Below the pieces are notes generated by a model that saw nothing but the letters and a program-made list of their open reading frames with translations, did not search any database and had not been told where the DNA came from. Source: Vicinamibacteraceae bacterium (GTDB taxonomy: Bacteria; Acidobacteriota; Vicinamibacteria; Marinacidobacterales; Marinacidobacteraceae). Taken from it: DNA of 33,884 nt. The stretch covers positions 1 to 33,884 of the forward strand of contig JAAXGQ010000022.1 in the NCBI GenBank assembly GCA_012271265.1. The letters are read 5' to 3'. This document shows, piece by piece, positions 1 to 33,884 of this stretch. Numbering within the stretch: the first letter of the stretch is position 1; every line of letters begins with the position of its first letter. The position numbers and the translations under genes were made by a program.

Positions 1-181
1 GCATGGAGCGCCGGCCCCACTGGAGCGCCGGCGTCCTCGCCGGCCTGTGCCGCACCGCAGGCCCTTGCCGGACCGTGGGCCGGGAGGCCCACGGACCATG
101 CCCGCCTCCGGCGGTGGCCGGTGAGGACACCGGCGCTCCCGGTGGCCCCATGGCGCGCCGACGTCCTCGCCGGCCTGCGTC
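1..181. repeat. Left-end cluster of REP-like palindromic elements
   Basis: Three REP-like copies lie here. A subtype A copy on the + strand covers about 17-56 and contains the perfect hairpin GCCGGCG-TCCT-CGCCGGC. A subtype B copy on the - strand covers about 87-140; read in reverse its hairpin is GCCGGTG-TCCT-CACCGGC. A degenerate A copy covers about 148-181, with GCCGACG in its left arm. The same A and B modules appear in the opposite order and orientation at 33650-33884. No transposase or RAYT gene is visible. The stretch is open in several frames, but only because the repeat lacks stop codons. Confidence 0.85.
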
Positions 182-202
182 AACCGGAGCCTCCCGGGTT
201 TG

Positions 203-620
203 CGATCGACGGCTCTCGGATCGCGTACTTTTCGCGATCGGATCGCACAGATTCTGCGATATCCAACCCACGCATCGCGCAGATTTGCGCGATCGACGAC
301 CCGCGGATCGCGCTCGGATCACGCACGGATCGCGCCCATATCGGGCAGGACAGCCCCCCGGATCGCACAGGTATCGCGCACATCTCCCGCAAGACCAGCC
401 CCCGGATCGCGCTCGGATCACGCGCGGATCGCGCAGATTGCGCGCAGGACGGCCCCCCGGTTCGCACAGGTATCGCCCATATCGCGCAGGACGGCCCCGC
501 GGATCGCGCACTTTTCGCCCGCGGATCGCGCAGATTGCGCGATGTCCAACCCCCGTATCGCGCAGATTGCGCGATCGACGGCCCCCGAAGCGCGCTCGTA
601 TCGCGCACTCTGCGCGATCG
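203..620. repeat. GATC-rich degenerate repeat field, A-B-B-A module order
   Basis: This is a non-coding field of imperfect repeats. Segment 218-302 aligns with 501-583 (module A), and 304-383 aligns with 403-482 at an offset of 99 bases (module B), giving the order A-B-B-A. A further fragment covers about 585-620. It holds 16 GATC sites by my count, five of them CGATCG (203, 235, 290, 572, 615). It also holds short perfect inverted repeats: ATCGCGCA / TGCGCGAT with loops of 3-4 bases at 274-293, 525-543 and 557-575. No start codon with a ribosome site and no known protein similarity is seen. Function is unknown; a protein-binding field, a structured RNA or decayed repeat DNA are all possible. 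Confidence 0.7.
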
Positions 621-749
621 GACCCGGCAGAGTTCGCGCCGACATCGCGCCGAGCCCCCCCGGCAGGGGGCGAGCAGGCATGGATGGCGGCATTCCCCCG
701 GGTACACTCGAAACCCGGACTGACGCTCGAAAACGCGAGGAGGCTGCTG

Positions 750-2204
750 GTGATCCGATCCTTCCGATCTTCCTTTCCCATCGGGATCGCGCTGGCTGGG
801 ATCGCGCTCTGGCTGACGCCCGCGGCGACGCTCGCCCAGGACGACGCCGACGAGACCGTCACCCGATTCCTGACCGCCCAGCGCACCGACTTCGAGGAAG
901 TCGCCCTGCGGATCTGGGACTGGGCGGAAGTCGGCTACCAGGAAGAGCGAAGCTCCGGTCTTCTCCAGGAGCAGCTGACGAACGGCGGCTTCCGCGTGGA
1001 CGCCGGCGTGGCCGGCATGCCCACCGGGTTCATCGCCGAATGGGGTGACGGAGGGCCGGTGATCGGGATCCTCGCCGAGTTCGACGCCCTGCCCGGGATC
1101 AGCCAGGCCGCCGTTCCCGAGCCGCTCGAACGGGAAGGCATCGGCTCCGCCCACGCCTGCGGCCACCACCTCTTCGGGGCGGGCTCCGTCGCCGCCGGGC
1201 TGGCCGTCCGCGACTGGCTGGAACGCTCCGGAACGCCGGGCCGGATCCGGGTCTACGGGACGCCCGCCGAAGAGGGCGGCGCCGGCAAGGTCTACATGGT
1301 GCGGGAAGGACTCTTCGGCGACGTGGACGCCGTGCTCGCCTGGCACCCCGGCGACCGCAACGACGCAAGCCCGGGCGATTCGCTCGCGAACCTGTCGGCC
1401 AAGTTCCGCTTCCGGGGCGTTTCCGCCCACGCGGCCGGAGCCCCCGAACAGGGCCGCTCGGCCCTCGACGGCGTCGAGGCCATGAACTTCATGGTGAACC
1501 TGCTGCGGGAGCACGTGCACGAGCGGAGCCGCATCCACTACGTCATCACCCGGGGCGGCGAAGCGCCCAACGTCGTGCCCAACTTCGCCGAGGTCTACTA
1601 CTACAACCGTCACCCGGAGGTGGCGGTCGCCCGCGCCAACTGGGAGCGGATCCTGAACATTGCCGGCGCCGCCGCGCTCGGAACCGGGACGACGGTGGAG
1701 CACGAGATTATCCACGGCCTCTACAACCTGCTGCCGAACGAGACGATCGGCCGGCTGCTGTTCGACAACCTCAACGCAGTGGGCGGATTCGCCTACACCG
1801 AAGAGGAGCGGGAGTTCGCCGAGGCGATCCAGGAGCACCTCCTGAATCCGCGGCCGATCGGCAGCCAGGAAGAGGTCATGCCGTGGAAGCGGACTCCGGC
1901 GGGCGGCTCCACCGATGTGGCCGACGTGAGCTGGGTGGTGCCGACCGCCCAGTTCCGGACCGCCACCTGGGTGCCCGGCACCCCCGCCCACAGTTGGCAG
2001 GCGGTCGCCTGCGGCGGCATGTCGATCGGACTCAAGGGGATGCTGATCGCCGCCCAGGTGCTCGCCCGCACCGCCGCCGACCTGATCCAGAGTCCCGACG
2101 AGCTTGTCGCCGCGCGCGCCGAACTCGATGCGGCGCGCGGACCGAACTTCGTCTACGAGCCGCTCCTCGGCGACCGGCCGCCGCCGCTCGACTACCGCCG
2201 CTGA
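750..2204 (+). CDS. Exported M20D-family amidohydrolase (AbgB-like)
   Basis: Likely a zinc-dependent amidohydrolase/peptidase of family M20D, the group that includes the aminobenzoyl-glutamate hydrolase AbgB and N-acyl amino acid hydrolases. The GTG start is chosen because GAGGAGG (737-743) lies 6 bases upstream and a signal peptide begins there, with a hydrophobic core at residues 11-28 and a probable cleavage after the AQ at 29-30. The 484-residue product has the metal-binding pattern around His135, Cys137, His139-140, Glu174-175 and His199, then a lid/dimerisation domain and a C-terminal His in GTPAHSW. An open frame continues upstream to the window edge but crosses only repeats. TACACT at 703-708 could be a -10 element. 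First of three consecutive + strand genes for exported enzymes. The substrate cannot be told. Confidence 0.9.
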   Translation: MIRSFRSSFPIGIALAGIALWLTPAATLAQDDADETVTRFLTAQRTDFEEVALRIWDWAEVGYQEERSSGLLQEQLTNGGFRVDAGVAGMPTGFIAEWGDGGPVIGILAEFDALPGISQAAVPEPLEREGIGSAHACGHHLFGAGSVAAGLAVRDWLERSGTPGRIRVYGTPAEEGGAGKVYMVREGLFGDVDAVLAWHPGDRNDASPGDSLANLSAKFRFRGVSAHAAGAPEQGRSALDGVEAMNFMVNLLREHVHERSRIHYVITRGGEAPNVVPNFAEVYYYNRHPEVAVARANWERILNIAGAAALGTGTTVEHEIIHGLYNLLPNETIGRLLFDNLNAVGGFAYTEEEREFAEAIQEHLLNPRPIGSQEEVMPWKRTPAGGSTDVADVSWVVPTAQFRTATWVPGTPAHSWQAVACGGMSIGLKGMLIAAQVLARTAADLIQSPDELVAARAELDAARGPNFVYEPLLGDRPPPLDYRR

Positions 2205-2259
2205 CCGCGCCGTCACCGCGCTTTCCCTCACCGCCCCGCCCCGGAATCGAGGCCCCGCC

Positions 2260-3639
2260 ATGACCATCCATCCCACCTCCGTCCGCCGTGGCGCCGCTGC
2301 ACTCGCCGCGGCCCTGGGCCTCGTGCTCGCGCTGCCGGCCGCCGGCCAGGAACGCTTCTCGCTGGCGCTCACCGGTGACTCGATCATCACCCGCAAGCTG
2401 AGCGTCTACGAAGAGCCCGAGTACCTGCGGATGATCGAGCTGCTGCGCGAGGCCGACCTCGCCTTCACCAACGTGGAGGTGCTGTTCCACGATTACGAGT
2501 CCTACCCGATGAGCTCGAGCGGAGGCACCTACATGCGTGCCCAGCCCGAGCTCGTCCGCGAGCTGGTCTGGGCCGGCATCGATCTCGGCTCGCTCGCCAA
2601 CAACCACTCCGGCGACTTCGGGCCGGACGCGATGCTGCGGACCGAGCGCTACGTCCGCGAGGCAGGCATCGTGGCCGCCGGCGTGGGACGGAGCCTGGCC
2701 GAGGCGCGCGAAGCCAAGTTCGTCGAGACCCGCGACGGGCGCCTGGCTCTCATCTCGGTCTCGTCCACCTTCCCGGACCATTCCCGCGCCGGCCGCTCCC
2801 GGGATGACATTCCGTCCCGTCCGGGTCTGAATCCCCTCCGTCACCAGACCACCTACCTGGTGACCCGGGAGCAGCTCGAGGGCGTGCGCGACACGATGCG
2901 CGGCCTGGGCATGAACCCGCCGGAGAGCGGCGACCGGCTGAACTTCCTGCGGCAGCGGTTCGAACTCGCGGACCGCCCCGGCATCCGCACCGAGCCGCAC
3001 CCCGGCGACGTGGCCGAGATCGCGTCCGTGGTGAACAACGCGAGCCGCCTCGCCGACTACGTGATGGTCACGATTCACGCCCACGAGGGCGACGGGGACC
3101 GTTTCGTGCCGGCGCAGTTCCTGGTCACCTTCGCCCGCCAGATGGTGGACGCCGGCGCCTCGGTCTTCGTCGGCCACGGCCCCCACGTCCTGCGCGCCAT
3201 CGAGATCTATCAGGGCGCGCCGATCCTCTACAGCCTCGGCGACTTCGTGTTCCAGAACGAGACCCTCCAGCGGCTGCCCTGGGAGAACTACTCGCGGTAC
3301 CAGCTGACCGAGGCGGACGGCCTCGCCGACTTCAACGACGCCCGCTACGCGAACGACACGATCGGGTTTCCGGCGACACCGGAAATCTGGGAGGCGGTCA
3401 TCGCCGTGCCCGAGTGGAGCGGCCCGCAACTCGCCGAGCTGACGCTCCATCCGATCACCCTCGGCCACGGCAAGCCGCGCCAGGTCCGCGGCCGGCCGAT
3501 GATGGCCGAGGGCGAGCTCGCAGCCAAGATCCTCGACGATGTGGTGCGGCTCTCGGAGCCGTTCGGGACGCAGTTCGAGGTTCAAGACGGGGTCGCCCGG
3601 GTGATCCTGCCCCACGCGGCCACCGACGAGCAGCAGTAG
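2260..3639 (+). CDS. CapA-family (PgsA-like) exported metallophosphatase-fold protein
   Basis: The 459-residue product belongs to the CapA/PgsA family, which has a calcineurin-like fold and is tied to poly-gamma-glutamate synthesis in some bacteria; many members have no known substrate. The ATG is chosen because a signal peptide starts there (hydrophobic residues 11-28, cleavage near AAGQ at 27-30). Family motifs visible are LTGDSI (Asp40), the LANNHSGDFG block, HAHEGD, and VGHGPHVL. No partner capsule genes (capB/capC) are nearby, so polyglutamate synthesis is not supported. It follows the amidohydrolase gene by 55 bases and probably shares its transcript. The start lacks a clear Shine-Dalgarno sequence. 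Confidence 0.88.
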   Translation: MTIHPTSVRRGAAALAAALGLVLALPAAGQERFSLALTGDSIITRKLSVYEEPEYLRMIELLREADLAFTNVEVLFHDYESYPMSSSGGTYMRAQPELVRELVWAGIDLGSLANNHSGDFGPDAMLRTERYVREAGIVAAGVGRSLAEAREAKFVETRDGRLALISVSSTFPDHSRAGRSRDDIPSRPGLNPLRHQTTYLVTREQLEGVRDTMRGLGMNPPESGDRLNFLRQRFELADRPGIRTEPHPGDVAEIASVVNNASRLADYVMVTIHAHEGDGDRFVPAQFLVTFARQMVDAGASVFVGHGPHVLRAIEIYQGAPILYSLGDFVFQNETLQRLPWENYSRYQLTEADGLADFNDARYANDTIGFPATPEIWEAVIAVPEWSGPQLAELTLHPITLGHGKPRQVRGRPMMAEGELAAKILDDVVRLSEPFGTQFEVQDGVARVILPHAATDEQQ

Positions 3640-3766
3640 CCCGAACGTCCCGGGAGGACTCCGCGTGACCGGCCGCCCGCCCGTCGCGGCGCCCCCCGCC
3701 AGCGGCGGGAGCTGCCCGTTGGCCGCGGGCGGCAATTTCGGGAACCCGATCCCAAGGAGACAGGCC

Positions 3767-4912
3767 ATGAACACCCCGCCCTTCCCGACCTCCCGGAGCG
3801 CCGTCCGGTCTCGCCCTGACGGGATCCACGGCGCGCCGCTTCTCCTCGCGTTCGCTCTCCTGGGAGCGGCCTGCTCGAGCGAGGCGCCCGCCCCGACCCC
3901 GGACCAGATCTACGCCGGCATCGTCGCCGAGGCCCGCCACACCGCAGCCAGCCCCGGACTCTCCGCCGCGGTGGCGGTGGACGGCGAACTCGTCTGGAGC
4001 GGCGGTTCGGGACTGGCGGATGTCGAAAACGACGTCCCCGCCACTGCCATGAGCGTCTACCGGATCGCCTCGATTTCGAAGCCGCTCGCGGCCACCGCCG
4101 TCATGCAGCTCGTCGAAAGGGGGCAGATCGACCTCGACGCGCCGATCCAGGAGTACTTCCCCTTCCCGGAAAAGAGTCACCCGGTGACGACGCGCCACCT
4201 CCTGACCCACACCTCCGGGATCCGCCACTACAACCCCGGCGAATTCGACATGAAGGACCACTTCGACAGCGTCGAGGCGGCGATGGAGATCTTCCAGGAC
4301 GACCCGCTGCTCTTCGAGCCGGGCGCCGACTACAGCTACTCCACCTACGCCTACAACATCCTCGCCGGGATCGTCGAGACGGTCTCGGGCGTCAGCTTCG
4401 ACCGCTACATGCGGGAGAACATCTGGTCCCCGGCGGGGATGGACGCCAGCTTCCTCGAGCACCAGGGCGACCTGGTGAGCCACCGCGTGCGGCAGTACGT
4501 GAAGAGCGAGGAGCCGGAGGGGGTGCGGAACGCCCCCTTCGCCGACCTCTCGATCAAGTGGGCCGGAGGCGGGATGATCGCCTCGGCGCCGGACCTGGTC
4601 CGTTTCGCCCTCGCGCTCGACGCCGGCATGCTTCTTGGAGACGACGCCCAGGCGGAGATGACCACCCCCTACGTGCTCACCGGCGGCACGACGAGCGACT
4701 ACGCGCTGGGGTGGCGGATCGCGGAGGACGACCTCGGGACCTGGGTCGCGCACTCGGGTGGCGCCACCGGCGGCTCGACCCACCTGCTGCGGCTTCCCGG
4801 GCGCGGTCTCGCGGTGGCGCTGACCGCGAACGTGCAGGACGGCGGCGGCCTCCCGGACGCGGCCCGACAGCTCGCCGAAGCCGCGCTCGCCACCGCGGAC
4901 GCCGCCGAGTAG
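3767..4912 (+). CDS. Beta-lactamase-family serine hydrolase, probable lipoprotein
   Basis: A serine hydrolase of the class C beta-lactamase / D,D-peptidase fold (LACTB-like). The ATG has AAGGAGA (3754-3760) 6 bases upstream. The N-terminus has a hydrophobic stretch ending in LLGAAC (Cys36), so it is probably lipid-anchored, although the lipobox is not ideal. Catalytic motifs: Ser102-I-S-Lys105, Tyr191-S-Thr193 (YST in place of the common YxN, as in LACTB-type proteins) and His329-S-Gly331. The length of 381 residues is normal. It could cleave peptides, esters or peptidoglycan stems, and beta-lactam resistance should not be assumed. It is separated by 127 bases from the CapA-family gene and converges with the symporter gene 15 bases beyond its end. 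Confidence 0.88.
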   Translation: MNTPPFPTSRSAVRSRPDGIHGAPLLLAFALLGAACSSEAPAPTPDQIYAGIVAEARHTAASPGLSAAVAVDGELVWSGGSGLADVENDVPATAMSVYRIASISKPLAATAVMQLVERGQIDLDAPIQEYFPFPEKSHPVTTRHLLTHTSGIRHYNPGEFDMKDHFDSVEAAMEIFQDDPLLFEPGADYSYSTYAYNILAGIVETVSGVSFDRYMRENIWSPAGMDASFLEHQGDLVSHRVRQYVKSEEPEGVRNAPFADLSIKWAGGGMIASAPDLVRFALALDAGMLLGDDAQAEMTTPYVLTGGTTSDYALGWRIAEDDLGTWVAHSGGATGGSTHLLRLPGRGLAVALTANVQDGGGLPDAARQLAEAALATADAAE

Positions 4913-4927
4913 CGGACCCGCGGCGGT

Positions 4928-6553
4928 CTACGGGAAGATCGCGTAGATCGCCGCGATCGCGGCGAGGGCTACCCCGCCCTTCCAGAAGACCCCCGGGAGC
5001 GGCGTCAGATCGACGTCGGCGGCCGGCGCCGGTTCCTCCTCGGGCGCCGTGCGTGGGCGGAGCCATCCGGCCAGCGCGAGCCCCGCCGCCAGGATCAGGA
5101 AGCTGATCCCCATGTGGTGCAGGAAGGCGGTCTCCGGCCAGCCGAGCCGCAGCGCTCCGTAGATCGGAATGCCGGCGAGCAGTCCGATGCGGGCGGCGAA
5201 GGCCGGTACCCGGGACGAGACGACCCCCGCGAAGAAGACAGCCACGATCCCCGGGGTGACGAAACCCCACACCGTCTGGATATAGCGGAAGACGCCCGGA
5301 AACGAACCGATGAGCGGGGCCCAGAGGCAGGCGCCGAGCACGAAGACGGTCGATGCCACCCGGGCAATCCTGACCGGACCGGAGGCCCCGTCGGCTTTCG
5401 CCGCCCGGTCGCGGCGGCGGAAGAGGCGGGGATGCACGTCGAGCGCGTACATCGTCGAGGCCGAGTTCAGCATCGAGTTGAAGGAACTCATGATGGCCCC
5501 GGCCAGGGCGGCCAGCAGGACGCCCCGGAGAGCCGGCGGCACCAGCTCGCGGACCAGCACCGAGTAGGCCTGGTCGGGGTGGGCGATCTGATCCCCGTAG
5601 AGCTGTACCGCGAGGATCCCGGGGAAGCACACCAGGAACGGAACCAGGATCTTCAGCCAGGCCCCGAAGAGGATCCCCCGCTGCCCCTCGGCGAGGCTCC
5701 TGGCGCCGAGGGTCCGCTGGACGATGAACTGGTTCACTCCCCAGTAGAAGAACTGGGCGATCCAGAGGCCTCCGACGAAGACGGCCGTCCACGGGACCTC
5801 CGGGTGATCCGCGGGGAGAATCGTGTGGAGGCGGTCGCGGTTCTCGGCGAAGAAGCGGGTCGCTCCGGCGAGGAAACCCGCCTCCCCGCCCAGGGCGGCG
5901 AAGCCGAGCCCCAGCACCATCGCTCCCCCGCCGAGGATCACGATCCCCTGGATGAAGTCGGACCAGACGACCGCCCGCAGCCCGCCGTAGATCGTGTAGA
6001 CGCTGGCGAGGAGGCCGATGCCCCAGACGCCGATCAGCGTCGCCGCCGTGGCGGCGGCGTCGGGAGCAAGGCCGAACCCCGAGGCGAGCAGTTCCGGGAG
6101 CGAGAAGATGGCGTTCAGCGCCACCGCGCCGGCGTAGAGCACCGTGGCCATCGCCACGAAGACCGTGGCTGCGGTGAGGAGCACCGCCAGAATCGTCCGG
6201 GCGCCCCGGTCGTAACGCCGCTCGAGAAACTCCGGCATCGTGAAGATGCCGCTCTTCAGGTAGCGCGGGAGGAGGAACCAGCCGATCACGATGAGCGCCG
6301 CGGCGGCGGTCCACTCGTAGCTGGCGATGGCCAGACCGATATCGGTCGCCGCACTTCCGGACATGCCGACGAAGTGCTCGGTCGAGATGTTCGTGGCGAC
6401 GAGGGACATCCCGATGGCCCAGCCGCCGAGGTTCCGTCCGGCGAGGAAGTAGCCGGCCGAAGAGCGGCGTCCGCGCGACCCCCGGAGCGAGACGTAGATC
6501 ACCGCCCCGAGGAACAGGACGAAGGTCAGGAGGTCCGTGAACGAGAGCGCCAT
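4928..6553 (-). CDS. Sodium:solute symporter, SGLT-like (SSS family)
   Basis: A 541-residue inner-membrane protein with about 14 hydrophobic helices, in the SSS family that couples sodium entry to solute uptake. Blocks resembling the vSGLT/SGLT branch are visible: NISTEHFVGMSG near residues 55-66, the IYGGLRAVVWSDFIQ block, and SSFNSMLNSASTM in the second half, where the sodium-site residues lie. A sugar or sugar-like substrate is therefore the best guess, but it is not proven. The ATG start matches the first membrane helix; no strong Shine-Dalgarno sequence is seen. It lies 22 bases downstream of the TraB-family gene on the same strand and may be the last gene of that operon. Confidence 0.9.
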   Translation of the reverse strand: MALSFTDLLTFVLFLGAVIYVSLRGSRGRRSSAGYFLAGRNLGGWAIGMSLVATNISTEHFVGMSGSAATDIGLAIASYEWTAAAALIVIGWFLLPRYLKSGIFTMPEFLERRYDRGARTILAVLLTAATVFVAMATVLYAGAVALNAIFSLPELLASGFGLAPDAAATAATLIGVWGIGLLASVYTIYGGLRAVVWSDFIQGIVILGGGAMVLGLGFAALGGEAGFLAGATRFFAENRDRLHTILPADHPEVPWTAVFVGGLWIAQFFYWGVNQFIVQRTLGARSLAEGQRGILFGAWLKILVPFLVCFPGILAVQLYGDQIAHPDQAYSVLVRELVPPALRGVLLAALAGAIMSSFNSMLNSASTMYALDVHPRLFRRRDRAAKADGASGPVRIARVASTVFVLGACLWAPLIGSFPGVFRYIQTVWGFVTPGIVAVFFAGVVSSRVPAFAARIGLLAGIPIYGALRLGWPETAFLHHMGISFLILAAGLALAGWLRPRTAPEEEPAPAADVDLTPLPGVFWKGGVALAAIAAIYAIFP

Positions 6554-6575
6554 GGCGGTGCGGATCCGGTCCGGA

Positions 6576-7763
6576 CTAGAGCGCGCCGCTGAGGAGGCGG
6601 GAGCCGCCCACGAAGGTGCCGATCGCGCTCCCGATGGTGGGGAAGAGGAGTGCGAGAGCGACCTTCAGCGCCCGGTTCCGGAACCAGCGCCCCGGGACGA
6701 GGGCGTCCGTCTTCAGGGCGCGGAGCTCGAACACCCGGGGCGGGCGCAGCCAGGCTTGGACAAAGGCCGTCACATAGCCGGCGCCCATGACCGGAGTCAG
6801 GCTGGTGAACGGTGCGGAAACGAGCGCGGCGAGGATGGTGAGCGGATGGGCGAGCGCCACCGCGGCGCCGAGGCCCGCCGGGATGGCGTTGATCAGGATC
6901 CAGAACACCGCGCCTTCGGAGGCCGCGGCCGCGCCCCGGGTCGCCCACGTCCACGCCAGCAGACCGAGAATCACGACCGGGACGGCGACCCCCACCGCCC
7001 GCGCCCCCCGACCCCGGGGCGGAATTTCAGCGAACGCCCCGGTCGGGGTGGACGTCGGGGCAAGCAGGTTCCGCTCCACCCCGTCGAGGTGCCCGGCTCC
7101 CACCACGACGACCAGCCGCCCCGCGGGCAGCGCTTTCACCGCCTCGCCCATCCAAGTGTCGCGCTCGTCGATCAGGACCTCCTTGAGGGTGGGCAGCGCC
7201 TCCCCCAGTTCGGCGACGAGCCGGGACACGACATCGGTCGAGAGCAGCTCCCGCAGGTCGGACTCATCGAGCTCGTCGGCGCCCCCGGCCTCCAGACCCC
7301 CGGAGAGCAGTCTTACCTTCTGGAAGAATCCGGTGCGCCGCCAGATGCGCAGCATGGTGGTACGCACGTCGCGGTCCACCAGGTGGACGGGAATGTCCCG
7401 TTCCTTCGCCGCCACGGCCGCCTCGCGCATTTCCGCGCCCGGCTCCACGCCGAGCCGCAGCCCCATGCGGGTCTGCCAGGCCCCGAGAGCGACGCTCGCG
7501 ATGAGGGGAAGCAGCCTGCGCTCGCGGACGACCTGACGGAGGTCCAGGCGCTCGATCGCGTGCGGATCCATGAGGGCCTGGTAACGACCCTCGTCGAGCT
7601 CGATGCACACGCCGTCGGGCTCTTCCCGCTCGATCGTCTCCCGCACCAGCCTGAGCGAATCGGGCGAAATATGGGCGGTCCCCACGAGCACCACTTCCCG
7701 GCCTTCCGGCCAGTCGGGGCGGCGGACCCGGCGTACCGGCGGAGGGGAGGCGGGCGAGCTCAT
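6576..7763 (-). CDS. TraB/PrgY-family membrane protein
   Basis: The 395-residue product matches the TraB/PrgY/TIKI family. Its N-terminal soluble domain carries the conserved blocks VGTAH (27-31), ELDEGR (55-60), DRDVRTT (130-136) and VGAGHLDG (221-228), and several membrane helices follow from about residue 257 to the end. TIKI members are metalloproteases, and PrgY lowers peptide pheromone activity in enterococci; bacterial members elsewhere mostly have no known role. The start codon overlaps the stop of the PIG-L gene (ATGA at 7763-7760), so translation is probably coupled to it. Confidence is high for the family and low for the function. Confidence 0.88.
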   Translation of the reverse strand: MSSPASPPPVRRVRRPDWPEGREVVLVGTAHISPDSLRLVRETIEREEPDGVCIELDEGRYQALMDPHAIERLDLRQVVRERRLLPLIASVALGAWQTRMGLRLGVEPGAEMREAAVAAKERDIPVHLVDRDVRTTMLRIWRRTGFFQKVRLLSGGLEAGGADELDESDLRELLSTDVVSRLVAELGEALPTLKEVLIDERDTWMGEAVKALPAGRLVVVVGAGHLDGVERNLLAPTSTPTGAFAEIPPRGRGARAVGVAVPVVILGLLAWTWATRGAAAASEGAVFWILINAIPAGLGAAVALAHPLTILAALVSAPFTSLTPVMGAGYVTAFVQAWLRPPRVFELRALKTDALVPGRWFRNRALKVALALLFPTIGSAIGTFVGGSRLLSGAL

Positions 7764-10375
7764 TGGCCGGCGGCGATCAGGTTCGCGAGCAGCCGGAACG
7801 CCCCGGGAACCCCCTCGGGGAGTTGCCGGTGGAGCGCGTAGGCGAAATAGGTGTAGCGGCCCGCGCCGACTTCCGCGGTCAGCGCCCCGCCCCGCTGGGG
7901 CGCCTGGCCGGTGTCCTGCGTCTCGAACAGGGGGACATAGGCCGGGTCCCAGGCGCTCCAGAACTTCGAGCCGCGCTGCTCCACCCAGCCCTCGAAATCC
8001 GAGGCCCCGATCCGGTTGGGCGAGGTGAGGAGCGGATGCTCCGGAGCGAGGATCGTGACCGGGCTGTCCTCCTCGGAAACTTCCTCGGCGGAGCGCAGCA
8101 GCTCTCCCGGAAAGGGCGCGTGCTCGGCGGGGATCAGTTCGTTCGTGTTGTAGAGCACGACCAGGTGGCCGCCCGCCCGGGCGTAGTCGAGAAGACGCTG
8201 GTTGGCTCGCACCAGGTCCGGGCGGACGGCGTAGGCCCGGGTGCCGGTGAAGATCGCGTCGAAGCGGGCGAGGTCCCGGCCGACGAGCGCGGCCTCCTCG
8301 AGAAGCGTGACCTCGGCGCCGAGCGCCTCGATGGCTTCGGGCACCCGGTCGCCGGCGCCGGCGACGTAGCCGACCTGGAGTCCTTCGGGGAGCGTGACCG
8401 GGAGCACCGTCACCCGGAGCGCAGCCGGACGGACGAGATAGCGAAGCGGCAGGTCGCGGTGGGCGATCCGGTGGTGCCCGACCGCCGGCGCGGGATTCCC
8501 GGCGGGGTCGAGGAGCGCGGCGCCGATCCGGTACTGACCCGCGCTGGGCCCGCTGGCGGAGACTTCGAAGCGGAGTTCGGCCTGCCCGCCGGCCCCGCCC
8601 AGGTCGACCGAAACCTCGGCAGGGTCGGCGCGAAAGCCCTCGGGAAGGTCGAGACGCACCCGGAAGGTCCCGGGCCGATGGCCCACGGCGCGGATCCGGG
8701 CGGTGAAGGAGACGGGGCCGGCCTCCGCCGGGAGGGCGGTGAAGTCGGGATCGAACGCGACCGAGACCGGCGGAAGGATCTCGACCTCCCGCCGCTCGTG
8801 CCCGTAGGGGAGGTTCGCCTCGAGGCGTTCCACGCCCTCGGTCACGACGACCTCCACCTCTTCGCCGGTGGCGCCGGTCGGAATCGAGAGGCTGAGGGAG
8901 GCGGTGACCGGTGGCGGCGGGGCGGCGAGCGTCCAGTCGCCCGGGGTCCGGTAGCGGCTCTCGCCGAGGCCGTCGCGCTCGATGTGGGGCTCGAACGTGG
9001 GAGCGTCGTCGGCGATCCGGGCCCGGAACCGGCGGGCGAACCCGGACGCCTCCTCGATGGGCGTGGTGGATTCGACGCTGCCGGGCAGGTCGAGGGTGAT
9101 GGCGACCACCGACGCCGGAGCGACGGCGCGCGCGTGGGCGACGACCTCGAAGGTCTGGCCGGGGGTGAGGGGACCGAGCGTCGGCGGCGCCGCGAAGGGT
9201 CTGGCTGCAGCAGGCGCGTCCGGCGGCCGGGCGAGCGCAGCGAACGACACCCCGGCGGCGGCGCGGATCGCGCGGGTGAGCTGTTCTTCCTTGCGATCGA
9301 GCTCGTGGCGGACGTCGAAGAAACCCGAGGGCGAGCGCTCGCCGAGCAGGTCGCGGAGGACTGCGAGCGCCTCGCCGAGCCGGGGCAGACTGGCCGCCGG
9401 CGCCTCCCAGTCGAACTCGTCCTGCGCCGCCCGGAAGAGGCTGTCGAGACGCTCCAGAATCTCGAGAAGGCGCCCGGGAACCGTCCCGGCGAACCGGGCG
9501 GAGAGCGACGCCGCTGCCGGGCTCAGCAGCGCGAGGAGGTCCGACCCGGTGTCGGAATCCGGCTCGGGGCCGAGAAGGCGGGCCGGCCGAGGCGAGGCGG
9601 TGTCACGGAGCACGCCCCGAGTCTGGGACCGCTGCAGCGAGAGCCCGACCGCGCCGTACCCGGCGAAGCTCCGGGTCAGCCAGGGGCGGGAGCCGCCGAG
9701 CGGAATCTCGAACGCGTCGTCGTCGGGCGCCGCCCGCCGGAAATAGGCGGCGGGAAGCTGGGCGCGCCGGCCCTCGCGGGTCGGGAAGGCGAACGTGTCC
9801 GGGGCGCCGGCAAAGGCGCGCCGGGCGATCCGTCCGGCGAACTGGTGCTGTCCGTGTCCGTCGCGCGGCGCGCCGACAAAGCGCGCCAGGACGACCATGG
9901 GTCGCTCCCGCCGGATGATTTCGACCACGTCCGCGGCGGCGGCGTCCTCGTCCCAGGACCGAAGCGATTCCTCCAGACTCTTCGAATAGCCATAGTCGAC
10001 GAGCGGGGTGAAGTACACCCGGTCGAGCCCGTACCAACGTCCCGCCGCTTCCATCTCGGCGGCGCGAATCCACCCCAGCCCGTCGAAGAGCTCGGGGCCG
10101 ATCGCATTCGCGCCGGCTTCCCCCCGGGTGAGGCTCAGGAGCGCCGTCCGCACCCCATGTCCGCGGCTCAGCAGCGCCAAAAGCCCGGCGTTCTCGTCAT
10201 CGGGGTGGGCGGTGATCTGGAGCACCGATCCGGTGGTCTGCAGCTTCCGGATCCAGTGGAAAGCCTCCCCTGCGCGCGAGAGCCCGGCACCGTCGAGCCC
10301 CCCCTGCCCTGCCGCGGGAGTGGGAACGAAGAACGCGAGGACCAGGGCCAGTCCCAGGAGTCGCCTCACCCGCAT
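7760..10375 (-). CDS. Large exported PIG-L family deacetylase
   Basis: An 871-residue protein with a signal peptide (residues 1-23, ending AAG) and an N-terminal PIG-L (LmbE-like) domain. The zinc motif AHPDDE lies at residues 56-61 and the HGQHQF block further on. PIG-L enzymes remove acetyl groups from N-acetylglucosamine-containing substrates. The long C-terminal part has beta-sandwich-like segments (NEW3-type, inferred) and a Rossmann-like region near the end (RYLVRP to YNTNELIP). The ATG at 10375 is chosen because it starts the signal peptide. Upstream in-frame codons would pass through a REP element and are rejected. A TAGAAT box ends 8 bases before the ATG, so the mRNA may be leaderless. 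Its stop overlaps the TraB-family start. Confidence 0.88.
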   Translation of the reverse strand: MRVRRLLGLALVLAFFVPTPAAGQGGLDGAGLSRAGEAFHWIRKLQTTGSVLQITAHPDDENAGLLALLSRGHGVRTALLSLTRGEAGANAIGPELFDGLGWIRAAEMEAAGRWYGLDRVYFTPLVDYGYSKSLEESLRSWDEDAAAADVVEIIRRERPMVVLARFVGAPRDGHGQHQFAGRIARRAFAGAPDTFAFPTREGRRAQLPAAYFRRAAPDDDAFEIPLGGSRPWLTRSFAGYGAVGLSLQRSQTRGVLRDTASPRPARLLGPEPDSDTGSDLLALLSPAAASLSARFAGTVPGRLLEILERLDSLFRAAQDEFDWEAPAASLPRLGEALAVLRDLLGERSPSGFFDVRHELDRKEEQLTRAIRAAAGVSFAALARPPDAPAAARPFAAPPTLGPLTPGQTFEVVAHARAVAPASVVAITLDLPGSVESTTPIEEASGFARRFRARIADDAPTFEPHIERDGLGESRYRTPGDWTLAAPPPPVTASLSLSIPTGATGEEVEVVVTEGVERLEANLPYGHERREVEILPPVSVAFDPDFTALPAEAGPVSFTARIRAVGHRPGTFRVRLDLPEGFRADPAEVSVDLGGAGGQAELRFEVSASGPSAGQYRIGAALLDPAGNPAPAVGHHRIAHRDLPLRYLVRPAALRVTVLPVTLPEGLQVGYVAGAGDRVPEAIEALGAEVTLLEEAALVGRDLARFDAIFTGTRAYAVRPDLVRANQRLLDYARAGGHLVVLYNTNELIPAEHAPFPGELLRSAEEVSEEDSPVTILAPEHPLLTSPNRIGASDFEGWVEQRGSKFWSAWDPAYVPLFETQDTGQAPQRGGALTAEVGAGRYTYFAYALHRQLPEGVPGAFRLLANLIAAGQ

Positions 10376-10383
10376 ATCCCCGA

Positions 10384-10389
10384 ATTCTA
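10384..10389 (-). promoter_or_regulatory. Possible -10 box for the PIG-L gene
   Basis: TAGAAT on the - strand ends 8 bases before the ATG of the PIG-L gene. A transcript starting at or next to the A of the ATG would have no leader, and no Shine-Dalgarno sequence is present. Similar boxes precede three other genes here. No clear -35 box is seen. Confidence 0.4.
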
Positions 10390-10450
10390 AGAAGAAATCC
10401 GGGCGATCCCGCGTCGGCGCGGACCGGCGAGAAACTGCCCAAGGGACCTC

Positions 10451-10489
10451 GGTGCGGCGCAGGCCGGCGAGGACGCCGGCGCTCCATGG
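10451..10489 (-). repeat. REP-like element, subtype A
   Basis: A 39-base copy of the dispersed repeat in reverse orientation, with hairpin arms GCCGGCG / CGCCGGC and loop TCCT, flanked by CCATGG on one side and the GCGCCGCACC tail on the other. It lies between the TonB-dependent receptor gene and the PIG-L gene. It could act as a transcription attenuator or mRNA stabiliser. Confidence 0.85.
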
Positions 10490-10547
10490 CCCGGAAGCGC
10501 GGCCCTCCTCTCTGGCCAACCCGCCGGAGGCGCCATGGACCGCGCGT

Positions 10548-12887
10548 TCAGGGGGCGGAATCGAGGGTCCAGATCAGGGTGCCCACGACGCTGCGGCCAG
10601 GCGCGAGAACGGCGCGTCGGTCGGCGCTGATCGGAACCGAGGCATCCAGGAGATTCCGTCCGGAGAACCGCAGCTCGGCCCCGTAGGCCACCGGGAACCC
10701 GACCGCGAGGTCGAGCCGGGCGTGGGCATCGACTGCCGCTTCCGTGGGTCCGGGGCGCTCGTGGGCGGCGAAGCCGAGAAGCACCACCTCGGCGAAGGAG
10801 CTGAAGGCGAGCCGACGACGCAGACCGGCGCGGAAGTGCGCCGGCGCCACGCCGTCGAGCCACCTCCCGTCCTCCGCCGCCCCCCGCGCCAGCGCCCCGG
10901 AGAGATCGAGGTGCGTCGGGTCCTGAGGCTCGCCGAGATGCAGCTCGAGTTCCACACCGCGGAGGAGCGCCTCCCCCCGGTTGCGGAAGAAGAAGATGTC
11001 CGCTGCGCCTTCGTATCGCTCGACCAGGTCCCGGATCCGGTAGCGGTAGGCGTGGAGGCCCCCGCTCACCCGCCCCCGGTCGAAGCGCAGGGACACATCG
11101 GCCTGCACCGCCCGCTCCGGCCTGAGATCGGGGTTCCCGAACACGACCCCGCGGCCGCTGAGCCCGGCGTAGTAGCGATCCGAAAGGGTGGGATCGCGGA
11201 ACCCCCGCGAGAGTTGCCCCGTGACCGCGATGCCTTCGCTCAGATCGGCGCGAAGCGCGGCAAAGCCGCTGAGCGCTCTGTGCGCGCTGGCGCGGGGCGT
11301 CCCTCCGGCGCGCCCGCCGCCGGCCTCGGCGTGGGTTGCGGAAAGACGGGCGCCGGCGCTCGCCTGAAGCCGCGCGCCCACCGGTAGGTCCCCGTGGCTG
11401 AACACGGACGCCTCGCGCCGGACCGCCCCGTCAAGATCGCCGGAAAGCGCGATCGTTCCCGACCCCGGGGCCAGAGGAGGCGCCGGGAAGAGTTCCGCGA
11501 GCCCGGGCGGGCGCGGCCCACCTGCCGGCTCCACCCGGGTCCCGGATTCGAGGCCAAACCGGCTCAGCAGCTCGGTCCCGAACTCGATGCGTCCACGGCC
11601 GAGGGGACGAACTCCCCGGCTCCGCAACATGAAGTCACGCGCGGTGACTCCGGACTCGGCCGCGACCTCGCCCTCCTCCCGGCGGGTGACCAGGTGGTGG
11701 CTCCCGAGGAACACGGTCGCGTCCATGCGGGCGAAACCCCAGCGGGGCGCGAGCCGATAGTCCACCGTCAACCGGGTGGAGTCTTCCTTCGGGTACGAGG
11801 TGGTGGCGCTGCTTCGCCGCGGCCGGCCGATGTTGCGACCGCCGTCCACCTGGAGTCCCACCCCGAGCAGCCCGCCACCCACGTCGCGGGCCGCCCGCAG
11901 CATGGCGCCCGCGTCCTCGGCCCCGGAACCGCGAACCGTCCCTTCCGGACTGCGGTACTCCCCGAAGACCCGCCTCCTCCCCTGCACCAGGAGGCCGGTG
12001 CCCGAAACGGACCCGGAGACCTGGCCGCCGAAGCTCGCCTCCGGCAGACCCGTCCCGAGCGTGCCCCGGAACCGGCCTTCGAGCGGCGCCCCCGGACGGG
12101 GCCTCGGGGTGCGCGCATGGATCACCCCGCCAAAGGCGTCCGATCCGTAGGCCACCGGCGACGGCCCCCGGACCACTTCGACGGCCTCCAGGAAGAACGG
12201 ATCGAGAAACGTCCCGCTGGCGCCGGCGCGCCGCTCGGTCGTCACCCGCGCCCCGTCGATCAGCAGCAGCGTCCGCCCCCGCGAAAGCCCGCGGATCGCC
12301 GGAACCCCGGCATGCAGGTCGCTGCTGCGGCCGGCGCCGGGCACCGCCTCGAGCACATCCGTGAGCCGCGGCGCCTGACGGCTTCGGATCGCCTCGCCAG
12401 AAACGACCGCCGAAGCGCTTCCGGGCGTGGCCTCGGTGTGGGGCACCGCCCCGCTGGTGATGGTGACCGTCTCGCTGACCGAGAGCGCCGCCACCCGGAT
12501 CTCGGCGGCGTCTTCGAGGGAGACGATCCAGACCGGGCTGGCATAGCGGTCGCCGGGAAGGACGACGAGGATGTGGAACGGGGGCGCCGGACCGGAAGAC
12601 CAGACGAAGCGGCCCTCGGCGTCCGTGGTCACCGAGCCCGGGTGACCCAGAATCTGGACGATCGCACCCGCCACCGGTTCGCCGTCCTCGAGCAGAACGC
12701 GCCCCTCGAACGACGCCTCCCCAGCCGCGGCCGCCGCCGGGACCCCGAGAACGACCGCGACAAGTGCGCCGGCGAGGAATCGAACGCCCCTTCCGCGGAT
12801 TTGCCGGACGAGGCGCCGTCCCCATGGAGCGCCGGCGTCATCGCCGGCCTGCGCCGCACCCTCGGTCGCTCGCACCGGGAACCTCAC
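10548..12887 (-). CDS. TonB-dependent outer-membrane receptor with carboxypeptidase-regulatory-like domain
   Basis: An outer-membrane active-transport receptor. After a hydrophobic signal core (about residues 37-55 from the chosen start) come a CarboxypepD-regulatory-like beta-sandwich (about 58-120), a plug domain (roughly 140-260, with DVLEAVPGAG and VEVVRGPSPVAYGSDAFGG blocks), then the beta-barrel. The ligand is unknown. The start is uncertain: no ATG, GTG or TTG lies in frame between the REP element at 12822-12860 and the signal core, so every usable start (GTG at 12875, 12887 or 12956) makes the protein begin with REP-encoded residues. I chose 12887 because GAGG lies just upstream and the gene then starts 22 bases after the AmpG-family gene. 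The C-terminus (IWTLDSAP) lacks the usual terminal aromatic residue. Confidence 0.82.
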   Translation of the reverse strand: MRFPVRATEGAAQAGDDAGAPWGRRLVRQIRGRGVRFLAGALVAVVLGVPAAAAAGEASFEGRVLLEDGEPVAGAIVQILGHPGSVTTDAEGRFVWSSGPAPPFHILVVLPGDRYASPVWIVSLEDAAEIRVAALSVSETVTITSGAVPHTEATPGSASAVVSGEAIRSRQAPRLTDVLEAVPGAGRSSDLHAGVPAIRGLSRGRTLLLIDGARVTTERRAGASGTFLDPFFLEAVEVVRGPSPVAYGSDAFGGVIHARTPRPRPGAPLEGRFRGTLGTGLPEASFGGQVSGSVSGTGLLVQGRRRVFGEYRSPEGTVRGSGAEDAGAMLRAARDVGGGLLGVGLQVDGGRNIGRPRRSSATTSYPKEDSTRLTVDYRLAPRWGFARMDATVFLGSHHLVTRREEGEVAAESGVTARDFMLRSRGVRPLGRGRIEFGTELLSRFGLESGTRVEPAGGPRPPGLAELFPAPPLAPGSGTIALSGDLDGAVRREASVFSHGDLPVGARLQASAGARLSATHAEAGGGRAGGTPRASAHRALSGFAALRADLSEGIAVTGQLSRGFRDPTLSDRYYAGLSGRGVVFGNPDLRPERAVQADVSLRFDRGRVSGGLHAYRYRIRDLVERYEGAADIFFFRNRGEALLRGVELELHLGEPQDPTHLDLSGALARGAAEDGRWLDGVAPAHFRAGLRRRLAFSSFAEVVLLGFAAHERPGPTEAAVDAHARLDLAVGFPVAYGAELRFSGRNLLDASVPISADRRAVLAPGRSVVGTLIWTLDSAP
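12822..12860 (+). repeat. REP-like element in the 5' end of the receptor gene
   Basis: A 39-base subtype A copy with arms GCCGGCG / CGCCGGC and a variant loop, TCAT instead of TCCT. It lies inside the open frame leading to the TonB-dependent receptor's signal peptide, and read in that frame it encodes part of the N-terminus. Confidence 0.85.
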
Positions 12888-12909
12888 GCCTCGGACCGGA
12901 TCGCGCGCT

Positions 12910-14445
12910 TCACGCCCGCCGCCGGGCAGCCGCGTAGGCAGCGCCGAAGAGACCACAGATCAGGGCCAGGACCAGGATCCCGGCAACCTGGACCTGGTCC
13001 TCGAAGGAACCGGGCGCGAGCAGCGGGGAGAGGCCGGCCGCAAGCGAGAAGCCCGCCTCCGGAGCCGCCCGCAGCGCCTTCAGCGACCCGAGGAGCAGGG
13101 CGATCAGGAACACGATGCCCCCACCCGCCAGGGCCGCGAGGAGGAACGGACGGAAAATCCCCCCGCCCCCGGCGGGACGCCGCAGCCGTTCAGCCGACCC
13201 GAAGCGGATCCTGGGGTCGCGCACGCCGAGCGGCGAGAACCGGTGCAGGAGAACGAGCCCGGGAATCCCCATGGCCATCGTGCCCAGGAAGAACGTGCGC
13301 CAGCCGAGGGCGTCGACCGCAAAGCCGCTGAACGGACCGGCCAGGATCCGGGGCAGCGCGAACAGACCGGAGAAGAGGGCGTACTGGGTCGCGGAGAACC
13401 GTCGGTCGGTGATCCGCAGCAGCAGCACCGAGAACGCCCCGGTGCCGAGCCCGCTCGCCAGCATTTCGAACGCCTGCGCCCCGTACATCCAGGCCAGGCT
13501 CCCGCCGGCCCCGGCCACGAAGAAGTAGCCCAGGTTCGAGAAGACCTGGAGTCCGCCGAAGACCCACAGCGAGTGCCCGAGGCCGGCGAAATTGGTGAAC
13601 ACCCCCCCGAGGAAGGTTCCCCCGAGCGTGGCGGCGAGACCCACCGTGGCGAGCGCGATGCCCCGGTGGTCGGCCGTGTAGCCCATGTCCACCAGGAACG
13701 GGCGCGTGAGGGCCTGGGCCAGGTTGTCCGCGAACTTGTAGAAGAAGACGAAGGCGAGGATCTCGAGGGCGCGGGGCCGGGCCAGCGCCTCCAGGAAGGG
13801 CTTCCAGATCGCGTCCGAGAGCGTCTTCGGCGCCGCCGGCGGCGTCTCCGGCTCGGGCGACCGCCAGCTCACCACCAGCATCGGGATGTAGATCAGGGCG
13901 AGCAGCGCGTTCACCGTCCCCCAGCCGTGGACCGCCGCCCAGCTGATCGCGCCGCCCCCCGCGACGAGCATCGCGGCGCGATAGAGCGCGACGCGGGCTC
14001 CCACCGCGACGCCGTGCTCCTCCGGCCGCAGGACATCCACCGCGTAGGCGTCGATCACGATGTCCTGCGACGCGCTGGCAATCCCCACCGCCAGCGCGAG
14101 CGCGGCCACCATCCAGATGGCGTCGGGATGGTCGCCCAGGCCGGAAAGGAGCAGGATGAGCCCCAGCAGCGCCACCTGGAACACCGCCATCCAGCCGCGC
14201 CGGCGCCCCCAGAATCCCGTCCCGTAGCGGTCCAGGAACGGCGACCAGATGATCTTGAAGGACCACGGGATCTGTGCCAGGTTGAAGAGGCCGACGATGC
14301 GGATGTCCACCCCGATATCCCGCATCCAGTCTGGGATCGCGATCCAGACCACGCCCAGCGGGAGCCCCGAGGCGAACGAGAGAAGCGTGACCGAAAGCGT
14401 CCGCCGCGAGCGGAGGGCGCGCCCGATGTCCCCGAGGGCGCTCAC
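12910..14445 (-). CDS. AmpG-family MFS permease
   Basis: The 511-residue inner-membrane protein has about 14 hydrophobic segments and resembles the AmpG branch of the major facilitator superfamily. AmpG imports GlcNAc-anhydroMurNAc peptides released from peptidoglycan. Characteristic blocks: FASGLPLG (residues 24-31), WSFKIIWSPFLDRY with GRRRGW, ASQDIVIDAYAVD, and FSATQYALFSGLFALPR followed by GWRTFF. The GTG at 14445 is the only plausible start; a GGAGGG lies 12 bases upstream, rather far. It precedes the TonB-dependent receptor gene by 22 bases, so the two are probably co-transcribed. Some AmpG-like proteins in other phyla carry other solutes, so the muropeptide role is likely but not certain. 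Confidence 0.85.
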   Translation of the reverse strand: MSALGDIGRALRSRRTLSVTLLSFASGLPLGVVWIAIPDWMRDIGVDIRIVGLFNLAQIPWSFKIIWSPFLDRYGTGFWGRRRGWMAVFQVALLGLILLLSGLGDHPDAIWMVAALALAVGIASASQDIVIDAYAVDVLRPEEHGVAVGARVALYRAAMLVAGGGAISWAAVHGWGTVNALLALIYIPMLVVSWRSPEPETPPAAPKTLSDAIWKPFLEALARPRALEILAFVFFYKFADNLAQALTRPFLVDMGYTADHRGIALATVGLAATLGGTFLGGVFTNFAGLGHSLWVFGGLQVFSNLGYFFVAGAGGSLAWMYGAQAFEMLASGLGTGAFSVLLLRITDRRFSATQYALFSGLFALPRILAGPFSGFAVDALGWRTFFLGTMAMGIPGLVLLHRFSPLGVRDPRIRFGSAERLRRPAGGGGIFRPFLLAALAGGGIVFLIALLLGSLKALRAAPEAGFSLAAGLSPLLAPGSFEDQVQVAGILVLALICGLFGAAYAAARRRA

Positions 14446-14790
14446 GACCGGGGCGACCCTCCGTTCGGCCGAACGAAGGCCGCCGTGACCGGGGAGGGAT
14501 GTCGTCTCATCGCGGATTTGTCGGAAGGAGTCGCCGCCCGGAGGCGCGGGTCAGGAAGTGGCGTGCAAGGCAAGCGCCATCCTCCCCCGCGCACCCCGGT
14601 CAAGCTTGGCCGTCCCTCCAAATTGTAGAGAGTCGCCGCCTCGGCGCCGGAACTGCCCGGACTCGTCCGCGAGGCGCACCACCATGGCCCGCCGAGTGGG
14701 CGACGGGGCGCCGGTCTCGGCTCGACCTCTCACGAATCGCGGCATGATCCCTACGAATCCGGGCGTGATCGCCGAGCCGACCGGGCGCCT
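14446..14790. other. Intergenic stretch, no supported gene
   Basis: No coding sequence can be supported here. Open frames on both strands have no ribosome site or recognisable motif. A possible - strand promoter for the AmpG-family gene is TACAAT (plus positions 14622-14627) with TTCCGG 17 bases upstream, but the -35 match is poor. Confidence 0.4.
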
Positions 14791-14911
14791 GATGTCAAGA
14801 AACGTCCGTCGTCGAACGTACGATTGCCAGCCCTCATCGAGGCCTACTGCCGTGCGCGAGTCAGGGAGAACGGTGGTCGACCATGAGCTGCGCCTGGAGG
14901 ACTCGGAGTGA
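14791..14911 (+). pseudogene. Probable relic of a ParD-type ribbon-helix-helix antitoxin gene
   Basis: In the frame of 14815-14886 the translation reads NVRLPALIEAYCRARVRENG and then stops. This resembles the strand and first helix of ParD-like antitoxins (N-V-x-L-P, then E-A-Y-x-R-A-R-V). The overlapping frame ending at 14911 reads VVDHELRLEDSE, similar to the family's C-terminal helix, which suggests a frameshift plus an internal deletion. There is no start codon with a ribosome site and no toxin gene next to it. The match is by eye over few residues, so this is tentative. Confidence 0.35.
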
Positions 14912-14934
14912 TCCGGCGGCGCCGACTCGAAGCG

Positions 14935-16089
14935 CTACGTCGAGATCGTCACCCCCTGGTCCGATGCTGCGAGGTCGAGCAGGTAGTCGGCGAAGCTGGG
15001 GATACCCAGCTCCCAGCCCGCAGGGCCGTTCCAGAGGATGCCCAGATCCGCGAGGGCTTCCAGAAGCTGCGGCGGCCGCAGCGGCGGATCCGTCCCGGCT
15101 GCCAGATCCTTCATGAGCGGTCGGAGCGCGAGGGAGGTCAGCGGGCGGTCCGCCCGACGACGAAAGAACCGCGCGAGGGAGACAAGGACATCGTCGATCT
15201 CCCGCCTCCGCGCTTCGTCGAGGCGCTCGCTGTAGAACCGGGCGATTTTCCCCTCGGTTGCGGCAAGCCCTTCTGTGACCGCATCCGAAGCGATGCGCGA
15301 CTCGCCGCGCCGGGCGGCCGCGTCCCACGCCGCGCTTCCCAGCAACTGGATGAAGAACGGGTAGTCCTGCGAGGTCTCCGCAAGAGGGGCGGCAGCGCCT
15401 TCCACGAAGGGACGCCCCGCGTCCCCCGCTGGTTCCTGAAGCGCCCGCAGGGTCTCCCCCCGCTGGAGGCGGCCGACCGGAACCCGCTCCAGCATCCGCT
15501 CGGTGAACGTGCCGCACTCCCGGATGCGCCTCGGAGCGTCCGGCGTGCCCGCGACCACCAGAAGGAACAGCCGGTCCGCCAACGCCATCTCCTGAAGCGC
15601 CCGGAAGAAGGCGCCGCCACCCTCGGGGCGCAGCAGGTGGGCTTCGTCGACAAGCATGACCAGCGGGCCCTCATCCGCTCCCATCCATGCCGCCAGCAGA
15701 TCCGGGACGTTCGTCGTCGTCTCGGATGGTCGAACCGAAACGCCAAATCCGGCTGCCTGCGCCCCGGAGAGTCTCGGCCCGGTCAGGCGGGCCTGTTCGC
15801 GGAGATAGCGCGCCACGCTCTCTCGGGTCGCCAGGACCTGGACGTCGATCGTCGCGCTCCGCAAGCCGCGCCGGCGCGCCAACTCGCCGGTCCGGGCCAG
15901 CAGCGTCGTCTTGCCGTTGCCTCGGGGGCCGAAAAGGAGCACGCCCTGGGGCGGGCGCTCGCCCCGGGCGAGCCGGTCGAGCGCCGTCTCCAGGATCCCG
16001 AGCTCCGCCTCCCGGCCGGCCAGGACCGGAGGAAGCTCGCCGGCCCCGGGTCGGAACGGATTCACGCCCGCGGGCGCGCCGCCGGTCAT
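14935..16089 (-). CDS. P-loop ATPase of the AAA/Orc1-like type (copy 2)
   Basis: A 384-residue soluble ATPase. Walker A is GPRGNGKT near residues 54-61, Walker B is LVMLVDEAH near 145-153, and a probable sensor region is VVAGTPD. The C-terminal half looks helical and winged-helix-like and has a conserved QDYPFFIQLLG block. The layout fits AAA_16/Orc1-like ATP-binding proteins, most of which have no known function. Its ATG overlaps the stop of the preceding paralogue (ATGA at 16089-16086), so the two are probably translated together. From AGTPDAPRR onward it differs from the paralogue at only 9 of 197 residues by my count, while the N-terminal halves are clearly diverged. It is the last gene of the long - strand run. 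Confidence 0.85.
   Translation of the reverse strand: MTGGAPAGVNPFRPGAGELPPVLAGREAELGILETALDRLARGERPPQGVLLFGPRGNGKTTLLARTGELARRRGLRSATIDVQVLATRESVARYLREQARLTGPRLSGAQAAGFGVSVRPSETTTNVPDLLAAWMGADEGPLVMLVDEAHLLRPEGGGAFFRALQEMALADRLFLLVVAGTPDAPRRIRECGTFTERMLERVPVGRLQRGETLRALQEPAGDAGRPFVEGAAAPLAETSQDYPFFIQLLGSAAWDAAARRGESRIASDAVTEGLAATEGKIARFYSERLDEARRREIDDVLVSLARFFRRRADRPLTSLALRPLMKDLAAGTDPPLRPPQLLEALADLGILWNGPAGWELGIPSFADYLLDLAASDQGVTIST
14966..15552. repeat. 587-base direct repeat, copy 1 (ATPase C-terminal half)
   Basis: Nearly identical, without gaps, to 16108-16694. It covers the C-terminal halves of the two adjacent ATPase genes. Similarity drops abruptly past 15552. Confidence 0.9.
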
Positions 16090-17231
16090 CGCGCGCTCGT
16101 CCTCGACGCTGCGAGGTCGAGCAGGTAGTCGGCGAAGCTGGGGATGCCGAGCTCCCAGCCCGCGGGGCCGTTCCAGAGGATGCCCAGATCCGCGAGGGTT
16201 TCCAGAAGCTGCGGCGGCCGCAGCGGCGGATCCGTCCCGGACGCCAGGTCCTTCATGACCGGGCGGAGCGCGAGGGAGGTCAGCGGGCGGCCCGCCCGAC
16301 GACGAAAGAACCGCGCGAGGGAGACAAGGACATCATCGATCTCCCGCCTCCAGGCTTCGTGCAGGCGCTCGCTGTAGAACCGGGCGATTTTCCCCTCGGT
16401 TGCGGCAAGCCCTTCTGTGACCGCATCCGAAGCGATGCGCGACTCGCCGCGCCGGGCGGCCGCGTCCCACGCCGCGCTTCCCAGCAACTGGATGAAGAAC
16501 GGGTAGTCCTGCGAGGTCTCCGCAAGAGGACGGGCGGCGCCTTCCACGAAGGGACGCCCGGCGTCTCCCGCCGGTTCCTGAAGCGCCCGCAGGGTCTCCT
16601 CCCGCTGGAGGCGGCCGACCGGAACCCGCTCCAGCATCCGCTCGGTGAACCTGCCGCACTCTCGGATGCGCCTCGGAGCGTCCGGCGTGCCCGCCGCGAC
16701 AGGCAGCAACGGCAGGCGTCGCGCGGTCACCTGCTGGACCGCGTGGAAGAACGCCCGGCCCGCCGGCGGCTCGATGCTCTGAGCCTCGTCCAGCAGCAGA
16801 ACCAGCGGAGCGTCATCCGATCGAATCCACTCGGAGAGCAGGAGAGCCAGGTTGACCGGGCGCAGCCCCGGATCCGCGGACACGCCAAAACCGGCGACCT
16901 GGGCGCCGGCGAGACGCGCTCCGGTCAGCCCCGCCGCCTCCTGGAGATGGAGGGTGAGATCTGCCCGACTCTCGAAGCAGGACGCGGGGAGTTCGGCGGT
17001 GCGCAACCCCCTTTCCGAGGCGAGTTCTTCGGTCCGGATCAGCAGGCTGGTCTTGCCGTTCCCCCTGGGTCCGAAGAACAGGATGCCCTGGGAAGGGCGC
17101 CTGCCGCGCGCCAGGCTGGCGAGCGCACGCTCCACCGGAAACAGCTCGGCCTGTCGTCCGGCGAGGACAGGAGGCGGCAGCCCGGCTCCGGGCTCGAACG
17201 GATTCTCCTTTCGGGCGTCGTCAGCGGTCAC
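16086..17231 (-). CDS. P-loop ATPase of the AAA/Orc1-like type (copy 1)
   Basis: Paralogue of the next gene, 381 residues from the chosen start. Walker A is GPRGNGKT; Walker B is LVLLLDEAQ, with Gln where the sister protein has His. The GTG at 17231 is preferred over the upstream GTG at 17303 because it gives the same nine-residue lead before the shared NPF..PGAG motif as in the sister protein. It also overlaps the stop of a small upstream ORF (GTGA). The N-terminal nucleotide-binding half is diverged from the sister and the C-terminal half is nearly identical. The pair may form a hetero-oligomer with different N-terminal surfaces (inference). Function unknown. Confidence 0.83.
   Translation of the reverse strand: MTADDARKENPFEPGAGLPPPVLAGRQAELFPVERALASLARGRRPSQGILFFGPRGNGKTSLLIRTEELASERGLRTAELPASCFESRADLTLHLQEAAGLTGARLAGAQVAGFGVSADPGLRPVNLALLLSEWIRSDDAPLVLLLDEAQSIEPPAGRAFFHAVQQVTARRLPLLPVAAGTPDAPRRIRECGRFTERMLERVPVGRLQREETLRALQEPAGDAGRPFVEGAARPLAETSQDYPFFIQLLGSAAWDAAARRGESRIASDAVTEGLAATEGKIARFYSERLHEAWRREIDDVLVSLARFFRRRAGRPLTSLALRPVMKDLASGTDPPLRPPQLLETLADLGILWNGPAGWELGIPSFADYLLDLAASRTSAR
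16108..16694. repeat. 587-base direct repeat, copy 2 (ATPase C-terminal half)
   Basis: Partner of 14966-15552 at an offset of 1142 bases. Equal length and near identity suggest recent duplication or gene conversion limited to the C-terminal coding half. Confidence 0.9.
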
Positions 17232-17464
17232 TTCACTGTTCGCTCCGCCGCGGCGCGTTCGAGCAGGTCGCGCCCGAAGCCCGCGAGCCCGGACGCCTGC
17301 CACTGCAGCCCGTTCCCAAGCATGCCCCGCTCGGAAGCACCCACGAACCGTGGACTCCCGATCGCCATCGCTTCCAGCATAACGCTCGAAGGTTGGCCGC
17401 GCGCGCGAATCAGCGACAGCCGCCGTGCGGCGGGAGCGCGACGGCAGGCCGCGCTGCCCGCCAT
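17228..17464 (-). CDS. Small hypothetical ORF ahead of the ATPase pair
   Basis: A 78-residue open frame starting 10 bases after the SSS transporter gene and ending in a four-base GTGA overlap with the first ATPase gene. Starts at 17380 or 17368 (46 residues) are equally possible, and none has a good Shine-Dalgarno sequence. The C-terminal part (GNGLQWQASGLAGFGRDLLERAA) looks amphipathic and helical. I do not recognise a family. The tight spacing is the main argument for it being real; chance open frames are common at this GC content. Confidence 0.35.
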   Translation of the reverse strand: MAGSAACRRAPAARRLSLIRARGQPSSVMLEAMAIGSPRFVGASERGMLGNGLQWQASGLAGFGRDLLERAAAERTVK

Positions 17465-17474
17465 GACGCGAGGG

Positions 17475-18923
17475 TCAGGGCCTCGCCTTCGGCGTAGGGG
17501 TCGCGGCGGGGAGGAGGCGGGCGGTCAGGAGGCCCAGGAGGACGGTAGTGAGCGAGCCCACCATGACATCCCACGTCCACGCGAGTGGAAGCCCGCCCAG
17601 CCGGATCGCCGCGGGAGCCAGGAAACCCGCCGCCATCCCGACGAGAACCGCGTTGGCGGGCGCGCGTCGGGCGACCAACGCCAGCCCGAAGGCCCCGACG
17701 GTGGGCCCGGACGCGTAGGAAAGGGCGGCCAACCCGGCCTCGAGCGCTGAGGGGGCCCGCTGCGCGAGGAGCGCGACCCCGGTCTGGACGAGTCCCCAGA
17801 CGACCACGAACCACCGCCCGGCGCGCACCTGGTCGAACGGCCGCGCCCCGCCCTCCCCTTCGCGGCGCTGCCGCCAGGGAAGCCAGAAGTCGCGCACGGT
17901 CGTGGAGGCCAGACTCACCAACGACGGGGAAAGCGCCGCCGCCACGACCGCGGCGAGGGTGATGCCGGCCGCGGGGCCGGACAGCGTTTCGGCCACGAAG
18001 GTCGGGAGGACTTCGTCGGGACGTCCGAACTCCCGCCCGCCGTAGTGCGCGTGGAGCCAGGCGCCGATGAAGAGGAAGAGGCAGAACTGCATCACCGCCC
18101 CCACCCCGGAAAGGACGAGGCCCGCCTGCGCCTGGCGCAGCGACCGCGCCGCGAGCAGGCGCTGCGCGAGGAACTGGTCGGTGCCATGGGTGGCGAAGGT
18201 CAGGAAGATCCCGCCGAGGAGGCCCGCCCAAATGGTGTAGGGGATGCCGGTGTCGAAGACGGGCTCCACGATGCGGAACCTGCCCGCCGCAGCGGCCTCG
18301 GAAACCCACCCGAGCGGGGCTCCGGCGCCGCCTTCGACCAGCGCCAGGACGATCACGCCGGCGCCAACCAGGTACACCCCGAGCTGGATCACGTCGGTCC
18401 AGATCGTCGCCTTGACCCCACCCTCCTCGGAAAACAGCACCATCGCGGCCGCGAGAGCCAGGATGCACCACCACTCCGGCACCCCGGCCACGATCGCCAC
18501 CATGAGCGCGGCGGCGTGAAGGCGGATCCCGTCGGCGAGGCTGCGGTAGACGAGGAAGATCGCCGCCGCCACCCCCTGCACCCGCGCTCCGAAGCGGTTC
18601 TTCAGCAGCTCGTAGGTGGTGATCACCCGTCCCCGGAAGTACGCGGGGAGCAGCACCAGCGCGATCCCGACCCGTCCCAGCGCGAAGCCGAAGGCGAGCT
18701 GGAGAAAGCCGAAGTCCGCCTCGTAGGCATACCCGGGGACCGAAGTGAAGGTGAGGACGCTCGTCTCGGTGGCGATGATGCAGGCCGCCACCGCCCACCA
18801 GGGCGCCGAGCGCCCCGCCAGGAAGAACCCGGTGACGCTCCGGTCGCGCCGGCCGACCCAGATCCCGAACGCGGTGATGCCGATCAGGTACCCGACAACC
18901 GTCAGCACCGCCGATGCGGACAT
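17475..18923 (-). CDS. Sodium:solute symporter (SSS family)
   Basis: A 482-residue membrane protein with about 13 hydrophobic helices and SSS family features: FFLAGRSAPWW near residues 33-43, ACIIATETSVLTF, VKATIWTDVIQLGVYL, and SLVSLASTTVRDF in the second half. It is clearly different from the SGLT-like symporter at 4928-6553. The solute is unknown, and members of this branch carry sugars, amino acids or organic acids. The ATG is 34 bases downstream of the endonuclease-like gene. A metabolite transporter between a restriction-modification pair and the ATPases is unexpected; it may be an unrelated passenger in the operon. Confidence 0.88.
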   Translation of the reverse strand: MSASAVLTVVGYLIGITAFGIWVGRRDRSVTGFFLAGRSAPWWAVAACIIATETSVLTFTSVPGYAYEADFGFLQLAFGFALGRVGIALVLLPAYFRGRVITTYELLKNRFGARVQGVAAAIFLVYRSLADGIRLHAAALMVAIVAGVPEWWCILALAAAMVLFSEEGGVKATIWTDVIQLGVYLVGAGVIVLALVEGGAGAPLGWVSEAAAAGRFRIVEPVFDTGIPYTIWAGLLGGIFLTFATHGTDQFLAQRLLAARSLRQAQAGLVLSGVGAVMQFCLFLFIGAWLHAHYGGREFGRPDEVLPTFVAETLSGPAAGITLAAVVAAALSPSLVSLASTTVRDFWLPWRQRREGEGGARPFDQVRAGRWFVVVWGLVQTGVALLAQRAPSALEAGLAALSYASGPTVGAFGLALVARRAPANAVLVGMAAGFLAPAAIRLGGLPLAWTWDVMVGSLTTVLLGLLTARLLPAATPTPKARP

Positions 18924-18957
18924 CGCGACGACCCGGGATCAGGCCCCGTGGCCGCGA

Positions 18958-19857
18958 TCAGCCATCGGGCGAGAGCACCGTCATAAGCCGCGGGATCGCA
19001 TCGGCGATCTCATCGGCCCGCGTGGTCGAACTCTCCGCGGCCGCGGCAAGCGCTCCGGCCCGGAGCCGCTCCCACAGTTCGTCGGGATCCGCCCACTCGG
19101 CGTGTCGCCGGAAGAACTCGGTGCAGTCCCGCGCCGGAATCCCCGCCACTTCCGTGCGCTGCTGGCGTCGGATCCAGTCCGTGAGAAGTCCCGTCCGCGC
19201 CAGACGGCCGAAGTTGCCACCCGCATCCGAGCGAGGGCGATCGGCCACGGCCTCCCGGCCACCATAGGCGCGGGCCCCCGCCGGCGCCGCGATCGACGTG
19301 TCCGACCATGTCCGGCGCCCGTGGCGCCACCACCAGTTCCGGTACTCGGCGGCATGTTTGGCCGACCAGACGCCCGGCGCGCCCAGGACGGGCGTCCCGG
19401 CAAGGACGTTCGAGAGGCGCCACGGGACCACGACCAACAGATCGTGCGCCGCGCACGCCGCAGGGCTCGCCGTGTAGCGAAAACTCGGCGCTCCCTCCTT
19501 GGCGAGGAGGTACCAGCCCTTTAGCTCGATTCCGAACGCGATCTCCTTACCTTCCGCGACGAGCACCACGTCAGGAAAGGTCTGTGCCTGGCGCTCGAAG
19601 CGGTGCAGGGGCCATTCGTCGTCCGGGTCCCAGACGGTGCGCATCCGGTTGAGGGCCTCGACGACCTGGGCCTCGATGGTGGAGGCCAGAAGAGAGTTGA
19701 GCGAGAACAGATCGGTCGCCGGCAGGCCCTCAATGTTCGTTCGGGAATGGAAATGGGCTGGAAGGGCCCGCAAAGCGTCGCGTACCCGAGCAGCCAGTTC
19801 TTGCCCGGGTTCCGCCGAGGCCGCGCGGGGCGGCGGGGGCGGGGTGGGCGTCCGCAT
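18958..19857 (-). CDS. Probable type II restriction endonuclease (PD-(D/E)XK type)
   Basis: A 299-residue protein whose core matches the PD-(D/E)XK nuclease pattern: Pro95-Asp96 in QTFPDVVLV, then a spacer, then Glu111-Leu-Lys113 in FGIELKGWYLL. A preceding helix-rich segment (TDLFSLNSLLASTIEAQVVEALN) could form the N-terminal part of the fold. Its ATG shares one base with the stop of the DNA methyltransferase gene (TGATG at 19859-19855), the usual tight pairing of type II restriction-modification genes. I assign the function from motif plus partner; the recognition site is unknown. The open frame extends far upstream but only as a shadow of the methyltransferase. Confidence 0.75.
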   Translation of the reverse strand: MRTPTPPPPPRAASAEPGQELAARVRDALRALPAHFHSRTNIEGLPATDLFSLNSLLASTIEAQVVEALNRMRTVWDPDDEWPLHRFERQAQTFPDVVLVAEGKEIAFGIELKGWYLLAKEGAPSFRYTASPAACAAHDLLVVVPWRLSNVLAGTPVLGAPGVWSAKHAAEYRNWWWRHGRRTWSDTSIAAPAGARAYGGREAVADRPRSDAGGNFGRLARTGLLTDWIRRQQRTEVAGIPARDCTEFFRRHAEWADPDELWERLRAGALAAAAESSTTRADEIADAIPRLMTVLSPDG

Positions 19858-20990
19858 CAGGTGGAGTTCGTATCTCCTGACGAACGGTGGAAGAGACTCT
19901 GCTTGAGGCTCTCGGCCGTGCGGCGAAGTCGGTCCTCCGCAAGATCGGCGAAGCGGGGCACGGATTCCGCAGCGAAGGCGCGCCGATCGAGCCCGAGCGC
20001 CGCAACTGCCGCGGAGCACAGACCCCCGAAAGGCTCCCACACGATGTCCGAGCGCCGGGTCGAGGCGCGCAGGGTGCGCCGCATGAATTTCAGCGGCTTC
20101 TGGTTCAGATGCGCCGCTGCGTTCCGCCCTCGGGAGTGAGTCCGAGGCGCAGATGGGACGCCGTTGCCCTTGTATCGCTCCTTCCCATGCAGCGGTGGCA
20201 ACGACCAGACGTTCGTCACGCCGTGACGATGCCGCCAGACGGACCGGAAGGACGCCCACTCGGCTTCCGTGACCGGAGCCGCGCCGTCCAGCGAAAAATA
20301 CGGAGCTCCCTCGCCGGGGCCGTGCTCGTTGGCGTAGCCGACCAGCCGCGCCATCATCTCCGGTGGCGGCCAGTACCACAACCAGTCGCGGGTGAGGTAT
20401 TTGCGCGTTGCCGCGTTCTTCACCCCACAAGCCGTGTTCGCCGCAGATAGGGGAAGGCCAGCGCGACGCCATTCGTGGCTCAACCAGTCCCGGATCGACA
20501 TGCGCCCGCCAGCCGTATCCACCTGTGGTTTGCGCCGGTAGAGCGCGCACACCTCCGTCACGACCGGGAACTGCCGGATTGTCCGGCCGTTGACGTTGCC
20601 TGCCACGTGCCCGATCCCCTTGTCCCACACGATGGTCTCGACGTACTCGAAGCCGTATCGGGTCAGCAGTGGGTGGACCGTCGCCCAGCCGATTTCCGTA
20701 TTCCAGAACCAGAGCGTCGTGGAGAGATGAGCATGAGCATCCCAGGCGGCGACGTGGGGCTCGTACCACGCCGGCAACTCCTCGACCTCCCGCGGGTCAC
20801 CGGGGAAACCCCCGACACCGTACGCGCCGTCTGAAACGATCGTCGCGGGAGTGGGCCAGGTGGAGTAAGCCTCGAGGGCATCCCCTCGTACCAGTGTGGC
20901 CGAGCCGGAGTCGACGGTGAACGTCCGCCCGGCGGGGCGCCCTGCCGCCGGCGCGGGAACAGGCCCGGGACCCGACGCGAAGTCAGGCAC
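19857..20990 (-). CDS. DNA (amino) methyltransferase, beta-class
   Basis: A site-specific adenine-N6 or cytosine-N4 methyltransferase. The catalytic motif IV appears as SDGAYG (residues 53-58 from the chosen start), a variant of the usual (D/S)PPY. The AdoMet-binding part lies near the C-terminus (NQKP at about 296, EPFGG at 319-323). Motif IV before motif I marks the beta class, with the target-recognition region between. The start is uncertain: GTG at 20990 overlaps the end of the HEAT-repeat gene by 8 bases, while GTG at 21047 would overlap it by 65. It should protect host DNA from the linked endonuclease-like protein. Confidence 0.85.
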   Translation of the reverse strand: MPDFASGPGPVPAPAAGRPAGRTFTVDSGSATLVRGDALEAYSTWPTPATIVSDGAYGVGGFPGDPREVEELPAWYEPHVAAWDAHAHLSTTLWFWNTEIGWATVHPLLTRYGFEYVETIVWDKGIGHVAGNVNGRTIRQFPVVTEVCALYRRKPQVDTAGGRMSIRDWLSHEWRRAGLPLSAANTACGVKNAATRKYLTRDWLWYWPPPEMMARLVGYANEHGPGEGAPYFSLDGAAPVTEAEWASFRSVWRHRHGVTNVWSLPPLHGKERYKGNGVPSAPRTHSRGRNAAAHLNQKPLKFMRRTLRASTRRSDIVWEPFGGLCSAAVAALGLDRRAFAAESVPRFADLAEDRLRRTAESLKQSLFHRSSGDTNST

Positions 20991-21705
20991 GGAGAAGGCG
21001 GCCTCGGGAGGTGATCCGGAACCCGGGCGGGAGGACGCGGGCGACACCGGGGCGGTGGCCGCGGATCTCCCAGCCGAGGTCGGCGAAGAGGCCGGCGATC
21101 GCGATCCGCACCCGGACCGAATCCTCCTCCTCCGAGGTCAGGGCGCGGAGGAGCGCCTCGCGGGTGGCCGGGTCCCGGTGCTCCCCGAGCGCCCGCACCG
21201 CGGCGATCCGCACCGTGTCGTCGGTACTCGCGAGACACCGGGCGACCCCGGCGGCCACCCCCTCGGCCTCCAGGCCGCCGAAGAAGTCCACGATCTGGAC
21301 CGCCTTCGCACCCCGGATCGCAACAGGATCTCCATCGGCGAGCACCTCGAAGAGGAAGGCGGCCAGTTCATCGGCGGGCAGCAGGTGGGAGAGGGCGTCG
21401 ATCACCCAGGTGATCTCGTCGTGGCCCCGGACATACCGGCGGAGCGGCTCCACCGCCCGCTCCCCGAGTTCGATGAGAAGGTCCCGGATCCAGCGCTTCT
21501 CCTGGTCATCCTGCTCGAGGTTCGAGGCGGTCATGGTGAACCGCCGCGCCAGCTGGTAGATGGCTTCCGGGACGCCCATCTCGACAAGCCGCTCGGCGGC
21601 CGCCTGGCGCATCTCCGGCTGCGCGTAGCGCTCGGTGAGGGTCTTCGCCGCCCGGCGGATGCGGAGCTTCCGACGCCCCTCCCGGGAGAAGAAGTCGGTG
21701 AGCAT
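20983..21705 (-). CDS. HEAT-repeat domain protein
   Basis: A 240-residue soluble protein built of alpha-helical HEAT-like repeats, e.g. TVRIAAVRALGEHRDPATREALLRAL and the paired helices around IRDLLIELGERAVEPLRRYV. Such repeats form scaffolds for protein binding; no catalytic residues are seen. The ATG at 21705 follows the stop of the serine hydrolase/VanX gene by 8 bases. Longer in-frame extensions upstream only shadow that gene. Its end overlaps the methyltransferase start. Its role is unknown; it could belong with the envelope genes upstream or with the modification genes downstream. Confidence 0.82.
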   Translation of the reverse strand: MLTDFFSREGRRKLRIRRAAKTLTERYAQPEMRQAAAERLVEMGVPEAIYQLARRFTMTASNLEQDDQEKRWIRDLLIELGERAVEPLRRYVRGHDEITWVIDALSHLLPADELAAFLFEVLADGDPVAIRGAKAVQIVDFFGGLEAEGVAAGVARCLASTDDTVRIAAVRALGEHRDPATREALLRALTSEEEDSVRVRIAIAGLFADLGWEIRGHRPGVARVLPPGFRITSRGRLLRA

Positions 21706-21713
21706 GGCCGGCC

Positions 21714-24113
21714 TCAGGGCTCCCGGGGAGCGATGTCGCGGAGAGCGACGTTCCGGATGCGGTAGCGCTCCCAGTCCTGAAAGTCGAAGTGCCACCACTC
21801 GTGCTCGTAGACCCGGTATCCCTCGCGCTCCATCGTCCGCCGCAGCAGCTCGCGCAGCCACCGCTGGCGCGAGGTTCCCCCCACGTAGCCGGGGAAGGCC
21901 CGCTCGGAGAACTCGTCGTAGCCGGAGACGAAGGAGAGCGGCTCTCCGGTAGCGAGGTCGTAGAGGCCGATGTCCACCGCGGCGCCCCGGTTGTGGCGTG
22001 AACCCGCCGCCGGATCCGCCACGAAGATCCGCTGATGCTCCGGCGTGGCGTCGAAGAACATCTTCGTCACGCGCCAGGGGCGATACCCGTCGTAGACGAT
22101 GATGCCGAAACCGTGTTCCGCCAGCGCGGCGTGGGCGCGGACCAGCGCTTCCGCCGCCGGGCGCTCGGCGAAGGCGTCGGCCACGTCGTAGAAGGCGGCG
22201 CCCATGAAGTTGTTGGTCGTCGCGTAGCGGACGTCGAGACGGATCGTCGGATCGAGATCGGTGATCCGCACCAGGTCCCCCTCGGCGAAGTCCCCGGTCT
22301 CGACCGGCGGCTCCGCCGATTCCGCGATGCGCCGCAACTCCTCGACCGGCAGCAGCGGTTCGATGCGGAAGGTCTCCTCCCCCGCATCCGGCCGCCGGGG
22401 AAAGACGATGCCGGAGAGGTCGGCGCCGGTGACGCGGCCGTCGCCATCCCGGAGGAACCGCAGCGACTCCCCCGGGTAGAGACCCCGGTCGGGGAAATGG
22501 AAGACGTCGGGGTCAGCCTGGGAACGGGTCATCGGGTACCGCTCCAGCCATTCGATGAGGACGGTGAGCGCGCCGTCGCGCTCGAACACGAACAGGATGT
22601 TGTGGTCCCACCCGTATTCGCCCAGCAGCGGAACGAGGTCGGCCGGCGGCGGCGGAGGCATCGGGTCGGGGACGCGCCGGAACGCGCGCCCGGCGACGTC
22701 CAGGGCCAGCACCTGCTCCGCGCTCTCCTCCAGGACCCGGATCACCGGGCCGGTCCCGAGACGGGAATCGGGGACGAACGCCAGCCCCTCCGTCTCGCCG
22801 CCGCCAGGCGGGGCGGCGGCGCGCAGTTCGAACGTGGACGAGCCGGCTTCGAGCCCGGCCCGCCCGCTGCGCGCCAGGACCCGAATCCGGTCCTCTCCCT
22901 CGGCGTAAACCCCCTCGAGCCGCTCCGCGGCGCCGACCGGAAGCGGCTCGGAGCCGGGGAGTTCCGGGACCTGTCCGGACCTCATGCCGAGGGCGGCGAG
23001 AAGGGCGTGGTCGGCGATCCGCCCCGCGACGCCGTTCGTGAAGTCGACGCTGGACACCACCACCACGCCGAGTCCCTCCTCGGGCAGGAAGGCAAGCTCG
23101 GTGGAAAAGCCGTAGATGGCCCCGCCGTGACCGATGCGCCGGGTAGCCGCCACCGAGCCGTCGGCTCCGGGCGCGGCAAGGCTGCCGATGTGGAAGCCGA
23201 GGCCGAAACCGGACTCCTCGGGAAACTGGATGCGCCACATCTCGGCGAGCGCCTCGGGGCCGAGAACCCCGGGCAGCTCCCCGGTGGCCAGGTGGGTCAG
23301 AAAGCGGCCGAGATCCCGTACCGAGGTGACCATGGACCCTGCCGGCGCCATCCCCATCGGGAAATCGGGAGCGGGGAACTCGCGCCCGTCATAGCTCCAC
23401 ATCCACCCCTGGGCGCGGCGCTCCTCGGGAGCTTCGAGCCACGAGAACGAGCTGGAAGCCAGCCCGAGCGGGGCGAGCGTTTCCTCGGCCACCGCTTCGG
23501 CGAAAGGCTTGCCGGCGAGCTGTTCCAGAACCCGGCCCACGACAGCGATGCCCGCATTCGAGTACTTCATCCGGACGCCGGGGGCGAAGACCGGCGGGAC
23601 CCCGTTCAGACTCGCCACGGTGCCTCTGAGCGACGGCGCGGAGTCGTCGAAGTAGTGACCGACCGGCGGCTCCCGGATCAGTCCCGCCCGGTGGGCCATC
23701 AGCCGGCGGAGGGTGATCCCGCCCTCGCCTGCCGGGTCGGCAGGAGCGAAATCGGGGAGCAGTTCCCCCACCTCCTGGTCGAGGTCGAAGTCGCCGGCCG
23801 CTTCCCGCGCCACGACCGCGATGTCGGTGAAGAGCTTGGATACCGATCCGACGCGGAACAGCGTGTCGGCGTCGGCCGGGACGCCCGGGCGCGCCTCGCC
23901 GAAGCCGCGCGCCCAGACGATCCGGTCACCTTCGGTGAGCGCCAGCGCCATGGAGGGAATCCGCTTCACCTCCATCTCCCGGGCGACCAGGGTGGACACT
24001 GATGCCGCGAGACCCTCGTAACCGGGCTCCGGGCCGATGACGGAACCAGACGGACCGACCGCCGTTCCGCCGCATCCTCCGGCAAGCAGGAGGACCCCGA
24101 TCCAGCGATTCAA
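21714..24113 (-). CDS. Fusion of beta-lactamase-fold serine hydrolase and VanX-type D-Ala-D-Ala dipeptidase
   Basis: A 799-residue probable lipoprotein (Cys14 in LLLAGGC) with two enzyme domains. Residues about 35-380 are a serine hydrolase with Ser90-V-S-Lys93, Tyr185-S-Asn187 and His330-GG. A linker domain of about 200 residues follows. Residues about 610-799 are an M15D (VanX-like) zinc dipeptidase with His707 and Asp714 in SRHNRGAAVD, and Glu772 and His775 in EWWH. Together they could trim peptidoglycan stems and cut the released D-Ala-D-Ala; this pathway is inferred. The start is TTG, with GGGAG 7 bases upstream and a TTGA overlap with the preceding gene's stop. Vancomycin resistance should not be inferred, since no VanH or VanA homologue is present in the window. 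Confidence 0.87.
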   Translation of the reverse strand: MNRWIGVLLLAGGCGGTAVGPSGSVIGPEPGYEGLAASVSTLVAREMEVKRIPSMALALTEGDRIVWARGFGEARPGVPADADTLFRVGSVSKLFTDIAVVAREAAGDFDLDQEVGELLPDFAPADPAGEGGITLRRLMAHRAGLIREPPVGHYFDDSAPSLRGTVASLNGVPPVFAPGVRMKYSNAGIAVVGRVLEQLAGKPFAEAVAEETLAPLGLASSSFSWLEAPEERRAQGWMWSYDGREFPAPDFPMGMAPAGSMVTSVRDLGRFLTHLATGELPGVLGPEALAEMWRIQFPEESGFGLGFHIGSLAAPGADGSVAATRRIGHGGAIYGFSTELAFLPEEGLGVVVVSSVDFTNGVAGRIADHALLAALGMRSGQVPELPGSEPLPVGAAERLEGVYAEGEDRIRVLARSGRAGLEAGSSTFELRAAAPPGGGETEGLAFVPDSRLGTGPVIRVLEESAEQVLALDVAGRAFRRVPDPMPPPPPADLVPLLGEYGWDHNILFVFERDGALTVLIEWLERYPMTRSQADPDVFHFPDRGLYPGESLRFLRDGDGRVTGADLSGIVFPRRPDAGEETFRIEPLLPVEELRRIAESAEPPVETGDFAEGDLVRITDLDPTIRLDVRYATTNNFMGAAFYDVADAFAERPAAEALVRAHAALAEHGFGIIVYDGYRPWRVTKMFFDATPEHQRIFVADPAAGSRHNRGAAVDIGLYDLATGEPLSFVSGYDEFSERAFPGYVGGTSRQRWLRELLRRTMEREGYRVYEHEWWHFDFQDWERYRIRNVALRDIAPREP

Positions 24114-25405
24114 GGTCGATCTCCCGGATCGTCTCCGTGGAACCAGTCGAGGCCGCCGGGCGTGGGGCCGGCCAGGACGAAGCCGGGAGGGCGGCCGCCG
24201 AGGGCGTCGTCGAAGAAGTCCGCCACCCGGTTCCAGAACAGGCCCTCCGGCGGGTAATTGTCAAACCCGTGCTCCCCTCCGGGGAGGACCCAGCGGCGCG
24301 ACGGAAGGCCGGCGGCGAGCCGGGCCTCGTGCATTTCCAGGCTGTGGTGCGGAGGCACCTGGCGGTCGTGGTCCCCGTGGATGAAGAGCACCGCGCCGGG
24401 GATCCCGGTGATCACGTCCCCGGGACGCACATCGTGGATGCGCAGGCCGGTGCGAAGCCAGACGAAGAAAGCGAGCGGCACGCGGAGGACGCTGTTCGCG
24501 CCCCGGGCCTCGAGCATGGAGCCGGCCGCCTGCCACAGGTTCGCGTAGGGAGCGTCGAGGGCGAGCGCCGGCAGGTCGCCGAGGGCGGCGCCGGCGTAGA
24601 TGGAGGACGAGGCGCCGTTCGAGGTGCCGAAGACGACGACGCCTTCCGCCCGGACATCCGGGCGCCCCCGGCTGAATTCGACCGCCGCCTGGACGTCGTG
24701 CCGTTCATGCATCGTGTAGGTGATGTATTCGCCTTCGCTCGAACCGCGCCCGCTGAGGTCCACGGTCAGGATGCCGTAGCCCCGTTCGCGAAGGCGCTCC
24801 GCCCCGTGGTCGAAGGCCTGGTGGCGGGAGGAGTGGGCGCCGTGCACCCAGACCACGACGCGGCCGTCGCTCCCTTCCGGCGGCGGAATCCACCATCCCC
24901 GGATCAGGTGACCGCTCGGCGACGCGAACTCGATGTCATCGTAGGGAAGGCCGAGATCCCCCGGATGCCGGATGAAAGGGTCGAGCCGGAGCGGCACGCG
25001 GATCGCCTCGCCGTCGCGGATCGCCTCCACCTCGACCGACTCCCCCGCCAGGCGGGTGCGGATGAGACCCCCGGCCACCGCCCGGGCGCTCTCGTAGGCG
25101 GCGCCGTCGACACGGAGAATCCGGTCCCCGGCGCGCAGCCCGGCATCCCGGCCGGCTGCGGTAACCCGCCCCAGCACGAATCCCTCCTCGCCCTCCGGCG
25201 CCGGGCGGGAGAAGCCCAGGAAGGTGGTCCCGGGGGTGGCGCCTTCGCGCGGCGGCCCCTCGTCCACCGGCGCCTCGAATGTCCGGCGAAAGCCGGTGGT
25301 GTAGGCCAGGGCCATCCGATCCAGCATCCGCCCGCCGAAGATCACGGCGATGAGCAGCACGGCGCCGAGGCCAAGCCGCGCGATGCGCCGGCGCGAGAAA
25401 GCCAT
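24110..25405 (-). CDS. Membrane-anchored PDZ-alpha/beta hydrolase
   Basis: A 431-residue protein with an N-terminal membrane anchor (residues 9-25), a PDZ-like domain (about 75-140, GFVLGRVTAAGRDAGLRAGD) and an alpha/beta hydrolase domain. The nucleophile elbow is GTSNG (Ser262); Asp347 in HGDHDRQV and His379 in GEHGFDN complete a plausible triad, and VHGAHSS provides the oxyanion region. PDZ plus hydrolase suggests binding of peptide termini or membrane proteins, but the substrate is unknown. The ATG at 25405 is chosen because it starts the anchor; a TAGAAT box ends 7 bases upstream. This is the first gene of the long - strand run and is divergent from the sigma factor gene. Confidence 0.85.
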   Translation of the reverse strand: MAFSRRRIARLGLGAVLLIAVIFGGRMLDRMALAYTTGFRRTFEAPVDEGPPREGATPGTTFLGFSRPAPEGEEGFVLGRVTAAGRDAGLRAGDRILRVDGAAYESARAVAGGLIRTRLAGESVEVEAIRDGEAIRVPLRLDPFIRHPGDLGLPYDDIEFASPSGHLIRGWWIPPPEGSDGRVVVWVHGAHSSRHQAFDHGAERLRERGYGILTVDLSGRGSSEGEYITYTMHERHDVQAAVEFSRGRPDVRAEGVVVFGTSNGASSSIYAGAALGDLPALALDAPYANLWQAAGSMLEARGANSVLRVPLAFFVWLRTGLRIHDVRPGDVITGIPGAVLFIHGDHDRQVPPHHSLEMHEARLAAGLPSRRWVLPGGEHGFDNYPPEGLFWNRVADFFDDALGGRPPGFVLAGPTPGGLDWFHGDDPGDRP

Positions 25406-25412
25406 CGCCGGG

Positions 25413-25418
25413 ATTCTA
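25413..25418 (-). promoter_or_regulatory. Possible -10 box for the hydrolase operon
   Basis: CCGTAGAAT on the - strand, with TAGAAT 7 bases before the ATG of the PDZ-hydrolase gene. This spacing implies a leaderless or nearly leaderless transcript. The -35 region is not clear. Confidence 0.4.
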
Positions 25419-25440
25419 CGGAGCGCAGCCACCACCCCTG

Positions 25441-25467
25441 TGTAACTTTTTTGGGCCTTCCTGCGTA
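25441..25467 (+). promoter_or_regulatory. Candidate ECF-type promoter of the sigma factor gene
   Basis: TGTAAC at 25441-25446 followed by 17 bases and CGTA at 25464-25467 matches the general ECF promoter pattern (AAC-type -35, CGT-type -10). It lies 16 bases before the sigma factor ATG, so the gene may activate itself. Confidence 0.45.
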
Positions 25468-25483
25468 GCAAAGAGACAAGGGC

Positions 25484-26095
25484 ATGTTGAGCGATCGTGA
25501 GGTCGGGCGCTTCGTTCGCGTCTGCCTGCGGGTCGACGAAAAGGGCGGCGACGCCTCGGAGCCGGAACGCGACGAAGCCGCCGATGCCTGGGGAGCGCTC
25601 TATCAGCACTATTTCCCCCTTGTCGCGGGCTTTTGCCGCCGCACCCTCGTCGGAGAGGACGGCGAGGACCTCGCGAACGAGATCCTGCTCAAGGCGCGCT
25701 TCCGGCTGGCCACCTTCGACCCGACGCGGCGGTTCAGCCCCTGGCTGTTCCAGGTGGCGGCGAATCGCTGCTGGGACGAAGCCCGCCGCCGCCGGCGGTC
25801 GGAACCGCTCGACGACGAGCGCGAGCAGCTGCCGTCGGGAGAACCGGACCCGCTGGAACTGCTCATCACCAACGAGGACCGGCGGCGGGTGCAGGAGGCC
25901 CTGACCCGGTTGCCGCTCCGGCAGCGCCTGGCCCTGGGCCTTCGCTACGCCGGCGGCTTGAACTACCGGGAAATCGCCGAATCCCTCGGAGTCACTCCGG
26001 GAAACGTGGGCGTGATCCTGCTGCGGGGCCGGCGGCGGCTTCGCCGGGTGCTGGCCGAATCCTCTGGACGCATGTCCCTGAACACCGAGTCCTGA
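25484..26095 (+). CDS. ECF-type RNA polymerase sigma factor
   Basis: A 203-residue sigma-70-family factor with only regions 2 and 4. Region 2 is seen as the DLANEILLKA block and RFSPWLFQVAANRCWDEARRR (about residues 62-105). Region 4 is the helix-turn-helix ALTRLPLRQRLALGLRYAGGLNYREIAESLGVTPGNV (about 138-177). It directs RNA polymerase to a small regulon, probably envelope-related given its partner. The ATG is preceded by a purine-rich AAGAGACAAGGG. The next gene starts two bases after its stop and encodes the likely anti-sigma partner. An ECF-like promoter just upstream suggests autoregulation. Confidence 0.9.
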   Translation: MLSDREVGRFVRVCLRVDEKGGDASEPERDEAADAWGALYQHYFPLVAGFCRRTLVGEDGEDLANEILLKARFRLATFDPTRRFSPWLFQVAANRCWDEARRRRRSEPLDDEREQLPSGEPDPLELLITNEDRRRVQEALTRLPLRQRLALGLRYAGGLNYREIAESLGVTPGNVGVILLRGRRRLRRVLAESSGRMSLNTES

Positions 26096-26097
26096 CC

Positions 26098-27714
26098 GTG
26101 TCCGAACCGAACTGCCCTTCCGAACTCCGCCTGCTCGCCCTCGTCGACGAGGAGCTGGACCCGTCCACCGCGGCGGCCGTCCGCTCCCACGTCGGCGCCT
26201 GCTTCGCCTGCGGGGCCCGCCATGAGGCGCTCCGCCGGGAGAGTGAGGTTCTGCTCTCGTCCCTGGCCGCCTCCCGGTCCGAAGCGCGCGACGCCCGCCA
26301 CGAGCTGCCCTGGGTGATCGCGGCCGGCCTTCTGATCTCGCTCGGCCTGGTCGTCTTTCGGCGGACGGTCCTTGACTTCGGGGAGACGGTGAGCAGCATC
26401 CCCGCCGCCGAGGCGCTTTCCATGCCCCGCTTCTCCTACTGGCTTTTCTCCCTCTTCGACTTCACCCAGCTCACCCAGCAACTCCTCTACGGAGGCCTTC
26501 TCGTCATGACCATGATCGGCATCGCCGTCGCAGCCCCCTTCGTGCGGCGCTTCCGCGCCCGGACCGCCACCATCCTGCTCGCCACCGGGCTCACGGCCGG
26601 CTCGGGCGTCTTGCCGCCCTCCGCCGAGGCCCTCGAAGTGATCCGGGGGACGAACGCCGCCGCCTGCGGGGTCCCTGCCGAACGGATCATCGAGGACGAC
26701 GTCGCCATCCTCTGCGAGGAGTCGACGATTGCCGGAACCGTGCGCGGGGACGTCTATTTCCTGCTCGGGCAGCTCCGGGTCACCGGGACCGTGGACGGCG
26801 ACCTCATCGGTCTGGCCCAGGCCGTCGAAGTCTCGGGGGCGGTGTACGGAAGTGTGCGAGCCGCGGCGGAACGCATCGAGGTCGCCGGGGACGTGGGCCG
26901 CAGCCTGACGGTCGCGGCGCAGCGCCTCCTGGTCCGCGACGGCGGGCGCGTCGGGGGATCGCTGTTCAGTGCCGGGGAGTCCATCGAGATCGCCGGACGG
27001 GTGGCGCGGAACGTCACCTCGGCGGCGGCCCGGGGACGGCTCGAATCGGAGGTCGGCGGCGCAGCCAGGTTCTACGGCCGGGAACTCCACCTCGGATCGG
27101 CGGCGGCGGCAGCGAACGGCATCGCGTTCCATGGCGAGAACGAACCGGAGCGGGCCGACGGCGCGGCCGACGTCGATTGGGTCGTGCCGGAAACCGATGA
27201 AGAGGCCGTGGATCCCTGGGATGAGGGCCGCAGCCTGCTGCTCAGCTGGGGCATGGGCATGGGGCTCGGGGCGCTCCTCCTCTGGCTGTGGGCGGGTCCG
27301 CTCGGCGCCGCGGCCGCCAGGATTCGCCGTCCCTGGATTCCTCTCCTGCTCGGGCTCGGACTGTTCGTCGGCCTGCCGTTCGCCAGCCTGCTGCTGGCCA
27401 TCACCGTCGTCGGCATCCCGCTCGCCCTGACCCTGCTCGCCGGATGGGCCTTTCTCATCTACGCCTCGCGGCTGGTTCTCGGCTATGCGATCGGCCACGC
27501 CATCCTGGGCGCCGCAGCGGGTCCCTGGCGGAACCTCGGGCGGCTCGCGCTCGGCCTCGGCATCTATCTGGTCGCGACGCGGATCCCGGTCCTGGGAGGG
27601 GCGGTGTGGCTGCTCACGGTGTTCTTCGGTCTCGGCGCGCTGGGCTGGGCGCTCCTGCGCCGCCAAACCGGCGGCGGCCCGCCGGTCCCGACGGCGGCTC
27701 CCTCGGGCGCCTGA
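26098..27714 (+). CDS. Zinc-finger anti-sigma factor fused to a bactofilin-like membrane protein
   Basis: A 538-residue protein. Residues 1-45 carry a zinc-finger anti-sigma motif (His31-xxx-Cys35-xx-Cys38) that would hold the sigma factor. Membrane helices lie near 71-88 and 128-146, with another hydrophobic stretch at about 156-172. Residues about 205-335 form short repeating beta segments (GTVRGDVYFL, VTGTVDGDLIGL, VSGAVYGSVRA) typical of bactofilin-like (polymer-forming, CcmA-type) beta-helices. The C-terminal 140 residues hold several more membrane helices. GTG start, two bases after the sigma factor stop. The layout suggests an assembling or surface-sensing domain that controls sigma release (inference). 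Confidence 0.85.
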   Translation: MSEPNCPSELRLLALVDEELDPSTAAAVRSHVGACFACGARHEALRRESEVLLSSLAASRSEARDARHELPWVIAAGLLISLGLVVFRRTVLDFGETVSSIPAAEALSMPRFSYWLFSLFDFTQLTQQLLYGGLLVMTMIGIAVAAPFVRRFRARTATILLATGLTAGSGVLPPSAEALEVIRGTNAAACGVPAERIIEDDVAILCEESTIAGTVRGDVYFLLGQLRVTGTVDGDLIGLAQAVEVSGAVYGSVRAAAERIEVAGDVGRSLTVAAQRLLVRDGGRVGGSLFSAGESIEIAGRVARNVTSAAARGRLESEVGGAARFYGRELHLGSAAAAANGIAFHGENEPERADGAADVDWVVPETDEEAVDPWDEGRSLLLSWGMGMGLGALLLWLWAGPLGAAAARIRRPWIPLLLGLGLFVGLPFASLLLAITVVGIPLALTLLAGWAFLIYASRLVLGYAIGHAILGAAAGPWRNLGRLALGLGIYLVATRIPVLGGAVWLLTVFFGLGALGWALLRRQTGGGPPVPTAAPSGA

Positions 27715-27716
27715 CG

Positions 27717-28066
27717 CCATGGAGCGCCGGCGTCCTCGCCGGCCTGCGCCGCACCTCCCGTCCCGGCGACAGCCTCCTCCCGTCAGCGCCGCACCCATGG
27801 AGCGCCGGCGTCCTCGCCGGCCTGCGCCGCACCTCCCGTCCCGGCGACAGCCTCCTCCCGAGAGCGCCGGCCCATGGAGCGCCGGCGTCCTCGCCGGCCT
27901 GCGCCGCACCTTCCGCCCCTGCCGCAGTCTCCTCCCGTCAGCGCCGGGCCCATGGAACGCCGGCGTCCTCGCCGGCCTGCGCCGCACTTTCCGCCCCTGC
28001 CGCAGTCTCCTCCCGTCAGCGCCGGGCCCATGGAGCGCCGGCGTCCTCGCCGGCCTGCGCCGCATC
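27717..28066 (+). repeat. Tandem array of five REP-like elements
   Basis: Five subtype A copies start at 27717, 27795, 27872, 27950 and 28028, each 39 bases and spaced 77-78 bases apart. All have the GCCGGCG-TCCT-CGCCGGC hairpin; copy 4 has GGAACGCC for GGAGCGCC. The linkers are themselves repeated: those after copies 1 and 2 are one type, those after copies 3 and 4 another. This stretch between the anti-sigma gene and the terB-like gene contains no supported gene. The array could act as a transcription barrier or mRNA stabiliser at the 3' end of the sigma operon. Confidence 0.93.
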
Positions 28067-28122
28067 TCCCGCCCCTGCCGCGGTCTTGCCGGGCGCTACA
28101 GTCAGCCCCCCGGAGATCGCAG

Positions 28123-28575
28123 ATGGGCTGGATGAGCGACCTGATCGGAAGCCGGCGCCGCGAAGCGGCCGTCCCGCCGCCCCCGCCCCGGCTGCGCGAC
28201 CTCCAGATCGCGACCGCGGCGCTCCTGCTCGAGGTGTCCGGCGCCGACCACGACCGCGGCAAACGGGAGAAGAAGGCTATCCTCAGGAGCCTCCAGACCG
28301 CGTTCGGCCTCGACGAGGCGGAAACGGTCGACGTCGTCGCGGCGGCCGATCGGCGGACCGGGGACGCGGTCTCGATCTACGAGTTCAGTCACCTCGTGGA
28401 CCGCAGCTTCCGCGCCGATCAGAAAGCGCTGGTCATCGAGCTCGCCTTCCGGGTCGCGTTCGCCGACGAGCGCCTCGCCGGCGAGGAAGAGCACCTCATC
28501 CGCCGCCTCGCCACGCTCCTCCACGTGAGCCACGACGCCTTCATCGCCGCCAAACTCCGCGCCCGCGCCCCCTGA
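28123..28575 (+). CDS. TerB-like (tellurite-resistance TerB family) protein
   Basis: A 150-residue mostly helical protein with a TerB-like domain: LLLEVSGADHDRGKREKKAIL near residues 34-54 and IELAFRVAFADERLAGEEEHLIRRLA further on. Both parts have the acidic pattern that binds metal in TerB relatives. Most bacterial members of this size have no demonstrated tellurite role and are linked to membrane stress. The ATG has GGAG at 28112-28115, 7 bases upstream; an ATG at 28132 is an alternative. It follows the REP array and converges with leuB. Confidence 0.82.
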   Translation: MGWMSDLIGSRRREAAVPPPPPRLRDLQIATAALLLEVSGADHDRGKREKKAILRSLQTAFGLDEAETVDVVAAADRRTGDAVSIYEFSHLVDRSFRADQKALVIELAFRVAFADERLAGEEEHLIRRLATLLHVSHDAFIAAKLRARAP

Positions 28576-28597
28576 CTCCAACGGGTGCGGCCGCGGG

Positions 28598-29650
28598 TCA
28601 GAGCGCGTCCAGAACCCTCCCCGCGATTTCCTCCGTCGAGGCGTCGCCGCCGAGATCCCGAGGAAGCCGGTCCCCCCGAAGACAGGCGCGCACCGCCGCC
28701 TCGACGGCCCGCGCCTCCTCCTCAAGGCCGAAGGTGAGATCGAGCATCATGGCCGCGGAAGAGATCGCAGCCAGCGGGTTCGCGATCCCCTGCCCCACGA
28801 TGTCCGGAGCGGACCCGTGCACCGGCTCGTAGAGGCCGCCTCCGTCGCCGACGCTCGCCGAAGGCAGCAACCCGAGCGAACCAGCCAGGATCGCCGCTTC
28901 GTCACTCAGGATGTCCCCGAACATGTTGCCGGTCAGGATCACGTCGAACTGCCTCGGATCCCGCACGAGTTCCATCGCGGCGCGATCCACGTACATGTGG
29001 TCCAGCGTCACGTTGGGGAACTCCCCGGCGAGGCTCGCGACGACCTCCCTCCAGAGCGCGGAGGACTCGAGGACGTTCGCCTTGTCCACCGAACACACAA
29101 GGCCCCGACGCCGACCGGCGGCCCGAAACGCGACGCGCGCGATGCGCTCGATCTCGGCGACGTCGTAACGAAGGGTGTTGACGCCGACCCGGTTCCGGCC
29201 CTCGCCCCGGATACCCCGAGGCTCTCCGTAGTAGATCCCCCCGGTGAGCTCGCGGACGATCAGCAGGTCGGCGCCCTCGATGGCCTCCGGGCGAAACGGC
29301 GAGTGGGGCAGCACCGTGTCCACCCGCACCGGGCGCAGGTTCGCGTAGGCGCCCAGCATCCGGCGCAGCTCGAGGAGAGCGCGCTCCGGCCGCTCCGCCT
29401 GCGGCAGGCGGTCGTGGCGCGGGTCCCCCACCGCGCCGAGGAGAATCGCGGGAGCGGCAGCGCAGGCCGCGCGCACGGCATCGGGGAACGCCTCGCCGGT
29501 GCGATCCCATGAGGCCCCGGCGAAGTCGTGCCGCTCGACGAGCAGCCGATGCCCGAACCGCTCCGCCACCCGGGTGAGAACCCGTTCGGCCGCGGCGACC
29601 ACCTCCGGACCGATCCCGTCCCCGGGCAGGCAGACGATACGGAGTTCCAC
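28598..29650 (-). CDS. leuB: 3-isopropylmalate dehydrogenase
   Basis: LeuB oxidises and decarboxylates 3-isopropylmalate with NAD+ in leucine biosynthesis. The 350-residue protein has the usual length. Visible features are GDGIGPE (10-16), the arginine-rich substrate region around LRRMLGAYANLRPVR, RELTGGIYYGE (133-143), Lys190 in VDKANVLE, and the metal-binding NMFGDILSDE (242-251), followed by GSAPDI. The start is GTG with AGGA 7 bases upstream. No other leu genes adjoin it, so it stands alone between convergent and divergent neighbours. Isocitrate, homoisocitrate or tartrate dehydrogenases are relatives, but the residues around the substrate loop fit LeuB best. Confidence 0.92.
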   Translation of the reverse strand: MELRIVCLPGDGIGPEVVAAAERVLTRVAERFGHRLLVERHDFAGASWDRTGEAFPDAVRAACAAAPAILLGAVGDPRHDRLPQAERPERALLELRRMLGAYANLRPVRVDTVLPHSPFRPEAIEGADLLIVRELTGGIYYGEPRGIRGEGRNRVGVNTLRYDVAEIERIARVAFRAAGRRRGLVCSVDKANVLESSALWREVVASLAGEFPNVTLDHMYVDRAAMELVRDPRQFDVILTGNMFGDILSDEAAILAGSLGLLPSASVGDGGGLYEPVHGSAPDIVGQGIANPLAAISSAAMMLDLTFGLEEEARAVEAAVRACLRGDRLPRDLGGDASTEEIAGRVLDAL

Positions 29651-29707
29651 GGGCGGGTCCTGATGGCGGGCGCGGCGGGATGCTACCTGCGAGCACCCCG
29701 GATTCCG

Positions 29708-29713
29708 TAGACT
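29708..29713 (+). promoter_or_regulatory. Possible -10 box for the DUF502 gene
   Basis: CCGTAGACT with TAGACT 9 bases before the ATG of the DUF502 gene, again placing a transcription start at or next to the start codon. Confidence 0.35.
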
Positions 29714-29722
29714 CCGCCGGCC

Positions 29723-30439
29723 ATGCCTTCTTCATCTTCTTCCCGGGTCGGGACTCTCTGGAAGAAGCTGAAGCAGTTCCTGCTCCGCGGTTTCCTCGTC
29801 TGGATCCCGCTGGCGGCGGTCTACCTGGTGGGCTGGCTCGTCTACGGCGCCATCCAGTCCTGGATCTTCCCCGATCTGGGGTGGGAGCCGCGTCTCGCCG
29901 CGCTCGCCGGCGTCCTTGCGGTGCTCATCGCGACGGGCTGGATCGTGACCCGCTTCGGCGTGGCCCGCTACGTCCTGACCATCGCGGTGGAGAGGCTGCT
30001 GGAGAGGATTCCGGTGGCCCGCTGGGTCTACACCGGCGTTCGCCAGCTGCTCGAGGCGCTGTTCAGCAGCGGGGATGCTTTCGGCAAGGTGGTGCTGGTC
30101 GAGTATCCGCGCCGGGGCGCCTACAGCCTGGCGTTCCAGATGGCCGGCAACCTCAAGGAAGTGCGGCATCGGGTGCGGAGCCGGCTGGACGCGCGCAGCG
30201 ACCCTTCGCCCGCGCCTGCCGGCTCCGAGCGGGACGTCATGGCCGTCTTCGTGCCCACCACCCCGAATCCGACCTCCGGGGTGGTCATCACCCTGCCCCG
30301 GGAAGATGTGATCGAACTGGACATGACGCGCCAGCAGGCGCTCCAGATGATCATCTCGCTGGGAGTCGTCGTCCCCACCTGGCGCCCCCCCAATGAGGAC
30401 ACCCACCCGCCTGCCAACCCGCCGCCCCGCGACGACTGA
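29723..30439 (+). CDS. DUF502 family inner-membrane protein
   Basis: A 238-residue protein of the DUF502 family. Two membrane helices lie near residues 19-42 and 60-78, the first preceded by a basic stretch (KKLKQFLLRGF). The cytoplasmic or periplasmic domain that follows has the family's blocks: ERIPVARWVYTGVRQ, VVLVEYPRRGAYSLAF and VFVPTTPNPTSG. The function of the family is unknown in most bacteria. The proline-rich tail is variable. No Shine-Dalgarno sequence is seen, in keeping with the close TAGACT box. It is divergent from leuB, with 72 bases between. Confidence 0.88.
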   Translation: MPSSSSSRVGTLWKKLKQFLLRGFLVWIPLAAVYLVGWLVYGAIQSWIFPDLGWEPRLAALAGVLAVLIATGWIVTRFGVARYVLTIAVERLLERIPVARWVYTGVRQLLEALFSSGDAFGKVVLVEYPRRGAYSLAFQMAGNLKEVRHRVRSRLDARSDPSPAPAGSERDVMAVFVPTTPNPTSGVVITLPREDVIELDMTRQQALQMIISLGVVVPTWRPPNEDTHPPANPPPRDD

Positions 30440-30500
30440 CGTTCCCCTCCCGGGCCTGCCGAGGTCTCCTGCGACGCGGACGGCCGCCGCAGGTCGTCCG

Positions 30501-30506
30501 TAGAAT
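30501..30506 (+). promoter_or_regulatory. Possible -10 box for the S9-family gene
   Basis: CCGTAGAATCGGG with TAGAAT 38 bases before the ATG. Here a Shine-Dalgarno sequence (GGGAGGA, 30532-30538) is also present, so this transcript would have a leader of about 30 bases. Confidence 0.35.
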
Positions 30507-30544
30507 CGGGCTCCGGGCAAGACGCCCGCACGGGAGGACCGCCC

Positions 30545-32518
30545 ATGCAGCTCCGACTCGCGAAATCCCTGGCGTTCGCGGCCCTTCTGCCTGCCGCCCC
30601 CACCGCCTCGGCCGCCGCCTCGGCCGCCGCTCAGGACGGCGCCCTGGAACCGCTCCCGGTGGAGACGCTCCTGTCGCTCTCCTCGGCGGTGGGTGGGGAG
30701 ACGCCGCGCTGGGCCCCGAGCGGCGACCGGATCCTCGTCGGCGGCGCGAACCTGCGCCTCATCGACGCCGAGACCGGCGCGACCCGTGACTTGCCGGTGT
30801 CCACCGGAGGCAGCGGTCATTTCCTGGCCTCGGCGGAGCCTCGGTGGTCGCCAGACGGGCAATGGATCTCCTACATCTCGGACCGGAGCGGCACGCCCGA
30901 GATCTGGCTCTGGTCCACCCACAAGGGCGCATCGCGGCGTCTCACCGGAAACGGCGGACGGCTGATCAAGGGCGCCTCCTGGTCGCGGGACGGGCGCCGG
31001 ATCGCGTTCGCCGGCAACCGCCACGGGCAGTACGACGTCTGGACGGTCGAGGTCCCCTCCGGGGAGGCCCGCCGGCTGACCGACGGACCCGAATTGGAGG
31101 TCTACCCCACGTGGAGCTCCGACTCCCGCTCGGTCCTGTTCGTCCGGCTCGACGCCGACTGGATGGACCACACCGTCGTCGAGGTCCCGGCGGGCGGCGG
31201 TGAAGAGCGGGTCATCGTGCGCGACGAGGACTTCTTCGACTACGGGGAGGGAGGCACGTTCGGCTATCCCCTGATCTCCCCGGACGGCTCCACCGTCGTC
31301 TTTCCCTCGTACCGCTCCGGGTGGATCAACTACTGGACCGTCCCGCGGTCGGGAGGAGAGCCCGCGCCGCTGGCGGCGGCAGCGGCCGACCAGACCGGGG
31401 GCGCCTGGTCCCCCGGCGGGGAAGAGTTCGCCTACGTCGAGAACCACGGCGGCTCCTACCAGCTCACGATCGCCCCGGCGGACGGCGGCGAGCCGCGCGT
31501 CATCGCGGCGCCCGGGTCCGGGATTCTCGGATCGCCGCAGTGGTCTCCCGACGGCAGCCGCATCTCCACCACCCTCGAGACCCCCACCCGACCCGGAGAT
31601 CTGGTCGTCCACGACCTCACGTCGGGAACGTCCTCGCGGCTGACCGATTCGGCGCCGATGGAGGCGATCGAGAGGCGCCTCGTCGTGCCCCGGAAGGTGG
31701 AGTTCGCGAGCGGGGACGGCCTCGTGATTCCTTCCTACCTCTACCGGCCCGACGCCGGCCGGGGTGGTGGGGATCGCCGCCATCCGGCGATCGTCTGGAC
31801 CCACGGCGGACCCACGTCGCAATGGGAGGACAGCTTCGAGCCGGCCATCCAGTTCTTCGCGCAGCGCGGCTACGTGGTCCTCCTGCCCAATGTGCGCGGC
31901 AGCTCCGGGTACGGGCGCGCGTTCGAGGAGGCGAACGACGGCTGCTGGGGCAAGTGCGACTTTGCCGACGCGGTGGCGGCCGCGGAGTACCTCCGGACCC
32001 TTCCCTTCGTCGACCCGGAGAGCATCGGAACCACCGGAACCAGCTACGGCGGCTTCATGTCCTGCGCGGCGGTGAGCTTCGGCGGCGAGACCTTCCAGGC
32101 CGTGATCGCCGCGTCCGGCTACTGCGACCGGGTCACCTTCTTCGAGGACGGCGAGTTCCGCCACCTGCAGCAACTGAGAAAGGAGATGGGGGGGCTCGAG
32201 GAGCACCGCGACCGCTACCTGGCGAACTCCCCCTACTACCACCTCGCGAACGCCCGGGCCCCGGTCTTCGTCCTCCACGGCGAGGGGCGCTATCCGGGCT
32301 CCCCCCAGATGACCGAGTTCTTCCGGGAGCTGCAGCGCCTCTACAAGCCCGCCCGGTACAAGGCCTACGCCGGCGAGAACTTCTACGTCCGGAGCTTCGG
32401 GAACACGCTGGAGATGCTCGGCGACATGAAGGCGTTCTTCGACTTCTATCTCCTCGGCAGGGACGTCGATCTCCCGGGGGTCGCGGTCCTGGAGGAGCTC
32501 CCGGGCGTGTCCCACTGA
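30545..32518 (+). CDS. Exported S9-family (prolyl oligopeptidase-like) protein, triad apparently incomplete
   Basis: A 657-residue protein with a signal peptide (residues 1-29), an N-terminal beta-propeller (repeats such as RWSPDGQWISYISD and SWSRDGRRIAFAGN) and a C-terminal alpha/beta hydrolase domain of the S9 type (WTHGGPTSQW, NVRGSSGYG). The nucleophile Ser500 in GTSYGG is intact. Where active S9 enzymes have HGxxD..VP and GHGF, this protein has HGEGRYPGS (from His578) and GENFYV (Asn612), so the catalytic Asp and His seem to be missing or moved. It may be inactive, or use other residues. The start has a strong Shine-Dalgarno sequence, 6 bases from the ATG. Confidence 0.87.
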   Translation: MQLRLAKSLAFAALLPAAPTASAAASAAAQDGALEPLPVETLLSLSSAVGGETPRWAPSGDRILVGGANLRLIDAETGATRDLPVSTGGSGHFLASAEPRWSPDGQWISYISDRSGTPEIWLWSTHKGASRRLTGNGGRLIKGASWSRDGRRIAFAGNRHGQYDVWTVEVPSGEARRLTDGPELEVYPTWSSDSRSVLFVRLDADWMDHTVVEVPAGGGEERVIVRDEDFFDYGEGGTFGYPLISPDGSTVVFPSYRSGWINYWTVPRSGGEPAPLAAAAADQTGGAWSPGGEEFAYVENHGGSYQLTIAPADGGEPRVIAAPGSGILGSPQWSPDGSRISTTLETPTRPGDLVVHDLTSGTSSRLTDSAPMEAIERRLVVPRKVEFASGDGLVIPSYLYRPDAGRGGGDRRHPAIVWTHGGPTSQWEDSFEPAIQFFAQRGYVVLLPNVRGSSGYGRAFEEANDGCWGKCDFADAVAAAEYLRTLPFVDPESIGTTGTSYGGFMSCAAVSFGGETFQAVIAASGYCDRVTFFEDGEFRHLQQLRKEMGGLEEHRDRYLANSPYYHLANARAPVFVLHGEGRYPGSPQMTEFFRELQRLYKPARYKAYAGENFYVRSFGNTLEMLGDMKAFFDFYLLGRDVDLPGVAVLEELPGVSH

Positions 32519-32587
32519 GCCGGCGCGCCATGGGCGCCGACCACGACTTCAGGTTCGGGGTCGTGTACAACTGGCGCGCCCTGACGT

Positions 32588-32640
32588 ATGGAGCGTCGGC
32601 CCCATGGAGCGCCGGCGTCCTCGCCGGCCTGCGCCGCACC
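32588..32640 (+). repeat. REP-like element, subtype A, upstream of mtgA
   Basis: The 39-base core is at 32602-32640, preceded by GGAGCGTCGGCC, a flank also present (reversed) at the right end of the window. A weak hairpin (CACGAC 32542-32547 / GTCGTG 32560-32565) and two GGCGCGCC sites (32522, 32573) lie just before it. The frame through the REP element joins that of mtgA but is not taken as coding. Confidence 0.85.
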
Positions 32641-32726
32641 GTTCCTGCGCATGCGCCGCATCCACCTGGAAGTCCGTCAGGGTGAGACGGGCCTTCATCC
32701 ATCCGGCGGCGGCAAGGGAGGAGTCG

Positions 32727-33401
32727 TTGCGCCGCTGGATGCGCTGGGCCGTGATCGCCGGGCTCGGGTGGATCGCGCTCACGATCCTGCTGGTGCTGCC
32801 GTGGCGCTGGATACCGCCGCCGACGTCCGCCTTCATGCTTCGGGAGCACATCGTGCGGGAAGGGACGGTGCGCTACGAGTGGGCGCGCTGGCACGACATT
32901 TCGTCCCACCTTCCCATCGCGGCGGTGGCTGCCGAGGACCAGAAGTTCCCCGACCACTTCGGCTTCGATTTCGACGAAATCGGCAACGCGCTGGAACGGA
33001 GCCGGCGCGGCGGGCGGCTCCGGGGGGCGAGCACGATCACCCAGCAGGTCGCCAAGAACCTCTATCTCTGGCCCGGTCGGAACCTCTTTCGCAAGAGCCT
33101 CGAGGCTTATCTCACGGTGGCCATCGAACTCCTGTGGCCCAAGCGGCGCATCCTCGAGGTCTATCTGAACATCGCCGAGTTCGGCCCCGGCGTCTTCGGC
33201 GTCACGGCGGCGAGCCGGCACGCGTTCGACCGTGAACCGGACGAGCTGACACCGCGCCAGGCCGCGACCCTGATCGCCGTCCTGCCGAACCCGGGCGGAA
33301 TGTCCGCCGGCCAGCCCTCCGAGTACGTGCTGCGCCGGGCCGGCGAGATCCAGCAGGCGGTGGCCCGGCTCGGCGGCGCCGCCTACCTCCGCGGCCTCTG
33401 A
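32727..33401 (+). CDS. mtgA: Monofunctional biosynthetic peptidoglycan transglycosylase
   Basis: MtgA polymerises lipid II into glycan strands at the inner membrane (family GT51). The 224-residue protein has an N-terminal membrane anchor (about residues 7-25), catalytic Glu70 in AAEDQKFPDHFGFD, STITQQVAKNL (102-112) and EVYLNIAEFGPGVFG (144-158). The TTG start is chosen because GGAGG lies 5 bases upstream and the length then fits the family. The upstream ATG at 32604 lies inside a REP element and would add about 40 odd residues. Being next to exported hydrolases fits the envelope theme of the region. Confidence 0.88.
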   Translation: MRRWMRWAVIAGLGWIALTILLVLPWRWIPPPTSAFMLREHIVREGTVRYEWARWHDISSHLPIAAVAAEDQKFPDHFGFDFDEIGNALERSRRGGRLRGASTITQQVAKNLYLWPGRNLFRKSLEAYLTVAIELLWPKRRILEVYLNIAEFGPGVFGVTAASRHAFDREPDELTPRQAATLIAVLPNPGGMSAGQPSEYVLRRAGEIQQAVARLGGAAYLRGL

Positions 33402-33422
33402 ACAGCGTCGTCCCGGCGGGCC

Positions 33423-33649
33423 ATGGGCGGACCGCCCGCCCGACGATCTGCCGAAGCCGGCGCCTGGTTGCTGGCTCAGCGAACGACCGACCTCTACCTG
33501 AGTGTGGTGTCGGTCGGCGAGGTCGAGCGGAGCATCGCTCGTCAGCGGCGTCGGAGCCCGGGCTTCGCGGACGCTCTGGCCCGATGGCTGGACAGGGTGC
33601 TGACCCTCTACGCCGGCCACATCCTCCCCGTGGAGTTGGGGGCTGCACC
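33423..33649 (+). pseudogene. vapC: Truncated VapC-type PIN-domain toxin
   Basis: The frame starting at 33423 reads through AWLLAQRTTDLYLSVVSVGEVERSI and continues to ADALARWLDRVLTLYAGHILPVELG, which matches the middle of VapC/PIN-domain RNases (L-x-L-S-V-x-S-x-G-E-x-E-R and the W-L-D helix). The N-terminal LLDTNV strand with the first catalytic Asp is missing. The C-terminal part with the later acidic residues is lost where a REP element begins at 33650. No vapB antitoxin gene is seen. The frame stays open to the window end through repeat DNA only. It should be inactive. Confidence 0.6.
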
Positions 33650-33884
33650 GGGAGCGCCGGTGTCCTCACCGGCCACCGCCGCAGGCGGGCATGGTCCGTG
33701 GGTCTCCCGGCACACCGTCCGTCGGCAAGGCGGCGCGGTCAACAGGAGACTGCCTGAGGGGCCGAAGGTCCGGCCCAGGCCGGCGAGGACGCCGGCGCTC
33801 CATGGGGCCGACGCTCTCAACGGCCACCGCACCGCGGGCGCCGGTGTCCTCACCGGCCACCGCCGCAGGCCGGCATGGTCCGTG
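33650..33884. repeat. Right-end cluster of REP-like elements
   Basis: A subtype B copy on the + strand (33650-33702, hairpin GCCGGTG-TCCT-CACCGGC), a subtype A copy on the - strand (33772-33805), and a second B copy on the + strand (33836 to the window end). The B-then-reversed-A arrangement mirrors the left end of the window (A, then reversed B), including the segment around CTCCCGG..CCGTCC..GGCAAGG between them. Confidence 0.88.

Follow-up and report, generated by a model that had tools for sequence, protein, structure and literature searches.

Partial conversion tracts between paralogues have been described in the bacterial release factors RF1/RF2 (PMC4530459), and gene conversion between the tandem mammalian genes TLR1/TLR6 (PMC2077338). 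The two overlapping ATPase genes considered in this study resemble both cases in that one segment of the pair is homogenised and the adjoining segment diverged; unlike them, they are uncharacterised AAA+ genes of an uncultured member of the Acidobacteriota, seen at a single locus with no trace through time. As regards fold, the predicted structure is like that of the archaeal Orc1/Cdc6 proteins and Walker-type ATPases (2v1u, 2qen, 2fna), in which an AAA+ core is followed by a lid and a winged helix, but unlike these it shares only 14–20% identity and falls far below the curated sequence cut-offs. At the sequence level, AAA_16-type 'ATP-binding protein' genes of actinobacterial and other plasmids are co-linear over 84–95% of the length at 26–30% identity, and are much more distant than the close subfamily marked by the motifs NPFxPGxG and AGTPDAP, which was found only within this bacterial family.

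The window, i.e., the whole 33,884-nucleotide stretch analysed, comes from a draft metagenome-assembled genome (MAG) that is 87.65% complete. As no orthologous pair was found in the genomes searched, the history of the two genes rests on one locus in this single MAG. The genes, hereafter A and B, lie head to tail on the reverse strand:

16086–17231, minus strand: gene A, AAA+ ATPase of 381 aa with a GTG start, Walker A GPRGNGKT and Walker B LLLDEA
14935–16089, minus strand: gene B, AAA+ ATPase of 384 aa with an ATG start

The start of B is coupled to the end of A by a 4-nt ATGA overlap, and the two genes align without gaps, beginning at their starts and continuing almost to their ends, with an offset of exactly 1142 bp. 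They belong to a lineage-expanded family of AAA+/winged-helix ATPases, arranged here in tandem. The original prediction had described the ATGA overlap, a gap-free direct repeat of 587 bases and a difference of 9 in 197 residues over the repeat, and its coordinates and counts were right. Each gene can be divided into two parts:

14966–15552, minus strand: homogenised tract in B (lid and winged-helix half)
16108–16694, minus strand: homogenised tract in A, counterpart of 14966–15552
15553–16089, minus strand: diverged ATP-binding half of B
16695–17231, minus strand: diverged ATP-binding half of A

Between the two tracts 25 of 587 nucleotides differ (95.7% identity), as do 9 of 197 residues from AGTPDAPRR to LLDLAAS, whereas the N-terminal halves show 216 differences in 537 nt and 49% protein identity; the contrast in mismatches between the halves has a p value of about 2e-53. 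The strong divergence of the N-halves and the abruptness of the boundary, both proposed earlier, are borne out by a single step in identity, in 50-bp windows, from 96% to 56%. The break maps to 15552/15553 in B, at residue 180: A and B are identical up to 15552, and 7 mismatches fall in the next 13 bases. Among 34 family members of nearly full length, taken from the own genome (G000) and the relatives G002, G003 and G009, A and B are the sole outlier of 561 pairs, with C-half identity exceeding N-half identity by 0.44, while the other pairs have a mean difference of -0.025 (sd 0.05, maximum +0.13). Since these other pairs average -0.025 between the halves, slower evolution is not inherent to the C-half.

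The cause of this identity can be judged from synonymous sites. In the A/B comparison, dS (NG86) falls about tenfold at the break, from 1.12 in the N-half to 0.10–0.12 in the C-half, a pattern at odds with even divergence along the whole length, and four-fold sites differ at 37/66 positions in the N-half and at 13/123 in the C-half. In the comparison pairs (A–L046, B–L046, L035–L036, the L048 pair and L037–L049), dS is 0.8–1.3 on both sides, and about 50–67% of four-fold sites differ in both halves. Strong purifying selection acting without recombination, for example on a surface shared with a partner, could account for the 9 differing residues in 197 and for a C-half dN/dS of about 0.24, but it leaves the equally depressed synonymous sites unexplained (13/123 four-fold differences against 50–65% in other pairs), and across the family the C-half is conserved no better than the N-half. 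Constraint as the cause is therefore rejected by the synonymous sites and is extremely improbable. As synonymous divergence collapses only in the A/B C-half, recent recombination, either gene conversion or unequal crossing-over, is in our judgement very likely the reason why the C-halves are nearly identical. Either process fits, as gene conversion cannot be told from repeated unequal crossing-over by the trace that it leaves. Inside the tract, a run of 167 bp without any difference (15221–15387; p 0.005 under even scatter of the 25 differences) is modest evidence that hints at more than one exchange.

The same pattern would also be expected if a recent duplication of the whole gene had been followed by replacement of one copy's N-half from a diverged paralogue, a domain swap by which one protein would gain two alternative ATPase halves, and the many paralogues offer possible donors. 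With an age corresponding to a dS of 0.1, however, the donor N-half should still be about 90% identical, and no N-half in the own genome matches better than 55%; although the donor could be hidden in the missing part of the MAG or have been lost, we consider this history unlikely. Phylogenetic trees were obtained for both halves. In the C-half tree, A and B are sisters (100/99) and the solitary L046 gene of the sister genus (G002) comes next (100/97). In the N-half tree, B groups with L046 (81/64; 87/87 with fewer rows) and A lies elsewhere, but a sister relationship of A and B is not rejected (AU p 0.32). If the N-half tree is real, it would weakly suggest a transfer from B to A, with B being the native L046-like gene and A having received the C-half of B.

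According to the recombination explanation, exchange between the tandem copies would have replaced the C-terminal half of one gene by a copy of its counterpart in the other, either by gene conversion or through repeated unequal crossing-over in an array formerly of three copies. The exchange would stop at the conserved sensor-1 motif, beyond which the N-halves, only about 60% identical, would no longer recombine. An AlphaFold2 model of B, based on a ten-row alignment (mean pLDDT 87.5), consists of an AAA+ core, a helical lid and a winged helix; in this model the break at residue 180 coincides with the end of a strand (175–181) that is the sensor-1 strand by position, so that the shared half comprises the lid and winged helix and the diverged half the ATP-binding core. 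At a nucleotide identity of around 60%, homologous recombination is not expected to start. The boundary can hence maintain itself, and the diverged half needs no selective story. Gene conversion that keeps one domain uniform had been proposed beforehand: homogenisation by recombination is upheld by the synonymous sites, and the functional reason attached to it is not. The homogenisation of A and B is real and well supported, and its mechanism is ordinary. The pair provides a clean natural case, in bacterial AAA+ genes, of partial homogenisation that halts where one domain meets the next; it cautions against reading the identity of one half as shared function.

Upstream of A, two further features bear on the earlier extent of the array:

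17228–17368, minus strand: ORF0, 46 codons, overlapping the start of A by GTGA; its 3' end falls in the 1142-bp register of the A and B ends
17376–17381, minus strand: TATGCT, a putative -10 box that precedes the start of ORF0 by 7 nt, like the leaderless promoters of solitary paralogues

Positions 17245–17282 agree with the ends of A and B in 26 of 38 sites (p 3e-7 at the prespecified offset), a value reached at none of about 2,700 other offsets, and the GTGA overlap that couples ORF0 to the start of A has exactly the same place in this register as the ATGA overlap between the end of A and the start of B. Judged from its sequence, ORF0 is likely a remnant of a third family copy, the match covering the 3' end, and its position in the 1142-bp register supports an earlier, longer array. 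The array would thus have had three copies, of which the first may have been trimmed to its promoter, start and tail. A TAnnnT motif just before the start codon is a signature of leaderless genes in bacteria, including Acidobacteria (PMC3160421). This motif lies 6–7 nt before the start of 20/34 family copies, as compared with about 5% by chance, and a stricter automatic count gave 16/32 ATPase genes versus 15/213 other genes; it is absent before the starts of both A and B. The two genes may be co-expressed from the one leaderless promoter via their coupled stop/start overlaps, with the trimmed first copy leading translation into A and then B.

The family is large and unevenly distributed. The own genome contains 16 family matches, corresponding to about 12 full-length genes, and the sister-genus genome G002 contains 29, of which about 20 are full-length; G003 and G009 have few copies, and the remaining genomes of genus g2 have none or only distant ones. 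Among 396 genomes of the phylum, those outside this bacterial family possess only distant relatives, mostly one per genome. The named relatives are Acidobacteria MAGs; one record, MPMW01, corresponds to bin61 of the marine sponge Aplysina aerophoba (PMC5649159). Carriage by viruses was considered and rejected: no family relative was found in IMG/VR, and one distant phage record matches the family at 27%. Several copies meet contig ends. In G002, the ends L052 6316–6565 and L069 1–250 carry the same ATPase start and are identical over about 140 bp, being near-identical copies left unmerged by the assembly. In the own genome, the ends of L044 (C228) and L041 (C119) share a 24-bp overlap and probably represent one ATPase gene split over two contigs, and contigs break at the ends of L143 (C253) and L149 (C261), where G002 has the L046 and L056 ATPases, so that hidden copies may lie there. 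With 12 to about 20 solitary AAA+/winged-helix genes dispersed over each genome in a few related Acidobacteriota, no known function, and strong presence/absence turnover between relatives, the family constitutes a larger and more interesting lead than the A/B pair.

Nearly all family copies in G000, G002, G003 and G009 are solitary. This bears on the proposal that A and B are obligate paired subunits of a heterodimer, in which conversion was selected for a common interface and the ATPase halves receive different inputs. The overlapping, coupled genes, the intact P-loops and Walker B motifs in both proteins, and a fold resembling Orc1/Cdc6, whose matches include one heterodimer (2qby), speak for it. 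Against it, the family is overwhelmingly solitary, with the nearest homologue, L046 (about 56%), being single; nothing ties the pairing to function; and the diverged N-half is explicable by being too dissimilar to recombine. No second overlapping ATPase pair was present among the family copies when neighbouring genes were clustered, no orthologous A/B pair was found in the genomes searched, the site is empty in five relatives, and the pair is not conserved across relatives. The original prediction, in which paired subunits would have a partner in common but receive different inputs, is not supported and runs into the counter-case that it had itself named, relatives in which the gene stands alone and no pair occurs. 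Obligate pairing is compatible with the recombination explanation, and both can hold, but we regard it as improbable. Given that the family is scattered over a few related bacteria in the form of single genes, the A/B arrangement appears to be a local event rather than evidence of a two-part machine.

The insertion sites of the family copies were compared with the corresponding sites in relatives. At the A/B locus the relevant features are as follows:

17475–18923, minus strand: upstream flank, sodium:solute symporter gene (PF00474, E 1e-25)
12910–14445, minus strand: downstream flank, major facilitator superfamily (MFS) transporter gene (PF07690, E 4e-21)
14446–17474, no strand: 3029-bp block that five relatives lack between these flanking genes

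In those five relatives the symporter and MFS genes are directly adjacent, without the A/B block, which was either gained here or lost there; parsimony favours gain, because the site is also empty in G002. At four further family sites (L040, L037/L049, L046 and L056), the resident ATPase is likewise missing in relatives. The L040 site of G000 is empty in four relatives and holds a different ATPase subfamily in G003; the L037/L049 site has an orthologous ATPase in G000 and G002 and none in four relatives; and the L046 and L056 sites are without an ATPase in five relatives, G003 having another, different insertion at the L056 site. The L035 site is uninformative, with only one flank conserved in relatives. 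Copies thus stand between genes adjacent in relatives at 5/5 sites where both flanks could be compared. A solitary ATPase gene with its leaderless promoter might accordingly be a mobile unit or ride on one, which we think doubtful; if it were so, the pair in the window would have arisen as a double or triple insertion and then been homogenised through recombination. A direct repeat of 34 bp (28/34 identical) flanks the L067 copy of G003 and is present once in empty relatives. General target-site duplications were not seen, as only L067 stands out and other copies hardly exceed mismatched controls, and no IS605 OrfB (TnpB-like) local helper was detected in ten genomes. Since the L046 insertion carries extra small ORFs besides the ATPase and G003 has a different insertion at L056, the sites are places of general accessory-gene turnover, at which the ATPase need not be what moves. 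Clustering of neighbouring genes revealed no conserved neighbour of family copies; an outer-membrane beta-barrel family recurs beside few ATPase copies only. Two minor observations concern these sites: one of the small ORFs at L046 3902–4643 has, by eye, a DTGA motif like that of retropepsin-type aspartyl proteases, and L040 5035–6162 (G000) and L067 5295–6425 (G003) lie, in two genera, at one and the same intergenic site ahead of a terminator-like hairpin.

With respect to classification, B scores 46.8 bits against AAA_16 (PF13191), above the cut-off of 32.6, and A, though a clear homologue of B, remains below it at 26.5. A fold search of the PDB gave Orc1/Cdc6, RuvB and the archaeal ATPases 2qen and 2fna with TM scores of 0.47–0.58, the top matches being 2v1u and 1fnn (about 0.5), with large rmsd and a differing domain arrangement, so that these matches indicate the fold class only. 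B misses the Orc1/Cdc6 NCBIfam equivalog and subfamily cut-offs (25.3 vs 417 and 23.3 vs 181.3 bits), and the Pfam cut-offs for STAND NTPases are missed as well (nSTAND1, 16.2 vs 27.1 for A; nSTAND_NTPase5, 21.1 vs 34 bits for B). Assignment to a known anti-phage defence ATPase was rejected, PADLOC giving only weak P-loop matches (E 0.0015 and 0.047) and no model that fits most of the protein. Both A and B keep Walker A (GPRGNGKT) and Walker B (DE). On the basis of the model, we tentatively suggest that each protein might act as a switch powered by ATP, with the half made up of lid and winged helix, which the two now share, making contact with DNA or a partner. The common C-half would then give A and B the same target while their ATPase halves differ.

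Two other features of the window deserve mention. At 18958–20990 on the minus strand, an N6/N4 DNA methylase gene (19857–20990) adjoins an ORF of 271 aa with a PD...ELK-like motif (FPDVVL...IELKG); from sequence, the two form a possible restriction-modification pair, the nuclease reading being by eye only. A GC-rich interspersed repeat at 27700–28086, which reads PWSAGVLAGLRRT / MERRRPRRPAPH in different frames, has further copies in the window near 10400–10500, 12800–12900, 32590–32680 and 33650–33850. It is tandem in places, has 86 matches genome-wide, and also occurs close to the ATPase copies L036, L042 and L044.
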